A stretch of DNA of 64,000 nucleotides from Synechococcus sp. MU1642 (GTDB lineage Bacteria > Cyanobacteriota > Cyanobacteriia > PCC-6307 > Cyanobiaceae). Made by a program: the position numbers and the translations under genes. The notes beneath the pieces were generated by a model. It searched no databases. It was not told where the DNA came from and saw only the letters and a program-made list of their open reading frames with translations. Location of the stretch: contig NZ_VTKZ01000002.1 in NCBI RefSeq assembly GCF_020514115.1, positions 186,001 through 250,000 of the forward strand, written 5' to 3'. Shown piece after piece: positions 1 through 64,000 of the stretch. The first letter of the stretch is position 1, and every line of letters starts with the position of its first letter.

Positions 1-1422
1 AACCACTGGGATCAACTTGGCCAGACGGTCGGCATCGCCGTAGGGAATGTCAAGCACACGGGCCACATCCTTTAAAACCGCCTTGGAAGTCATCCGGTTG
101 AAGGTGATGATCTGCGCCACCTTGTCCTCGCCGTAGCGCTCGGTGACGTAGTCGATCACCTCACCACGACGCTCGATGCAGAAGTCGGTGTCGATATCAG
201 GCATCGACTTGCGTTCCGGATTGAGGAAGCGCTCGAACAGGAGGCAGTTGGTGATTGGATCAATGTTGGTGATCCCGAGGCAGTACGCGACGAGCGATCC
301 TGCGGCGGAGCCACGACCCGGACCGACAGGAATATGCTGTTCCCGGGCAAAACGGATGTAATCCCAGACCACCAGGAAGTAGGTGGGAAATCCCATCTGC
401 TCCATGATCTTGAGCTCATGGACCATGCGCTCGGCGTAGTCAACGGGCAAGGCAGCATCCGGGCTGAGCTCGAGCCGATCCCGCAATCCCTGCTCCGTCA
501 CCTCCCTCAGGTAGCTGACGGGGGTATGGCCCTCAGGAATCGGGAAGCGGGGCATTTGATAGCGCCCGAGGATGTCGTAGGGCTCCACCTTCTCGGCCAC
601 CTTGACGGTATTGGTGATCGCTTCGGCAACCACCTCAGGCTCGAGGTGATCCCCAAAGAGAAGTCCCATCTCCTCTTCGGTTTTGATGTACTCAGTACCG
701 GTGTAACGCAGCCGCTTCTCATCTGTGATCAGCTTGCCGGTGAGCACGCAGAGCAAGGCGTCGTGGGCTTCAACGTCCTGCTTGCTCAAGTAGTGGGCAT
801 CGTTGGTCGCAACGATCTGGATGCCGAGTTCCTTGGCAATTTTTACGATCTCAACGTTGACGATCCGATCCTCAGGGGATCCGTGGTCCTGGATCTCGAG
901 GTAGTAGTCGTTGCCGAAGACCTCCTGGTACCAAGCTGCCACCTTGCGAGCCACATCGGGGCGACCACGCAAAATCGCCTGGGCGATCTCGCCACCGAGG
1001 CAGGCCGTCGCGATGATCAGGCCTTCGCTGTGTCGCTTCAGCAGCTCCTTGTCGATGCAGGCACGGGAAAAGATCCCGCGTCCACGCATCCCCCGCAAGT
1101 GACTAATGCTGGTGAGCTTCACCAGATTGCGGTAGCCGGTGGCGTTTTTTGCCAACACCACCAGGTGGTATCGCTTTTCCTTCTTGGGTTGCGGGTCGTC
1201 GATGGACCCGTTGATCACGTACATCTCATTGCCGATGATCGGCTTGAGATCTGAACCCTGACAGAGCTTCAGCAGCTCAATCGCGCCGTACATCACGCCG
1301 TGATCGGTCAAGGCGATGGCTGGCATGCCCAGCTGCTTCGCCCGCTCCACCATGGCCGGCAACTGCGACGCACCATCAAGAAGGCTGTAGTCGCTGTGGT
1401 TATGGAGAGGAACGAAAGCCAT
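1..1422 (-). CDS. dnaE: DNA polymerase III alpha subunit (N-terminal part, cut by window edge)
   Basis: Catalytic subunit of the replicative polymerase. About 474 codons are visible and the frame stays open to base 1, so the C-terminal part lies outside the window. The start is ATG at 1422. The N-terminus is a PHP domain with [12 protein letters not shown] at residues 7-18. The polymerase core shows [10 protein letters not shown] near residue 365 and PDIDTDF near residue 405; the latter holds the first two metal-binding aspartates of C-family polymerases. It is the last gene of a same-strand series beginning at trpD and lies about 70 bp beyond gatA. No lesion is seen in the visible part. Confidence 0.95.
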
Positions 1423-1492
1423 GAGGTCAGCCTAGGACCCTACGCAAGATCCAGCGTTTAGGGGGCAGAGCCTCCCCCACATGTGGCGCAAC

Positions 1493-2953
1493 TCAGGGGA
1501 CCAGCGCGGCTTCCGGACGTGACGCAAACACCTGCGCAGCCTGCTCGTACTGGTGAGCCACCTGGAGAAGACGCGGTTCATCCAACACATTGCCGATTAG
1601 TTGCATCCCGATCGGCAGACCCGCAGCGCTGAATCCACATGGAACACTGATGGCTGGAAGTCCAGCCAAGTTGACAGGAATCGTCAGCAGGTCTGCCAAA
1701 TACATCGCTAGAGGGTCATCAGCGTGAGCGCCAGCCTTGAAGGCCGTTGACGGCGCTGTTGGCGTGAGCAAGACATCCACGCTCTGGAAGGCCGCATCAA
1801 AGTCTCGCCGGATCAGGGTGCGCACCTGCTGCGCTTTTTTGTAGTAAGCGTCGACATACCCAGCAGAAAGTGCATAGGTGCCGATCAGGATTCTCCGTTG
1901 CACCTCAGCGCCAAAACCTTCAGCACGGCTTCGCGCCGTCATCGCAGCAAGACTCTCGGCGTCTTCTGCACGGAAGCCGTATTTGACCCCGTCATATCGC
2001 GCCAAATTGGCCGAGGCCTCCGATGGTGCGATCACGTAGTAAGTGGCGATGCCGTCGTTGAACCGGGGGCAGCTCACCTCCACCAGTTCAGCACCAAGAG
2101 CCTCCAGTTGAGCAGCAGAGGCCTGAACCGATGCCTTCACTTCTGCATCGAGGCCTTCGGCGTCGAAGCACTCCTTGATCACCCCCACCTTGAGGCCCTT
2201 GATGGGCTGGTTGAGGCCGGCGCTGAAGTCTGGAACCGACGCATCAAGACAGGTGGAATCGCGAGGGTCGGGCCCGGCGATCACCTGAAGCAGTTCAGCC
2301 ACATCAGCAACGCTGCCGGCGAAAGGACCCACTTGATCCAGAGAACTGGCGAAGGCCACCAGGCCCCAACGGCTGACGCGACCGTAGGTGGGTTTGAGGC
2401 CCACCACGCCACAGAACGACGCCGGTTGGCGGATAGATCCACCGGTGTCAGAACCAAGCGAAGCGACGCAACTGCCGGCAGCGACGGCCGCTGCACTGCC
2501 ACCGGAGCTCCCACCCGGCACATAGGCGGTGTTCCAGGGATTCTGTGTGGCACCAAACGCGGACGTTTCGGTTGAGCCGCCCATGGCGAACTCATCCAGG
2601 TTTGTCTTGCCAACCAACACACCTCCGGCCTGCCAAAGCCGCTCGGTGACCGTGGATTCGTAGGGGGGTACAAACTGCTCGAGCATGCGGCTGGAGCAGG
2701 TGGTGCGAACACCCTTGGTGCAGAGGTTGTCCTTGATCGCCAGTGGCACTCCCCCCAGGGGGCCAAGCTCCTTGCCGGCGGCCCTGGCCTCATCGATGCG
2801 CAGAGCCTCAGCACGGGCCTTCTCAGCCGTGACTTCAACAAAAGCGTTCAACGAAGGCTCGGAACTTTCGAGCCGTTTGAGGTGCTGATCAACGAGCTCG
2901 CGGGAGGAAACCTCGCCGCTCTGCAGTTGCTGACGCCACGCGCTGATCGTCAT
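1493..2953 (-). CDS. gatA: Asp-tRNA(Asn)/Glu-tRNA(Gln) amidotransferase subunit A
   Basis: Amidase subunit of GatCAB. It releases ammonia from glutamine to amidate misacylated Glu-tRNA(Gln) and Asp-tRNA(Asn); cyanobacteria need it because they lack GlnRS. The amidase signature is complete: AIKDN with the catalytic Lys near residue 74, [11 protein letters not shown] near 146-156 with the cis-Ser, and GSDTGGSIR near 167-175 with the nucleophilic Ser. The length of about 486 residues is normal. I chose the ATG at 2953 (MTISAW); an in-frame ATG at 2968 would add five residues. It lies between DUF1816 and dnaE on the same strand. Confidence 0.95.
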
Positions 2954-2996
2954 GTCCCTGCGATCCATTGCAGGGAGGACGCTATCAGCCGCAGGA

Positions 2997-3266
2997 TCAG
3001 CCCTCAGCGGTGATGGTGAGGGGCTCAGAGCGCCGAGTCCGCAGCAGGGAGTGACTGATCGACTGGGGTTGCTCCGACTTGACGTCGGCTAGGAAGGAAC
3101 TGAGCTCGCTCTCCAGCCCCTTGCGCGTGATGAAGGGACCGAACCAATAGGTCACATCAGGGCCTGAGGTCTGAACACGAGCCCACCAAGCGACTCCAAA
3201 GCCATTGGCAAGGCTGCGCAGCGGCCGAATCAGGGGACTCATGGAAGAAAAGGGACCTTGGAGCAT
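2997..3266 (-). CDS. DUF1816 domain protein
   Basis: An 89-residue protein matching the DUF1816 pattern of cyanobacteria: a WW pair near residues 27-28 followed by a TYWFGPF stretch near 39-45. The function of the family is not known to me. The N-terminus MLQGPFSSM may be over-extended; the methionine at residue 9 is an alternative start. It lies between rlmB and gatA on the same strand, about 30 bp from each, which suggests co-transcription. Confidence 0.75.
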
Positions 3267-3299
3267 TGTGCCCCGAGATCTTGGAAAACCATGCTGTTT

Positions 3300-4970
3300 T
3301 CAGGGAGATAGCTGGATGTTCTGATCGAACGGCAAGACAGCATCCGACTGAGATGGATTCAGATCCAGATCAATCCGCTGTTCCGGTGCTTTATCCGCAG
3401 GAGCTTCAGGCTGCTCAGGCAGAGCAGCCGTCTCAGAGGCCTCTGCCATCTCAACGGGCGATTCAGAACCAGCAAGCTTGGGCCGTCGAATCGGCGGGGA
3501 CGGCGCTTGGCCGTGAATATCCTTCATCCAGTTGCGCCGTGCCACTTCGTACACGCAAAGGGCTGTGGCGACGGAGGCATTGAGACTTGGTGTGATGCCC
3601 CGCAGCGGAATGCGAACCAACTGATCGCAATGACGCCGGGTCATCAGCGACAAGCCTTGGTCCTCGGATCCGGTGACCAGCACCATCGGCCCAGTGAGGT
3701 CGACATCGGTGAGGGTCACATCCCCTTCAGCGGCAAGGCCCACCACCCTGTAGCCGGCGTCTTTGAGCTTTTCCAGGGAGCGGTTGAGGTTCACCACGCG
3801 CGCCACCGGAAGGTGTTCCAGGGCTCCTGCGGCCACCTTGGCGGCGGAACCGGTCAAGCCAGCGCTGCGGCGCTGGGGGATCACCACTCCGTGGGCTCCC
3901 ATGGCCTCAGCGGAGCGAACAACCGCCCCGAGGTTGTGGGGGTCGGTGACACTGTCCAAGGCAACCAACAAAGGGGGTTCCCCCAGATCAGAGCAGCCCT
4001 CGATAAGGGTCTCGAGATCGAGGGTTTCCGCCGCCGCCGTCTGCAGGGCAATGCCCTGATGAACGGACCCACCTGTGATCTGTCCCAGCCGAGCCCAGGT
4101 CACCTCTTCCACGAGAACGCCCGAAGCCTTGGCGTCTCGCAGCAGCTGGAGAAATTTGGAGGCGCTGCGCATCTCGGCAGTGCACCAGATGCGATGGATG
4201 GGTCGTCCGGCCTCCAACGCGGCCTGGGTGGCATGACGTCCCCAAATCAAATCGTCCGCTGGGGGTGTGGCCGCTGCAGCCTCCGATGCTGCATCCGTGC
4301 GCTGAGAACGACCCTCGTCGTACCGGGATCTGGAGCGCTGGGACGGTTGGCGCCGTTCATCCCCCGAGCGACGGCGGTCGCCGTAGCGGTCGTTGCGATC
4401 ACGAAAACGTCCAGGTCCTGAGCGATCGTTTTGAAAGTCCGAACGGGAGGCGTTCTGATCTCGGTCGAAGGAACGGGAGCGATTGCCGAACCGCTCTTTC
4501 GGGCGATCACCGAAGCGTTCTCCAGATCGATCACCAAAACGATCACCAGAGCGCTCACCAAATCGATTATCGGGTCGATCACCAGAGCGCTCACCAAACC
4601 GATTATTGGGTCGATCACCAGAGCGCTCACCAAACCGATTATTGGGTCGATCACCAGAGCGCTCACCAAACCGATTATTGGGTCGATCACCGCCTCGCGA
4701 CTGTTCCCAGCCTCCATCCCGTGGCGCGCGTCGTTCGCGATACCCGCCACCGTCACGTCCAGGCTTGGCATAGGGGGAACGACCGCCATCGAAACGGCGG
4801 TTGCTGGGCATGGGGCGACCGTTATCCGAGCGCCCCATCGAGGAGCGGCCAGCGGAAGCGCGTCCACTGGGCGGCCTGCCTCCTGGTGGTCGAGCACCCC
4901 CACTCCCGCCTGGCCCCGAACGGCCGTCGCGGGATGGGCCGCTTGAGCGGCGTTCAAAGCGAGGGCTCAT
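3300..4970 (-). CDS. rlmB: 23S rRNA (guanosine-2'-O)-methyltransferase, TrmH/SpoU family, with RG-rich repeat N-terminus
   Basis: SPOUT-class 2'-O-ribose methyltransferase of the RlmB/TrmH family. The SpoU substrate-binding part begins near residue 235 (IWGRHATQAALEAGRP). The knotted SAM domain carries DSVTDPHNLGAVVRSAEA, LVTGSEDQGLS and IPLRGITPSLNASVA. It is about 556 residues long, against roughly 250 for the catalytic unit. The extra length is an N-terminal R/G/D/S-rich tail of about 230 residues with tandem 12-residue repeats, plus an acidic C-terminal tail of about 60. I chose ATG 4970 (MSPRFERR); the longer frame to 5033 would run into mrnC. It starts 16 bp after mrnC. Confidence 0.88.
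   Translation of the reverse strand: MSPRFERRSSGPSRDGRSGPGGSGGARPPGGRPPSGRASAGRSSMGRSDNGRPMPSNRRFDGGRSPYAKPGRDGGGYRERRAPRDGGWEQSRGGDRPNNRFGERSGDRPNNRFGERSGDRPNNRFGERSGDRPDNRFGERSGDRFGDRSGERFGDRPKERFGNRSRSFDRDQNASRSDFQNDRSGPGRFRDRNDRYGDRRRSGDERRQPSQRSRSRYDEGRSQRTDAASEAAAATPPADDLIWGRHATQAALEAGRPIHRIWCTAEMRSASKFLQLLRDAKASGVLVEEVTWARLGQITGGSVHQGIALQTAAAETLDLETLIEGCSDLGEPPLLVALDSVTDPHNLGAVVRSAEAMGAHGVVIPQRRSAGLTGSAAKVAAGALEHLPVARVVNLNRSLEKLKDAGYRVVGLAAEGDVTLTDVDLTGPMVLVTGSEDQGLSLMTRRHCDQLVRIPLRGITPSLNASVATALCVYEVARRNWMKDIHGQAPSPPIRRPKLAGSESPVEMAEASETAALPEQPEAPADKAPEQRIDLDLNPSQSDAVLPFDQNIQLSP
4540..4690 (-). repeat. In-frame 36-bp tandem repeats inside rlmB
   Basis: About four near-identical 36-bp units encode the 12-residue motif GERSGDRPNNRF, with one unit carrying D in place of the first N. 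Degenerate copies with FGDRSGERFGDR lie at the C-terminal side. The units differ by one or two bases, so recent slippage or unequal recombination is likely. The unit is a multiple of three, so copy-number change would keep the frame. Confidence 0.85.
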
Positions 4971-4986
4971 GGTGTGCGAGGCAACG

Positions 4987-5397
4987 TTATGGGTTGGATC
5001 CGGCTTGCTCCAGGTGATCGAAGAGCTCCGCAAGCCGGGCTGGATTGTTCAGAAACAGCCAGCCCACCATTGTCTCAAACCCTGTGGCCCTTCCATAAAC
5101 AGCAGCGTCCGCGCGCCTTGGACCCCTACCGGCACTGTTGCGGCCCCGACGAACCAGATCGAGTTCCTCTGAACTGAGGAGTTCGCGGTCTTCCAGCCAG
5201 CTCAGTAAGCGGGACTGGGCGTCAGCACGGACATCGGCCACAACGGCTCGATGCAATTGATCAGAGCGTCCAGGCCTCGCGCCATGGCGCAACCGTTGAT
5301 GCAGCTCCCACACGGCATCTCCAATCCAAGCCAGTTGCAATGGCCCCAGCTGTTCATTGATTTCGCTGGGAGACTGGCTTTTAATCCAGTTGCTCAA
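4987..5397 (-). CDS. mrnC: Mini-ribonuclease III
   Basis: A 136-residue RNase III-type nuclease with no double-stranded-RNA-binding domain. Known homologues mature 23S rRNA precursors. The nuclease core has LAWIGDAVWELHQR near residues 23-36 and the second active-site segment GRNSAGRGPRRADAAVYGRATGFETMVGWL split over residues 86-115, with the conserved YG..TGFE..VG-LF pattern. The start appears to be TTG at 5397, overlapping the STAS stop as TTGA, which implies translational coupling. The rRNA methyltransferase downstream fits an rRNA-processing unit. Confidence 0.87.
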   Translation of the reverse strand: MSNWIKSQSPSEINEQLGPLQLAWIGDAVWELHQRLRHGARPGRSDQLHRAVVADVRADAQSRLLSWLEDRELLSSEELDLVRRGRNSAGRGPRRADAAVYGRATGFETMVGWLFLNNPARLAELFDHLEQAGSNP

Positions 5398-5789
5398 GCG
5401 GCCAACTGATTCAGGGCTGTGGGCAGATCCTCCACCAGATGAAGGAACTGCTCAAGACGTACCAACTTGATCGTCTGCGTCACCCTGGTGTTGGCCACAA
5501 GCAGAAACGACCGCTTGGCATCCGTGCATTGCTTGGCCAGCTGCACCAGCGCCCCAAGGCCGGATGAATCGAGGAAATCGATGTTGCTGAGATCGAGAAC
5601 GGAAGGAAGTTTGTTGGTCTTCAGAACATCGGCTACGTACTCCATGAATTGCTTCTCTGAGTACGCATCCAGCTGACCGGTGAAATGAAACACCAGACAG
5701 CCATCTTTCTGTTCGAATCCGCCGCGGAGAGAGACGGTCAGTCGCTGCAGTTCGCTGATGGGATCAAGCCCCCCAGGCATCGTCGGCAC
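5394..5789 (-). CDS. STAS-domain protein (anti-sigma factor antagonist type)
   Basis: A 131-residue protein made almost entirely of a STAS domain. It shows FHFTGQLDAYSEKQF near residues 29-43 and VLDLSNIDFLDSSGLGALVQL near 64-84; the DSSG serine is the usual phosphorylation site of SpoIIAA-like antagonists. Its partner kinase is not in the window, so the pathway cannot be named. It overlaps mrnC by four bases and lies 36 bp downstream of carA. Confidence 0.85.
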   Translation of the reverse strand: MPTMPGGLDPISELQRLTVSLRGGFEQKDGCLVFHFTGQLDAYSEKQFMEYVADVLKTNKLPSVLDLSNIDFLDSSGLGALVQLAKQCTDAKRSFLLVANTRVTQTIKLVRLEQFLHLVEDLPTALNQLAA

Positions 5790-5825
5790 GAAGTGTAGTG
5801 ATGCTGAGCGTTGGCTACCACCTCA

Positions 5826-6965
5826 TCAACGGCGATCGGCCATCAGCGTCACAAAGCGGGCGAAATGATGGTCGGCGTCATGGGGGCCCGGACTGGCTTC
5901 CGGGTGGTACTGCACCCCGAAGACAGGCTTTTGACGATGGGCAATCGCTGCCACGGTTCGGTCGTTCAGATTGAAGTGGGTGACGTCAATCACGTTTGAA
6001 TCCAGGGAATCGGCGGAGAGGGCAAAGCCATGGTTCTGACTGGTGATTTCAACCTGGCCTGTGGTGCCACAGGGATGGTTCAAGCCGCGGTGGCCATAGG
6101 ACAGCTTGAACGTCTCTCCGCCCAGGGCCAGACCAAGGATCTGATGTCCCAGACAGATGCCAAACAGGGGTAGATCGGATTCCTCCAGCAACATCTTGGC
6201 CAGGGCAATCCCATGGGTCACCGCAGCTGGATCGCCAGGCCCGTTGGACAGAAAGACACCATCCGGGCGATGAGAGCGAACCGTGGCCAGATCCGTGCCT
6301 GCCGGCAGAACCGTGACGTCACAGCCATGGGCGACCAGTCGATCGAGAATGGCGCGCTTGATGCCGAAATCGATGGCGACAACGCGGAAAGGCGCGTCGC
6401 TGCGGCGCTGCAAACGCTGATCGAAGCCAACACTGCAGGCTTTATTCCACTGGTAGGGCTCACGGGTGGTGACGCGGTCCGCCAGGTTCAGCCCCTGCAT
6501 CGACGGGGCCTGCTTCAGCAGCTCCAGCAACTGCGCCGGGGACTGGCCGTCACTGCTGATCACGCCATTCATGGCCCCCACCTCACGCAGGTGACGCACC
6601 AAGGCACGGGTGTCCAAACCGCTGATGCCCACCAGCTGATGGGTCTGCATCCAGCTTTCAAGAGGCTGTTCAGAGCGCCAGTTGCTGGGCAATGGAGCCA
6701 GCTGGCGGGCAATCACGCCACGGGCGTGGGGGCGATCAGCTTCTTGATCGTCAGCATTCACCCCGGTATTGCCGAGTTCGGGATAGGTGAAGCTCACCAA
6801 CTGTCCGGCATAGGAGGGGTCTGTCAGCACCTCCTGGTAACCGGTCATGCCGGTGTTAAACACCACCTCACCGATGGTGGTGCCGCGATGGCCGAAGGCG
6901 ACACCGGTGAGGACCGTGCCATCGGCAAGGACGAGATAAGCCTTGTCTGATGGGGAATCGGGCAT
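5826..6965 (-). CDS. carA: Carbamoyl-phosphate synthase small (glutaminase) subunit
   Basis: Glutamine amidotransferase subunit that supplies ammonia to CarB for arginine and pyrimidine synthesis. The N-terminal CarA domain has [29 protein letters not shown] and the class I GATase domain has FLSNGPGDP, the nucleophile motif [16 protein letters not shown] and the HPEASPGP His-Glu end. I chose ATG 6965 (MPDSPSDK); an ATG at 6986 would add seven residues and nearly touch trpD. It follows trpD by a short gap. Confidence 0.95.
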
Positions 6966-6993
6966 CGAAGGGCCGCCGCAGGTCATCAGTCAC

Positions 6994-8040
6994 TCATTCT
7001 CCATCCCGGTCGGACAGGGCATCCCGCAGAGCGACAAGCTTGTCCCAGGCCTTGCCCTCATTGAGAACAGTCAGAGCCTGAGCAACAGCAGCCGGCAGAT
7101 CGCTTTGCAGCCCGGCAGCCCAGAGCACCAGCGCTGTGTTGAAGGCCACCACCTCGGTCTGGGCTAGCGATCCCTGCCCCTGCAGAACGTTTTCAAGAAT
7201 CTGCTGGTTCACCGCGCAGTCACCACCGCGTAGCAGATCGAGACCGGCACGGGTCAGACCCAGGTCTTCAGGAGCAACCTCTTTCGTGGTGATGCCCCCG
7301 GATTCGATCAAACGCAAAGAATTGGGACCCGCCAACGAAGCCTCATCGATGCCTCCAGCACCGTGAACCACGACGGCACGGCTCAAGCCCAATTGCTGCA
7401 AAGCTCCCGCCATGGGGTCGAGAAGCTCTGGACGCGCCACACCAAGGACCTGCGACTGGGGCTGAAGTGGATTGACCAGCGGGCCGAGCAGGTTGAACAC
7501 CGTGCGAACCCCCAGGGTGCGTCGCAGCGGCGCCAGATTCACCAGAGCTGGATGCCAGGCGGGAGCGAACAAGAAGGTGACACCGGTTCCCGGCAAAGCC
7601 TCCACCACCTTGTTCAACGGTGACTTGAGATTGAGACCAAGCCCCTCGAGCACATCGGCTGAACCCACTTTGCCGCTAGCACTGCGGTTGCCGTGCTTGG
7701 CCACATTGACCCCGCAAGCCGCGGCGGTGAAGGCGACCGCCGTGGAGATGTTGAAGGTGTCTGCACCGTCACCACCGGTGCCGCAGGTGTCGACCATGGC
7801 CAGATCGGGTCGGGCACAGGGAAGGGGGCAGGCCTCGCGCAGGACAGCCGCCATGGCCGCCAGCTCATCGGCCACCATCCCTTTGGCCCTCAGTCCAGCC
7901 AGGAACGCCCCGGTCTGCACGGGCTCGAGCTCTTCAGCTAGCCAGGCACGCATCAGGGCAGTGGCCCCATCGGAGCTGAGGTTGTTGCCATTTAGCAGTT
8001 GGTCCAAGCAACCGGACCAGGAACGCGGGTCTGAGGACAT
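6994..8040 (-). CDS. trpD: Anthranilate phosphoribosyltransferase
   Basis: Second step of tryptophan synthesis, joining anthranilate and PRPP. At 348 residues it is full length. The PRPP-binding [17 protein letters not shown] motif lies near residues 86-102 and [18 protein letters not shown] near 118-135. It is the first gene of the minus-strand series ending in dnaE. The divergent ABC exporter starts about 150 bp upstream, so the shared gap should hold both promoters. Confidence 0.95.
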
Positions 8041-8191
8041 GGAAGGGAAGCTTGCAGTAAAAAACCCGGGGTGCGAGGCACGCCGGGCCAGGTGATGGGG
8101 ATACCCCCACTATCCCTCAGATCAACGGCGAACGACCAGCCGTTGCAGCCGGATGCCTAGGTTGGCCTGCCAACGGGACCAACGAGCTCGC

Positions 8192-9955
8192 ATGGCCGCC
8201 CTTCGTCTCGACCTGATCGGCCGCTACCTGCGTCCCCACCGCCGCACGGTGCTGCTGGGAGCCATTGCCTTGGTGGTGGTCAACGTTTTACGGGTCACGA
8301 TCCCGTGGGAAGTGCGCAGCGTTGTGGACGAGCTGCAGGAGGGATTCAGTTACGCCGGAGTCCTGCGCCAAGCGGGATGGGTTGTGCTGCTTGCGAGCAC
8401 CATGGGCGTGATCCGGCTGACCTCGCGCCAACTCATCTTTGGAGTGGGTCGGCAGGTGGAAGTGGATCTGCGACAGCGCCTGTTCGAACACATGCTCCGC
8501 CAGGAACCCGATTGGATTCAGAGCAAGGGCAGCGGTGAAGTAATCAGTCGGGCCACCAGCGATGTGGAAAACATCCGGCGCTTGCTCGGATTCGCGATTC
8601 TCAGCCTGACCAACACGCTGCTGGCCTATGCCCTGACGCTGCCCGCGATGTTGGCCATCGATCCGTGGTTGACCCTGGCCGCCGTCGGGCTCTATCCCGT
8701 GATGCTGAGCACAGTGCGCCTGTTCGGAGGTCGCATGATGCGTCAAAAGCGCGCTCAGCAGGAAGAACTCTCCGCCCTAAGCAACCTGATTCAGGAGGAT
8801 CTCTCGGGGATCGGGGCCATCAAGATCTACGGCCAAGAGGGTGCGGAACAGGAGGCCTTTGCCACACGCAACCGCCGATATCGCGACAGCGCCATTCGGC
8901 TGGCGAGAACACAAAGCACCCTGTTCCCGCTGCTTCAGGGCATTTCCTCACTCTCTGTTCTTTTGCTATTGGCTATCGGCAGCGGGCAACTCGAAGCCGG
9001 TCGTCTGAGCATTGGAGGACTGGTTGCCCTGATCCTTTATGTGGAGCAGCTCGTCTTCCCAACTGCATTACTGGGATTCACGCTCAACACCTTCCAGACC
9101 GGCCAGGTGAGCCTCGAGCGGGTGGAGGAATTGCTGAAACGGGAGCCAGAGATTAAAGACCCTGATCCCTCTGATGTTCAGCCCCATCCAACGACCGAAC
9201 GCCGGGGGCGTTTTGAAGCCCGCGGCCTAACGGTCCAATATCAAGGTGCTGAGCAGAACACACTCAATGGCCTGCAGTTCTGCATCGAGCCAGGGGAGTT
9301 GGTGGCCGTTGTAGGGGCCGTGGGCTGCGGCAAAACCACCCTGGCTCGGGCGTTCGGTCGCATGGTTCCACTCGAACCAGGACAACTGTTCCTGGATGGC
9401 GTGGATGTCACCCAGATGCCTCTGAAGACTTTGCGCCGTGACGTGGCGATCGTTCCCCAGGAGGGCTTTCTGTTCACCAGCACCCTGGCGGACAACCTCC
9501 GCTACGGCGAGCCTGAAGCCAGTGATCAGCGGGTTGAGTTGGCGGCAGAACAAGCCCGTCTGGCTGATGATGTGAAGGGCTTTCCTGATGGTTTCGGAAC
9601 CATCGTTGGGGAACGCGGCATCACGTTGAGTGGTGGTCAACGTCAACGCACAGCCCTGGGGCGGGCTCTTCTGATGTCGGCGCCGGTGTTGGTCCTGGAC
9701 GACGCCTTGGCAAGCGTCGATAACAACACGGCAGCGGCGATTTTGGATTCGATCCGAGCCCAGGATGATCGGACCATCGTGATGATCAGCCATCAACTTT
9801 CAGCCGCAGCGGCCTGTGATCGCATCCTGGTGATGGAGAACGGACGCATCGTTCAACAGGGACACCACAACGCCTTGATCCAACAGCCGGGTATATACAA
9901 ACGTCTTTGGGAGCGTCAGCAGGCATCTCAACAACTGGATGCGTTGGCTTCCTGA
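8192..9955 (+). CDS. ABC exporter, fused membrane and ATPase domains
   Basis: A 587-residue half-transporter. An N-terminal type-I exporter membrane domain spans roughly residues 1-320 with about six segments. The ATPase domain has Walker A GAVGCGKTT near 380, a Q-loop VPQEGFLF near 426, signature LSGGQRQRTALGRAL near 481-495, Walker B VLVLDDALASVD and the H-loop ISHQL. The layout is of the MsbA/lipid or multidrug type, and the substrate cannot be told from sequence. I chose ATG 8192 (MAALRLDLIG) because the region before it is not membrane-like. It is transcribed divergently from trpD. Confidence 0.93.
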   Translation: MAALRLDLIGRYLRPHRRTVLLGAIALVVVNVLRVTIPWEVRSVVDELQEGFSYAGVLRQAGWVVLLASTMGVIRLTSRQLIFGVGRQVEVDLRQRLFEHMLRQEPDWIQSKGSGEVISRATSDVENIRRLLGFAILSLTNTLLAYALTLPAMLAIDPWLTLAAVGLYPVMLSTVRLFGGRMMRQKRAQQEELSALSNLIQEDLSGIGAIKIYGQEGAEQEAFATRNRRYRDSAIRLARTQSTLFPLLQGISSLSVLLLLAIGSGQLEAGRLSIGGLVALILYVEQLVFPTALLGFTLNTFQTGQVSLERVEELLKREPEIKDPDPSDVQPHPTTERRGRFEARGLTVQYQGAEQNTLNGLQFCIEPGELVAVVGAVGCGKTTLARAFGRMVPLEPGQLFLDGVDVTQMPLKTLRRDVAIVPQEGFLFTSTLADNLRYGEPEASDQRVELAAEQARLADDVKGFPDGFGTIVGERGITLSGGQRQRTALGRALLMSAPVLVLDDALASVDNNTAAAILDSIRAQDDRTIVMISHQLSAAAACDRILVMENGRIVQQGHHNALIQQPGIYKRLWERQQASQQLDALAS

Positions 9956-10022
9956 AGAATCTCCGGGCGGTTTCTGACAACTCCAACGTCCGTGGCTTAG
10001 CTGTGAAGGCGACTCCTTGCCT

Positions 10023-10286
10023 ATGACCAGCGGATCCCCCTTTGCGGTGCGCTGCACGCTCACCTTCGGCGATATTTACGGACAGGTGCTTGCCTGGATG
10101 GCCGTCATTTTTGTGAGCCTGGCTGCTGGGCTTGCCTTGATGGGCTCCTCGCGACCCTTGTTTGCACTGGTGGGAGTGGGGCTGATTTTGGTGCTCAGCC
10201 TGCCGTTTCTGCTCTTCGCCTTCGTCACAACTCTGCTAAATCACATCCAGCTCAACCCGGTTGAGGGTGAAGCCAAAGTGTCCTAA
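10023..10286 (+). CDS. Small membrane protein, function unknown
   Basis: An 87-residue protein with two hydrophobic helices, roughly residues 22-44 and 50-72, and a polar C-terminus ending EGEAKVS. The start is ATG 10023 (MTSGSPF). It follows the ABC exporter by about 65 bp on the same strand. I do not recognise the family. Confidence 0.6.
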   Translation: MTSGSPFAVRCTLTFGDIYGQVLAWMAVIFVSLAAGLALMGSSRPLFALVGVGLILVLSLPFLLFAFVTTLLNHIQLNPVEGEAKVS

Positions 10287-10834
10287 GCACCCAAGGCAAC
10301 ACGAAGCGAAGGCATATGACCACCGCCGGAACGGCTACCCCCTAGACCTCGGGAGCAAGCTTTCTTCTAATTAAAATTCGAATGAAGGAGGTTCCGCAGG
10401 ACGAGACCACCGTTCCTTGATCGGCCATCACCAGAAGCTAATCCCATCAAGCCCGGCGATCAACAACAGACATAGCTGACGTAGGTGGGATGTCCCATTC
10501 ACCAGAATGAACAGCCTGTTTTTTTATCAAAAATACCTTTTTGAATCGACAAGCAATCAATTAATTGCAATGGGTTGATCCATCAGATTCGTCTTTCCTT
10601 CTGGCCATTTGCCAGTCATCAGCAAGATTCAGATTGAAAGATGCCAACAAAAGAATTAACAACGTGCTGCAGAACATTGTTCAAAGAAGAGCCACTCTTC
10701 AATAGAACCTTTGATTGTTCCTTTTCATCTCTTACTTGGAGGGACAATCGCTGAGACTTCACTGATTGCCCTCGAGGCGGCAGCATCAAAGCGTTGAATC
10801 AACTTCCTAAGCTCTCCACACTGACGCAATCAAC
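10287..10834. other. AT-rich gap without a supported gene
   Basis: About 550 bp with no convincing reading frame on either strand. Base composition is visibly more AT-rich than the flanks, with stretches such as CTAATTAAAATTCG and ATCAATTAATTGCAAT. The last part should contain the msrA promoter. I found no tRNA and no strong hairpin-plus-T-run terminator. Confidence 0.5.
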
Positions 10835-11548
10835 ATGCTTCCTTCCTGGCTGTCTCCCCGCGGCGACGCCGAACCATCTGCACCGGCAACGCACGCTGTG
10901 TTGGGAACACCGCTGAAGGCCCCACTGATGGCCGACCAGGAAGAAGCAATCTTTGCCTGTGGCTGCTTCTGGGGCGCTGAGAAAGGTTTTTGGCGACTCC
11001 CAGGGGTGGTGAGCACTGCCGTGGGCTACGCAGGAGGCCAAATCGAGCAACCGACCTACAACCAGGTTTGTTCCGGCAAAACCGGGCACACGGAAGTAGT
11101 GCGCGTGGTTTGGAGCAGGCCCGCTCTGGATTTCAGCGACCTGTTGAAACTGTTCTGGGAGTGTCACGACCCCACCCAGGGCAACCGGCAGGGCAACGAC
11201 ACCGGCAGCCAATACCGATCAGCCATCTACACGTTCAATCCGGAGCATCTGCAACTGGCCCTGGCCAGCCGGGACGCCTATCAAGCCGCCCTCTCGGCCA
11301 AGGGTTATGGCGCCATCACTACCGAAATCCTGGCAGACCAAACCTTCTATTTCGCCGAGGACTATCACCAGCAGTACCTCGCCAAACCGGGAAGCCGCCC
11401 CTACTGCTCTGCGATGCCAACACAGACGCTGCTTGGTGAGTTCAAAGGATCGAACTACAAACTCCCGAAGCAGGTCTGGGACAAGTACGACTGGTCTATC
11501 AGCCACTGCGTGCTTCGATCCGATAACAGCCCAATCGCTATGGGCTGA
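10835..11548 (+). CDS. msrA: Peptide methionine (S)-S-oxide reductase
   Basis: Repairs the S-epimer of oxidised methionine in proteins. The active-site [11 protein letters not shown] motif sits near residues 47-57, with the nucleophilic Cys in GCFWG, and SQYRSAIY near 128 is a second family motif. At 237 residues it is somewhat longer than minimal MsrA, with an N-terminal extension of about 40 residues ([11 protein letters not shown]). A later start at [12 protein letters not shown] is possible. Confidence 0.93.
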
Positions 11549-11581
11549 TTCGGCCAGGATGGGGATTATCCCACCCATGCC

Positions 11582-11746
11582 ATGCCTGAGCCCTGGTCTG
11601 ATCGACAATTGATCCTAGCCATTGGCCTCACCTTGATTTTGGTTCTGGGCCTGATCTTTGGCAGTGTGTCCCTCAACCGAGAGCAGCAGGCTCCAATGCT
11701 TTGGCGGGAAACACCCCAGCCCAAGGCAACACCATTGGCAATCTGA
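11582..11746 (+). CDS. 54-residue single-span membrane protein
   Basis: A short frame encoding MPEPWSDRQ, then one hydrophobic helix (LILAIGLTLILVLGLIFGSV) and a polar tail. It lies 33 bp after msrA on the same strand. The charged-hydrophobic-polar layout looks like a genuine small inner-membrane protein, but I have no family for it. Confidence 0.5.
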   Translation: MPEPWSDRQLILAIGLTLILVLGLIFGSVSLNREQQAPMLWRETPQPKATPLAI

Positions 11747-11813
11747 CCACCAACCCACAGACACGCGGCCACTTGGTGCGATCGTGGGTGGAGAAGGACC
11801 CCTCCGTTCTGCA

Positions 11814-12149
11814 GTGAGTGAACGGCCTGATCCATCCGAGCAGCGTCAACTGCATCCTCTGCCGAGGGGGCTGGTGGAGCTCTATGGCTTGATTGCCGTT
11901 CTGGTAGTGCTCATCCCCGAATGGCTGGCGGATGGAACCCTGAATCTGGGCCAGGCCAAAGGCCCTGACTCACTCCCGATGCGCTCGAGAGCCTGGCGCA
12001 CCCTGCCCGAGCTGCGACTAGCTGCGATGACCCTGGCTCAGCTACGTCAGGCCGCTGCAGAAATGCGGCTATACCAGTATGGATCGGCAACGAGAGACCA
12101 GCTCACCACTCGGTTGCTTAGGCGACTCAGACGCCGGGATGCACTGTGA
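11814..12149 (+). CDS. Small membrane-anchored protein with SAP/Rho-N-like C-terminus
   Basis: A 111-residue product from GTG 11814 (VSERPDPSEQ). A hydrophobic helix LVELYGLIAVLVVLIPEWL lies near residues 18-36. The last 45 residues, including LAQLRQAAAEMRLYQYGSATRDQL split over the fold, resemble the helix-extended-helix of SAP/Rho-N domains, which often bind nucleic acid. That resemblance is weak. The frame runs upstream to 11658, but it would overlap the preceding 54-codon gene. It sits just before tRNA-Pro. Confidence 0.55.
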   Translation: MSERPDPSEQRQLHPLPRGLVELYGLIAVLVVLIPEWLADGTLNLGQAKGPDSLPMRSRAWRTLPELRLAAMTLAQLRQAAAEMRLYQYGSATRDQLTTRLLRRLRRRDAL

Positions 12150-12163
12150 TAACTTAAATCTGA

Positions 12164-12237
12164 CGGGGCGTGGCGCAGCTTGGTAGCGCACCACTTTGGG
12201 GTAGTGGGGGTCGTGGGTTCAAATCCCGCCGCTCCGA
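12164..12237 (+). tRNA. tRNA-Pro (anticodon UGG)
   Basis: The cloverleaf folds by eye. The acceptor arms CGGGGCG and CGCTCCG pair with one G-U. The D arm contains GCGC-AGCTTGGTA-GCGC. The anticodon stem CCACT/AGTGG encloses a loop with TGG. The T arm is GTGGG-TTCAAAT-CCCGC. The discriminator base is A and no CCA is encoded. Confidence 0.95.
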
Positions 12238-12283
12238 TTCAACCGTCTTGTTTCCCCACCTGAACATCAACACTTCAGGGTTT

Positions 12284-12312
12284 GAGCCGGCTTTTTCGCC
12301 GGCTCTTTTTTT
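12284..12312 (+). terminator. Rho-independent terminator after tRNA-Pro
   Basis: A perfect 8-bp stem GAGCCGGC/GCCGGCTC with a short T-rich loop is followed by at least seven T. It ends the tRNA transcript just before the convergent ptrA-like gene. Confidence 0.9.
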
Positions 12313-12318
12313 ATGCCT

Positions 12319-12966
12319 TCAGCGGCGGCCAGTGCCGGTCACCACCAGATGCCTGGAGGCATCAATCTGAAGCCAACCTTCATCCCGCAACTGACCCAAC
12401 ACGCGGGTCACGGTCACCCGTGTGGTGCTGAGGGCGCTGGCGATCTCCTGATGGGTCAAGCGAAGGTTGAGCCGCTGCCCAGCCTCACAGGGTTCGCCGA
12501 AGTCCTTGGCGAGCAGTTCCAGGAAGCCCCGGACCCGTTCTTCAACGCGCCGCAGCCCCAGCAGGGCCAGGAGCGACTCCGCCTGGCGGTAGCGGGCGGC
12601 CATGGCCTTGGCGAAGCCAAGTGCCAACTGAGGAAAATGCTCCAGCTCCGCCAGATTGCAGCAGAGCAGATCGCAATCGGTGAGCGCTACAGCCTCGTAG
12701 GCCTCCACATTTGTGAATGCCGCACCAAAGGGTTTATTGGGACCCACAAGGCCAAGCACCAGTTCATCGCCATGCACCGACAGCGCACCCAGTTTCACCA
12801 TGCCGCGAACCACAAACCAAACGCTGTTCTTCAGCAGAGGAACGAAACTTCCCGAGGTGAAATGAAAAACATTTTTATTGTCGTAGCTGCTTTCAAGAAA
12901 CGCCTTGAAACCCAGAGCTGTTGAACTCAGATCAGCGGACGGAGTGGCAAGCATTTGGAATTCCAT
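12319..12966 (-). CDS. ptrA: Crp/Fnr-family regulator, PtrA-like
   Basis: A 215-residue regulator. The N-terminal beta-roll (FHFTSGSFVPLLKNSVWFVV, GALSVHGDELVLGLVG) resembles a cNMP-binding domain. The C-terminal winged helix has LTHQEIASALSTTRVTVTRV near residues 160-180. It lies next to two pstS genes. In marine Synechococcus a Crp-type activator, PtrA, adjoins pstS and controls part of the phosphate-stress response; the gene name here rests on that synteny and fold. The start is uncertain: ATG 12966 (MEFQML) is preferred over the longer frame to 13077. Confidence 0.75.
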   Translation of the reverse strand: MEFQMLATPSADLSSTALGFKAFLESSYDNKNVFHFTSGSFVPLLKNSVWFVVRGMVKLGALSVHGDELVLGLVGPNKPFGAAFTNVEAYEAVALTDCDLLCCNLAELEHFPQLALGFAKAMAARYRQAESLLALLGLRRVEERVRGFLELLAKDFGEPCEAGQRLNLRLTHQEIASALSTTRVTVTRVLGQLRDEGWLQIDASRHLVVTGTGRR

Positions 12967-13086
12967 GAATCCAGAAAAACTGTATTGAGGACAACATCGA
13001 TTCCCAACAAAGAGCTGGGAGAGATTTGGGGGAGATTGGGTTAAGAAGGCTCTAACGTTGATCGCAATTTGAATCATTCAACACAT

Positions 13087-13109
13087 AAAAAAAGGGCCTC
13101 GAGGGGCCC
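13087..13109 (-). terminator. Terminator downstream of pstS copy 1
   Basis: Read on the minus strand, a GC stem GGGCC/GGCCC is followed by seven T. It lies 40 bp past the pstS stop and upstream of the ptrA-like gene, so the regulator probably has its own promoter. Confidence 0.75.
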
Positions 13110-13148
13110 CCTTGGATGTTTGGTGTCTAAAACCAATTCAAACCAAGA

Positions 13149-14122
13149 TCACTGACCGATCTTTTTCACAGCGGCCTTGGATTTGGTCAGGATGTCGCCC
13201 TTGAGGGGAACGAAGCCCAGAAGAGGAGCTTTGTTCTGAGCAGCGTCGCTCAGCATGTAGTTAAAGGCATCCTGCACCACCTTGGTGTCCTTACCGTTGC
13301 CTGTTTTGTAGGCCAGCACCCAGGTGAGGGTTGCAATGGGGTAAGCAACCTTGGCAGTGGGGTTGGGGTTCTTGCCAGCCAGGTCCTCGTCCAGGCTGAT
13401 GCCGTTGAGGGCCTTCGCACCTGCAGCCACAGAGGGCTTGAGGAACTCACCGGACTTGTTCTGAAGCGCAGCGGCAACCACCTTGCCTTTGATGAACGAC
13501 TGGTTCACATAACCAATTGCGCCTTCACGGCTCTTGATCAGGCCAGCCACACCGGAGTTACCTTTGGCGCCCACTCCAGCGGGCCACTTGACGGATTTGC
13601 CGGTGCCGAGGGTCCAGGTCTTGGAGAAGGCCTCCATGGAGTTAGTGAAGGCCTGGTGGTACCCGAGCCATCAGAACGGTGCACCCAGGTGATGGTGCCG
13701 GGCGTGCAGCCGAGATCCTTCCAGTTCTTGATCATGCCCATGGCTACCTTCACGGCCTGCTCCTGGGTGAGCTTCAGGTCGCAACCGGGCTTGTTGTAAC
13801 CGAAGGCAATGGTGCCACCCACCATCGGGATCTGGACATGGCCACGGGTGACCTTGGCCATGTCCTTCTTCTTCATCGGATCATCCGATGCACCGAAGTT
13901 CACGGTCTGGTCGATGAAAGCTTTTCTACCGGAACCTGAACCAACGGCCTGGTAGTTGACCTGAGGACCGCCTGCCTTGGCCAGGTCAGCAAACCAACGC
14001 TGATAGATCTTGGCCGGGAACGAGGCGCCAGCTCCGTTCAGCTTGGGAGCTGCCGAAGCCGACACACCTGCCCCGAAGACAAGCAGGGACGAGGCGAGAA
14101 GGGCCTTTTGTGCAATGCGCAT
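13149..14122 (-). pseudogene. pstS: Phosphate-binding protein PstS, copy 1, frameshifted
   Basis: Periplasmic phosphate-binding protein split in two frames. Residues 1-155 run from MRIAQKALLASSLLVFGAGVSASA, split as a signal peptide with AxA-type end, to HRSDGSGTT. The second frame resumes at MEAFSKTWTLGTGKSVKWP and runs to the stop at 13149. Compared with copy 2 at the same codons (ACC ACC AAG GCC TTC), one A is missing near 13653, so a single-base deletion explains the break. All other conserved segments are intact, so a sequencing error or a very recent mutation is as likely as a long-dead gene. Confidence 0.85.
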
Positions 14123-14198
14123 CACGACAACCGAGAGAGGAAAGAGGCTGTAGCAACCAAGACCTAATCGGGACGCAAACCATCTGTCGTTATGCACC

Positions 14199-14216
14199 CC
14201 TTAACGATGGTTAAGG
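14199..14216. promoter_or_regulatory. CCTTAAC-GATG-GTTAAGG palindrome upstream of pstS copy 1
   Basis: A perfect 7-bp inverted repeat with a 4-bp centre, about 77 bp before the pstS start. On the gene strand it contains CTTAACCA, which matches one cyanobacterial Pho-box 8-mer (YTTAAYYW). A correctly spaced second direct repeat is not evident. It could be a PhoB half-site or an operator for another dimeric regulator. Binding is inferred. Confidence 0.4.
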
Positions 14217-14242
14217 ATCTATGAAACCCTCTTTAAACCATC

Positions 14243-14274
14243 AAAAAACCCCGGTTTGGCCATCCAAACCGGGG
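14243..14274 (-). terminator. Terminator downstream of pstS copy 2
   Basis: Read on the minus strand, a perfect 10-bp stem CCCCGGTTTG/CAAACCGGGG with a 6-nt loop is followed by six T. It separates the two pstS transcripts. Confidence 0.9.
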
Positions 14275-14304
14275 CGTTAAGTTCACCAAATCAAGGGGTC
14301 GCAT

Positions 14305-15309
14305 TCAAGGCTGAATGCCTGGCACCGCACTGCGGGATTTTTCAAGGATGCTGCCCCGGAGGGGCACAAAGCCCAGGGCCGCAGCACCATCCTGGGTGGA
14401 ATCGTCCAGCATGTAGTTCAAGACATCTTGAACGGCTTCAGCTTTGGCGCCATTGCCCTCGGCGTAGGCCAACACCCAGGTGAGCGTTGCGATGGGGTAT
14501 GCACCAGCGGCCGACGGGTTGGGGTTGCTGCCCGCCAGATGCTGATCAAGCTCAATGCCGTTAAGGGCTTTGGCACCAGCTTCCACGGAGGGTTTGAGGA
14601 ATTCACCGGATTTGTTCTGCACTGCAGCAGCCTGAACATTCCCCTTGATGTACGACTGATTCACGTAGCCGATTGCGCCAACCCGGTTGTCGATCACCCC
14701 GGCCACGCCGGAATTGCCCTTGGCACCCACGCCAACCGGCCACTTCACCGATTTGCCGCTACCGAGGGTCCAATCCGGTGAAAAGGTCTGCATCGAGTTG
14801 GTGAAGGCCTTGGTAGTGCCGGATCCATCCGAGCGATGCACCCAGGTGATCGTGCCCGCCTCACAACCGAGCTGCTTCCAATCGCTGATCGTGCCGATGG
14901 CCACGCCCACCGCCTGCTGCTGGGTGAGCTGAAGCTCGCAACCCGGCTTGTTGTATCCGAAAGCGATCGTTCCCCCCACCATGGGGATCTGGACCACCCC
15001 TCGGCTCACCTGCTTGCGGTCGGCCTCTTTGATCGGGTCATCCGAAGCGGCAAAATCCACGGTGCCATCGATGAAGGCTTTGCGGCCGGAACCGGAACCC
15101 ACCGCCTGATAGTTCACCTTGAGTCCGCCGGAGCCGGCGAGGTCGGCGAACCAGCTCTGGTAAACCTTGGCGGGGAAGGACGCTCCGGCTGCATTAAGGC
15201 TGGACACACTCGAACTACCACCACAGGCGGCGAGGCCAACAGCGAGAACGCTCAGGCTAGAAACAACCAGGGAACGATGTGCCAAAACCGTTTGTTTGAT
15301 TTGGTCCAT
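14305..15309 (-). CDS. pstS: Phosphate-binding lipoprotein PstS, copy 2
   Basis: A 334-residue intact PstS, the receptor that delivers phosphate to the PstCAB transporter. Its signal peptide ends in a lipobox (VGLAACGG, Cys near residue 29), so unlike copy 1 it is probably lipid-anchored. Phosphate-site segments are present: NAAGASFPAKVYQSW, GSGSGRKAFIDGTVDFAASD split over residues 76-95, and HRSDGSGTTKAF. It is very similar to copy 1 along its length, which indicates a tandem duplication. No pstCAB genes are in the window. Confidence 0.95.
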   Translation of the reverse strand: MDQIKQTVLAHRSLVVSSLSVLAVGLAACGGSSSVSSLNAAGASFPAKVYQSWFADLAGSGGLKVNYQAVGSGSGRKAFIDGTVDFAASDDPIKEADRKQVSRGVVQIPMVGGTIAFGYNKPGCELQLTQQQAVGVAIGTISDWKQLGCEAGTITWVHRSDGSGTTKAFTNSMQTFSPDWTLGSGKSVKWPVGVGAKGNSGVAGVIDNRVGAIGYVNQSYIKGNVQAAAVQNKSGEFLKPSVEAGAKALNGIELDQHLAGSNPNPSAAGAYPIATLTWVLAYAEGNGAKAEAVQDVLNYMLDDSTQDGAAALGFVPLRGSILEKSRSAVPGIQP

Positions 15310-15332
15310 CCTCCCGCGTCGTGAATCCAGGC

Positions 15333-15590
15333 TCAGGCGGTGTGCGCAACGGTGAGCCGCGTCGCTACTGAATAGCAGCGCAGCCAGCGGTTCACCCGTT
15401 TGCGGTGGGGGGCGGGGACCTCCCCAATCAACTGGCTGAGTTCATCAGCTCCCATGCGTCGCAGGGCGCGCACGTCAACATGCCAGAGCGCTTCGGCTTC
15501 ACGAATCAACCGCGCCCAGGTGCGCACCTGCTGCCACTGGCGCAGGCGGGAGCGAATCGGACGTTGATGGGGATGCAGAAATGCCGTCAT
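15333..15590 (-). CDS. 85-residue protein of unknown function
   Basis: A basic, helix-rich protein (LRQWQQVRTWARLIREAEAL near residues 16-35). Four tryptophans (W19, W25, W36 and one near 68) and a central ALRRMGADELSQLIGEV helix are its main features. It has no signal peptide or membrane segment. It lies upstream of pstS copy 2 on the same strand. I do not recognise the family; base use matches the neighbours. Confidence 0.5.
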   Translation of the reverse strand: MTAFLHPHQRPIRSRLRQWQQVRTWARLIREAEALWHVDVRALRRMGADELSQLIGEVPAPHRKRVNRWLRCYSVATRLTVAHTA

Positions 15591-15669
15591 GACTTCAGCC
15601 TGCTGCGCTCAGCGGCGCTCTCTGCAAAACCACCCAGACACTTCGGAGTGCTGAAGCAAATGCGCAGGC

Positions 15670-16500
15670 TCAGGCGCTGAGGCGATCGGCCTCGAGCTCA
15701 ACGGGGGCGACAGGAAAACCAAGTTCCGCAACCTCGCGATCGCTCAAACGACGGGTCCAGGCCCCCTTGATCGGATCGTTCCAACGGAAACCCGCTGCTT
15801 TGGCCAGATGGCGTTCTTCGAAGGACACCCGGGCACGCATCAACTGGCGCGGTTCCAGGCCCCGCTCCAACAGCTGCTCAAGGTCGTCACAACGTGCGAA
15901 CACCTCGGCGATATAAATGCAATCGCTGAGTGCGCGGTGGGCCGCCCAGACCGGGACGCCGTAGGCCAAGGCCAGGTCCCGCACCGATGGCCGCGAACGC
16001 AACTGACGCTCCCCCGGCCAACGGATGTCTTCCATGGTGCAAAGCCAAGGTGTTGCGGTGGCCGGCACGACACCAAGACCAAACCACTGGCGATCAAAGG
16101 CCGCGTTATGAGCCACCAGCAGATCGGCAGCACTTAGCAGATGCTCAAACCACACCAGCGCCTCCTGCCAGGGCTGGGGCCGACGGGTAACGGCGGCGGG
16201 GATCCGGTTGATCGCCTCTGCCGCGTTGGAATCCACGGGCAGAAGAAACGATTGCTGCGCCAGCACTGAACGACTCGGCACATCAAACAAAATGCAGCCC
16301 ACCTCAAGGCAATGGTCCTGCTGCGGATCCAACCCGGAGGTTTCGGTGTCGATGATCAGCAGAGTGGTCGGGGAGGCCTCTAACGCGTGCTCTGGCCGAT
16401 CAGCCTTGGCCTCGGGCGATGAAAGCAACAGGGTTGGCGCTGTTTGGGTCTCCGCCTGAGGTTTTGAAAACCCCGCAAGCAAATCGAGCTGTTCAGGCAT
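15670..16500 (-). CDS. 3'-5' exonuclease of the DnaQ/epsilon type
   Basis: DEDDh-type exonuclease. Exo I is IDTETSGLDPQQDHCLEVG near residues 48-66, Exo II is LVAHNAAFDRQW near 127-138, and a late H-x4-D segment AHRALSDCIYIAE near 181-193 completes the set. ATG 16500 (MPEQLDLLAGF) gives 276 residues; a longer frame begins at 16533. It may act in proofreading or repair. The C-terminal 60 residues beyond the domain are unassigned. Confidence 0.85.
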   Translation of the reverse strand: MPEQLDLLAGFSKPQAETQTAPTLLLSSPEAKADRPEHALEASPTTLLIIDTETSGLDPQQDHCLEVGCILFDVPSRSVLAQQSFLLPVDSNAAEAINRIPAAVTRRPQPWQEALVWFEHLLSAADLLVAHNAAFDRQWFGLGVVPATATPWLCTMEDIRWPGERQLRSRPSVRDLALAYGVPVWAAHRALSDCIYIAEVFARCDDLEQLLERGLEPRQLMRARVSFEERHLAKAAGFRWNDPIKGAWTRRLSDREVAELGFPVAPVELEADRLSA

Positions 16501-16585
16501 GGCGCAGTGACTCCTCCCAGCACTGATTCTCACGCCCCGGGCAAGGTGCCTGCTGCCTAGGGTTCAGCCTCTTCATTTCAATCCA

Positions 16586-17041
16586 ATGTCCCTCGGGATC
16601 GGCGACCGGCTCCCCTCCTTCAGTCTGGAGGATCAGAACGGTGACCTTCGCACTCCCGCCTCGGTTCAGGGCCGCTGGCTCGTGCTGTTCTTCTATCCCA
16701 AGGACGACACGCCAGGGTGCACGGCTGAAGCCTGCAGCTTCCGCGACAACGCGGAGAACTTTGCTGCCCTCGATGCAGAGGTTTGGGGCATCAGCGGTGA
16801 TGACGCCGTCAGCCACCGCCGTTTCGCCACCCGCCACAACCTCACATTTCCTCTGCTGTGTGACCGCAATAACGCCCTGCGCCGCGAGATGGGAGTACCC
16901 AAAGCCCTTGGTTTGCTGCCCGGTCGCGTCACCTACATCGTTGACGGGGAGGGAGTGATCCGTCACACCTTCAGCAACCTCTTGGATGGTCCGGCCCACG
17001 TGCGTGAAGCACAGCAGGTGCTGAATCAGCTGCGCGGTTGA
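16586..17041 (+). CDS. Peroxiredoxin, BCP/PrxQ family
   Basis: A thiol peroxidase of 151 residues that reduces H2O2 and alkyl hydroperoxides. The peroxidatic Cys45 and resolving Cys50 are in the PGCTAEACSFRD pattern typical of PrxQ, giving an intramolecular disulphide. FFYPKDDTPGCTAEA and DGEGVIRHTF also match the family. It overlaps the next gene's region tightly: the DUF1350 ATG lies 2 bp after its stop. Confidence 0.93.
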   Translation: MSLGIGDRLPSFSLEDQNGDLRTPASVQGRWLVLFFYPKDDTPGCTAEACSFRDNAENFAALDAEVWGISGDDAVSHRRFATRHNLTFPLLCDRNNALRREMGVPKALGLLPGRVTYIVDGEGVIRHTFSNLLDGPAHVREAQQVLNQLRG

Positions 17042-17043
17042 GC

Positions 17044-17772
17044 ATGGCCAACTGGCGTCAGCTGGGCTCGATCTGGCAGCTGCGGCCTGCCGAACCCGCG
17101 GGATTGATCGAATTCATTGGTGGCAGCTATCTGGCGGCAACACCCCAGATCAGCTACCGCAGGCTGCTGGAAGACCTGGCAGCGGACGGGTTGGCCGTGC
17201 ATGCCTGGGCCTATGTGCCTGGGTTCGATCATCAACGCCAGGCACGCGATGCCTGGAGTGACTTCCGCTCAGCGCGTCGCCAACTTGAGGAGCGCTGCGG
17301 ATCCCTTTCAGCTCCGCTGCGGCTTGGCCACAGCCTGGGATGCAAGCTTCACCTGCTGGCCCCCGATGGAGGTCGCGGCAGCAGGGCCCTGGTGGCCCTG
17401 AGCTTCAACAACTTCAACGCCGACCGTTCGATTCCTCTGTTGGGCGAACTGGCACCCCGGCTCGGGGTGGAAACCGAGTTCAGCCCCAGTCCAGCCGAAA
17501 CGCTTCGCTTGATCAGACGCCATTACCAGCAGGAGCGGAATCTGGTGGTGCGCTTCGGCCGCGATGAGCTGGATCAAAGCGGTGATCTGATCGAGGCCCT
17601 GCGAGAACGTCCCTCCGACGCCAGCTCAACCCTGGAACTTCCCGGCGATCACCTCACGCCGGCCAGTGCCGGGCTGCGACGCAGCTTTCTCGGAGACTGG
17701 GCGGACGACCCAAAGCGGGTGGCGGTCATCCGTCAGCTGAGCCAAACCATCGGCAAGGCGATCAGGCCCTGA
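17044..17772 (+). CDS. DUF1350 family protein (alpha/beta-hydrolase-like)
   Basis: A 242-residue protein of a family found mainly in cyanobacteria and plastids. [19 protein letters not shown] begins near residue 22, and [13 protein letters not shown] near 97-109 resembles the nucleophile elbow G-H-S-L-G of alpha/beta hydrolases. The substrate is unknown. The start is ATG 17044, with TTG 17038 as an alternative overlapping prxQ. The 3' end overlaps convergent acs by about 10 bp. Confidence 0.8.
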
Positions 17773-19735
17773 GGCGATCCAAAACGGAGCGATCCTCCAG
17801 GGTGCTGGTGTCGCCACTCACCTCCTGACCCGCCGCCAGGGCCCGCAGGATCCGGCGCATGATCTTGCCGCTGCGGGTCTTGGGCAGAGCATCACTGCAA
17901 CGGATCTCATCCGGCCGGGCGATAGGACCGATCTCCTTGCCGACATGGATCCGCAATTCCTTCACCAGGGCGTCATCGCCCTCACGGCCTGCCTCGAGGG
18001 TGACGAAGGCCACAATGCCTTCGCCCTTGAGGTCATCAGGACGACCCACAACGGCCGCCTCCGCCACCGCGGGGTGACTGACCAAAGCTGATTCGATCTC
18101 CATCGTGCCGAGACGGTGGCCGGAGACGTTGATCACGTCATCGACGCGACCCATGACCCAGAAGTAGCCATCGGCATCACGCCGGGCGCCATCCCCCGCG
18201 AAATAGAGGTAGGAACCATTGGCAGGCCGGATGTGCTCCCAATAGCTCTCGCGGAAGCGTTGGGGGTTGCCATGCACAGTGCGCATCATTCCGGGCCAAG
18301 GGGCACGCACCGCCAGATACCCGCCTTCATCGGCACCACAGCTGTTGCCTTCCGCATCGATGATGTCGGCCTGAATGCCAGGCAGGGGCAGGGTGGCAGA
18401 GCCGGGCTTGGTGGGCGTTGCACCAGGCAGGGGGCTGATCATTACCCCACCGGTTTCCGTCTGCCACCAGGTATCGACGATCGGGCACCGGTTGCCTCCA
18501 ATCACGTCGCGGTACCACATCCAGGCCTCCGGATTGATTGGTTCGCCAACGGTGCCGAGCAGGCGGAGGCTGCTCATGTCGAACTGATCCGGAACGGAGC
18601 GGCCGCTCTTCATAAATGCCCGGATTGCGGTGGGAGCCGTGTAAAAGATCGTGATTCCGTGCTTCTGAATCAACTCCCAGAAGGCACCGGGCTTGGACGG
18701 GCGCGGTGCTCCCTCGTACATCACCGTCGTTGCACCATTCGATAACGGGCCATAGACGATGTAGCTGTGGCCGGTGATCCAACCCACATCGGCGGTACAC
18801 CAGAAGACATCCTCATCCCGGATGTCGAAAATCCACTGGAAGGTGAGATGGGCCCAGAGGTTGTAACCGGCGGTGGTATGAACCACGCCCTTGGGTTTGC
18901 CGGTGGAGCCGGATGTATAGAGAACGAAGAGGCGGTCCTCGCTAGCCATCGGCGCAGCGGGGCAGTCGGCACTCTGAACCTCCACCAGGTCATGCCACCA
19001 CTGATCGCGACCGGCAACCATCTCCACGTCCTGCTTGGTGCGCTGCACCACAAGCACACCGGTCACCGAGGGGCAGGCGCCATTGGCCAGCGCCGCATCC
19101 ACCGCGGGCTTGAGAGACACCGGCTTGTCCTTGCGGAAGCCGCCATCAGCGGTGATCACCGCTTTCACTTCGCCGTCATTGAGACGGTCCCTCAGGGCTT
19201 CTGCGGAAAAGCCACCGAACACCACCGAATGGGGAGCACCAATGCGCGCGCAAGCGAGCATGGCGATCGCCGCCTCAGGCACCATCGGCATATAGAGAGC
19301 CACAAGATCACCCTTGCCAATGCCCATGGACTTGAGGCCATTGGCGGCTTTGCAGACCTCGGCATGCAGTTCCTGGTAGGTGAACCGGCGCACATCCCCC
19401 GGCTCTCCTTCCCAGATCAACGCTGTTTTCTGAGCCTTTGGCCCATCGAGATGACGGTCCAGGCAGTTGTAGGAGAGGTTCGTCGTACCACCCTCAAACC
19501 AGCGCGCAAACGGAGGATTGGACCAATCGAGCACGGTGTGGAAGGGCTCGAACCAATGCAGTTCTCGGCGGGCGGCCTCACCCCAGAACGCATCTGGATC
19601 GTTTTTCGCGGCATCGGCCATGGCCCGGTACGCCTCGAGGCTGCCGATGCGAGCTTTGGCGGAAGTGTCTGCTGGCGGCTCGAACACCCGCTGCTCCTGC
19701 AGCACGCTTTCGATGGTGGTGTTGGCGTCGGTCAC
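17762..19735 (-). CDS. acs: Acetyl-CoA synthetase
   Basis: AMP-forming ligase that activates acetate to acetyl-CoA. At 657 residues it is full length. The adenylate-forming core motif is [15 protein letters not shown] near residues 272-286, with WWQTETGG near 422-429 and [20 protein letters not shown] split over 512-531. The C-terminal acetylatable lysine motif TRSGKIMRR is near 622. The gene is monocistronic here and convergent with DUF1350. Confidence 0.96.
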
Positions 19736-19864
19736 AGCAGACTGCGCAGTGCATCTCCTCGAAGGGTAAGAAGCAGGACCCCGGTTGATCCAGGTCCCGT
19801 ATCAATCCGTCGGACGATGATGCAGTCGATGCGAAAGGATTGAGCTGGGCATCACCGTTCCAGG

Positions 19865-20515
19865 ATGAAACTGCCACCTGCCGCTTGCCTTTTCGATCTG
19901 GATGGGCTTCTGCTCGACACCGAGCCGCTGCATGGCCGGGGCTGGTGGGAAGCCGCAGCTCACTTCGGCACCCAGCTGAGCGAAGTCCAGTTGATGCAGC
20001 TGAAAGGCCGTCGCCGACTCGACTGTGCGGCCCAAGTGGATGCATGGCTGGCCAAACCGGTGGGCGCGGATGCCTTGTTGGCGGTGCAGCAACCGATTGT
20101 TCGTGCCCTGCTCCCGGATGCTGCCCCGATGCCCGCAGCGCAGGAGCTGGTGACGCACTGCCACAACCGGGGCATCCCCATGGCGCTGGTCACCAGCAGC
20201 AGCCGCGACGCCGTTGAATTCAAAGCAGCCCCCCATCCCTGGCTCGAGCAGATCCATGAACGGGTTTACGGCGACGATCCCGACCTTGAGGCGGGCAAAC
20301 CAGACCCGGCTCCCTTTCGGCTTGCAGCCCAGCGCCTGGGGCTCCACCCCAAAGACTGCTGGGCCCTTGAGGATTCCATGGCCGGTAGCCAATCAGCCCA
20401 TGGCGCCGGTTGTCAGGTCTGGCTGGTGAGCACCACAGGCTCTAAGCATCCAAACTTGAACTCCAACCCCTGTGGAATCAACAGCCTGGCTGTTGTGTTG
20501 AGTCTGTTGTCTTGA
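19865..20515 (+). CDS. HAD-superfamily phosphatase, beta-phosphoglucomutase-like
   Basis: A 216-residue HAD hydrolase. Motif I is FDLDGLLLDTE with Asp11 and Asp13, motif II is LVTSSSRDAVE, and the late acidic motif is ALEDSMAGSQSAH. The helical cap between motif I and II is the subclass I type of phosphoglucomutase/sugar phosphatases. The substrate cannot be predicted. It starts about 130 bp divergently from acs and is convergent with the prenyl synthase. Confidence 0.88.
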   Translation: MKLPPAACLFDLDGLLLDTEPLHGRGWWEAAAHFGTQLSEVQLMQLKGRRRLDCAAQVDAWLAKPVGADALLAVQQPIVRALLPDAAPMPAAQELVTHCHNRGIPMALVTSSSRDAVEFKAAPHPWLEQIHERVYGDDPDLEAGKPDPAPFRLAAQRLGLHPKDCWALEDSMAGSQSAHGAGCQVWLVSTTGSKHPNLNSNPCGINSLAVVLSLLS

Positions 20516-20524
20516 GATTCCAGC

Positions 20525-21496
20525 TCAGTACAGACGGCTGAGGACAAAGTCCGGCAGTTCCATTAAGGCGCGTTGCGCTGCGGACTCCGGCAGCCAGGCG
20601 ATCGATTCACGGGATTCGCGGGCAAAGGTTTCTGCCAGCTCACGGGTGCGTTCAATCGCCTTGGATGCCCGAACCATTTCCAGCGCCTTGACCAGGTCAC
20701 CGGACTCAGAGAACTGGCGATCAATCAACGACTGCAGCGATGGATGCTCCTCAAGGGCATAGAAAGTGGGGGCGGTGAGATAGCCACTGGCGAGATCACT
20801 GGCCGCAGGCTTGCCGAGCTGCTGGTCGTTTCCGGTGAAATCGAGAATGTCATCAACCACCTGGAAGGCCAAGCCCAACTGACGGCCGAATTGGTAGAGG
20901 CTGTCGAGCTGAGAGGGCGAGCAGCCGGTGAGCACACCCGCGGCTCGGGAACTGTTGGCAATTAGTGATGCCGTCTTGCAGTAGCTCTTTTCGAGGTAGG
21001 TCTCAAAGGTTTGGGCTGTATCGAAGCGGTAAAGACCCTGTTTAACCTCACCATCGGCGAGATCCATAATCACGCGGCTCAGCAGCTTCACCACATCGAG
21101 GTCATCGAGGTTGGCGAGGTGCCAGCTGGCCTGCGCGAAAAGAAAGTCGCCGGCAAGAACCGCAACGCGGGCATCAAAACGGCTGTGGACCGTGTCCACA
21201 CCACGCCGGGTCGAAGCCTCATCCACCACATCGTCGTGAACAAGCGAGGCGGTATGGATCATTTCCGTGATCTCAGCCAAGCGGCGATGGCGCGGGGAAA
21301 GATCTCCTTTCTCCGAAAGGGCGCGTGACAGGAGCAAAACAATGCCCGGGCGCAAACGCTTGCCACCGGCGCTGAACAGGTGTTCCGCAGCGGCCTGGAG
21401 GATGGGGTGACCTGCCCCGATCAGGCTGCGTAGGTCTCCGAGCAGGGTTTCAAGATCTGTCTCTACCGGTTGGAGTAGCTCGGTAACGGTGCTCAT
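20525..21496 (-). CDS. sds: All-trans polyprenyl (solanesyl-type) diphosphate synthase
   Basis: Elongates isoprenoid chains, probably for the plastoquinone or phylloquinone side chain. The first Asp-rich motif HDDVVDEASTRRG is near residue 85 and the second, DDILDF, near 212. GKRLRPGIVLLLSRA near 44 is the substrate-binding start of the family. ATG 21496 (MSTVTELLQP) gives 323 residues, the usual size; the longer open frame to 21856 lies in a low-quality region and is rejected. Chain length is inferred from family habit. Confidence 0.9.
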   Translation of the reverse strand: MSTVTELLQPVETDLETLLGDLRSLIGAGHPILQAAAEHLFSAGGKRLRPGIVLLLSRALSEKGDLSPRHRRLAEITEMIHTASLVHDDVVDEASTRRGVDTVHSRFDARVAVLAGDFLFAQASWHLANLDDLDVVKLLSRVIMDLADGEVKQGLYRFDTAQTFETYLEKSYCKTASLIANSSRAAGVLTGCSPSQLDSLYQFGRQLGLAFQVVDDILDFTGNDQQLGKPAASDLASGYLTAPTFYALEEHPSLQSLIDRQFSESGDLVKALEMVRASKAIERTRELAETFARESRESIAWLPESAAQRALMELPDFVLSRLY

Positions 21497-21533
21497 GACT
21501 CCCCTCGGCGCCGCGATCCTAGTGGCCCCACGC

Positions 21534-22331
21534 TCAGTCCTGCAGCAGCTGAAGGCTGACGGCAGGCCGCTGGCCCAGCCAGGGGGTGGCGCGCATCGCG
21601 AAGGCATCGGGTTCAGCGGTGACGCAGAAGCGGCAGCTCTCCAATGAAAACGGCCTTGGAGTCGGCGAAATCCGCTCCGGTGGCCCCAAAACGGCATCCA
21701 GTTGACGGGCCACGCCGATGGCCGGGTCAATGATCTGGACCGACTCCGGCAGCAGCTGACGCAAAAGGGGCACCAGCAGCGGGTAATGGGTGCAACCAAG
21801 CACGATCGACTCAACTGAAGCCGCCAGCAAGGGTTCGAGATAGGTCTGGGCCGCACGGCGCAGGTCCTCGCTGTTCATCTCGCCTGCTTCGATCAGGGGA
21901 ACAAGAGCAGGACAGGCCTGCTCAATCACCACCGACCCTGGGTGAAGTGCTTCGATGCTGACCCGATAGGCCGAGGAGGCCACGGTGGCTGGTGTGGCCA
22001 ACACACCAACACGGCGCGTTTCAACCATCGCTGCGGCAGCGCCGATGAGGCCGATGACTGGCACCCCGGCCTGGCCCTCGGCTACATCCCTTGCCAAGGC
22101 ATTGGTGGTGTTGCAGGCCATCACCACCGTGGACACCTGTTGGTCGCGTAACCAACCCACCACTTCAGCAGCGATGCGCCGGATGTCATCCGGTTGCCGG
22201 TTGCCGTAGGGGACCCGGGCCGTGTCGCCGAGGTAAACGCAATGAACAGACCCATGACGTTCGAGCACCCGGCGCAGAACCGTCAAGCCACCAAGTCCGC
22301 TGTCGAAAAACCCCAGCAGTTGGTGCGTCAT
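21534..22331 (-). CDS. murI: Glutamate racemase
   Basis: Makes D-glutamate for peptidoglycan. At 265 residues it has both catalytic cysteines, in VMACNTTNA (Cys73) and VLGCTHYPLLVPLL near residue 184. FDSGLGGLTVLR near 9-20 is the family start motif. It overlaps the upstream amidase gene by four bases, so two cell-wall genes are translationally coupled. Confidence 0.95.
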   Translation of the reverse strand: MTHQLLGFFDSGLGGLTVLRRVLERHGSVHCVYLGDTARVPYGNRQPDDIRRIAAEVVGWLRDQQVSTVVMACNTTNALARDVAEGQAGVPVIGLIGAAAAMVETRRVGVLATPATVASSAYRVSIEALHPGSVVIEQACPALVPLIEAGEMNSEDLRRAAQTYLEPLLAASVESIVLGCTHYPLLVPLLRQLLPESVQIIDPAIGVARQLDAVLGPPERISPTPRPFSLESCRFCVTAEPDAFAMRATPWLGQRPAVSLQLLQD

Positions 22332-23422
22332 CGCACCTCCTGCTTGAGGTAGTTGAGAATGCCGGCGGCCAGGGCCAAGGCCAACCGGCGGCGATGGTCG
22401 GCATTGGCCAGACGCGGTGCGTCAATCGCCCCGGTGACAAATCCCATCTCCACCAGGGCAGAAGGCATGGTGCTGCGCCGGATCACGAAGAAGCGACCGC
22501 GTCTGACACCGCGATTCGGTGTTCCGGATGACACGTCCATCATCTGCTGCTGCAGATACGAGGCCAGGCGCCCAGAACGGGGATCCGAAAAGAAGAAGGT
22601 CTCGATCCCATTCACATCCGCACGGTTCATGCTCAGGGCATTGGCATGGATGCTCACGAAAGCAGTGGCCCCGCTGCGATTCGCCAGGGAAACCCGCGGC
22701 GGCAAGTCCATATCCACTTCACGGGTGCGGGTCAAGCGCACATCCACGCCCCTTGCCCGCAGCAAGTCGGCCAGCTGCAGCGACACATCCAAAACCACAT
22801 CGGTCTCGCGCAGACCACCAATGCCGATAGCCCCAGGATCTGGGCCGCCATGGCCGGGATCAATCACGATGCGGTAGCGGTTGCGGGCCACCGTGGGCAG
22901 CCCGGAAGGGTCGACCGGCGTGCGGGTGGGACGGAATCCACCCGGTGGGAGCCAGGCCGTGGCACGACCGGTCAGGTCGCCTTCACCGAAATCATCCAAA
23001 CCGCGGGTCGGCAAGCCGGTGAACACCAGTTCCCAGCGATCCGGCGCGGTTCCACGCAGGCGCAGATCGTTGGGGTTGAGATCCACATCAGGGCGGAATT
23101 CCACCACGAGACGGGTGGCACCCGCGCGGGGCTTGCCCAGCCGGATCTCACGGACAGCACCACGTCCGGCCAAGCGCCGCGGAAATCTCAGCTCACCAGG
23201 AATATCAATCCAGACCCTGGTGCCGCGACCATCGCTGGCGGCCTGAAAAAACGCCTCCAATCGAGCGTTCCGGCTGGTGCGCAGCTTGAGAACCCCCTCC
23301 TCGGTGAAGGCCCAGGCGGCCAAGGCACTGGCGGCTCGGGCAGGCAAAGACTGGGTGAAAGCAGTGCACTGCAGGGCCGCAGCCAGAAGCCAGGCCAGCC
23401 GTCGGGACGACGCCGGAGCCAT
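22328..23422 (-). CDS. N-acetylmuramoyl-L-alanine amidase with AMIN domain
   Basis: A 364-residue exported cell-wall amidase. The N-terminal signal peptide (LAWLLAAALQCTAF, ending near ARA) is followed by an AMIN-like domain (residues 40-160) and an Amidase_3 domain. The latter has IDPGHGGPDPGAIG near 187-200 with a zinc His, the Glu of GLRETD, and SIHANAL near 253. Such enzymes cleave peptide stems from glycan strands during division. The start is ATG 23422; it lies five bases from the nitrilase stop. Confidence 0.92.
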   Translation of the reverse strand: MAPASSRRLAWLLAAALQCTAFTQSLPARAASALAAWAFTEEGVLKLRTSRNARLEAFFQAASDGRGTRVWIDIPGELRFPRRLAGRGAVREIRLGKPRAGATRLVVEFRPDVDLNPNDLRLRGTAPDRWELVFTGLPTRGLDDFGEGDLTGRATAWLPPGGFRPTRTPVDPSGLPTVARNRYRIVIDPGHGGPDPGAIGIGGLRETDVVLDVSLQLADLLRARGVDVRLTRTREVDMDLPPRVSLANRSGATAFVSIHANALSMNRADVNGIETFFFSDPRSGRLASYLQQQMMDVSSGTPNRGVRRGRFFVIRRSTMPSALVEMGFVTGAIDAPRLANADHRRRLALALAAGILNYLKQEVR

Positions 23423-23427
23423 GGCGC

Positions 23428-24255
23428 TCAGAACAGAGCGGGTTGGCGGTGCCGAAGGCTCGGCATCTGACCCCGAACATGACCGAGGTGATTGGTATTC
23501 ACCGGAGCAATGGCTGCTCCTGCCTGCACACCCGCATCGGCGAGGACTGTTCCCCAGGGATCAATCACCAGAGAGTGTCCATGGCTCTGACGCCGACCGT
23601 GATGAACACCTGTCTGCGCCGGAGCCAGCACGTAGGCCGTGTTCTCAATGGCCCTGGCCTGCAGAAGCACCTGCCAGTGATCTTTTCCGGTGAAGGCTGT
23701 AAACGCCGCAGGAATCATCAACAGATCTGCGCCGGCACCGACGAGATGGCGATAGAGCTCAGGAAACCGCACGTCGTAGCAAATGGACAGCCCCACCTTG
23801 CAGAGACCAGGAATCTCAACGACTGGAGGCAAATCCCTGCCTGGGTTCACTGTTGCCGACTCGCGATAGGTGTTGCCGTCCGGTAGGTCGACATCGAAGA
23901 GGTGAATCTTGTCGTAACGGCCCAGGAGCATGCCGTCACGGTCGACGAGCTCAGCGCGGTTCAGGGTTCGCGATCCATCACCGACCGGCACAGGAAAGCC
24001 ACCGCCAAGAAGCGCCACCTGGTAACGACGCGCCATGGTCACCAAGAAGCGACTGCTCTGCTCAGCAAGGTCGGGAGCCAGACCAAGGCGACGGCTGTCC
24101 TCACCCATGAATGCGAAATTTTCGGGCAGACCAATAAGTTCCGCCCCTCGGCGGGCAGCCAGATCTATCTGCTCTTCAGCCGCATTGAAGTTGAGCTCCG
24201 GATCCTGACCGCTCGTCAGCTGGACAGCAGCCGCCAGGAAGTCGCTCACATGCAC
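23428..24255 (-). CDS. Carbon-nitrogen hydrolase (nitrilase superfamily)
   Basis: A 275-residue amidase with the nitrilase triad: Glu in GLPENFAFMG near residue 41, Lys in GRYDKIHLFDVDLP near 112, and Cys in LSICYDVRFPELYR near 153-166. The layout fits the Nit1/deaminated-glutathione or omega-amidase branch, but the substrate is an inference. The C-terminus HLGHVRGQMPSLRHRQPALF is typical of that branch. It is first in a row with amidase and murI. Confidence 0.88.
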   Translation of the reverse strand: MHVSDFLAAAVQLTSGQDPELNFNAAEEQIDLAARRGAELIGLPENFAFMGEDSRRLGLAPDLAEQSSRFLVTMARRYQVALLGGGFPVPVGDGSRTLNRAELVDRDGMLLGRYDKIHLFDVDLPDGNTYRESATVNPGRDLPPVVEIPGLCKVGLSICYDVRFPELYRHLVGAGADLLMIPAAFTAFTGKDHWQVLLQARAIENTAYVLAPAQTGVHHGRRQSHGHSLVIDPWGTVLADAGVQAGAAIAPVNTNHLGHVRGQMPSLRHRQPALF

Positions 24256-24283
24256 TGATCAGATAGGCGGATTTTAATGAGGG

Positions 24284-25015
24284 TCAGGCCGCTCGAAGCA
24301 CCCCGGGCTCGACCTGTGTCGGAACGACACTGAGTTGGTCGAGGCCAGCACAGCAGCGGAAATCGGCGTCGTGATCGCCCAGGCGAATCAACCGCTGCCC
24401 ATGGGTCGCCGTGCGAAGGCACTCCTCTGGATCGGATTGCCACTGACGCCAGAGGGAAACGGCTGCAGTGAGTTCGTCGTTGGCGGCGCTGCTCCCGGTG
24501 GGATCCAGCTCCAGCAACCGATGGCCCAAGGCGCCAGCGGCCAGTGAATCCTCCAGGGAATAGGCCCCCTCCCAACCGCTGCCAACAATCGCCACATGGC
24601 TGGGTTGTTTCGCCAGCAAACGCTGAGCCACGGCATCGCGGTTCGGCAACGCCGCCGTCAACAGCAGGGGAACCTGGCGCACACGATCAAGAGCACGGGT
24701 GCCATTGGTGGTGCTCATGAACAGACGCTTGCCAGCCACCCGCTCCGGATTCACGGCAACAGGTGAGTTGCCCAGGTCAAAGCCCTCGAGCATCTGGCCG
24801 CCGCGCTCGCCCAGCAGCAGACGCGCATCAGCCGGCCACGCCGCTGCCGCACTGCGCAGATCGTCGAGGCTGGCGAAAGCCTGCACCGCCTGTGCACCGT
24901 TGTGCAACGCCCAGGCAATGGTGGTGGTGGCCCGCAGCACATCAATAACCACCGCCGCATCGGGGCGTAGATCCTGCGGCATCTCTGCCGGCACATGGAA
25001 GTAGGAGATCTGCAT
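24284..25015 (-). CDS. comB: 2-phosphosulfolactate phosphatase (ComB family)
   Basis: A 243-residue ComB-family protein. The N-terminal [15 protein letters not shown] near residues 22-36 and [17 protein letters not shown] near 77-93 are family motifs. In methanogens ComB makes sulfolactate for coenzyme M; in cyanobacteria, which lack that cofactor, the role is not settled. ATG 25015 (MQISYFHVP) is chosen over the long frame to 25225, which would overlap the divergent ubiD-like gene. Confidence 0.88.
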
Positions 25016-25078
25016 GGCCACGCTGTACACCGGCGTGCGACACAGTACCGAGACAGCTTGCGCCGAGACCGTCATCCC

Positions 25079-26641
25079 ATGGCCCTGTTCCAATCCGGTC
25101 CGGCCACCCGAGATCTGAGGGGCTTCCTCAAGCTCCTCGAAGAGCGCGGCCAGCTGCGACGGATCACGGCGCCGGTGGACCCCGACCTCGAACTGGCGGC
25201 CATTGCCGACCGAGTGCTGAATCAAGGAGGGCCAGCCCTGCTGTTCGAGAACGTGATCGGCTCCTCGATGCCGGTGGCCGTCAACACCCTCGGCACCGTG
25301 GAACGGGTGGTGTGGAGCATGGGCCTCGAACGGGCGGAGCAGCTGGAGGAGCTGGGGTCACGTCTGGCCCTGCTTCAGCAACCCCGACCGCCCAAGGGGC
25401 TGGAGGAAACCAAACAATTCGCCCGCGTCTTCTGGGACCTGGTCAAAGCCAAGCCCGACCGCGACCTCACACCCCCCTGCCGTCAGCAGGTGTTCCGCGG
25501 CGATGAGGTCGATCTCAACAACATCCCCCTAATCCGGCCCTGGCCCGGTGATGCCGGGGGCGTGATCACGCTTGGACTGGTGATCACCAAAGACCCAGAA
25601 ACCGGGGTCCCAAATGTGGGCGTCTACCGGCTTCAGAGGCAGTCGGTGAACACGATGACCGTGCACTGGTTAAGCGTGCGCGGCGGCGCCCGCCACCTGC
25701 GCAAGGCCGCCGCCATGGGCAAAAAGCTGGAGGTGGCGGTGGCCATTGGCGTGCACCCGCTGCTGGTGATGGCCGCCGCCACACCGATCCCGGTGCAGCT
25801 CAGTGAATGGCTGTTCGCAGGCATCTATGCCGGAGAAGGGGTGCGTCTGGCCCCCTGCAAAACCATCGACCTTCAGGTGCCCAGCCACAGCGAAGTGGTG
25901 CTGGAGGGAACGATCACTCCAGGGGAAGTGCTGCCGGATGGCCCCTTCGGAGATCACATGGGCTTCTACGGCGGTGTGGAGGACTCACCTCTGGTGCGCT
26001 TCCACTGCATGACCCAACGGCGGGATCCGGTGTTTCTCACCACCTTCAGCGGCCGTCCTCCCAAGGAAGAAGCGATGCTGGCCATCGCGCTGAACCGGAT
26101 CTACACACCGATCCTGCGACAGCAGATTCCGGAGATCACCGACTTCTTCCTGCCGATGGAAGCGCTCAGCTACAAGCTGGCGGTGATCTCGATTGATAAG
26201 GCCTATCCAGGGCAGGCCAAGCGTGCTGCCATGGCCTTCTGGAGTGCCTTGCCGCAGTTCACCTACACAAAATTCGTGGTGGTGGTCGACAGTCACATCA
26301 ACGTGCGCGACCCGCGCCAGGTGGTCTGGGCCATCGCGGCCCAGGTGGATCCCCAACGCGACCTGTTCACCCTGGAGAACACCCCTTTCGACACCCTGGA
26401 CTTCGCCAGCGAGCAGTTGGGCCTTGGGGGACGCCTGGCCATTGATGCCACCACCAAAGTGGGACCTGAGAAAAATCATGAATGGGGTGAACCCCTCAGC
26501 CGTCCTGCAGATCTGGAACAACGGGTCAGCGACCGCTGGGCCGAGCTGGGTCTGGAAGACCTCGGCAACGACGACCCCGACCCCAGCCTGTTCGGCTATG
26601 CCCTTGACCGCCTGATTCAGGGTCTGAAGACCGGCCAATAG
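25079..26641 (+). CDS. ubiD: UbiD-family decarboxylase
   Basis: A prenylated-FMN-dependent decarboxylase of 520 residues. Family features include [16 protein letters not shown] at the start, NVGVYRLQ near 179, the Glu-rich [19 protein letters not shown] stretch, and [15 protein letters not shown] near 400. In cyanobacteria it serves plastoquinone synthesis by decarboxylating the prenylated 4-hydroxybenzoate. The start is ATG 25079 (MALFQSGP). It is divergent from comB and about 25 bp ahead of aroA. Confidence 0.9.
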
Positions 26642-26665
26642 GATCAGCCCAACGACGTTGCGACC

Positions 26666-27991
26666 TTGATCGGCACAGGCCAATCCGACGACCCCCGTGA
26701 GCTCAAGGCCGGAGGCAGCCTCCATGGACGGGTAAAGGTTCCGGGAGATAAATCGATCTCGCACCGATCACTGCTGTTTGGCGCCGTCGCGGAGGGCACG
26801 ACGACGATTGACGGCCTGCTCCCCGCTGAAGACCCCCTGAGCACGGCCGCCTGCCTGCGGGCCATGGGCGTCAGCATCAGCCCAATCACCGACGGCGGCA
26901 TCGTCACCATTGAGGGCGTGGGTCTGGATGGATTACAGGAGCCAGCAGAAGTGCTCGACTGCGGCAACTCCGGCACCACGATGCGATTGATGATGGGCCT
27001 GCTGGCGGGCCGCGACGGTCGCCATTTCGTGCTGGATGGCGATGCGTCCCTGCGCCGCCGCCCCATGCTTCGGGTGGGTCAACCGTTGGCCTCGATGGGA
27101 GCAGATGTGCGCGGCCGTGATGGAGGCAACCTGGCACCGCTGGCAGTGCAAGGGCGTCAGCTGAAAGGAACGGTGATCGGCACGCCCGTGGCCAGTGCTC
27201 AGGTGAAATCGGCACTGCTGCTGGCTGCGCTCACGGCCGAGAGCCCGACCACAGTGATCGAACCAGCCCAGTCCCGCGATCACAGCGAGCGGATGCTCAA
27301 GGCGTTCGGCGCCGATATCAGAGTGGGAGGTGAAATGGGACGGCACATCAGCGTGCGTCCCGGCGCCACCCTGAATGGCCAGAACGTAGTGGTCCCTGGC
27401 GACATCAGCTCAGCGGCCTTCTGGCTTGTGGCTGGAGCCCTGATTCCAGGCGCCGATCTCACCATCGAAAACGTGGGGCTGAACCCAACACGCACCGGGA
27501 TCCTGGAGGTGTTGGAACAGATGGGTGCCCAGATCGACGTGCTCAACCCCCGCGATGTTGCGGGTGAACCGGTAGGCGATCTCCGGGTGACCCACGGCCC
27601 CTTGAAACCCTTCCATTTCGGCGAGGAGATCATGCCCCGCCTCGTGGATGAAGTGCCGATCCTCAGCGTTGCCGCCTGTTTCTGCGAGGGCGAAAGTCGG
27701 ATCAGTGGAGCGTCTGAACTGCGGGTGAAGGAAACCGATCGGCTGGCGGTGATGGCCCGTCAGCTCAAGGCCATGGGGGCCAATATTGATGAACATGAGG
27801 ACGGCATGATCATCCGTGGCGGTCGTCCACTCAAGGGAGCTGTGCTGGACAGCGAAACAGATCACCGGGTGGCGATGAGCCTCGGCGTCGCAGCCATGCT
27901 CGCCGACGGCCACTCCAGCCTGGCGAGAAGCGAAGCCGCAGCCGTGTCGTACCCCTCGTTCTGGGACGAACTTGAACGGCTCCGCTGCTGA
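26666..27991 (+). CDS. aroA: 3-phosphoshikimate 1-carboxyvinyltransferase (EPSP synthase)
   Basis: Sixth step of the shikimate pathway. The N-terminal domain has [18 protein letters not shown] near residues 24-41 and [15 protein letters not shown] near 97-111. [16 protein letters not shown] near 355 is the second active-site motif. Length 441 is normal. The start is probably TTG 26666. The 3' end overlaps the MnmC-like gene by 20 bp. Confidence 0.95.
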
Positions 27992-28889
27992 GCTCGGCGC
28001 GCTCCGCGTCTACCCGACGGCGGATGGCAGCTTCAGCCTGCACAGCGATCACTTCGGGGAGGCCTTTCACAACTCGGCGGGGGCCCTGAATGAGGCCCGG
28101 GCCAAGTTCGTCCAACCCGCGGAGCTGCAGCGCTTCAGCAGCGGATCTGAATTAAGGATCCTGGATGTGTGCCTGGGGCTCGGTTACAACACGGCCGCCG
28201 TCATGGAGGCCTTGCCGTCGGCTGGGCCGCAGGTGCAGTGGTGGGGGCTTGAGCTGGACCGCCGCCCCTTGGAACAAGCCTTGGAACAGGCAAGCTTCCA
28301 ATGCCTCTGGTCAGCCCCTGTGCTGGCGAAGCTTCAAGCCATCCGCGACCACGGCGGCTGGCAGGAGCACAACAGCCAAGGGATCCAGCTCTGGGGAGAC
28401 GCCCGATTGATGCTCCAACAGATTCCTGAGCCCGTTCGCTTCGATCTGATTCTGTTGGATGCCTTCTCGCCCAGGCGCTGCCCGGAACTATGGAGCGAGG
28501 AATTCCTGGGAGCGCTGGCGCAATGCCTGGCGCCGCTGGGACGGTTGCTGACCTACAGCCGTTCCGCTGCAGTGCGCGCCAGCCTGAAACGAGCGGGCTT
28601 GAACCTGTTTTCACTGCTGCCAGCCCCGGGCGAACGGGTGGGGTGGAGCAGCGGCACGTTGGCCACACCCGCAGACGCCGGCTGTCCTCTTGAAGGCCCC
28701 GGTTGGCAGCCCCTCTCGGCCATGGAATGGGAACACCTGCAGACGCGAGCGGCTGTGCCGTTTCGCGATCCCCGGGGCAACGCCACGGCTGAAGTCATCC
28801 GTGAGCGCCGCCGCCTTGAACAGGAGCATTGCGGGCAGGAACCCACCAATGCCTGGCAAAGGCGCTGGCGGAGGGACAGTCCGTACTGA
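27972..28889 (+). CDS. MnmC-like SAM-dependent methyltransferase
   Basis: A 305-residue protein resembling the methyltransferase half of MnmC (Methyltransf_30). It starts with [22 protein letters not shown] and has the SAM-binding [17 protein letters not shown] near residue 62, and a [20 protein letters not shown] stretch near 157 that matches the D-A-F-x-P signature. The fused FAD domain of enterobacterial MnmC is absent. Its likely role is modification of tRNA wobble uridine. TTG 27972 is the best start and overlaps aroA. Confidence 0.82.
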
Positions 28890-28925
28890 GCCCGGTAGAT
28901 TCCGCCCGTCTTCCCCTCGCTCCGC

Positions 28926-30278
28926 ATGCTCGCCGTAGCCGTTCTGGCCGCTGGAAAAGGCACCCGCATGAAGAGCGCACTTCCGAAAGTGCTCCAACCC
29001 CTGGCGGGAGCAACCCTGGTGGAACGGGTGCTCGCCAGTGCCGGCAACCTGCAACCGGAACGGCGGCTGTTGATCGTGGGTCATCAGGCGGAACGGGTGG
29101 AGCAGCAGCTGGCTCCGCTCGGAGGCCTGGAATTTGTTCTGCAGCAGCCCCAGAACGGCACGGGCCATGCCGTGCAACAGCTGATCCCGTCGCTGCAGGG
29201 CTTTGAAGGCGAACTGCTCGTGCTCAACGGTGATGTACCGCTGCTGAGGGGGGAAACGGTCGAAGCGTTGGTGCAACAGCACCGGGCCAGCGCTGCCGAT
29301 GTCACCCTGCTGACAGCACGGCTCGCAGATCCCTCCGGTTACGGGCGTGTGTTCGCCGATGTCGACGGCCAGGTGAGCAGCATCATTGAGCATCGCGATT
29401 GCACCGACGAGCAACTCAGCAACAACCTCACCAACGCCGGGATCTACTGCTTCAACTGGACGGCCCTGGCCAACGTTCTGCCGAAGCTCAGCACCGACAA
29501 CGATCAGGGAGAGCTTTATCTCACCGACACGGTGGCGATGCTGGCCAAGGCCATGCACCTGGAGGTGCCCGATGCCGATGAGGTGAACGGCATCAACAAT
29601 CGGCGGCAACTGGCCCAGTGCGAAGCCCTATTGCAGCGGAGATTGCGCCACCACTGGATGGATGAAGGGGTCACCTTCATTGATCCCGACAGTTGCACCT
29701 TGAGCGAAGGCAGCAGCTTCGGCCGTGATGTGGTGGTCGAACCGCAAACCCATTTTCGTGGCCGCTGCGTGATTGGCGACAACTGCCGAATCGGCCCCGG
29801 CAGCCTGATCGAGGACGCATCTCTAGGGGCCAATGTCAGTGCGGTTCACTCCGTGGTGCGTGAGGCCAAGGTGGGCAACGACGTTGCCATCGGTCCCTTT
29901 GCGCACCTCCGGCCGGCCGCAGACATCGGCGACGGCTGCCGCATCGGCAACTTTGTTGAGGTGAAGAAAAGCCAGCTGGGGTCTGGCACCAAGGTGAACC
30001 ACCTCAGCTACATCGGCGACGCCCAACTCGGGGAAAAAGTCAACGTGGGGGCCGGAACAATCACCGCCAATTACGACGGGGTGAACAAGCACCGCACCGT
30101 GATCGGTAGCAACAGCAAAACGGGTGCCAATTCCGTGCTGGTTGCCCCAATCAACATCGGCGAACGCGCCACGATTGGTGCCGGGTCAACGATCACCAAG
30201 AATGTGGCCGATGGCGCCCTGGCGATCGGTCGCGCCCGTCAGATCAGCAAGGGCGGATGGGCAGAACGAAAGGTTTAA
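28926..30278 (+). CDS. glmU: Bifunctional N-acetylglucosamine-1-phosphate uridyltransferase / glucosamine-1-phosphate acetyltransferase
   Basis: Makes UDP-GlcNAc for peptidoglycan and lipopolysaccharide. The N-terminal pyrophosphorylase domain begins [19 protein letters not shown] at residues 5-23 and has the [10 protein letters not shown] uridine site. The C-terminal left-handed beta-helix runs from about residue 245, with hexapeptide repeats and the [16 protein letters not shown] active-site loop near 375. It has 450 residues. It is convergent with murF, 10 bp apart. Confidence 0.96.
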
Positions 30279-30288
30279 TGCAGCCTTT

Positions 30289-31664
30289 TTAAGGGCATGG
30301 CAACAGCGGTATCAACCGTTCCAGAGCGACACCACGGCTGGCCTTGAGCAGCACAACATCGCCTGACTCCAGCCATGCTGCCAAGGGCGCTGCGGCGTCT
30401 TCTGGATTTGACACCAGCTGCAAGTGGGGCAGGGATGACGCCACTTCAGCCATCGCCTTGCCCTCCGCACCACCATCCACCAGCACCAGGCCATCCAGGC
30501 CGAGCTGCACTGCGCGGGCGGCGATCTGTTGATGCAGCTCCAGGCTGCGATCCCCGAGCTCCAACATCGTGCCCAGCACGGCAAAACGTCGCCCCGGTTG
30601 CGCAGCCAGCAGTTCAAGAGCCGCCAACACTGCCTCGGGGGAGGCGTTATAGGTCTCATCGAGGAGCGTCAAACCACCCTGCTGCAGGCGGCGGTTGCGT
30701 CCGCCCGGCACCGTCACCTGCATGCCTCGTAACGCCTTACGAGACACGCCCAATTGATCAGCGACAGCAACGGCCAAGAGCAGATTGCGGGCGTTATGGC
30801 GCCCCTCCAACTGAAGCGGGAGACGATCCGCATCGATCAGCAACTGGTCGCCCTTGATTTCACCTACTAGATCAGCTCCGATCAGATCACTACCCATCAG
30901 ATCGGATTCGGCCTCGGGATCGTCAGCCAGGCGCACGCGCAGCACGCGGCCGGACCAGACCGCCGCCAACGCCGACTCCAGCAAGGGATCACCGGCGGGA
31001 ATCACCACAGTTCCCTTGGCTTGCAGCCCAGCAGTGATCTCACATTTGGCCGCTGCAATCGCCTCACGGCTGCCGAGGCGGCCAATGTGGGCCATTCCGA
31101 TGTTGGTAATCACCACCAGATCAGGCTCGGTGCAGCGGGAGAGACGCTCGATCTCCCCAGGCCCCCGCATGCCCATCTCGATCACCAGGGCCGCATCAGC
31201 TGCGGTGGCGCCCAGCACGGTGAGGGGAACTCCGACGTCGTTGTTGTTGTTGCCTTCGCTGGCCTGAATCTCTCCCAGCGGAGCCAATACCGCTCGAATC
31301 AACTCCCGTGTTGTGGTTTTGCCGGCAGAGCCCGTCACCGCCACCAGAGGCTTGCCCAGGGCACGGCGATGCAGCAAGGCCAGCTGTTGATAGGCCAGCA
31401 GTGTGTCGTCCACCCGCCAATGCAGCAGGTCCGGCGGTAGCTGTTCAGCCCAGCTGCAGCTCGCAACAGCAGCCTGGACCTTGTATTCAGGCAATTGGTC
31501 GAGGAAGTGATGACCATCGAAGCGCTCGCCCACCAGGGGAACAAAAAAATCACCTGGCTGAAGCTTGCGGCTGTCGGTGCACACCCGTCCCACAAGGGCA
31601 TCGGATTCAAACCTGCCGCCCTGGGGGGTTCCCCAGACATCGATGAGCTGACGCAGCGTCAGGG

Positions 31665-31668
<4 letters not shown>
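30289..31668 (-). CDS. murF: UDP-N-acetylmuramoyl-tripeptide--D-alanyl-D-alanine ligase
   Basis: Adds D-Ala-D-Ala to the peptidoglycan precursor in the cytoplasm. The Mur ligase P-loop is VTGSAGKTTTRELI near residues 110-123, and EGNNNNDVGVPLTVL follows near 137-151. DETYNASPEAVLAAL near 345 is the C-terminal ligase motif. There are 459 residues. It overlaps the preceding membrane-protein gene by four bases and completes a glgA-membrane protein-murF unit. Confidence 0.95.
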
Positions 31669-33982
<2,314 letters not shown>

Positions 33983-34034
33983 TCAGATCGGCGTTGGCGC
34001 AGCGACTTTAAGGGGAATTTTTGAATCTGCTCCG

Positions 34035-34540
34035 TCAGGGGAGAACCGTCACCTGAGTTCCAAGCGACACCTGGCGATACAAGGCACTCACATCTTCGTT
34101 GTAAAGCCGCACGCAGCCATGGGAGACGGCCCGTCCCACCGTCCAGCGGTGGGGGCTGCCAAAGAACCCTGTGCTGGTGCATCCCTTGCGTGATCCAAGC
34201 CTCGCCGTCATGGGCATCACGGCCGAGGGAGTAGCGATGGAAGGCGATTCAGTGAAAACCCAAGGGATTCTCGGGCCCTTGTTCCTCCACCCGCTCGCCA
34301 CTCACCGGGTGCACCCACACAGGATTGGGGATCTTCTGCAGCACTTCAAAGCGTTCGGTGGGGGTCTTCCAGCCGGGCATGCCGATGGCCACCGGAAAGG
34401 CGCTGCGCAGCTCGCCTTTGTCGAGCAGAAACACACGGCGACGGCCACGCAGATCCTGAGGCAGTGAGGCCAAGCCTGCCAATGGAATCCGCAGCCGCCG
34501 CCTGCATCAGGGCCAGCGGTTCCGGCGGAGGAAGAGGCAG
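34035..34540 (-). pseudogene. L,D-transpeptidase (YkuD/ErfK family), degraded
   Basis: The cell-wall cross-linking domain is readable only by switching frames. One frame holds RRRVFLLDKGELRSAFPVAIG through EEQGPENPLG, then a TGA near 34249 stands where IAFHR-type homologues have Trp. Reading on in the same frame gives AFHRYSLGRDAHDGEAWIT, then a frameshift near 34190 leads to the active-site part WTVGRAVSHGCVRLYNEDV with the catalytic SHGCVR. A further frame change near 34485 separates the N-terminus. Three lesions suggest a decayed gene. It follows menB directly on the same strand. Confidence 0.8.
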
Positions 34541-34548
34541 CGCGTCCG

Positions 34549-35418
34549 TCAGGGTAACCAGCCTGTCTCGGAAAAATCTGGTGATCGCTTCTCGAGGAAG
34601 GCATTGCGCCCTTCCAAGGCTTCTTCAGTTCGATAAAAGAGATGGGTGGCATTACCGGCCAATTCCTGCAGCCCGGCGAGACCATCGGTTTCGGCATTGA
34701 ATGCGGCCTTGAGGCAACGGATGGCCGTAGGGCTGTGCTGCATCACCTCCCGGGCCCAACGCACCCCCTCCGCCTCCAACTGCTCCAACGGCACAACGGC
34801 ATTAACGAGCCCCATCTCCAAAGCCTCCCCGGCGCCATAACGGCGGCAAAGAAACCAGATTTCACGTGCCTTGCGCTGGCCAACCACCCGCGCCAGGTAG
34901 CCCGCACCAAAGCCGCCATCAAAACTGCCGACCTTGGGTCCTGTCTGGCCAAACACGGCGTTGTCTGCGGCGAGGCTGAGGTCGCAGAGCAGATGCAGCA
35001 CCTGGCCGCCGCCCATGGCGTAGCCCGCCACCAGAGCGATCACCACCTTGGGCAGGCTGCGGATAATTCGCTGCAGATCCAGAACGTTAAGGCGCGGCAG
35101 GCCGTCCTCGCCGATGTAACCACCGTCCCCACGCACACTCTGATCACCACCGGAACAGAAGGCATAGCCGCCATCAGGGGCCGGCCCAACGCCCGTGAAC
35201 AGCACCACACCGATGTCACGGTCATCCCGGATGCGCGTAAAGGCATCACACAGCTCCATCACCGTCTGCGGGCGGAAGGCATTGCGCTTGGCGGGGCGGT
35301 TGATGGCCACGCGAGCCAGGCCGTCCGCGCAACGGTCCACAAGGATGTCCTGGTAGCTGCCCCACGAGGCCCATTGCGCGCTTGGCGCACCAGGGAGCAC
35401 CTGACGCATGTCACTCAT
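34549..35418 (-). CDS. menB: 1,4-dihydroxy-2-naphthoyl-CoA synthase
   Basis: Crotonase-fold enzyme that closes the naphthoate ring in phylloquinone synthesis, needed for photosystem I. At 289 residues it has [18 protein letters not shown] near 40-57, [15 protein letters not shown] near 87-101 (oxyanion hole and substrate loop) and [18 protein letters not shown] near 129-146. It lies six bases beyond menD on the same strand. Confidence 0.95.
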
Positions 35419-35423
35419 CGGAC

Positions 35424-37109
35424 TCAGAGCTCAGTGCATTCATTCTGAGCAGAGGCGCGCAGCTGCTGACGCAGGTCGGCATCACGACCGCGGTCGCTGC
35501 ACAACCGCAACAACACCGGCCGTTGCTGCGACAAGCCCCAGGCCAAGGCCTCCTGCAGATCGTCTAAACAGGCCACCTGGCGTCCAGGCACACCATGGGC
35601 CGCCGCCAGGGCCAGGGGATCCACCTGCTGGGGCATGGCAAAGAGCGATTCGAAGCCCGCTGTGGCAATGGGCAACTGCTGAAAAATGCCGCCGCCGCCG
35701 TTGTCGATCAGCAGCACCAGCAGTGGTGGAGGTGCTGCAGCTGACGACGCATGCAGCCAACCGTTGCTGTCGTGCAAGAGCGCAAGATCACCGGTCACCA
35801 AGGCCAACGGACCGAGATTCGCCGCCAGACCCATACCGAGAGACAAGGTTCCGTCAATGCCCGAGGCCCCGCGGAAGCTGAAGCAACGGTGGCGGCCACA
35901 GGCGGGGCCGCCCCAGGTCAACCAGTCGCGCACCGGCGAACTGGCAGCCAGCATCACCGGCAAATGCTCCGGCAGGAGCTGGGGAAGCCAGTAGGCCAGA
36001 GCTGGCTCGTTGACGGCGCCATTCAGTGGCAGCTGGGTTTCGAGCCAAGGTGACAGGTCGTTGCTCGCTGCTGATGGCTTGCTCAGCTGCTCCACGCCAG
36101 GCTGTTGAGCGATCCAGGCGGCCATGCCTCCCGACCATTGGCAGGCCGTCTGCAGCGGATCCAGCGGCCTTGAATCCCCTTCGGTGATCAACAGTTGGAG
36201 CCCTTGATGCCGCTGAAGCCAAGCCTCCAGCCGCCGGCTGGCGGGCATCGGCCCAAGCCGCAACACCTGAGCATCGTCAGGCAGGTTCAGCCGATCCAGT
36301 TGCAGCTCCCAGTGCTCGATTCTGTTGGGGCAATCGGGAGCAAGTGCGGCGAGGGGATCCGCCAGCACGGGCCAACCGCTGAGGTTCAACCAGCGTTGCA
36401 GCGCCTGTTGATAAGACTCCACCGCGGGCGAAAGTCCACGCCAAGGGCCAGCAATTACCACCCCCGGGCGCTCTGGATCGAGGTAAGGCACAGGCCCAAT
36501 CTCGGGCGAAGGCTGAGGGCAAGCCGTGGGCGGGAGCGCACCCGAAACCAGCTGTTGCTGCTGATCGAGAGTGGTGTGCAGCGGCTCCTCGAAGGGCAGG
36601 TTGAGCTGTACCGGTCCCGGCGGCCCAATACCTGCACCCTGGGCTTGCTGCCAGGCCTGAACCACCAGGGTGTTGAGTGCGTCGTTTGCCTGCGTGTGGA
36701 CGCCGTCTAACGCTCCACTGCCGAACCAGCGGCAGGCCGAAAGCAGAAAGGCTTCCTGATTCACGGTCTGGTTGGCGCCGCAGTTTTTGAGCCGGGTGGG
36801 TCGATCTGCCGTGAGCAGCAGTAAGGGCTGACAGGAGCGGTCCGCCTCCACCGCGGCGGGAAGGAGGTTGGCCACCGCGGTGCCGGAGGTGGTGACCACC
36901 GCCACGGCACGTCCATGGGCGGTCGCCATACCGAGGGCCAGAAAAGCTGCCGACCGCTCGTCGATGGCCGTGACCAACTGCAGCTTCGCCTGGGATGCCA
37001 GCACTCCCGCCGCTGTTGCCAGAGGGCCGGAACGGCTGCCAGGGCAAAGCACCAGCTGCTTCAGCCCTTGGCGGCACAGAGCCTCAAGCAAGGTGAGGGC
37101 GGCCTGCAA
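35424..37109 (-). CDS. menD: 2-succinyl-5-enolpyruvyl-6-hydroxy-3-cyclohexene-1-carboxylate synthase
   Basis: Thiamine-diphosphate enzyme of the phylloquinone/menaquinone pathway. The N-terminal pyrimidine domain has [17 protein letters not shown] near residues 19-35 and the catalytic-type Glu in [13 protein letters not shown] near 49-61. The C-terminal PP domain has [12 protein letters not shown] and [17 protein letters not shown]. The start is TTG 37109. Upstream in frame, SIARAN continues the typical N-terminus for six residues without an ATG or GTG, so the true start may be a few codons earlier. It is divergent from lepB. Confidence 0.92.
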
Positions 37110-37166
37110 ATTGGCGCGAGCGATGGACAGTGCAGCAGGTCAGTCTGGTGTGATCTTCGGTCAACG

Positions 37167-37757
37167 ATGACCCAACCCACTACACCCGCTCCGGAAGAGG
37201 ACAGCAGGGGCTTCTGGCGCAATCTGATTCTCTGGGCCCTGCTGGCGCTGCTGCTGCGCTGGTTGGTGGTGGAGCCGCGCTGGATTCCCTCCGGCTCGAT
37301 GCTGCCCACCCTGCAGCTGCAGGACCGCATCCTGGTGGAGAAGGTGAGGCCCCGTCTGGCCCGCAGCCGCCACGGCCATCTGCACCTAGGCGATGTGGTG
37401 GTGTTCGCCCCGCCCGAACAACTCGTGGCCGCTGGCTACGACGCATCCGCTGCGCTGATCAAGCGGGTGGTGGGACTGCCTGGCGATCAGCTGGACGTGC
37501 ACGACGGCAGGCTGTTCCGAAATGGCGAACCGGCTGCAGACCCCTGGTTGGCGGAACCGATCAACTACGCCATGGCCCCGATCACCGTGCCGGAGGATCA
37601 GCTGTGGGTAATGGGGGACAACCGCAATGCCAGCCTCGATTCCCACCTCTGGGGATCACTACCAGAAAACAATGTGCTGGGCACGGCGGTCTGGCGGTAT
37701 TGGCCGTTGCAGAGGTTCGGTCCGTTACGGATCACCGACGGCAGCGATGGCGGTTGA
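37167..37757 (+). CDS. lepB: Signal peptidase I
   Basis: Membrane serine protease that removes signal peptides. The N-terminal anchor LILWALLALLLRWLVV spans residues 19-34. The catalytic Ser is in IPSGSMLPTL near 40-49, the catalytic Lys in ALIKRVVGLPGDQL near 98, and GDNRNASLDSHLWGSL near 151 is the late signature. There are 196 residues. ATG 37167 is chosen, since an upstream extension would run into menD. Confidence 0.95.
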   Translation: MTQPTTPAPEEDSRGFWRNLILWALLALLLRWLVVEPRWIPSGSMLPTLQLQDRILVEKVRPRLARSRHGHLHLGDVVVFAPPEQLVAAGYDASAALIKRVVGLPGDQLDVHDGRLFRNGEPAADPWLAEPINYAMAPITVPEDQLWVMGDNRNASLDSHLWGSLPENNVLGTAVWRYWPLQRFGPLRITDGSDGG

Positions 37758-37805
37758 TTCGAGTGCCTGCGTTAGGGTCAAGTCCGTGATGAACATCACA
37801 GGCGA

Positions 37806-38159
37806 ATGTTTAACCCCGAGTTTTTGACAACTGATAGCAGTGACGGTCAAGCGGGGAACAGCCTGATCCAGTACCTGCAGGAGCAGTCACCAGACACTCT
37901 TCAGCGGGTCGCCAAATCAGCAAGCAACGACATTCAAGACATCATTCGCCACAACGTTCAGGGTCTGCTGGGGATGCTTCCCGGCGAGCACTTTGAAGTG
38001 AAGGTGACAGCCAACCGCGACAACCTCGCCAACATGCTTGCCTCGGCAATGATGACTGGCTACTTTCTGCGCCAGATGGAACAGCGAAAGGAACTCGAGG
38101 AAACCCTGTTCGCTGACGAACAAATGGCAATCGAGCCGGAAGACGAACTCAAGCTTTGA
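37806..38159 (+). CDS. DUF760 domain protein
   Basis: A 117-residue soluble protein matching DUF760, found in cyanobacteria and plants: LIQYLQEQSPDTLQRVAK near residues 20-37 and AMMTGYFLRQMEQRKELEE near 80-98. The function is not settled to my knowledge. The acidic C-terminus EPEDELKL overlaps the convergent DUF4336 gene by about 10 bp. Confidence 0.8.
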   Translation: MFNPEFLTTDSSDGQAGNSLIQYLQEQSPDTLQRVAKSASNDIQDIIRHNVQGLLGMLPGEHFEVKVTANRDNLANMLASAMMTGYFLRQMEQRKELEETLFADEQMAIEPEDELKL

Positions 38160-39342
38160 TCACGGGTTGATCAGGAACAACACCGAGATCCAGCAAACGC
38201 TGATCAATTGATCCAAGAAACTCCCAGTTCTCTGAACTGGGAGCCCAATCGCGTTGTTGCAATGACGCGAGCAGTTGTTGCACAGTTTCGGGCGTAAATG
38301 TGATCGGCGCGCTGTAGTGGGCCGGTACCAGCCAGCGCAGCTCAGCCAGGCCACTCAACGCGTGCAGCCAACTCAACAGAGCCTCCTGGGCTCTTGGCAA
38401 CACCAACCGCTCAAGCACCGGGGCCACCTGCAGCCTGGGCGCTTCTTCCCCGATCAAGCCATCGGCTGCCGCCTGCCAACCGGGCTTCCAACGGAAGGGG
38501 TAGAGACCGAAGTGAGCCTTGAGGGAGCGGAGCCCGGGCTTAAACGCATCCCGCAGCAACTCCGGCAGCGCGGGCACCTCCAGTGGTTCCGGCCTCAGGT
38601 AGGAGGCAAACAGCACCAGCCGGGCCCAGCCGCGGCGGCGGGCTTCCGCTGAATCGCTGAGCGGCTCATCTCCGCGTTCGCGGGCATGGAACAACAACGG
38701 CGTTGGATCGAGGTCGAACAAGGCCGGAGGATCAGCACTAATGCCCACCAGGGCATCGGTCACCAACAGAGCGCCTGACGGGCGATGGAAACAGGAGACC
38801 TCCTGGAAGCGGCCCACGCCAAGGTCAAGCGGTCCAAGGGAGAACCAGTTACAAACATCGCCATGGGGGACACCATCGTCGAACAACACCTTGGTGCGCC
38901 GTGCCGGAACACCCAGCCAAGCCAGGGGCAACTGCACCGGGAAACTCCACTGGCCCGGACACACCCAGATGTCCGCATCCGGGAAGGCGCGTGCCAGGGG
39001 ACCCAGGGGAAGCTTGTGCTCCAAACCAGATGCGGTGGGCAGCACGATCGAGCGCACCGGACCGTGCTGTGGTTCCAACTCGGCAATGGCTTGGCGAACC
39101 TCACCGGTGGGCGGAAGAGGGTTCACCAACATCAAGCCACCGGGCACCTTGGCCACGGTGAGTCGCACCGGCACGGCCACGTAATACACCCCCTGCAGCT
39201 GCTCAAGGCTCCAGAGCTGGCCAGGGATCAGCTCACTGAACAGCGTGCGGCGGCGGCCATAGGGATATAGCGGCAGCAGCGGCCAGAAACCCCAGCGCTG
39301 ATCCCCAGGATTCACACCAGCTCCAGCCACCATGCTCCCCAT
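38149..39342 (-). CDS. DUF4336 domain protein (metallo-hydrolase-like)
   Basis: A 397-residue protein of a cyanobacterial/plant family distantly related to metallo-beta-lactamases. YPYGRRRTLFSELIPGQLW near residues 27-45 and SIVLPTASGLEHKLPLGPLA split near 95-114 match the family pattern. VPAHYSAPI late in the protein could supply ligands. Its activity is unknown. ATG 39342 (MGSMVAGAG) is preferred over 39390. It is convergent with DUF760. Confidence 0.78.
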   Translation of the reverse strand: MGSMVAGAGVNPGDQRWGFWPLLPLYPYGRRRTLFSELIPGQLWSLEQLQGVYYVAVPVRLTVAKVPGGLMLVNPLPPTGEVRQAIAELEPQHGPVRSIVLPTASGLEHKLPLGPLARAFPDADIWVCPGQWSFPVQLPLAWLGVPARRTKVLFDDGVPHGDVCNWFSLGPLDLGVGRFQEVSCFHRPSGALLVTDALVGISADPPALFDLDPTPLLFHARERGDEPLSDSAEARRRGWARLVLFASYLRPEPLEVPALPELLRDAFKPGLRSLKAHFGLYPFRWKPGWQAAADGLIGEEAPRLQVAPVLERLVLPRAQEALLSWLHALSGLAELRWLVPAHYSAPITFTPETVQQLLASLQQRDWAPSSENWEFLGSIDQRLLDLGVVPDQPVIKA

Positions 39343-39637
39343 CAATGCAGTGATTCTGCAGAGGAATGGATAAGGCCAGGGGCAAACCACCCACTCCGGC
39401 GCGGAACAGCACCACTCGCCACGCCGGTTATCGCCTGCTCAGCACCAGCTCAAGCAGCACCTCAATAAAACTATTCAGAGGCACGAAAACCGCCCGGACC
39501 ATGGATCTCAAGGTCGCTTCGAAATCTCCAGGAGATCGAAGCAAGCAAAATAATCAACACCATCAACGCAAAACTGTTACTCAGTGGAGGGAGTGTTGAG
39601 ACCATGTCCCTCCCTCAAATGGGGGGGAATGGCCAGT
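39343..39637. other. Gap, nothing convincing
   Basis: About 300 bp upstream of DUF4336. A 77-codon plus-strand frame (39366-39599) has a biased Ser/Thr/Arg composition and no family features, so it was not called. This stretch probably contains the DUF4336 promoter. Confidence 0.4.
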
Positions 39638-39811
39638 TCAGCTACGACTGGGTCGCCTTGAGTGGCTGTGTTTCGACGACAAATGCAACAAGCTCGATGC
39701 CTTTTCTTGTTCTTCCACCTTTGTGAGCTTTTTCACCAGATTCCAGGTGTCTTGCGCAGACATTTCCCCATCTCGCTCCCATTTGATGCTCGACAATTCG
39801 GCAGGAGACAT
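39638..39811 (-). CDS. Doubtful 57-residue hydrophilic protein
   Basis: From MSPAELSSIKWERDGEM the frame encodes a charged helix-like centre (DTWNLVKKLTKVEEQEKAS) and a Ser/Arg-rich tail. The frame runs upstream to 39892, but no Shine-Dalgarno sequence is evident at either start. It could be real or chance. Confidence 0.25.
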   Translation of the reverse strand: MSPAELSSIKWERDGEMSAQDTWNLVKKLTKVEEQEKASSLLHLSSKHSHSRRPSRS

Positions 39812-39936
39812 CAAAGGAAAAACCTGGCAGTTCAGTTTAAGGAAGCTGGTATCTATGTGGCCGTTGCAACCAAGCGATGTCACTAAAGACAATCGGAATA
39901 TGGTTTACCGAACACAACATCTTGCGATAAGGCAAT

Positions 39937-39966
39937 AAAAAAGCCTCAGCCGCGCGGGCTGAAGCC
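39937..39966 (-). terminator. Terminator, minus strand
   Basis: On the minus strand a 9-bp stem GCTTCAGCC/GGCTGAGGC (one U-G) is followed by six T. It shows that a transcript arrives from the right, supporting the microprotein at 40100-40246. Confidence 0.7.
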
Positions 39967-40099
39967 AGGTGATGGGGAACAAACGAAACATACCGGCCCT
40001 GCATCCACAATCAAGGGCTTTAGACACCACATCTGGTGGCCGCCACAGCCTTGCGCGGACAGTTGACACCATTGACCACCAGCTGCAAAACCGAAAAGG

Positions 40100-40246
40100 T
40101 CATTGCGAACCGAACCAGGAGCAACAGGTGCCAAGACGGATTGTCAACAATGCCAGAACGCCAAGTGCCGCAGCCACAAACGACAGTCCTATCAGTTGCT
40201 GACGGCGTTTCTCACTCCTGGCCTCGACCGATTGGCTGGCGTTCAA
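40100..40246 (-). CDS. 48-residue single-span membrane microprotein
   Basis: TTG-started frame: a polar, basic N-terminus (NASQSVEARSEKRRQQ), one hydrophobic helix (LIGLSFVAAALGVLALL) and a short tail with a CC pair. A minus-strand terminator lies 130 bp downstream. I know of no family for it. The call rests on protein-like architecture and the terminator. Confidence 0.4.
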   Translation of the reverse strand: MNASQSVEARSEKRRQQLIGLSFVAAALGVLALLTIRLGTCCSWFGSQ

Positions 40247-40589
40247 CGAAAAAATTCAGACTGCTTAACTTACGCGTTTTCTGTAGCTTGCGCTACCAAG
40301 GCTGGAGCGGTGCCAGAAATTCGGCGGCTGCGTGCACTTAGTTGCGTGCGCGCCCTGAGATGACGGTGGCGGAGACAGGGCCTTGCGTACAGATCGGCGC
40401 TGTTTTTCCACGACCGTGGGTAGGGCCAGCTGCGTTTGACTGCAGGCGAATTGGTTGTTCTGCAACACCACCAGGCGTGGAGCCACATGGCGGTCATGCC
40501 ACAAATCAAACCAGTCATGGCTGCATGATGAAACCCATCGGGGCGGCGTCAAGCGCAGGCCAGCAACCTAAGCAGCGCTGCATGAATGA
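40247..40589. other. Gap, no supported gene
   Basis: Reading frames on both strands here (40265-40552 minus, 40342-40593 plus) have low-complexity or Cys/Trp/His-rich translations unlike real proteins. Short hairpins such as TGTAGC/GCTACC-like pairs near 40280 are present, without a T-run. The stretch may hold promoters or an unrecognised RNA. Confidence 0.35.
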
Positions 40590-40835
40590 GTGATAAGGCC
40601 AGTTGCCAAGTGCCCTTGGGCCGATGCAGAACGGGTGCAGCGGATCAACAACATGGCCAAGCGTCGCTTTCTCGAAAAGCAACCGCTCACCGAAGCGGAA
40701 GGACTGACCACCCTGATCATGATGGGGGTGGGGCTCACACTGGGTGGCATCAGCGTGACGATATTGATGGCGCTGAATGCCTCAGCCGCAGGGTCCTGGC
40801 AGGGACTCTGGCTCTCAGGCCAACTGAATTTCTGA
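40590..40835 (+). CDS. Small membrane protein, function unknown
   Basis: An 81-residue product from GTG 40590; ATG 40653 (MAKRRFLEK) would give 60 residues and may be the real start. A basic segment AKRRFLEKQPLTEAEG is followed by one or two hydrophobic stretches (LIMMGVGLTLGGISVTILMA). It is convergent with the flavoprotein gene, whose stop is 3 bp away. I do not recognise the family. Confidence 0.55.
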   Translation: MIRPVAKCPWADAERVQRINNMAKRRFLEKQPLTEAEGLTTLIMMGVGLTLGGISVTILMALNASAAGSWQGLWLSGQLNF

Positions 40836-40837
40836 GC

Positions 40838-42475
40838 TCAGGCCAACCAAGGCCAACGGAGTCCCAAAGCCTCCAAGGGATCCATGACGAGCTTGTTGAG
40901 GGCCCGCCCCAAAAGCACCTGGGGCTCTTCGGGACGGATCGGACGCACCGGATGCTCATGACCTGGAGATGCATTCGCCCCCCTTGCCACCCCACTGCGC
41001 AGCAGGGCATTGGCCGCCTCAAGGCCGCAGACGTAGGCCCGTTCCTGGCACAGCCCCTTGGAACCATGCTCTCGTTCGCCCATCCGTACCCAATCGCCAG
41101 CGCAGACCACAGACGGAAGTACTGTTTTCAGCGGCGGCCGTTGGTTGAAACTGCCGGGGGAGAACAACGACACAGAGCCCGGGTAACGCCTCACCTCAAA
41201 CTCCAGCACCTGGGCTAGCCGAAAGCTCGGCACCGCCTGGGGCAACAGCTCATATAGCAGTGTTTTAACGATCTCTTGATCACTCAGCGCGGCGATAGCC
41301 GTGGCGTTGTAGAAGTCGCTGGCCACCACGGAGCCCTGGGGCTCGCCACCACCCCAGAGTGCATCTTGATCCCCGTTCTGCAGCTGGTCGAGCATGAAAA
41401 AAGTGGCGCCAGCACCCTGCAAGGAGCCAAAGCGCGAGAAGACATTTGCGGGGTCGGCGACCGCTACATAGCGATCCAGCCACAACCGCACGGACACCAC
41501 ATCGATCGCGCCCAAGCGGCCAGCTGCTACCAGCTCCGGCAGCACATCCCTGCAGCGAGGCGACTGCGCCATCAGGGCATTCATGCCCTTGGCACCTACC
41601 GCCAGCACAAGCGCATCAACGTCATTAACAACGCTGGAGCGTCCTGTCGCTTGAGAACGAATCTCCACCGACTGGATCGCTTCACTAAAGTGATCAAGAT
41701 TGAGGCGCGTGGCCAACGTTCCTGTCAATACAGTGAGCCGGCCAGAGTGCAGCAAGCGTTCAGCCAGGGGAGCGATCAACTGCTCGGCGATGCTGGCAGA
41801 ACGAATCCACCGCACATCAAAGGAGTCTTGATGTGCCAAGGCGTAGTAGTAGAGCAGCTCCATGGTGACGGCTGCCGATAATTCCTCCGGTGGCTTGAAC
41901 AGCCCCACCAGAAGAATCGGACGCAAAAACTCGTCGATCATCCGCTCACTGATTCCCAGTTGGCGGAACAGGGTTAACGCATCAATGGCGTCGTAACGCA
42001 GGAATGTCTCCTCATTTCGATTCAGATCAAGCATCGCCACCAGCAGACCAGCAATGCTCAAGCGATCGGCAACAGGCAGGCGCTTGAAGTTCTTGATCGT
42101 CGCCATGGCCTGCCCCAGGGGGCTGGGGAGCTGCAGCCCATCACCGAACACCGGCGCAGTAGCCTCCAGGCCGGCGGGGGACCAGAAGGCGCTGGTGGTG
42201 AAATCAGTGAACACATCGGTGAGCCCAAGCTCATTCGTCAGCGCACTGATGTTGGGGTAATCCCTCCAAAAGCCCCGGGTGCCGGCTTCAAAGGGTTTGC
42301 CAGTAGCGGTGCGCATCGGCGTCCTCCCCGTGGGATCCGACATCCCATCGATCAGAGTGACGCGAACACCTGCTTCACAGAGAGCTTTGGCTGCACCCCA
42401 GCCGGCCCAGCCAGCACCGACCACCACCACATGGGAGGCATCAGCGTTCATGGCCTTGGGTTGCTCAGGCATCAA
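40838..42475 (-). CDS. FAD-dependent oxidoreductase, carotenoid desaturase-like
   Basis: A 545-residue flavoprotein. The dinucleotide fold VVVGAGWAGWGAAKALCEAG near residues 17-36 and a second FAD motif near the C-terminus (VVCAGDWVRMG) are intact. Overall layout resembles phytoene/zeta-carotene desaturases (amine-oxidase family), but this is not one of the standard crt genes I can name. The substrate could be a carotenoid or another isoprenoid. Start at ATG 42475; ATG 42472 and MNADASH are alternatives. Confidence 0.8.
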   Translation of the reverse strand: MMPEQPKAMNADASHVVVVGAGWAGWGAAKALCEAGVRVTLIDGMSDPTGRTPMRTATGKPFEAGTRGFWRDYPNISALTNELGLTDVFTDFTTSAFWSPAGLEATAPVFGDGLQLPSPLGQAMATIKNFKRLPVADRLSIAGLLVAMLDLNRNEETFLRYDAIDALTLFRQLGISERMIDEFLRPILLVGLFKPPEELSAAVTMELLYYYALAHQDSFDVRWIRSASIAEQLIAPLAERLLHSGRLTVLTGTLATRLNLDHFSEAIQSVEIRSQATGRSSVVNDVDALVLAVGAKGMNALMAQSPRCRDVLPELVAAGRLGAIDVVSVRLWLDRYVAVADPANVFSRFGSLQGAGATFFMLDQLQNGDQDALWGGGEPQGSVVASDFYNATAIAALSDQEIVKTLLYELLPQAVPSFRLAQVLEFEVRRYPGSVSLFSPGSFNQRPPLKTVLPSVVCAGDWVRMGEREHGSKGLCQERAYVCGLEAANALLRSGVARGANASPGHEHPVRPIRPEEPQVLLGRALNKLVMDPLEALGLRWPWLA

Positions 42476-42526
42476 CCTTTGAGAGCTCCGTGAATGATCA
42501 ATGCATCATGTAGCTCTAAGGCTCAA

Positions 42527-42736
42527 TCAGAGCAAGTTCAGAACCTCAAGCACTTGCACCCGGATGCCACCGAGACGGGCCCATGCCTGCAAGGCATCAG
42601 TTTGGGAGAGGTAAGGCCGCCAGTCGTCTTCATCAATGCGACGCTGAATGTGACGCATCACCCGTTCAGCGACGACACGATCACTGGATGCTTTCAGAAC
42701 GATCTGCCGGCCATTCAGCTCAAATGTGTCAGTCAT
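42527..42736 (-). CDS. 69-residue protein of unknown function
   Basis: A small soluble protein, MTDTFELNGRQIVLKASSD at the start, then a basic helix VVAERVMRHIQRRIDEDDW and a C-terminal LGGIRVQVLEVLNLL. Its start codon overlaps the stop region of the 49-residue membrane protein upstream (AATGACTGA), implying coupling. It is about 50 bp ahead of the flavoprotein on the same strand. Confidence 0.6.
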   Translation of the reverse strand: MTDTFELNGRQIVLKASSDRVVAERVMRHIQRRIDEDDWRPYLSQTDALQAWARLGGIRVQVLEVLNLL

Positions 42737-42878
42737 TTTTGGGTGGTTTGATCAGTTCACCGGTCTGCAGCGAAACCACAGCGAAGCTACCCACAAAGAC
42801 AACCGCAACCAGGACGAGGAAGGACGCAGTGAGATTGCTGATCTCAAGCTGCCCGAGCATGAAGGCAAGCGAGGTCAT
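42729..42878 (-). CDS. 49-residue single-span membrane microprotein
   Basis: MTSLAFMLGQLEISN leads into a hydrophobic helix (LTASFLVLVAVVFVGSFAVV) and a polar tail ending PPKND. Its stop lies inside the start of the 69-residue gene. It is 27 bp after a still smaller frame at 42906-42992. The layout is like small thylakoid or inner-membrane subunits, but I cannot assign it. Confidence 0.5.
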   Translation of the reverse strand: MTSLAFMLGQLEISNLTASFLVLVAVVFVGSFAVVSLQTGELIKPPKND

Positions 42879-42905
42879 AATCAACAGCAGCAACCGCTTT
42901 TGAAC

Positions 42906-42992
42906 TTAAACGGACTGGTCGTTGTTCAGATTGCCAAAAACGACGCCGGCCATCGACAAACCGATGGCAAGCATCACAAAAGCTTCGATCAT
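42906..42992 (-). CDS. 28-residue membrane microprotein
   Basis: MIEAFVMLAIGLSMAGVVFG followed by a polar tail NLNNDQSV. One helix takes up most of the protein. The same-strand order 28-49-69 residues with tight spacing suggests a micro-operon. Such a short frame can arise by chance, so support is limited. Confidence 0.4.
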   Translation of the reverse strand: MIEAFVMLAIGLSMAGVVFGNLNNDQSV

Positions 42993-43235
42993 GGGACTTC
43001 ATTGGAGATGCCTGGCTTCTTGAGCAAAACAGCGGCGGTGGAGGGCTTCACCGTGACCTGGCCAGAAGAAGATTGAGCTTTGGGCTGCCAGGTGGATGCG
43101 GCCGAGCAACGGGTGGGATTATTCAACCAAGAACTGCGTCCCATCAAACGTCAATCAGCTGTGCCAAGGATTGCGGCTGAAGCGCAGAAGATCTGTCTGA
43201 TTGGCGACCGACACCGGAAGTGTGGTGTTTCTTGA

Positions 43236-43883
43236 TCAAGCACTGATCACGTCAGGCGTTGCTGCCGATAAGCGATCACGGATCTGAACAGCTGCCTGGC
43301 AGTAGGCCTCCCAGCCCCCCATGCGCCGCAGATCGGCACGACCACGATCATCCACGGCATTCGATACGGAAACACCCTCCACCTCAGCTTTTTCGAACGC
43401 CGCTAACAAGGGGATTTCCGCCTGCATCACATCCAGATCAAAACCCTCCAAAATCTGGCGTGCTTCCTGCGCAACCCGTTGTTTTCGGCTGTCCACCTTC
43501 ACCAACAACGCGGCATGCATGATGTCCATCCGTGTGAGGGTTGAGGCTAGTTCAACTGTGAGCTCCACTGATCTCGCCTGCGGGGTGGTTGGCAGCAAAA
43601 CAAGATCTGCTCCCGCCGAAAGATTTTTGAGTTCATCCTCGTGGCAGCTGGCTTGCCCATCGGTGATGATCACCTGGGCGTGGCGGGTGGCTTTCGCTGC
43701 AGCCTCCACCGGCACCACCTCAAACGAAAGCATCCCCCGGGCGGCGTAAGCGGTTGCTGAGCGGTTACGGTCCGCATCGACAACACACACCGACAGACCC
43801 TGCTGGGCCCAGACACAAGCCAAATGGATGCTGGTGCAGGTTTTTGCCACACCACCCTTCTGGCCGAAGACAGTCAAAAACAT
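43236..43883 (-). CDS. Orphan ParA-family ATPase
   Basis: A 215-residue deviant Walker-A ATPase. The signature GQKGGVAKTCTSIHLA at residues 8-23 has the intermonomer-type lysine of KGGxxKT. DADRN near 37 is Walker A' and VIITDGQA near 71 corresponds to Walker B, where a D-G replaces the usual D-P/D-T. No parB gene or parS-like repeats are nearby. Such orphans can position cargo such as carboxysomes; here the role is unknown. It is followed by a small helical protein gene on the same strand. Confidence 0.85.
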   Translation of the reverse strand: MFLTVFGQKGGVAKTCTSIHLACVWAQQGLSVCVVDADRNRSATAYAARGMLSFEVVPVEAAAKATRHAQVIITDGQASCHEDELKNLSAGADLVLLPTTPQARSVELTVELASTLTRMDIMHAALLVKVDSRKQRVAQEARQILEGFDLDVMQAEIPLLAAFEKAEVEGVSVSNAVDDRGRADLRRMGGWEAYCQAAVQIRDRLSAATPDVISA

Positions 43884-43892
43884 GGCTGAGGT

Positions 43893-44084
43893 TTAAATGC
43901 GCGGAATAATCGCGTCGTTGGGGAAGAACTCTTCAAACACACAAATGCGGTCGGCCCAACGGGCCTCAACTTCCATACGCATCAAGCGATTGCGCACCCA
44001 CATCAATGTGTCCACATCAATGGGTTTATGGAACTTGTGCTGCTGAGCCTTCACCCAATCATCCTTGCTCTGAGCGCTGTTCAT
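43893..44084 (-). CDS. 63-residue protein upstream of orphan ParA
   Basis: MNSAQSKDDWVKAQQHKFHK starts a charged protein with a helix TLMWVRNRLMRMEVEARWADR and an acidic/hydrophobic end FEEFFPNDAIIPRI. The frame runs to 44162, but the N-terminal 26 residues there look non-coding. The stop is 9 bp before the ParA start, so the two are probably one transcript. It may be a ParA partner; this is inference from position only. Confidence 0.5.
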   Translation of the reverse strand: MNSAQSKDDWVKAQQHKFHKPIDVDTLMWVRNRLMRMEVEARWADRICVFEEFFPNDAIIPRI

Positions 44085-44162
44085 GACCACTAAAACTGAT
44101 CTGCCCATACCGTACGGATGGCGTCTATGGGCGCCATTAGCTTCACACTGAGTAAGCATCAA

Positions 44163-44460
44163 GGATCACCCAATCGCAGACGAACTGTTCAGCAGAACAA
44201 CAAATTAATGGAAGCTTTGAGTCCGGGCTAGAAGGTTCAGAGCTTGAGCCTCGAGATCGGTAGCCGATCCATCAATCCCACAATTCGAGCGGCGACAGAA
44301 TCAATTCAATTCGCCTTCAACCGTAATGACTCAAAAAGCACCACAACTTAAGCCGCGCCCGATCCATACACCTCCAAAACGTGCGTAAAGACTATGAAGC
44401 CCTGAGCTGAACAAAACTCTGGTTCTGTAACACCACGAACGACATTAGGAGTCACAGCAC
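44163..44460. other. Gap upstream of the nitrogen-status cassette
   Basis: About 300 bp with no gene. It separates the divergent ParA unit from the DUF4278 cassette and should hold the ParA-side promoter. No terminator or tRNA was seen. Confidence 0.4.
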
Positions 44461-44463
44461 TCC

Positions 44464-44469
44464 TATAAA
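44464..44469 (+). promoter_or_regulatory. Candidate -10 element TATAAA
   Basis: TATAAA lies seven bases before the NtcA-type box, so transcription would begin at or inside that box. No strong -35 is visible. Confidence 0.4.
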
Positions 44470-44475
44470 AGATCT

Positions 44476-44489
44476 GTAGCAACTGCTAC
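44476..44489. promoter_or_regulatory. NtcA-type binding site GTA-N8-TAC
   Basis: GTAGCAACTGCTAC is a perfect 6-bp inverted repeat around AC and matches the NtcA consensus GTA-N8-TAC exactly. NtcA is the cyanobacterial global nitrogen regulator. Lying just downstream of the TATAAA, the site is placed for repression, as known for glutamine-synthetase-inactivating-factor genes in other cyanobacteria. Binding is inferred. Confidence 0.65.
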
Positions 44490-44495
44490 GCAATC

Positions 44496-44546
44496 ACGTT
44501 CACCTCGTCTTCGGCGAGGCGCAGTTCGACTTAGGCCATGGAACGG
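44496..44546 (+). promoter_or_regulatory. Candidate Downstream-peptide (glutamine) riboswitch
   Basis: A closing helix CGTTC (44497-44501) pairs perfectly with GAACG (44541-44545). Inside is a hairpin CCTCG/CGAGG (44503-44519) preceded by the A of GTTCA, then an unpaired-looking CGCAGTTCGACTTAGGCC stretch. This order (GTTCA, P2 hairpin, conserved joining strand, GGAACG) matches what I recall of the Downstream-peptide motif, a glutamine riboswitch of Synechococcus and Prochlorococcus that precedes tiny genes. The 34-codon gene after it fits. A covariance-model search is needed to confirm. Confidence 0.6.
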
Positions 44547-44575
44547 GGACCTGAGCTTGCTTCGAGGAACTCATC

Positions 44576-44680
44576 ATGACCCTGACCTATCGAGGCCAGA
44601 AGTACAACCAGAACAAAGCTGCTGCATCCAACACTCAGCGCCCTGCTCTTGTTTATCGCGGTCAGAAAGTAGCCCGCTGA
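44576..44680 (+). CDS. 34-residue DUF4278-type peptide (PirA-like)
   Basis: MTLTYRGQKYNQNKAAAS then VYRGQKVAR: a duplicated YRGQK motif, characteristic of DUF4278 small proteins of cyanobacteria. A Shine-Dalgarno-like GAGGAAC lies about 8 bp before ATG 44576. From memory, PirA of Synechocystis, a PII-binding regulator of arginine synthesis made when nitrogen is plentiful, belongs to this type; the assignment here is inference. An NtcA box and candidate glutamine riboswitch precede it, and a strong terminator follows, so it is a single-gene cassette. Confidence 0.7.
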   Translation: MTLTYRGQKYNQNKAAASNTQRPALVYRGQKVAR

Positions 44681-44700
44681 CAACAGCACAACCTCTTTCA

Positions 44701-44727
44701 AGCCCCGCCTCGGCGGGGCTTTTTTTA
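44701..44727 (+). terminator. Terminator after DUF4278 peptide
   Basis: Perfect 9-bp stem AGCCCCGCC/GGCGGGGCT with a 2-nt loop followed by seven T. Confidence 0.92.
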
Positions 44728-44731
44728 TGTC

Positions 44732-44851
44732 TCATTCGCCTTCAGGATCTTGCTGCTTTTCCTTCCAACGTTCAAACCAAACCGCGACGGCGAGGGCCAC
44801 ACCCACGGCAAACCCAGCACCAATGAGCACCACGCCAACTTCCACCGGCAT
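44732..44851 (-). CDS. 39-residue single-span membrane microprotein
   Basis: MPVEVGVVLIGAGFAVGVAL continues to AVAVWFERW and a charged tail KEKQQDPEGE. One glycine/alanine/valine-rich helix followed by an aromatic belt and a basic-acidic end looks like a real membrane subunit. It is convergent with the DUF4278 cassette. Family unknown. Confidence 0.5.
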   Translation of the reverse strand: MPVEVGVVLIGAGFAVGVALAVAVWFERWKEKQQDPEGE

Positions 44852-44930
44852 ACACACCACCTGATTGCTGCCTCAAATCATCGGACAACATCAATAAACA
44901 CAGCCAGGGCGGCGCCACCGAACCAACGCG

Positions 44931-45716
44931 TTATTGAACCAAAGACTGATACGCCTCATTGACGCGTCGAAACGCTTCCGCCGAACCACCGAGATCCGGA
45001 TGATGCTGCTTCACCAGTTTTCGATGCGCCTGCTTGATCTCCGCCAGAGACGCGTTGGCGTCCAAGCCCAACACCCTTAAAGCGGCACGGCGTGGATCAC
45101 GGGCATCGCCATCGTCCTGACGATCCGTTTGACGTTGATCAGTTCGGGTGCGGCGACCCTGCCTTCTGGAACCTGATCGATCCTGGCGCTGACGCAACTG
45201 CTCAACCACCCGCCGTGGATCCTCATCCAGCCATTCACTGGCACGAACTCCAAACAACGCAAACGCCGCCAAAACTGCCGCTGTTTGCTTGTTTGGCTTT
45301 GCTCCCACCGCTGCCATGAGATCTGTTCCTAGACCAGAAACCAGCCGATCCAGTCGCTGTTCAAGGGTTAAGTGGGCAGGGAAACTGCCGCGGTTGAGCT
45401 GATCAATCAAAACCTCCAACCCGCTCTGACGCAGTGCCGTCCATCCCGGCTGCTGGGCGAGGGCCTGCCCCCATACCCGCACCTCTTGGCTGCTGATGCG
45501 CGGTGGAGCTTGAGCCGATGGCTCGCTCCAAGGGCGATGGGATCTGGACTCCGTACGAATGCGTTGGCGTTGCTGACGTTGCAGCCGCTCCAACTCACGG
45601 TTGAGCCGCGATAGCTCGCGGCGTAAGGCGTCGTTCTCCGCCAACAACGCCTCAACATTGCTGGTGACCCGTTGTTCAGGGCATCCGCCTGACCAATGAC
45701 GCGGATCAAATCCCAA
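44931..45716 (-). CDS. J-domain (DnaJ-like) protein
   Basis: A 261-residue co-chaperone-like protein with the J domain at the C-terminus. The last 55 residues contain ALRVLGLDANASLAEIKQAH, the HPD motif (KQHHPDLGG) and FRRVNEAYQSL. The N-terminal part has a coiled-coil stretch (ENDALRRELSRLNRELERLQ, residues about 27-46) and a middle domain of unknown fold. HPD implies it stimulates an Hsp70. The start appears to be TTG 45716. It is adjacent to the SDR gene on the same strand. Confidence 0.85.
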   Translation of the reverse strand: MGFDPRHWSGGCPEQRVTSNVEALLAENDALRRELSRLNRELERLQRQQRQRIRTESRSHRPWSEPSAQAPPRISSQEVRVWGQALAQQPGWTALRQSGLEVLIDQLNRGSFPAHLTLEQRLDRLVSGLGTDLMAAVGAKPNKQTAAVLAAFALFGVRASEWLDEDPRRVVEQLRQRQDRSGSRRQGRRTRTDQRQTDRQDDGDARDPRRAALRVLGLDANASLAEIKQAHRKLVKQHHPDLGGSAEAFRRVNEAYQSLVQ

Positions 45717-45731
45717 AGCATGTCTCCCGTA

Positions 45732-46397
45732 TCACCACGGCAACAACTCACCATTGGCATGCCAAAAGCTGCCGCTGGTGGCCAGCGTCAAGCCATCAAT
45801 CCGGGCCAGCAGCCCCTTCACCGACTGCTCAGGCGGAATCCCGCTTGGATTGAAGCGAATCATGCGGGTGCGCACCAATCCGGGATGCAAAATCGCCACA
45901 GCGATGCCCCGCGATTCCAGATCAATCGCCAACGTTTTTCCAACCATGTTGAGGGCCACCTTCGACATCCGATAGCCATAGGAGCCTCCCGAGCTGTTGT
46001 CGTCGATGGAACCCATGCGGCTCGTCATCAGCACCAACTTGGCTCCGCTGGGCATCTGATCCACCAAAGCCCTGGCCAGCAGCAAAGGAGCAAGGGCATT
46101 CACCTCGAACTGACGGCGAATGCCAGCGGGATCCAAATCCATCAGGCCCATCGACTGCAAAACCCCGGCATTAAGGATGACGCCATCGAGGGGCACACCA
46201 TCCAGACGCTGCGTTAGGTCATCAATGGCTTGGCTATCGCTCAACTCAAGGCCGGCTTCTACCCGCACCCCCAGGTCCTCCAGTTCTTTACTGACTTGAC
46301 GACAAACCGCCACCACGTCATCGCCTCGGGCCTTGAGCTGGCGGCAGTATTCCAAGCCGATCCCACGGTTTGCGCCGGTGACCAGAAACGTCGCCAT
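45732..46397 (-). CDS. Short-chain dehydrogenase/reductase
   Basis: A 221-residue SDR. The cofactor motif VTGANRGIGLEYCRQL at residues 6-21, the NAGVLQS segment near 75, and the catalytic YGYRMSKVALNMV (Tyr and Lys in YxxxK) near 139 are present. LHPGLVRTRM near 171 also fits. The closest layout is the C-factor/carbonyl-reductase-like group; the substrate is unknown. It ends 15 bp before the J-protein start. Confidence 0.9.
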   Translation of the reverse strand: MATFLVTGANRGIGLEYCRQLKARGDDVVAVCRQVSKELEDLGVRVEAGLELSDSQAIDDLTQRLDGVPLDGVILNAGVLQSMGLMDLDPAGIRRQFEVNALAPLLLARALVDQMPSGAKLVLMTSRMGSIDDNSSGGSYGYRMSKVALNMVGKTLAIDLESRGIAVAILHPGLVRTRMIRFNPSGIPPEQSVKGLLARIDGLTLATSGSFWHANGELLPW

Positions 46398-46453
46398 TGG
46401 GAGGTTTCAACAACCGCCATCCTGCCGGCTCTTGCGTCGCACCCCCGAATGAA

Positions 46454-46687
46454 TCACGCCAAAAAATCCCCATCGACGCCGTACTGGTGCAAACACTGCT
46501 TCACCGTGAGCACCGAAACCGTGCTGCCGGTTTCTGAATCCACGAGCAGGTACGGACAACCTCGGAGAACGCAGCGCCGCCGTGCGTCGATGTAGGCATC
46601 AAAAGCATTGGCATGGAAACACTCCTCCACCCAACCTTCACTGCTGAGATACCGCGTGAGGATCATGTCCACAGGCGCCTGGGCCAC
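46454..46687 (-). CDS. 77-residue protein, paralogue family A
   Basis: Soluble protein with W-V-E-E-C-F near residue 19, a helix AFDAYIDARRRCVLRG and the strand pair CPYLLVDSETGSTVSVL. An ungapped alignment to the protein at 46777-47013 shares the spacing of E, F, A, AR, Y, V and V over about 41 positions, so the two appear to be remote paralogues. The function is unknown; the charged helix followed by strands might be a small nucleic-acid or regulatory fold. Confidence 0.55.
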   Translation of the reverse strand: MAQAPVDMILTRYLSSEGWVEECFHANAFDAYIDARRRCVLRGCPYLLVDSETGSTVSVLTVKQCLHQYGVDGDFLA

Positions 46688-46776
46688 TGGTTATGGCTCA
46701 TGACATTGCGCATCCCAGGAAGTGACTTGAAGTCTTCGGGATCGCACCAGGCCGAAAAACGCCGAAGCGAGGGTGA

Positions 46777-47013
46777 TCAATGGGATTCAGCTGCCCCCTG
46801 TACAACGGTGACTACCTGATTCCAGGTGGCATGCACCACGCGATAAGTCTTCAAGGTGGCGCGTGATTTGGTGCGAGCATTCACAAAGGCTTTGAACTCC
46901 GTTTTGAAGCAGATCTCCTGGATCCACTGACCTCCTGTATCAAGCCTCTCGATGCAATACATCAGAGATAAAGCAGTTACAAACATCACAACCGCAAACC
47001 ATTTGCTGAGCAC
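46777..47013 (-). CDS. 78-residue protein, paralogue family A
   Basis: The core WIQEICFKTEFKAFVNARTK and TYRVVHATWNQVVTVVQ parallels the previous gene. The first 20 residues (LSKWFAVVMFVTALSLMY) would be a hydrophobic leader if ATG 47013 is used; a start at MYCIERLDTGGQW (near 46960) gives a protein more like its paralogue. I cannot decide between an exported and a cytoplasmic form. Confidence 0.5.
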   Translation of the reverse strand: MLSKWFAVVMFVTALSLMYCIERLDTGGQWIQEICFKTEFKAFVNARTKSRATLKTYRVVHATWNQVVTVVQGAAESH

Positions 47014-47043
47014 AAAATCAAAAGGTGCTGTTCGGGATCAATC

Positions 47044-47072
47044 AAAAAAAGCCCCCGCGATTGGCGGAGGCT
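47044..47072 (-). terminator. Terminator, minus strand
   Basis: On the minus strand an 8-bp stem (GCCTCCGC/GCGGGGGC, one U-G) is followed by seven T. It ends the transcript of the secreted protein gene at 47170. Confidence 0.8.
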
Positions 47073-47169
47073 CGGGTGGTGTGAGGAGTCGACGATTTTG
47101 CAACTGCCGACACAGTTTTCATAGCCCGATTTCAGATCAGCAGCGGCGCCAGCCACAAAGCTTTATCAG

Positions 47170-47496
47170 CTACAGATAAAGAACGCTGTCGCGACAGCGC
47201 CGAAGCGAATCACGCACAGCCTCCAGCATCGTTTCGTCCGGCCGCTGCAGCCAGGCAGGCACCACCATCACGTCATCCGCATCTAGATGAACCCGTGCCG
47301 AGAACCAGGTGCCACGTCCTGGCACAGACGCACGGCAGATTGGATCCTGGTTTTCGTCCAAACGTCGCTCGATCAACCAACCCTCAACCCGATCCAAGGG
47401 CTGAAATGCCGTTGAGGCAAAAGCGACAGGCGACATCAGGGAGAGCAGCAACAAATGCAAGGCCTGCATCACAAGGCTTGGGCGAGCGAAGCGCAC
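47170..47496 (-). CDS. Small secreted protein, function unknown
   Basis: A 108-residue product with a signal peptide: LHLLLLSLMSPVAFASTAF, cleavage likely after AFA or FAS. The mature part has two cysteines (DPICRAS and RRCRDS) that could form a disulphide, and a strand-rich centre GTWFSARVHLDADDVMVVP. A start at MQALHLL is possible. The family is not recognised. A clear terminator follows 100 bp downstream. Confidence 0.6.
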   Translation of the reverse strand: MRFARPSLVMQALHLLLLSLMSPVAFASTAFQPLDRVEGWLIERRLDENQDPICRASVPGRGTWFSARVHLDADDVMVVPAWLQRPDETMLEAVRDSLRRCRDSVLYL

Positions 47497-47564
47497 CCAT
47501 CGTCACAGAGAACACCTGTTCAGACGCACCGTTGCGTTAGAAGAGCTCCGTCGCGGAGCCGCCG

Positions 47565-47750
47565 ATGCCATTATTTCGTTGTGAAGGGTGCTCTATGCGC
47601 ATCGAACGCTCGATGGCGGCGTACTGGCGCAACAAGGGAAAATTGCTGTGTTCATCGTGTCTCGACCGCCAGGAGATGCCTCTGAAAACGACTGAGAGCG
47701 GCCAAAAGCAAGGCTCTTCCGAATTCCGTGCCAACAGCAACAAAAGCTGA
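47565..47750 (+). CDS. Small zinc-ribbon protein
   Basis: A 61-residue protein with two CxxC pairs, CEGC at residues 6-9 and CSSC at 29-32, spaced as in a zinc ribbon. The middle MRIERSMAAYWRNKGKLL is basic. The tail is polar. It could bind nucleic acid or act as a small regulator. It starts divergently from the secreted protein and is followed by a microprotein frame and a terminator. Confidence 0.65.
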   Translation: MPLFRCEGCSMRIERSMAAYWRNKGKLLCSSCLDRQEMPLKTTESGQKQGSSEFRANSNKS

Positions 47751-47795
47751 CGCCAGCTGTGGGAATGATGCTCACATCGTTCCCCCCCCTGATCC

Positions 47796-47879
47796 ATGGG
47801 TTTCCTCGCCGTCGCTGGATGCATGCTCCTGGCTTCCGCCATGTCTGCTGCACTCACCACCAAGCCTTCGAAAGCCTGA
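47796..47879 (+). CDS. 27-residue hydrophobic microprotein (doubtful)
   Basis: MGFLAVAGCMLLASAMSAAL followed by TTKPSKA, ending 33 bp before a terminator. It resembles a bare signal peptide or membrane helix. No clear ribosome site is seen. Confidence 0.25.
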   Translation: MGFLAVAGCMLLASAMSAALTTKPSKA

Positions 47880-47911
47880 GCGTTTGAAACGCCGGCTCAA
47901 AGCTGAACAAA

Positions 47912-47935
47912 AACCGGGCCAGTCCCGGTTTTTTT
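47912..47935 (+). terminator. Terminator, plus strand
   Basis: 7-bp stem AACCGGG/CCCGGTT with a 5-nt loop and a run of T. It ends the zinc-ribbon transcript. Confidence 0.85.
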
Positions 47936-48052
47936 GTGGCGGTGAACTTTTAGTCATGGATCTTTCTCTCACCAAGGAGATTTAGAACTGCAAATCAGAT
48001 GTGCAAGCCGCCCCTTCGCGGCTGTAGATCTTTGATCCACTGAGCGATTCCC

Positions 48053-48217
48053 ATGGAGAGCATCAGTCGCATCTGCGCCACGTCCAAGGGCACAACCATT
48101 GATGCCATCGGCCAGGGCCGCTACCGCGTCTGCAATCGACATTCGGGCTGTTCTGACGTTGAAGGTCTTTGGCAGGCCTATGAAATTTTGCGGCGTCAGG
48201 AACAATCCCTAAGTTGA
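48053..48217 (+). CDS. 54-residue protein of unknown function
   Basis: MESISRICATSKGTTIDAIG, then GRYRVCNRHSGCSDVEGLWQ and a helix AYEILRRQEQSLS. Three cysteines and an amphipathic C-terminal helix suggest a folded small protein. A plus-strand terminator lies about 100 bp downstream (48315). Confidence 0.45.
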   Translation: MESISRICATSKGTTIDAIGQGRYRVCNRHSGCSDVEGLWQAYEILRRQEQSLS

Positions 48218-48597
48218 TTGCTGAAACCAAGAATAAGTATCAACACTTACAGCGATTGAATGTTCAGCACGTAACACTTGGCTCACCCCGGTGAGGGGTA
48301 ATGCGTCGACTCTGGGAGGGCCTAGGGAACCCTCCTTTTTTATGTGGAGTTTTCAGAAACCCAGCGTTCCTACACTGTCTTCCCCGAACTCCAGGTAAAG
48401 GCAGCGGGCATCCTCAGCCCGGCCGCAATCAGTCAAGTATTGAACCCGTTCACGCCACCACTGGGACACACCAGAACTCAACTTATATTGGGCAGTCCAC
48501 CGAAGGATTCACTCACAGCAATCATTCGTGTTGAGCAAACGCTAAGCACCGTGAATGACAACGCGAATGGCCTGTTACGTGCTGTTAGCAGCTGTTG
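48218..48597. other. Gap with one terminator
   Basis: Apart from the hairpin at 48315-48341 I see no gene. The plus-strand frame over 48344-48829 is a shadow of the MIF-like gene on the other strand. Confidence 0.4.
48315..48341 (+). terminator. Terminator, plus strand
   Basis: 6-bp stem GGAGGG/CCCTCC with a 9-nt loop and six T. It probably ends the 54-residue gene transcript. Confidence 0.75.
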
Positions 48598-48936
48598 TTA
48601 CCCAAAGGTGCTGCCGTTCCACCCCCAACAGCTCGCCTTCACATCCTCAAAACCGATGTACACCCGGTCGGCAGGGATACCCGTGCGTGCCTGGATCAGT
48701 TCACAGATCGCAGCTGTCATCGCAGGTGGACGCAGGGCACCGATCGATTTCACCTCCACATATGCACAGGGCTCGTGGCTGCCGGCGAAGGTCATCGGCA
48801 CCCCCGTCTCCAGGAGCGTCATCACGTAGGCCTCCGGCTTGCCCGTCTGGTTGGCCAACACGGACGAAAGCTCCTGCAGCAACGCCGATCCATCCTTCAG
48901 CGCTGGCAGCGATGTGCGCACATTGATAAGAGGCAT
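48598..48936 (-). CDS. MIF/tautomerase-superfamily protein
   Basis: A 112-residue homologue of macrophage migration inhibitory factor. It begins MPLINVRTSLP; after Met removal the N-terminal Pro would be the catalytic base for phenylpyruvate/dopachrome tautomerase activity. The following segments KPEAYVMTLLETGVPMTFAG and EVKSIGALRP match the MIF order of strands, and GIPADRVYIGFEDVKASCWGW near the end matches the family C-terminus. MIF homologues are known from Prochlorococcus and marine Synechococcus. A longer frame to 49089 is not homologous and is rejected. Confidence 0.87.
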   Translation of the reverse strand: MPLINVRTSLPALKDGSALLQELSSVLANQTGKPEAYVMTLLETGVPMTFAGSHEPCAYVEVKSIGALRPPAMTAAICELIQARTGIPADRVYIGFEDVKASCWGWNGSTFG

Positions 48937-49099
48937 CGGCTCAAGAAAACTTGCAAAAGCTTGGCACTTTCCAGCCATGAGCGCCAAGCCCCGCATGTTG
49001 ATCAAACTGAAATATTTCCAAAAGCAAAGACCATCAACCTGAACAGTTTGGCCAGGAAAAGGTTCATAAATTTCAGAAAAAGTGATCAACTCAATGATC

Positions 49100-49432
49100 T
49101 TTCTTCACTTTTTTGGCCTCGGAGACCTTCTGCGTCGCTTTGAACTCGAGCAGACCACGGGCCTCACAATCACGGGATTCAGGCCACTCAGCCTCGATGG
49201 ATTGATGCATTGGTCGCAAAACATGGCCGACCAACACAACTGGGACAGCGAAGCAATTCGCCAGGACGTGATGAGCACTTGGCTTGATCAAGCCGAAGAC
49301 ATCACCCGCTGGAGGCATTGCCTGAATCAAGCACCTTCTGAGGTAGAACTATTGGCCGGCATTGGCGATCAGCACACTTGGCGCGATCATTGGGAAGGCT
49401 TGCTGCGTCAAACACCGCGTGCCGGCTGGTGA
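49100..49432 (+). CDS. Protein of unknown function upstream of GH57
   Basis: About 110 residues, rich in Trp, His and Leu: FGLGDLLRRFELEQTTGLTI, then LMHWSQNMADQHNWDSEAIR and a C-terminal TWRDHWEGLLRQTPRAGW. It has no membrane segment. ATG 49094 or 49097-region starts are possible. Its stop is 16 bp before the GH57 ATG, so they may be co-transcribed. An opposite-strand frame (49091-49330) looks less protein-like. Confidence 0.5.
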   Translation, partial: FLHFFGLGDLLRRFELEQTTGLTITGFRPLSLDGLMHWSQNMADQHNWDSEAIRQDVMSTWLDQAEDITRWRHCLNQAPSEVELLAGIGDQHTWRDHWEGLLRQTPRAGW

Positions 49433-49448
49433 TAACGAGCGGAATGCA

Positions 49449-50909
49449 ATGACAGGCTGTCCACCGATCAGCGGACGAGAAGCGGACGTCACCACTGTGA
49501 TGCTGAAACAACGCCAGGTCTGGTCGAACAGCGCGATCGAGCTTGAACAAGTGCGTTCCGGCTTTGCCTGCGCTCTCCACATGCACCAACCGACGGTGCC
49601 GACGGGAGCAAATAACAGCTTGATCTCTCATCTTCAACACATGCTGAATCACCCCAACGAGGGTGATAACCACAACGCCGAACCATTCGCTCACTGCTAC
49701 CGGCGTCTTGCCGAACTGCTACCTGAACTGATCAACGAGGGCTGCAGCCCAAGAATCATGCTCGACTACTCGGGCAATCTGCTCTGGGGGATCGAGCAGA
49801 TGGGACGTCACGACATTGGCGATGCACTCCATTACCTCGCCAGTGATCCTTTGATGCAGGGGCACGTGGAATGGCTTGGAACTTTCTGGAGCCATGCAGT
49901 AGCTCCATCCACCCCCATCCCAGACCTGAAACTCCAAATCAGCGCCTGGCAACAACAGTTCGTGGCCTGTTTTGGCAACGCTGCACTGGAACGGGTCAAG
50001 GGTTTCTCTCCACCAGAGATGGCGCTACCCAACCATCCCGACACCCTGTTCGAGTTCGTCAAAGCCCTCAAGGAAGCGGGGTATCAGTGGCTCCTGGTTC
50101 AAGAGCACAGCGTTGAGTGCATGGACGGCAGTCCACTGCGGCGCAGCCAATGCTTTGTGCCGAATCGGCTTCTCGCCAGGAACAGCCAAGGCGAGGAGAT
50201 CAGCATCACTGCGCTGATCAAAACCCAGGGATCTGACACCAAACTTGTAGGCCAGATGCAGCCTTACTACGAGGCATTGGGTTGCGAACGGCAATGCGTT
50301 GGTGACGTCGAGGTGCCATCACTGGTGAGCCAGATCGCAGATGGAGAAAACGGTGGGGTGATGATGAATGAATTCCCTGAAGCCTTCCGGCAGGCCAACT
50401 TCCACATCCGTGACAACCCCAACGGCACCGTGGCCATCAACGGCAGTGAGTACATCGAAGCCCTAGAGCGCATCGGAGTGAACGCAGATCAGTTCCCCAC
50501 GATCCAGGCGGTGCAGCAACACCGCCTTTGGAATCAAATTGGCCTCAACACCTCTGCAGAAGGCGTTGAGGAGGCCATCAGCAGACTGAGTGCTGACGAT
50601 TCCAGCTTCAGCATGGAGGGTGCGTCCTGGACCAACAACCTGAGCTGGGTCGAGGGCTACGCCAGTGTGCTGGGTCCGATGAATCAGCTCAGTGCACAGT
50701 TCCATGCGCTGTTCGATCCATCAGTCGCCGCAGACCCCACAACAACCAGCACCAAGGCCTACAAGGAGTCATTGCTGCATGTGCTGCTGCTGGAAACCAG
50801 TTGTTTTCGGTACTGGGGGCAAGGTGCCTGGACCGACTACGCCAAGGAAATACACCGTCGCGGCAAGGAGCTGCTGAGTCAGACGAACTTCACGACTCCC
50901 TCCAGCTAG
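49449..50909 (+). CDS. Glycoside hydrolase family 57 protein
   Basis: A 486-residue GH57-type enzyme. The N-terminal strand CALHMHQPTVPTGANN near residues 43-58 is the family HxHQP-type motif. LLWGIEQMGRHDI near 119 and QWLLVQEHSVECMDG near 212 follow. GH57 members cut or transfer alpha-glucan chains (amylase, 4-alpha-glucanotransferase, branching). The exact activity is not assignable. Start at ATG 49449 (MTGCPPIS) avoids overlap with the upstream gene. Confidence 0.8.
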   Translation: MTGCPPISGREADVTTVMLKQRQVWSNSAIELEQVRSGFACALHMHQPTVPTGANNSLISHLQHMLNHPNEGDNHNAEPFAHCYRRLAELLPELINEGCSPRIMLDYSGNLLWGIEQMGRHDIGDALHYLASDPLMQGHVEWLGTFWSHAVAPSTPIPDLKLQISAWQQQFVACFGNAALERVKGFSPPEMALPNHPDTLFEFVKALKEAGYQWLLVQEHSVECMDGSPLRRSQCFVPNRLLARNSQGEEISITALIKTQGSDTKLVGQMQPYYEALGCERQCVGDVEVPSLVSQIADGENGGVMMNEFPEAFRQANFHIRDNPNGTVAINGSEYIEALERIGVNADQFPTIQAVQQHRLWNQIGLNTSAEGVEEAISRLSADDSSFSMEGASWTNNLSWVEGYASVLGPMNQLSAQFHALFDPSVAADPTTTSTKAYKESLLHVLLLETSCFRYWGQGAWTDYAKEIHRRGKELLSQTNFTTPSS

Positions 50910-50939
50910 GGGGGCGCAAATGAGAGGCGCTTTACAGAG

Positions 50940-50957
50940 CGTTACATTCGTGTAACG
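50940..50957. promoter_or_regulatory. Perfect hairpin with TTCG loop upstream of tiny membrane genes
   Basis: CGTTACA-TTCG-TGTAACG: a 7-bp perfect inverted repeat closed by a UUCG-type tetraloop, 22 bp before the 40-residue gene. There is no T-run, so it is not a simple terminator. It could be an operator (TTACA/TGTAA half-sites) or an RNA processing/stability stem. Confidence 0.55.
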
Positions 50958-50979
50958 TGAGACTGTTCGGGTTTAGCGA

Positions 50980-51102
50980 ATGGGCGATTACACAACTGCA
51001 ATAATCGCCATGGTGGCCATAGGCATCGTTTTGACAGCTGCTGTGGTGTTTGCCCTGATGCGACCCAGTGACATGCCACCCATCGATGAGATCCGAAACT
51101 GA
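50980..51102 (+). CDS. 40-residue single-span membrane microprotein
   Basis: MGDYTTAIIAMVAIGIVLTA, then AVVFALMRPSDMPPIDEIRN. One helix of about 22 residues and a polar, proline-containing tail. It is two bases before the next tiny gene. Family unknown. Confidence 0.55.
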   Translation: MGDYTTAIIAMVAIGIVLTAAVVFALMRPSDMPPIDEIRN

Positions 51103-51104
51103 GC

Positions 51105-51200
51105 ATGGGAATCATTGCTGAATTACTGATTGCCGCCACCGAAATCGGAATAGCTCTCTTGGTGGCCGTGTCCCTACCCGTTGCCGAGTCCCAGAACTGA
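51105..51200 (+). CDS. 31-residue membrane microprotein
   Basis: MGIIAELLIAATEIGIALLV, then AVSLPVAESQN. It starts two bases after the stop of the 40-residue gene, so the pair is almost certainly co-translated if both are real. The Glu residues within the helix (E6, E13) are unusual for a pure anchor and hint at a subunit role. Confidence 0.5.
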   Translation: MGIIAELLIAATEIGIALLVAVSLPVAESQN

Positions 51201-51207
51201 TTTGGGA

Positions 51208-51438
51208 TCAGGCCACACCTCTCAAGCGGAACTCGGTATATATGGATGCGGCATCGCGCTCACGATCTAGATCTCTAAGATCGCAACATCGCGATTGCAT
51301 CCAGTAAACCGTTTCTCTCCAAATTTCCAAACGGTAACGGCGCTCGAGGTTTTGTCCGGAACCGTCCAAAGATCTGCAAGCATCATTCTTTGAATATAGG
51401 AAGTGCGAATTGATATCGTTGGGGATGTCAACATTCAA
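51208..51438 (-). CDS. 76-residue hypothetical protein (doubtful)
   Basis: Polar protein with LERRYRLEIWRETVYWMQSR as the most protein-like part. Composition is less GC-biased than neighbours. No homologue is recognised; it is convergent with the microprotein pair. It could be chance. Confidence 0.35.
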   Translation of the reverse strand: MNVDIPNDINSHFLYSKNDACRSLDGSGQNLERRYRLEIWRETVYWMQSRCCDLRDLDRERDAASIYTEFRLRGVA

Positions 51439-51595
51439 CGATCAGCGCTTGGTCAAAATCTATCTATTAAGATCGCGCCGCAATATTTTCGTTAGGATCA
51501 TGTATGTAATAGCTCACATCGGGGACAAAACGTGCCCATTGTTACGGCATCAGAAAATCAAACCAATATTTTGAGCCGAAAATGTTAACGTCATC
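51439..51595. other. AT-rich intergenic stretch
   Basis: AT-rich DNA ahead of the NblA-like pair, with TATCTATTAAGATCG and ATGTATGTAAT stretches that could be promoter elements. No gene is seen. Confidence 0.35.
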
Positions 51596-51769
51596 ATGGA
51601 GCCCATTGCTCTGACACTTGGTCAACAGTTCGACATCGAACAGCGCAGTCGCGATATCTGTGCGATCACCGATGTCAAACAGCTGCAGGAGATCAGCAAA
51701 GATCTGCTTTTAGCTTGGCAAGAAGAGATCGCTCGTTCACGTGCCGCAGCCAGCTCACACCTGAAATAA
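51596..51769 (+). CDS. NblA-like small protein 1
   Basis: 57 residues: MEPIALTLGQQFDIEQRSRD, a central helix, then LQEISKDLLLAWQEEIARSR. The pattern LTLxQQFxIE...L..I...LL..WQ resembles NblA, the ~60-residue adaptor that directs phycobilisomes to Clp proteolysis, but key NblA residues cannot be confirmed by eye. It is a clear paralogue of the next gene. Role inferred only. Confidence 0.5.
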   Translation: MEPIALTLGQQFDIEQRSRDICAITDVKQLQEISKDLLLAWQEEIARSRAAASSHLK

Positions 51770-51804
51770 AGCTTCGTTAAAGTTGATTAAGCCGCTCTTG
51801 AGTT

Positions 51805-51963
51805 GTGAATTTGAGCCTGACTCAGCAATTCGAAGCTGAATCGATTAAGCGCTCCATCGACGATACGGATGACCTTGATACGTTGAAAGATCTGGCACGG
51901 GAACTTGCTGATCTCTACGTGCGCCAAAGAGCAGCAACAGCCTGGGTGATTGCCGAGAAATAA
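51805..51963 (+). CDS. NblA-like small protein 2
   Basis: 52 residues from GTG 51805: NLSLTQQFEAESIKRSIDDT, then LKDLARELADLYVRQRAATA. Both tandem copies share L-x-L-(x)-QQF at the start and a second helix with L-x-D/E-L-A near the C-terminus. Spacing 35 bp suggests one transcript. See the neighbour for the functional hypothesis. Confidence 0.5.
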   Translation: MNLSLTQQFEAESIKRSIDDTDDLDTLKDLARELADLYVRQRAATAWVIAEK

Positions 51964-51966
51964 GCG

Positions 51967-52143
51967 TCACACCATGCTGTCGTTTCGCCAGCGACGTTCC
52001 AAGCGCTTACGGGCTTCATCAACCTTTTGTGCACTGGTCACAGTCGCTTTATCTCGATAAGGGCGCGTGATCGACCAAAACTTGAAGGCAGAAGCGAGCG
52101 CCACCACCACCCATGCGAGCACAATCCAGCTCGGATTCGTCAT
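51967..52143 (-). CDS. 58-residue membrane protein
   Basis: MTNPSWIVLAWVVVALASAF then a charged cytoplasmic tail (YRDKATVTSAQKVDEARKRL). One N-terminal helix and a basic amphipathic tail. Start at ATG 52143 is preferred to 52161. It is convergent with the NblA-like pair, 3 bp apart. Function unknown. Confidence 0.55.
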   Translation of the reverse strand: MTNPSWIVLAWVVVALASAFKFWSITRPYRDKATVTSAQKVDEARKRLERRWRNDSMV

Positions 52144-52167
52144 CGTTGCCCAGCAATGCACTCCATG

Positions 52168-52344
52168 ATGGCGAACAGACAGCGAATCGGCCCTGCATGT
52201 CCTGCCATCAGTGCAACCGTAGATCCTGAGGTGCAGCAGTTCGTGATTAGCGAGTTGGTGGTGATCGCACTACCGGTTGGGAGCCTTTTCGGCGTCTGGC
52301 TTTGGATGCTCAACTGGAGCAGTCGTTCCCGCAGAGACCAGTGA
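52168..52344 (+). CDS. Small membrane protein coupled to DUF1499
   Basis: MMANRQRIGPACPAISATVD leads into VQQFVISELVVIALPVGSLF and a WLWMLNWSSRSRRDQ end. One membrane helix is clear; the start is uncertain (ATG 52156, 52165 or 52168). Its stop overlaps the DUF1499 GTG start as GTGA, a typical coupled junction. Confidence 0.5.
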   Translation: MANRQRIGPACPAISATVDPEVQQFVISELVVIALPVGSLFGVWLWMLNWSSRSRRDQ

Positions 52345-52742
52345 CCTTTCTTGCCGGCCTACTGGCACCCGTCTTGATGCTGTTCCATCTTGTTGGGCCC
52401 GTCCCTCCTGATCTTGGCTTGAGCAACGGGGGATTACGCAACTGCCCGACAACGGCTCACTGCACCAGCCAAACCTGGGAAAGCAGCAACCCGATGGCTG
52501 AACTCAGCAGGCTGAGTGAACTTGTGCAGGAATCGCCGCGGACGGTTGTCGTGGATCAAACCGAGACATACCTCCATGCCGAAGCCAGCAGCGCTTTCTT
52601 TGGCTTTGTGGATGACCTCGAGCTGTTCGCTGATCGCGACAACAGCCAGATCCAGGCACGGTCCGAGTCGCGCCTCGGCGACTCGGATCTTGGTGTGAAC
52701 GCCGCAAGATTGGAGGCGCTGCGGTCCGGCTTGGAAGGCTGA
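52341..52742 (+). CDS. DUF1499 family protein
   Basis: A 133-residue protein with an N-terminal signal/anchor (TFLAGLLAPVLMLFHLVGPV) and a soluble domain: NCPTTAHCTSQ, then YLHAEASSAFFGFVDDLELF and ARSESRLGDSDLGVNAARLE, the signature end of DUF1499. The family is common in plastids and cyanobacteria; function unknown. GTG 52341 overlaps the upstream stop. Confidence 0.78.
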   Translation: MTFLAGLLAPVLMLFHLVGPVPPDLGLSNGGLRNCPTTAHCTSQTWESSNPMAELSRLSELVQESPRTVVVDQTETYLHAEASSAFFGFVDDLELFADRDNSQIQARSESRLGDSDLGVNAARLEALRSGLEG

Positions 52743-52749
52743 AGCCTGC

Positions 52750-52890
52750 TTAAACCTTGGCGCGACGCAATTTACGCAGATCAGTGATCATTTCCTTGAT
52801 GCCAACCACGAATCCGATAGCGGCCAGGGCCACGATGCTCAAGATGATCACCGTGTCGAGCATTGAGCGTGGATCGATCCAATCGGGCAT
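52750..52890 (-). CDS. 46-residue membrane microprotein
   Basis: MPDWIDPRSMLDTVIILSIV with a helix to about AAIGFVVG and a basic tail (KEMITDLRKLRRAKV). ATG 52890 is chosen over 52965. It is convergent with DUF1499, 8 bp apart. Family unknown. Confidence 0.5.
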   Translation of the reverse strand: MPDWIDPRSMLDTVIILSIVALAAIGFVVGIKEMITDLRKLRRAKV

Positions 52891-52977
52891 GGCATGAACC
52901 GTGAGCTGATCTCGTGTTAGCCAGAGCCGGATAAAATTCCAGTACATGGCGCGAACGTTCAACACAAATCGTCAGAC

Positions 52978-54354
52978 ATGCACGACATCATCTGCCCTCA
53001 CTGCAACACAGCCTTCAAGGTGGATGAAGCCGGGTATGCCGACATCCTCAAACAGGTAAGAGATCGTGATTTTGAGCAACAACTGAACAAGCGACTTGCC
53101 CTGGCGGAACAAGACAAACGCAATGCCATCGAATTGGCCATCGCCAAAAAAGACAGAGAAATGCAAACGCTTGAAGCACAACTCAAGCAAAGTGCAATGC
53201 ATCAAGAACTGGCGATCAAAGATGCCGTATACAAAGCGGAAAAGCAGAGGGATCGTATTGCCACTGAACTTCAGCAAATGCGTGAGCAGCAGGCAACCGA
53301 GCTACGCCTAGCAGAAACCAAATTCGCCAAAGAAATCCAGGCGATGACGCTGCAAAAAGACAATGACGTGAGGGATTTGCAAGCTCAGCTCCAGACTGGG
53401 GCCATGCAGCGCCAGCTGGCCGTGAATGAAGCGGTGAGCTCAGTGGAGAAACAACGGGATGCACTTCTAAGCGGCTTAAAGGAAGCGGAACTAAAGCATC
53501 AACTGGAGTCACAATCACTGAAAGACCGCTACGAAGCACAGCTCAGTGATCGAGATCAAGCCATTGAACGCTTGCGCGACATGAAAGCGCGGCTCTCCAC
53601 CAAAATGGTGGGAGAAACCCTTGAACAACACTGCGAAACCGAATTCAACAGGATTCGTGCAGCAGCTTTTCCGAAAGCCTATTTCGAAAAAGACAACGAC
53701 GCGCGCAGTGGAAGCAAGGGTGATTACATCTTCCGTGACCAAGACGACCTCAACAACGAAATCATCTCAATCATGTTTGAGATGAAAAATGAGGCCGACA
53801 CAACTACTACAAAGAAGAAGAATGAAGATTTTCTCAAAGAGCTGAATAAAGACAGAGACGAAAAAAATTGCGAGTACGCGGTGCTCGTCTCCCTACTGGA
53901 GCCAGAAAACGAGCTTTACAACTCAGGCATCGTCGATGTGTCTCATCGCTTCCCGAAGACCTACATCATTCGCCCACAATTCTTTATTCCATTCATCACA
54001 TTGCTCCGCAATGCTGCGTTGAAATCCTTGGAATACAAGGCAGAGCTCGCTCTGGTGAAAGCCCAGAACATCGATGTAACCAACTTCGAGAACGATCTCG
54101 AAACCTTTAAAACATCCTTCTCACGCAACTACGACCTCGCCTCGAGACGCTTTCAAACGGCAATTGATGAAATCGATAAGTCGATTGATCACCTCCAAAA
54201 AACCAAGGACGCCCTGTTGGGTGCTGATCGAAACCTGCGGCTCGCCAATGACAAGGCACAGGATGTGACCGTTAAAAAGTTGACCAGACGCAATCCAACG
54301 ATGGCTGCCAAGTTCGCCGATGTGGAAAACGCTGCTGATCAGAAATCCGCCTAA
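52978..54354 (+). CDS. DUF2130 protein, PD-(D/E)xK nuclease-like
   Basis: 458 residues. An N-terminal zinc-finger-like CPHCNTAF start (Cys6, Cys9) is followed by a long coiled coil (about 25-205) and a C-terminal domain. The latter shows [12 protein letters not shown] near 212, KGDY with Asp249, and FEMKNE with Glu268 and Lys270: the D...ExK spacing of PD-(D/E)xK nucleases. Family members are widespread but patchy, and the function is not established. Base composition is lower in GC than the region, consistent with transfer. The next gene starts 4 bp after its stop. Confidence 0.83.
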
Positions 54355-54357
54355 GAG

Positions 54358-54855
54358 ATGCCCTCCAGTCCACGCAACCGAATCGGCGAGGTTTACGGCA
54401 AACTCACTGTTATTCGCTCATCCGAACGGCGAACCAAATCAGGAAACGCCTTTTGGTGGTGCCGCTGCAGCTGTGGGGCCGAGCGAGAAGTTCCCAGCGA
54501 CAAGTTGTCGCTGAACACGGCCCGCCGTAAGCCCACCGTGAATGCCTGTGAAACCTGTGCTCGCGAACTTCAAATTGAAGGTGTCTATCGCAAAAACGAT
54601 CGTGAGGAAAAACAACGGCGACAACTGGCACTCGAAGCCAGATCACAACTGAAGGGGCAGGTGCCAGAACGCTGGCTTTCTTTACCACTTACCGATGCAC
54701 ACGCGAGAGAGATGGGACAAAAACTCTTTTTCCGTGGCACAACTTGTCTACGCGGGCACCTAGCGCCTTACCGAATCAATGGCGGTTGTCTGGCTTGCTC
54801 CGGTCAGACTCCATCAGCGGCAGATTCGCCATCAACCAAGCCCATAAGGTCATAA
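54358..54855 (+). CDS. Zinc-ribbon protein with phage-like motifs
   Basis: 165 residues. The first part, GEVYGKLTVIRSSERRTKSG then WWCRCSCGAEREV near 33-45, matches a motif often found before AP2/HNH domains in phage and homing-endonuclease proteins, with paired cysteines. A second cluster NACETCAREL near 61 and a final TTCLRGHLAPYRINGGCLAC near 127-146 follow the C-x-x-GH-x-R-x-C-x-x-C phage-type zinc motif. It is 4 bp after the DUF2130 gene, so the two are coupled. Confidence 0.65.
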   Translation: MPSSPRNRIGEVYGKLTVIRSSERRTKSGNAFWWCRCSCGAEREVPSDKLSLNTARRKPTVNACETCARELQIEGVYRKNDREEKQRRQLALEARSQLKGQVPERWLSLPLTDAHAREMGQKLFFRGTTCLRGHLAPYRINGGCLACSGQTPSAADSPSTKPIRS

Positions 54856-54898
54856 CAGCGGCACCAAAGGCCAACATTGCCAGGAGCTTGGCTTCCAT
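54776..54898 (-). CDS. 40-residue membrane microprotein, antisense overlap
   Basis: MEAKLLAMLAFGAAVMTLWA, then WLMANLPLM and a polar end SDRSKPDNRH. Its ATG directly follows the TAA of the 32-residue gene upstream (TAAATG). Its 3' part overlaps the end of the zinc-ribbon gene on the other strand by about 80 bp, which lowers confidence. Confidence 0.42.
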   Translation of the reverse strand: MEAKLLAMLAFGAAVMTLWAWLMANLPLMESDRSKPDNRH

Positions 54899-54997
54899 TT
54901 AGAGAAAATCGAAATCGTCTTCCGAATCACCCGAGAATGCATTCATCACGAGAGCAGATAAGGGCACAAACACTGCTGCCAGCACAAGTATTTCCAC
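54899..54997 (-). CDS. 32-residue membrane microprotein
   Basis: From GTG 54997: (M)EILVLAAVFVPLSALVMNA, then an acidic tail FSGDSEDDFDFL. One helix with a strongly acidic C-terminus; the stop touches the next start codon. Tandem with the 40-residue gene. Confidence 0.42.
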   Translation of the reverse strand: MEILVLAAVFVPLSALVMNAFSGDSEDDFDFL

Positions 54998-55168
54998 AGG
55001 CTCAGTAACAGGCAGTCGAACCTAACGGATCTGACTTCACAAAAAGTCATCAGCGATACTGTCCTGCCTGAGTGAGTTAAAATACTCATTGCGGATCCAG
55101 GCATAGGCATTTCACTCCGTTGTCAGCCCTGACGGCCGAATCAGACTGAACTGAGTCGGACAACGACG

Positions 55169-55486
55169 ATGCCAAAAGTATTGAGGGCAGCCTCACAAAC
55201 GATTCGCAATCTGCTCAAACCAGCAGTTCTAAACAACCTGTCTGAAGACAGGCTCCGCAATGACCGTCAGAGCTACGTTGCCATGACGCGGGCGCTGGTG
55301 GATGCCCAACTCGAGTGGCGTGATGCGGAGCTCAGCTCACGCCTCTGGGAAGAAGTTGCCGACCGTGGCATGGATCGCGGCAGGCTGATTCACCTCTTGT
55401 ACAGCGTTGAAGCTCATCACGTTGAGGAGGACATGCAGAACGCCGACATGGCCTATCTGCAGCTGGTTGATCCGAAGGATCCCTGA
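55169..55486 (+). CDS. 105-residue protein of unknown function
   Basis: A soluble, helix-rich protein: PKVLRAASQTIRNLLKPAVL, then MTRALVDAQLEWRDAELSSR and a C-terminal MDRGRLIHLLYSVEAHHVEE. It has no membrane part or known motif. Sequence quality and base use support coding. Possibly regulatory; unassigned. Confidence 0.55.
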   Translation: MPKVLRAASQTIRNLLKPAVLNNLSEDRLRNDRQSYVAMTRALVDAQLEWRDAELSSRLWEEVADRGMDRGRLIHLLYSVEAHHVEEDMQNADMAYLQLVDPKDP

Positions 55487-55498
55487 AGCCGAACTCTC

Positions 55499-55654
55499 TC
55501 AGAGCTCAAACAGAGTTCCTAAAAGCATGGCGGGATGGGTCGACTCCCCAGCCGTGCTGCGTTCGAGCTGAACGGCCATAGCGCAGTGGGCCATGAAACG
55601 AACGGCCGAAAGAACAGCCAGACCGATGCACAGGGGGCAGTGCGTGATGGTCAA
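55499..55654 (-). CDS. 51-residue CxxC membrane microprotein
   Basis: From TTG 55654: (M)TITHCPLCIGLAVLSAVRF, then MAHCAMAVQLERSTAGESTH and a hydrophobic end. A CPLC pair begins a hydrophobic helix, as in some thioredoxin-like or metal-binding membrane proteins. It is convergent with the 105-residue gene. Weak support. Confidence 0.4.
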   Translation of the reverse strand: MTITHCPLCIGLAVLSAVRFMAHCAMAVQLERSTAGESTHPAMLLGTLFEL

Positions 55655-55825
55655 GACGGGTGCCTAGAGGAGTTATGAACCCATCCCAAAGCAGAAGCTG
55701 GGATGCGCCACGATCTCTTCAACAAGCGTCATGCAAAACGCTCAGCCCACACTGGGCGGGCGGCGGTGCAGTGGGGAGAGGGCGGCTGGTAAGGTTGTTG
55801 TTTATTGCTCTCTTTCGGGGAACGG

Positions 55826-56002
55826 ATGAGTCAGGTCACAGTCGGCGAAAACGAAGGTATTGAATCCGCGTTGCGGCGCTTCAAACGCTCCGTCGCCAAA
55901 GCCGGCATCTTTTCTGATCTGCGTCGGATCCGTCACCACGAGACTCCCGTTGAGAAATACAAGCGCAAGCTGAAGCAGCGTTCCCGCAACCGTCGTCGCT
56001 GA
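55826..56002 (+). CDS. rpsU: 30S ribosomal protein S21
   Basis: 58 residues, [20 protein letters not shown] then [20 protein letters not shown] and a strongly basic end [13 protein letters not shown]. The family alignment is clear at this length. ATG 55826 is preferred to upstream frames. A strong terminator follows. S21 often varies in copy number and location in cyanobacteria, so an isolated rpsU is not unusual. Confidence 0.95.
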
Positions 56003-56022
56003 GCCAGCACTTCATTCAAGAA

Positions 56023-56049
56023 ACGGGCCCAAGGGCCCGTTTTTTTTTT
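56023..56049 (+). terminator. Terminator after rpsU
   Basis: Perfect 8-bp stem ACGGGCCC/GGGCCCGT with a 2-nt loop and about ten T. Confidence 0.92.
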
Positions 56050-56151
56050 GCCAATCCGTCGCTTTTTAGACCTCATCAATTACGCACTCACGGTGTGCCC
56101 TTGTTTTCGCCAGACTTCAGAAACGCTTAAGACGACCAAGGGCATTCGACG

Positions 56152-56388
56152 GTGTTGATCAATCCTTTTTGTCCCATCAGCGCTGCAAAGATCGCTGGCT
56201 TGAAGACCACCGTGGTCTTGCTGTTGGTGATGTTGATGAAGTCGAAAATGCTGCGAATCAAAATGTCCCTCCTGGGGTCTGTCCTTGGATTCGCCATGTT
56301 GGTGGGCTTTCTATTGACCACAGGCCTACTCACCGTGATCACTGGCGGAGCCATTGCTTACGCCGCAACGCAAAACCGGAGCAACTGA
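56152..56388 (+). CDS. Small membrane protein
   Basis: 78 residues if ATG 56152 is used; ATG 56263 (MSLLGSVLGFAMLVG) gives about 41 residues and may be the true start. The C-terminal half is one or two glycine/leucine-rich helices ending AYAATQNRSN. It ends 3 bp before the next gene, so both are likely one transcript. Family unknown. Confidence 0.5.
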   Translation: MLINPFCPISAAKIAGLKTTVVLLLVMLMKSKMLRIKMSLLGSVLGFAMLVGFLLTTGLLTVITGGAIAYAATQNRSN

Positions 56389-56391
56389 GTC

Positions 56392-57078
56392 ATGCGCAAC
56401 CGTTTGCCTTTCTTGAGCGGACTTGCACTGGCAACTCTCGGGGTTTCAGGTCTTGCTGGCGGAGGTTTGCTTTGGAATTTTCAGGGCCGCACCCTGGGGC
56501 TTGGCAGCACTGTCACGGCATTGGTTCTGCTGGGGATCAGCTTTGTTCTTCTTCGGCCTGAACCGCGACTCGCACCCTTCGAAGTCTCTGACATCAGTCA
56601 GCCACTCAAGGTAAAAGCACCACAGGCTTCCATTCTCGGCCTGATGCTGGCAGCCCTAGGCACCTTCGGAATGGCGGGTTCGGGATTGCTGTGGAACTTT
56701 CAGGGTCTTGCACTAGGACTCACCGGCATCCTCACGGCAGCCGTTGCTCTTCTGCTGAGTTTCGTTTTCCTGTGGCCACTCGGCGCAGCCAAGCCCGCCA
56801 AGCAACAACCTTTTCCTGCTGCGGCCAGCAGCACCTTGGAAACAGAATCGATTGAATCAATCGAAACCGTCTCGCAAAACTCGCCTTCCCCGCAAACTAC
56901 GGCAGAAGCCATTGCTGAATTATTAGCGGCCGAGCAGAAGGATCGCCCCAAAACCCAATTGGTGAATTTCGCTCCATTGAACCTTTTGCCAGGCCAAAAT
57001 TTGCCCACAAAATCTCGCCGAGCAGGTAGTTCTCTTGGTCGTTATCGTTCCATGGCTAAGGACCTATTCAAGAGCTGA
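56392..57078 (+). CDS. Membrane protein with internal duplication
   Basis: 228 residues. Two repeated two-helix units, LATLGVSGLAGGGLLWNFQG at about 14-33 and LAALGTFGMAGSGLLWNFQG at about 84-103, each followed by a second helix. The shared GLLWNFQG...LGL signature shows an intragenic duplication. The C-terminal half is a polar, Ser/Thr/Gln-rich tail ending RYRSMAKDLFKS. Function unknown. Confidence 0.65.
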   Translation: MRNRLPFLSGLALATLGVSGLAGGGLLWNFQGRTLGLGSTVTALVLLGISFVLLRPEPRLAPFEVSDISQPLKVKAPQASILGLMLAALGTFGMAGSGLLWNFQGLALGLTGILTAAVALLLSFVFLWPLGAAKPAKQQPFPAAASSTLETESIESIETVSQNSPSPQTTAEAIAELLAAEQKDRPKTQLVNFAPLNLLPGQNLPTKSRRAGSSLGRYRSMAKDLFKS

Positions 57079-57364
57079 AATCTCTCCAGATATTACGAAG
57101 TTGTCGGTGCCAGGGAGTGATGTTGAGATCACGGCGCTGATTAGATCTTCTAGGCTCGTCAACGTTGTATCCAGCCTCTTCCATCTCTCGTCTGAGACGA
57201 CGAGTGACAGGTATGAGTGCTATTGAAAGAACCAACGCTGCGAGGAGCAAAAAGGGAAGCAACGACAGCAGCCAAATGGTGGCCATCACGGTGATTAGCC
57301 CCGCGATGCCCGTCTTCAGCCATCGCGGCAGGGTTCTGCTCCGTTGACCTGGAAGTTGCTTCAT
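57068..57364 (-). CDS. Small membrane protein with two helices
   Basis: 98 residues. TLPRWLKTGIAGLITVMATI and LLSLLPFLLLAALVLSIALI form a double-helix hydrophobic part near residues 11-50, then a basic cytoplasmic tail (VTRRLRREMEEAGYN) and a soluble end. It is convergent with the duplicated membrane protein (10-bp overlap) and first neighbour of two more small genes on its strand. Confidence 0.55.
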   Translation of the reverse strand: MKQLPGQRSRTLPRWLKTGIAGLITVMATIWLLSLLPFLLLAALVLSIALIPVTRRLRREMEEAGYNVDEPRRSNQRRDLNITPWHRQLRNIWRDFSS

Positions 57365-57367
57365 GGC

Positions 57368-57553
57368 TCAGGAGAACCCATTAGCTCTTGAAAAAATCCG
57401 CTGGAGTTCACGCTGAAACGCTATTGCGCTGAGAGGTTCTCCCAGACGCCTGCAATGGTTGCGCCGGAGCGCAGCTCCAATCCAACAAACCTGAAGAGCA
57501 ATCAGCAGCGCAGCGACGATCAGAAATGGTGATTCAGCATCATTCCACTGCAT
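57368..57553 (-). CDS. 61-residue membrane protein
   Basis: MQWNDAESPFLIVAALLIAL then a Trp-containing helix end and a basic tail (RRNHCRRLGEPLSAIAFQRE). It ends 3 bp before the next start, and follows a 64-residue gene by about 6 bp. The three small genes at 57068-57754 look like an operon of membrane proteins. Unassigned. Confidence 0.5.
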   Translation of the reverse strand: MQWNDAESPFLIVAALLIALQVCWIGAALRRNHCRRLGEPLSAIAFQRELQRIFSRANGFS

Positions 57554-57559
57554 CTCAGC

Positions 57560-57715
57560 TCAATAACTGGATTGAGGCAGGGTAAAGCCCGACTGCATAT
57601 GGCCTACATCCAGCATCACGTAGGTCAACCAGATCAACACTGCTGCGATACCAGCTCCTGCGGCAACCTTCGCCAATGAACGGCCAATCATCTCAAGCAT
57701 GCTGACCTCTTTCAT
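57560..57715 (-). CDS. 51-residue membrane protein
   Basis: MKEVSMLEMIGRSLAKVAAG then AGIAAVLIWLTYVMLDVGHM and a polar end. One helix near residues 16-34. ATG 57715 is chosen over 57754. Unassigned. It begins the small membrane operon. Confidence 0.5.
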   Translation of the reverse strand: MKEVSMLEMIGRSLAKVAAGAGIAAVLIWLTYVMLDVGHMQSGFTLPQSSY

Positions 57716-57775
57716 CGCGTTAATCCAACTCTCACGATTCTGACGCGTCTTCACCCCGCATCGTCGTCAACCCAT

Positions 57776-57802
57776 AAAAAAAGTCCCGCAATTGCGGGAC
57801 TT
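57776..57802 (-). terminator. Terminator (bidirectional shape)
   Basis: A 10-bp stem AAGTCCCGCA/TGCGGGACTT with seven T on the minus strand; it ends the DoxX transcript. Confidence 0.85.
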
Positions 57803-57824
57803 TCTCACTTGATCACGCTGAACT

Positions 57825-58340
57825 TCAACGGCTGGCAATGGCCTCTTCAAGATCAGCAGCTTTGCCATTGGCGAAATCCGCAACTTCCGCTGCGGAGAAC
57901 TGCATGTCGGGCTCTAGGCGTCGTGCAATTAGCTCATCAATAGAAAAGACGCCAGGGCCACAGGCAAGAACGGCCACAGCAGCCGCAAAATAGAGCCCAA
58001 GCAGCTCAAGAAGGTAGATGTTGAAGCCGGCGGTGACGATGGCGTGATAGATGGCGACGGAAATCGTCCCCGCTACTGCCAACGCTCCCATCCGCGTCAG
58101 CAGTCCAGTGATCAACAACCAGCTCCCAATCACCTCAGAGAACGCCGCAACGTATGAGAGAAGGATCGGGAAGGGGAGATGCAAGGGGCGAACGAATGCA
58201 TCAGCAAAATTTTCGATATTGGCGAGCTTCTCGTAACCGTGGTGAATGAGCAGAGCGCCGGTGAACACCCGAAGCACAAGGAGACCGAGGTCGCCAGCAA
58301 TGGGACGGGAAAGAATGGCGCGGATCACTACAGAACACAT
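57825..58340 (-). CDS. DoxX family membrane protein
   Basis: 171 residues with about four helices. LGLLVLRVFTGALLIHHGYE near residues 18-37 is the DoxX start, and LSYVAAFSEVIGSWLLITGL follows near 60-79. DoxX proteins are small quinol- or thiosulfate-linked membrane subunits; in many bacteria their exact job is unknown. The C-terminal soluble tail of about 35 residues is extra. Confidence 0.88.
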   Translation of the reverse strand: MCSVVIRAILSRPIAGDLGLLVLRVFTGALLIHHGYEKLANIENFADAFVRPLHLPFPILLSYVAAFSEVIGSWLLITGLLTRMGALAVAGTISVAIYHAIVTAGFNIYLLELLGLYFAAAVAVLACGPGVFSIDELIARRLEPDMQFSAAEVADFANGKAADLEEAIASR

Positions 58341-58419
58341 CGTCTACACACAACTTAAATAAGTTGCGTGTTGAGGCGCGGGCTCGCGCCTCACTGAAGC
58401 CAGGAATGAGTACTTCTAC

Positions 58420-58638
58420 TCAGTCGTCGTACACCAGGCATTCGGGCTCATCGGGGTTCTGCTCGCAGAACAGCTCAAGGGGGGAAGGGTCATGGGGATC
58501 GTCAGGAAATTCCTTCTTGTGATCCAACAGCCACTGCAGCTCTTCCGTGAGATGACGCACCTTGCCGTCGTTGTGCTCAGACAGGGCCTTGAGGAACTCC
58601 TCCTGGTCCTTCTGGATGTGCTCGTCAATCGTTTTCAT
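58420..58638 (-). CDS. cp12: CP12, Calvin-cycle regulator (picocyanobacterial type)
   Basis: 72 residues from ATG 58638, MKTIDEHIQKDQEEFLKALS, ending LFCEQNPDEPECLVYDD. CP12 joins GAPDH and phosphoribulokinase into an inactive complex in the dark. The C-terminal Cys pair and the YDD end are intact. The N-terminal Cys pair of freshwater and plant CP12 is absent, as is usual, from memory, in marine Synechococcus and Prochlorococcus. A start at 58653 would add five residues. Confidence 0.88.
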   Translation of the reverse strand: MKTIDEHIQKDQEEFLKALSEHNDGKVRHLTEELQWLLDHKKEFPDDPHDPSPLELFCEQNPDEPECLVYDD

Positions 58639-58826
58639 CACTGAAACTGTCATCTGGCTGACATTCGGTTGTTAGCGAAGACAAGCCGGATCGATCAGTC
58701 GGTAGATCTACCTTTATGGCCGAAACCACACAACAGATCCGTTCCGGCGCCCATCACGTCCTGTGACACCGCAGTGGCAATTTGAGGTTGGCCGAAGGAA
58801 AGTCAGGTCGGCTGATCGTTGAGTGG

Positions 58827-58985
58827 ATGCCATTTTCCGAACGCGGTGTTCTGACGGGACTGCTCGTCTTTGCCATAGGAGTTGTGGTTGGGATCGGGAT
58901 TGGCTCAGCCAGTGCTGTTGCCGCCCTGACCCAGGGCGCACCCGATGTTCTCCAGACCTGGTCGGGAGTTGTTGCTCTGCCTTGA
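58827..58985 (+). CDS. 52-residue membrane microprotein
   Basis: MPFSERGVLTGLLVFAIGVV with a Gly/Ala/Val-rich helix, then a short Asp- and Thr-containing tail (QGAPDVLQTWSGVVALP). It is divergent from cp12, about 190 bp away. Family unknown. Confidence 0.5.
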   Translation: MPFSERGVLTGLLVFAIGVVVGIGIGSASAVAALTQGAPDVLQTWSGVVALP

Positions 58986-59132
58986 AAACTTGACCTCGCC
59001 TCAATTCCTGTCTATCAGGGCAGATATCAGGTGGGTCGCGCGATGCCGTCAAATGAGCGAGTGATCTTTAGCCGTGACAAAAGAACGATGCGGCAAATCC
59101 TCAATCGGCTTCAACGTTTTCTATTCGGATAA

Positions 59133-59303
59133 TCAGCGTGATCCGATGCTGATACTGCCAGCGCCAATCAGATGTTCAAGGCGTGCAGTGAGTTTCAGTT
59201 CGGTTCGATCAAATCGATCCTGATTGCCGGCGACGTAGGCAAGCTCTTCATTCGTGATCACCTGGTGGGTGACGGCATCAAGGTAGATCTGAACCAAGGA
59301 CAT
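59133..59303 (-). CDS. 56-residue protein, paralogue family B
   Basis: MSLVQIYLDAVTHQVITNEE then LAYVAGNQDRFDRTELKLTA and a C-terminal LEHLIGAGSISIGSR. It is clearly related to the protein at 62576-62758 (shared VITN-E-x-A-x-V-x-G-x-QD-x-F-x-RTE and RL-x-x-LI-x-x-G). The helix-rich pattern resembles a small DNA-binding or chaperone-like fold. Unassigned. Confidence 0.6.
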   Translation of the reverse strand: MSLVQIYLDAVTHQVITNEELAYVAGNQDRFDRTELKLTARLEHLIGAGSISIGSR

Positions 59304-59380
59304 CTAAATCGGCGCCATCCGGCGGCCATCCTGGCAACACTGGAGTGAAAACGGTGAATCGGGCCACGCGGAACTGAGCC

Positions 59381-59878
59381 ATGGATCGAGAAACCATTCA
59401 GAGCCTGATCAAACAATGCAGTTTGGGGCTGTTCGATTTGGCCTGCGCCGTCAGCGGACACCCCAGCTGGGACCTCAACCTGCCAGTGGGAGTAATTGAT
59501 GCACGACGCTCCAAGCCGAAGCTGATGGTGAGCGCTATTGGCACCATCAACTCAACATTGAAAGCCTCATCCACCATTGCCCACCCGTTGATGGTTCGCC
59601 TGTTCGAACGTTTCGAAGACGTGGGCCTGGAAGAGGCGCTGACGGAAATGAAACGTGGTGAAGATGGAGAGGCGTTCTGCGAGGTCTGGCAGGCCTACAG
59701 GGATGAACGCCGTAGCGGTGATGCCCCGATGTGGAGCATCGAGGACGCCACGGCCTTTGTGGTGCAGTCCCGCGAAGCCCACGCTGATCGTGAAGTTGCC
59801 TGCGTCGCCATTCTCCCGGGGGAGCCCCATCGCATCCTCACGTTTTCGGTGCCCATCGCCTTCTTGACACGAGATTGA
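59381..59878 (+). CDS. 165-residue protein of unknown function
   Basis: MDRETIQSLIKQCSLGLFDL, a Gly/Val-containing centre, then DVGLEEALTEMKRGEDGEAF and a C-terminal DREVACVAILPGEPHRILTF. It has no membrane part or known motif. The TTG start of TauE overlaps its end as TTGA. Unassigned. Confidence 0.6.
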   Translation: MDRETIQSLIKQCSLGLFDLACAVSGHPSWDLNLPVGVIDARRSKPKLMVSAIGTINSTLKASSTIAHPLMVRLFERFEDVGLEEALTEMKRGEDGEAFCEVWQAYRDERRSGDAPMWSIEDATAFVVQSREAHADREVACVAILPGEPHRILTFSVPIAFLTRD

Positions 59879-60645
59879 GCGTTTCCGAACTGCTGATGCA
59901 AATCGCCCTGCTGGGCATCGCCATTGGCGCCAATGCCCTTTCAGCTCTGGCGGGAGGCGGGGCGGGACTTGTTCAACTACCCGCACTGATCCTTCTCGGC
60001 CTGCCCTTTGCTATTGCACTGGCCACCCACAAAGTGGCCAGTGTTGCCCTGGGGCTGGGTGCGACAGGGCGTCATTGGCGTGCCAGCAGCCTTGACCTCA
60101 AACGCTCGGCGCTGGTGTTGGCCGCCGGTCTTCCAGGGGTGTCTGTGGGGGCCAGCATGGTTCTTGCGCTGCCCGATCAAGCGGCCACCGCCAGCCTTGG
60201 GCTGCTGACCCTGGGGCTTGGGCTTTACTCGGCTCGGAAACCGGATCTGGGAACGACAGACCAGCCCCGCCCGCTGACAGCCCGCACCGTCGGGATTGGC
60301 AGCTGCGGGCTGTTCATCATCGGCATTCTCAACGGCTCACTCACCTCAGGCACGGGGTTGTTCGTCACCCTTTGGCTGGTGCGCTGGTTCGGGCTGAGTT
60401 ACTCCAGAGCCGTCGCCCACACCCTGGTGCTGGTGGGCCTGGGATGGAATGGCACCGGGGCGCTGGTGCTGGGCCTGAGCGGAGAAATTCGTTGGGACTG
60501 GCTTCCTGCCCTGGTTCTCGGGTCGCTGATCGGAGGCTTCCTGGGGGCCCACTACTCACTGGTGAAAGGCAGCCGCCTGGTCAAACGATCCTTCGAGATC
60601 TTGGCGCTGCTCATGGGCGGATCACTCCTGATCCGTAGTTTCTGA
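59875..60645 (+). CDS. TauE/SafE-family transporter
   Basis: 256 residues, about eight helices. The N-terminal GIAIGANALSALAGGGAGLV at residues 14-33 is the family motif for anion/sulfite or sulfonate-type exporters. The middle half repeats it (GILNGSLTSGTGLFVTLWLV). The substrate is not predictable. TTG 59875 overlaps the upstream stop. Confidence 0.85.
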   Translation: MSVSELLMQIALLGIAIGANALSALAGGGAGLVQLPALILLGLPFAIALATHKVASVALGLGATGRHWRASSLDLKRSALVLAAGLPGVSVGASMVLALPDQAATASLGLLTLGLGLYSARKPDLGTTDQPRPLTARTVGIGSCGLFIIGILNGSLTSGTGLFVTLWLVRWFGLSYSRAVAHTLVLVGLGWNGTGALVLGLSGEIRWDWLPALVLGSLIGGFLGAHYSLVKGSRLVKRSFEILALLMGGSLLIRSF

Positions 60646-60852
60646 ATCGGCGACTGCAAGAAAACGCCCCGAAAACCGTGTGGCCAAAACCACTGTTGCG
60701 GCCCCGTAGGCGATGAACGTCACCGCCTGGCCAGAGCTGGCCGTTTCGTAGACCTCACCCGTCAGCAGCATCCAGTCCATCAAGGACGCCACCGTTCCCC
60801 AGATCACCACCCAGACGGACACGTAAGCAACACCGCGAAAGGTCCGATTCAC
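60622..60852 (-). CDS. 76-residue membrane protein
   Basis: From GTG 60852: (M)NRTFRGVAYVSVWVVIWGTV, then ASLMDWMLLTGEVYETASSG and a second helix AVTFIAYGAATVVLAT with a basic end. Two helices. The frame runs further to 61134, but that part is a shadow of the gene on the other strand. Unassigned; it overlaps the TauE end by about 24 bp. Confidence 0.55.
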   Translation of the reverse strand: MNRTFRGVAYVSVWVVIWGTVASLMDWMLLTGEVYETASSGQAVTFIAYGAATVVLATRFSGRFLAVADSETTDQE

Positions 60853-60922
60853 AAGGCCATGGGTCGAGCGAACTCGACGGTAGGGGAAGCCGCTCGAACG
60901 AGGAAGGCCGGCTACTCCCCTA

Positions 60923-61219
60923 ATGTCAATGATTGATCCGATTGAGGGGATGCCGAAGAAACGCCGCAAGCTCAACAAGGACATGGAAGCGGAAATGGCC
61001 GCTGCCAAGCGAAAGATTGAGCTAGTGGGCGCGCTGATCAACGACATCCGGAATGAAGACATCCAGGCTGAATACCTCGGCGCCTTCACGCAGATCCGAA
61101 GCGCCGTGGTGAATCTCATCGCGAAGTACACCACCGACGGATTCTGCGAAGAAACAGAAGGCTTGCTTGCGCTCTACAAGGGGCTGATCCAGCAATTTGA
61201 AGAGGAGTACGAGCTCTAA
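60923..61219 (+). CDS. 98-residue charged helical protein
   Basis: A basic start PKKRRKLNKDMEAEMAAAKR and a regular helical end (LIAKYTTDGFCEETEGLLAL, then QFEEEYEL). ATG 60950 (MPKKRRKL) is an alternative start. No membrane part. It could be a small DNA- or RNA-associated protein; unassigned. Confidence 0.6.
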   Translation: MSMIDPIEGMPKKRRKLNKDMEAEMAAAKRKIELVGALINDIRNEDIQAEYLGAFTQIRSAVVNLIAKYTTDGFCEETEGLLALYKGLIQQFEEEYEL

Positions 61220-61298
61220 GCAGAGCTCACAATGGTTGGCATCGGAACAGGCACCAGCGCAGCACAGCGTTTAGGTTCACTTGCCTTTGTGCCTTGCC

Positions 61299-61424
61299 AT
61301 GGCTCTTCGAGAGACCAAACCTCAGGTGTCGCCACTGCGCCTGAAGATCACCGTGTTGGTCGCCGGCTTCGGGCCATTAATCGCCATCGGCCTGTGGCTT
61401 CAGTCCAAGGGTTTTTTCAACTAA
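61299..61424 (+). CDS. 41-residue membrane microprotein
   Basis: MALRETKPQVSPLRLKITVL then a helix (VAGFGPLIAIGLWLQ) and SKGFFN. Basic N-terminus, single helix. It is four bases before a short secreted-type frame. Unassigned. Confidence 0.5.
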   Translation: MALRETKPQVSPLRLKITVLVAGFGPLIAIGLWLQSKGFFN

Positions 61425-61428
61425 CTCC

Positions 61429-61530
61429 ATGCACCGTTCACTCGTCACGGCGGGACTTCTGAGCCTTTGCCTGGTCCCCAGCGTGAGCTGGGCCGAGACC
61501 ATCACCGCTCATGTGGGCGCTGACTTCTGA
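61429..61530 (+). CDS. 33-residue secreted microprotein (doubtful)
   Basis: MHRSLVTAGLLSLCLVPSVS then WAETITAHVGADF: a signal-peptide-like start with a possible A-x-A-like end and a mature part of about a dozen residues. Its TGA overlaps the next ATG as TGATG. Confidence 0.38.
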   Translation: MHRSLVTAGLLSLCLVPSVSWAETITAHVGADF

Positions 61531-61976
61531 TGACAACACCCATACTTCACCCCCCGCTGGATGCAGAACAGATCCGTGCCCTGTTCACCAAGCCTTACGG
61601 CAAGCCAGGCCCCACAGCTACGCAATGGAAGGCGGTCTATGCCAACGACGTGCATTTCACGGATCCAACCCAGGAGCGGCAGGGAATTGACGCTTACATC
61701 CTTGCCCAGGATGGTCTGATGCAGCGCTGTGATGACGTTTTCCTGGAAACAGAATCGGTGGTGGTGAATGGTGATACAGCCTTTGTTGAATGGCGCATGG
61801 GCCTCAAAATCAAAGGAATTGAATTCATCTACCCCGGCGCAACCCGGCTCAGCTTCAATCCGGATGGAAAGATCGGGGACCACCGTGATTATTTTGATTT
61901 TGTCGGCCCCACGTTCGCTCCAGTGCCCGTGATTGGTGGACTGGTGCGGTGGCTCTACAAACGGTTCGTTGCCTGA
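61530..61976 (+). CDS. SnoaL/NTF2-like protein
   Basis: 148 residues with an NTF2-like alpha+beta barrel pattern: QWKAVYANDVHFTDPTQERQ near residues 32-51 (WxxxYAxDVxFxDP signature) and AFVEWRMGLKIKGIEFIYPG near 87-106. Many members bind small hydrophobic ligands or act as isomerases/hydratases. The substrate is unknown. It overlaps the next gene's start region. Confidence 0.82.
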   Translation: MTTPILHPPLDAEQIRALFTKPYGKPGPTATQWKAVYANDVHFTDPTQERQGIDAYILAQDGLMQRCDDVFLETESVVVNGDTAFVEWRMGLKIKGIEFIYPGATRLSFNPDGKIGDHRDYFDFVGPTFAPVPVIGGLVRWLYKRFVA

Positions 61977-62502
61977 ACTACGGCCACAGGGCCATCTCTT
62001 GATCGGCCCACCGGGCAGTGGAAAGACCACATTCGCAGCGATCCTCGCTCCACTTCTCCCTGCACGGGTGATCGGCAATGACGCTCTGAGGGAACAGCTA
62101 TGGGGGGACCCGAAGGTCCAGGGCCCTTGGTCTGAATTGGAGCCCCATCTCCATGGAGCCATCGACAGCGCCTTCGCTGATGGCAACAACGTGCTTGTGG
62201 ATGCGACCCATGCGCAACTCAACTGGCGCCAACGGTTGATGCACCGAAGCCTGGAGGCGCGACATATTCAATGGACCGGTTGGTGGCTTCAGACACCTTT
62301 TGATCAGTGCCTGGCCTGGAACCGATCCCGCAAACGCTTCGTTCCAGAGGCCGTGATTCATGCGATGCACTGCAGGCTGAGCAGTCCCCCTGACAAGCCA
62401 GAACTCAGCGAAGGATTCACAAGCTTGATCCACCTCAATCCCGCCAGCCCACGCCTCAACGAACAGATCCACCGTGCGATTCAAGCCATCCATCATCGGT
62501 AG
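61969..62502 (+). CDS. P-loop kinase-like ATPase
   Basis: 177 residues with Walker A LIGPPGSGKTT near residues 9-19, a zeta-toxin/T4-PNK-like nucleotide kinase layout (VIGNDALREQLWG, then NNVLVDATHAQLNWRQRLM) and a lid-like basic helix (CLAWNRSRKRF). It could phosphorylate a nucleic-acid end or small molecule. TTG 61969 starts inside the end of the SnoaL gene, implying coupling. Confidence 0.75.
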   Translation: MPELRPQGHLLIGPPGSGKTTFAAILAPLLPARVIGNDALREQLWGDPKVQGPWSELEPHLHGAIDSAFADGNNVLVDATHAQLNWRQRLMHRSLEARHIQWTGWWLQTPFDQCLAWNRSRKRFVPEAVIHAMHCRLSSPPDKPELSEGFTSLIHLNPASPRLNEQIHRAIQAIHHR

Positions 62503-62575
62503 CCATGAAGAAAGGTGAGCAGGTCATGCACCCCCTGTGAAGTCCTATCAACGTGACTCCAATCGCATCCGTGTC

Positions 62576-62758
62576 ATGAAGCTCGGCGAACTCTTTCTCG
62601 AAGCCATGTCCACCGGCGTGATCACCAACGGCGAAATGGCATGGGTAACCGGCCGGCAAGATCAATTCACACGAACTGAGGAAGCTGTTGCGCAACGGCT
62701 CGGCCGTTTGATCGATGAAGGCACGATTCAGCTGGGTTGTCGCATGCCCGTGGCCTGA
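62576..62758 (+). CDS. 60-residue protein, paralogue family B
   Basis: MKLGELFLEAMSTGVITNGE then MAWVTGRQDQFTRTEEAVAQ and RLGRLIDEGTIQLGCR. Paralogue of the protein at 59133-59303; see that entry for shared residues. A longer frame (62537) adds 13 residues. Unassigned. Confidence 0.6.
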   Translation: MKLGELFLEAMSTGVITNGEMAWVTGRQDQFTRTEEAVAQRLGRLIDEGTIQLGCRMPVA

Positions 62759-62775
62759 TTGATGGCAGGGCTCTG

Positions 62776-63177
62776 ATGACGCGCATGTCCTGCCGCTACA
62801 CCGGCGATCTGCACTGTTCAGCCGAACATGGGCCCTCCGGTGTGTCGTTGAGCACCGATGCTCCGCCCGATCATGACGGTCGGGGGGAAAGCTTTTCACC
62901 AACAGATTTGTTGGCCACCGCCCTGGGCACTTGCATCTTGACCGTGATGGGAATCACGGCCAGACGCCGGAACTGGTCTGTCACCGGCGCAGAAGCATCA
63001 GTCGAGAAGATCATGACCCAAACGGGGCCCCGCAAGATCAAAACACTTCGGGTGTGGATCACCCTGCCCCACGGCTTATCGGAAGACCAAATTCAGTTGT
63101 TCAGGCGTGTTGCGAATGACTGCCCGGTGAAACGCAATTTGGAGTCATCCATGACGATTGATTTGATCTGGTGCTGA
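62776..63177 (+). CDS. OsmC/Ohr-family protein
   Basis: 133 residues from ATG 62776. It shows SFSPTDLLATALGTCILTVM near residues 40-59 with one Cys, and NDCPVKRNLES near 115-125 with the second. The Cys pair acts on organic hydroperoxides in OsmC and Ohr. This looks like the OsmC (YhfA-like) branch. It starts 18 bp after the previous gene. Confidence 0.88.
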   Translation: MTRMSCRYTGDLHCSAEHGPSGVSLSTDAPPDHDGRGESFSPTDLLATALGTCILTVMGITARRRNWSVTGAEASVEKIMTQTGPRKIKTLRVWITLPHGLSEDQIQLFRRVANDCPVKRNLESSMTIDLIWC

Positions 63178-63227
63178 TTATCAGCTTTTCTCGCAGGGCG
63201 AATTTAAAGCAGAAAGAAGAATAATAA

Positions 63228-63234
63228 GAGGAGG
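63228..63234 (+). promoter_or_regulatory. Strong Shine-Dalgarno GAGGAGG
   Basis: GAGGAGG lies 4 bp before GTG 63239 and decides that start. Such a strong site is rare in this genome segment; most genes here lack one. Confidence 0.6.
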
Positions 63235-63238
63235 CACG

Positions 63239-63733
63239 GTGAGACTTCACTTCATACCGATTCATGTCTTCCGAGAAACCCCATCGGTGACATTCTTTGA
63301 TGCTGGAGTTCCAGGAAGCAATGGCACCGACGTGGTCGCACACCACGGCGCCGCTAAGTCACCCCCGGACCAAGACGGTTCAGAGCAGTACTACCTTCAC
63401 CGTCATCAGGTAGACAACAACCTTGTACTTGAGGGTTCTCGAACCTTCACGTTGCTCAATCCGGCTTGGGATCACCCACATCACATCATTCATTTAATCC
63501 GAGCGATGGGAGCTCTCCAAATCCCTATCGGCACCTATCACCGCTCCGTTTCCAACGAAGAAGGAAGCCTGGTTCTGAACCAGTCCATGCGTGACAAGGG
63601 ATTTAATTACAGAACGGAATTCATCCCCGTAAGACTTGAAGATCGAAAGGATCTCCTTAAGGCACAAGCAACAATTCCGTGGATATGGAGCTGGAAAGAT
63701 GGGCACATCTGCAGAGACCACGACGCTCAGTGA
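63239..63733 (+). CDS. 164-residue protein, cupin-like
   Basis: Starts at GTG 63239. The middle, QYYLHRHQVDNNLVLEGSRT near residues 50-69, then HPHHIIHLIRAMGALQIPIG, looks like a double-stranded beta-helix (cupin) with histidines and acids for metal binding. DHDAQ ends the protein. The frame before it is AT-rich with a strong ribosome site. The substrate is unknown; possibly a small-molecule or sugar-related cupin. Confidence 0.55.
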   Translation: MRLHFIPIHVFRETPSVTFFDAGVPGSNGTDVVAHHGAAKSPPDQDGSEQYYLHRHQVDNNLVLEGSRTFTLLNPAWDHPHHIIHLIRAMGALQIPIGTYHRSVSNEEGSLVLNQSMRDKGFNYRTEFIPVRLEDRKDLLKAQATIPWIWSWKDGHICRDHDAQ

Positions 63734-63879
63734 TGGTGCTTACGTCGCCGTGAATGACGGTGCATGCGCTTCACTAAACGGCCGCTAACGGAACGACCTT
63801 CAGCACACTCGAGTTGATTCCAGCGCCATCCCAGCCAGGACAGCGCCACGACGATGACAATGGCGATCAACCAACCCAC
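63727..63879 (-). CDS. 50-residue membrane microprotein
   Basis: From GTG 63879: (M)GWLIAIVIVVALSWLGWRWN then a basic tail rich in Arg, His and Lys (MHRHSRRRKHHH). One N-terminal helix; basic cytoplasmic end. It overlaps the cupin gene end by 7 bp on the opposite strand. Confidence 0.48.
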   Translation of the reverse strand: MGWLIAIVIVVALSWLGWRWNQLECAEGRSVSGRLVKRMHRHSRRRKHHH

Positions 63880-63904
63880 GAGGACAACGGCTCAAGAAAA
63901 CAAC

Positions 63905-64000
63905 TCAGAGGCAAAGACTGCTGGACCACAGCTTTTCCTCATCACCAAGATGAGTCTGAACGCAGGTGGTGACGCACTCGCCATCATCGATCGAACAAGC
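63905..64000 (-). CDS. C-terminal fragment of a protein leaving the window
   Basis: Open to the right edge on the minus strand: CSIDDGECVTTCVQTHLGDE then EKLWSSSLCL and a stop at 63905. Four cysteines in 31 residues. Too short to assign. Confidence 0.35.
   Translation of the reverse strand, partial: ACSIDDGECVTTCVQTHLGDEEKLWSSSLCL

Follow-up and report, generated by a model that had tools for sequence, protein, structure and literature searches.

Probable recent inactivation of a PstS1a-type pstS gene adjoining ptrA in Synechococcus sp. MU1642

We analyzed a stretch of 64,000 nucleotides (hereafter, the window; contig positions 186001-250000) of Synechococcus sp. MU1642, whose genome assembly amounts to 2.12 Mb in 22 contigs with an estimated completeness of 99.98%. 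Matches to the PtrA model and to named Synechococcus contigs agree with a marine Synechococcus-like genome. Two pstS genes lie side by side on the minus strand. The order of genes is an open reading frame of 85 amino acids (15590-15333), pstS copy 2 (15309-14305), pstS copy 1 (14122-13149), and ptrA (13077-12319). The features of the locus are as follows.

15333..15590, minus strand: the 85-aa reading frame (ORF85) directly 5′ of copy 2, conserved in the tandem relatives with low dN compared with dS.
14305..15309, minus strand: copy 2, an intact PstS with a lipobox-like signal (TIGR00975, 222.8 bits; cut-off, 205).
14248..14275, minus strand: a terminator-like hairpin between copy 2 and copy 1 (12 pairs and a T tail), conserved in the tandem relatives.
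14186..14215, minus strand: a Pho-box-like element 5′ of copy 1, kept in 10 of 10 tandem genomes.
13654..14122, minus strand: the 5′ part of copy 1, encoding 156 residues that begin with a Sec-like signal and end at GSGTT (TIGR00975 positions 1-143; 1ixh residues 3-142).
13149..13653, minus strand: the 3′ part of copy 1 in another frame, open from 13673 and with its first ATG at 13637 (TIGR00975 positions 144-314; 1ixh residues 159-305).
13538..13653, minus strand: the out-of-frame tail of copy 1 read past the break, 38 codons ending in a premature stop.
13090..13113, minus strand: a terminator-like hairpin between copy 1 and ptrA (9 pairs and a T tail), conserved.
12319..13077, minus strand: ptrA, a Crp/Fnr-family phosphate-stress regulator (NF053664, 325.9 bits; cut-off, 300).

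An initial annotation of this DNA had described two pstS genes, one of them frameshifted, beside a phosphate-stress regulator. The reading frames and the match to the PtrA model, which scored 326.4 bits in the genome-wide search, agree with that description. The conserved start of ptrA is probably located near 12954. ORF85 matched no family in Pfam or NCBIfam, and a sequence resembling it also precedes the single ptrA-linked pstS of three other genomes (G021, G007, and G025). The genome also has pstC, and a TIGR00975 search of the genome detected no PstS other than copies 1 and 2.

Copy 1 can be read from the ATG at 14122 to the motif HRSDGSGTT and leaves its frame near 13654. Past this point, the frame of the 5′ part encodes foreign residues until it meets a stop at 13538-13540; that of the 3′ part runs to 13149. 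At the break site, copy 1 is one base shorter than copy 2, as pointed out earlier, and the same shortfall was confirmed by comparison with the orthologue in all nine tandem relatives. The break sits in a two-base run; there is no long homopolymer. Copy 1 matched TIGR00975 in two halves, with 102.4 and 104.4 bits in the window and 100.7 and 107.1 bits in the genome search, leaving each single frame below the cut-off. Because the halves align separately to E. coli PstS (1ixh), the break is placed just after the phosphate-binding loop. The true start of copy 1 is probably the ATG at 14122, since the alternative GTG at 14197 falls within the conserved upstream element.

The phosphate ligands of E. 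coli PstS (T10, F11, S38, D56, R135, S139, G140, and T141), as listed in the accessible part of PMC10846223, were matched by eye in both copies, with the motifs GASFP, GSGSGRK, SDDP, and HRSDGSGTT; Ser replaces Thr10 in both. All ligand residues of copy 1 precede the break. The rest of copy 1 had been regarded as intact. The single-base nature of the break was upheld, but "intact" is too strong a word, as unusual replacements are also present.

The two copies carry different export signals, which were read by eye: copy 1 has the Sec-like sequence MRIAQKALLASSLLVFGAGVSASAAP, and copy 2 has the lipobox-like sequence LAVGLAAC. Both types were found again in all 10 tandem genomes, in line with the earlier assignment of a putative Sec-type signal to copy 1 and a putative lipobox to copy 2. 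Copy 2 would be lipid-anchored. It comprises 334 aa when read from the ATG at 15309 and 326 aa from the TTG at 15285. In five of the nine tandem relatives, the ATG is out of frame or is followed by an in-frame stop, and the conserved start is probably the TTG.

The element upstream of copy 1, CTTAACC..GTTAA..CATAACGAC, is common to all 10 tandem genomes with small changes, and G021, G007, and G025 have a shorter form, CTTAACC...TAACGAC. The full pattern had a single match in the window, compared with none in 100 shuffles. When the pattern was reduced to its core, 31 of 164 loci matched, and among the loci listed all were pieces of tandem pstS loci. The cyanobacterial Pho box, which is bound by SphR, consists of CTTAACCT repeats according to the consensus given in the part of PMC1906773 available to us. 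The upstream region of copy 1 has a CTTAACC half-site and further TAA-containing repeats approximately 10-11 bases apart, but these repeats are imperfect. The element resembles the Pho box in sequence and is a candidate SphR site. For CC9605, CC9311, and CC9902, the same part of PMC1906773 gives no conserved tandem boxes. No Pho-box-like element was found 5′ of copy 2, where only the conserved ORF85 lies. With the conserved element confined to copy 1, the two copies are predicted to be controlled differently, in addition to having different export signals.

One SphR gene and one SphS gene, the latter named as the kinase adjoining SphR, are present and open in this genome. Loss of SphR or SphS was therefore rejected as a cause of the break. 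SphR itself occurs once each in 17 of 19 genomes. A PhoB-type group that is missing from this genome, G028, G013, and G004 had been taken for SphR; this was wrong, as its member in G024 is a different regulator, which adjoins a PPK2-like gene (named by eye). PhoX is absent from this genome and present in 6 of 19, showing no pattern with the break.

We searched 34 genomes of the genus, including that of MU1642, and obtained a match in 32. The same arrangement of copy 2 and copy 1 was found in nine other genomes (G024, G013, G002, G033, G008, G027, G022, G023, and G030). The initial annotation had proposed a comparison with related genomes; in all nine, copy 1 is a single open frame, and the break occurs in none. 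ptrA directly follows the tandem in eight of the nine, and in G027 the contig ends inside ptrA.

In a PstS tree of 47 rows, copy 2 grouped with the PstS proteins of G003, G001, G014, and G029 (support 99/96). Copy 1 grouped, at weaker support (85/90 and 81/47), with Sec-type PstS proteins from relatives that have a single copy. Judged from this tree, copies 1 and 2 are old paralogues placed side by side. They had previously been called duplicates, a view that the tree does not bear out, and a recent tandem duplication was rejected because the copies belong to two PstS clades. Cyanophages also possess PstS (97 phage records matched copy 2, with a best identity of 71.5%). A phage origin was rejected, as the five phage sequences in the tree fall outside the clades of both copies.

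The locus is comparable with that of strain WH8102, for which the consulted part of PMC10846223 describes PstS1a beside ptrA, together with PstS1b and PstS2 and their affinities. Induction of pstS and ptrA by PhoBR is stated in the accessible portion of PMC11098088. In both WH8102 (SYNW1018-SYNW1019) and MU1642, pstS is located 5′ of ptrA, and the Sec-type family of copy 1 adjoins ptrA here and in the relatives. The differences are that a second, lipobox-type pstS precedes here and that the copy adjoining ptrA is broken. As given in the same part of PMC10846223, PstS1b of WH8102 has a KD of 0.44 µM and Thr at the position of E. coli T10. Copy 2 belongs to a clade distinct from that of copy 1 and groups there with the Thr-bearing lipobox-type PstS of G001, G003, and G014. 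However, copy 2 has Ser (GASFP) at this position and WH8102 PstS1b is unplaced in our tree, so that the relation is one of likeness only.

We consider that copy 1 is probably a recently inactivated pstS gene of the PstS1a type and that its loss is real. Loss of one base just past the GSGTT loop would result in a product of 194 residues, 156 native and 38 foreign. Such a product would lack approximately half of the binding protein and is not expected to attain a working fold. Copy 2, of the lipobox type, would then be the only PstS of the cell; it lacks a Pho-box-like element and lies behind the conserved small reading frame. We infer a loss of function of copy 1 and, with it, of the SphR-induced PstS.

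The frequency of private codon changes was used to compare selection on the two copies. Copy 1 of MU1642 has 12 replacement and 5 silent changes, compared with 19 and 48 summed over the nine relatives (Fisher p = 0.002). Copy 2 has 2 replacement and 8 silent changes, similar to its relatives (p = 0.72). When six relatives were used, the counts for copy 1 were 12/11 against 17/56 (p = 0.017). The excess was not significant when compared with the other 35 local genes of MU1642 (177 replacement and 343 silent; p = 0.115). Among 36 local genes, copy 1 had the highest own-to-relatives ratio of dN/dS (1.67), with values of 0.78-1.44 for the other 35 and about 0.93-0.96 for copy 2. In the protein tree, the end branch of copy 1 was 0.084, compared with 0-0.026 for the other seven members of its clade, and that of copy 2 was 0. 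Some private changes of copy 1 strike positions that are constant in the relatives, such as V to H and G to V. Relaxed selection on copy 1, as read from these codon comparisons, is supported statistically but not proven. Copy 1 as a whole retains a low dN/dS (~0.11), and any loss must therefore be recent. Part of the replacement excess may belong to the region, through recombination, and not to the loss, because ptrA had the second highest ratio of the 36 genes (1.44) although its frame is open.

The initial annotation had left recent loss and sequencing error as alternatives. Both were retained here, and the codon and branch comparisons with relatives favor loss. If the break were an error of sequencing or assembly, copy 1 would be intact in the living strain. 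We regard this as unlikely, although the assembly is a draft in 22 contigs, the break concerns a single base, and purifying selection is still visible over most of the copy 1 branch. One indel error would not produce additional private replacements, and these were found in copy 1 but not in copy 2; real loss is favored because copy 1 is not otherwise pristine. The site is also not a long homopolymer.

The rate of indels was surveyed against two genomes. In the comparison with the sister genome G028 (96 genes, 29,894 codons), three rows were obtained, and two were uncompensated one-base breaks in the MU1642 genome. The small number of genes broken in this way (2 of 96) speaks against sequencing error, but because such breaks do occur, indel errors at a low level are possible. 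The comparison with G024 (154 genes, 49,045 codons), in which third-position bias was used, listed 17 rows, which on reading were mostly effects of start assignment or alignment. Besides that of copy 1, the uncompensated break relative to G028 lies on the same contig in a CCCCC run, a point in favor of error. It affects an oxygenase-like reading frame (named by eye) at contig positions 175924-176201, outside the window, and may represent either a second pseudogene or an error of sequencing.

G028 is 94.25% identical to MU1642 over the window; none of the six other genomes in this comparison exceeds 89.04%. Like MU1642 under the loss reading, G028 has a single PstS (G028:C1, about 629960-631000, minus strand), a point in favor of loss. 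The beginning of this gene resembles copy 2 and the remainder copy 1, and the switch falls in approximately the first 40 codons of the mature part. Its pstS has no Pho-box-like element. One base is deleted in its signal region, and TGG stands in place of the TTG start of the relatives. As aligned, the G028 gene is a fusion that joins the signal region of copy 2 to the body of copy 1 and drops the Pho box. Copy 1 of MU1642 is 79-89% identical to its partner in G028, compared with 89-97.5% for the flanks, which suggests that recombination probably acted at the pstS locus.

Recombination could also replace decay as the explanation: if the pstS-ptrA stretch had been exchanged, the extra changes in copy 1 and ptrA would be imported and the break would be a separate and trivial event. 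This explanation is compatible with either real loss or error. It would account for the drop in identity with G028 from ~94% over the window to 79-89% in copy 1 and 89-94% in ptrA, for the fusion in G028, and for the dS of ptrA to G028 (0.26; median, 0.13). However, copy 1 of MU1642 clusters with its tandem relatives at a support of 99/97 and its identity to the G024 counterpart (91%) is near background, which makes an imported tract more likely in G028. We consider an exchange in MU1642 improbable as the source of the changes. The dS of ptrA, twice the median, may in itself reflect recombination.

Very little speaks for recoding, in which ribosome slippage near the break would still give a full-length PstS or the 3′ half would be made from an internal start. 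The two frames do overlap from ~13670 to 13538 with an ATG at 13637 in the 3′ frame, but no slip heptamer of the form XXXYYYZ occurs in 13531-13700, on which ground programmed slippage was rejected. The break is absent from all nine relatives, which argues against conserved recoding. The two halves of the periplasmic binding protein fold are interleaved, and this also counts against halves made separately.

Following the reading of copy 1 as a real loss, both sister genomes appear, from two draft assemblies, to have converged on a single PstS with no visible Pho box. A tentative and rather doubtful extension is that the lineages of MU1642 and G028 independently gave up the Pho-box-driven Sec-type PstS, one by the frame break and the other by fusion, switching phosphate capture from inducible to constitutive. 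Both would then rely on one lipobox-type PstS with no visible Pho box, with SphR/SphS and ptrA intact.

Duplicated genes tend to turn into pseudogenes, as mentioned in the part of PMC10846223 consulted, and the present finding is an ordinary pseudogene case, a modest gene decay and no new kind of system. The words tandem and frameshift are absent from the main text of PMC10846223 as far as it was accessible, and a literature search by title returned nothing on a broken pstS in Synechococcus. The finding is of moderate interest for phosphorus ecology, where the number of PstS copies carried by marine Synechococcus is taken to reflect adaptation to the supply of phosphorus. Should the break prove to be an error of sequencing, the truncated gene should not be taken for niche adaptation. 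With a real loss, the genome would retain only one PstS, having lost the copy that bears the conserved starvation element while keeping the regulators. Combined with the fusion in G028, this would provide a natural experiment on whether the two PstS types can replace each other and on the role of ptrA without its partner.
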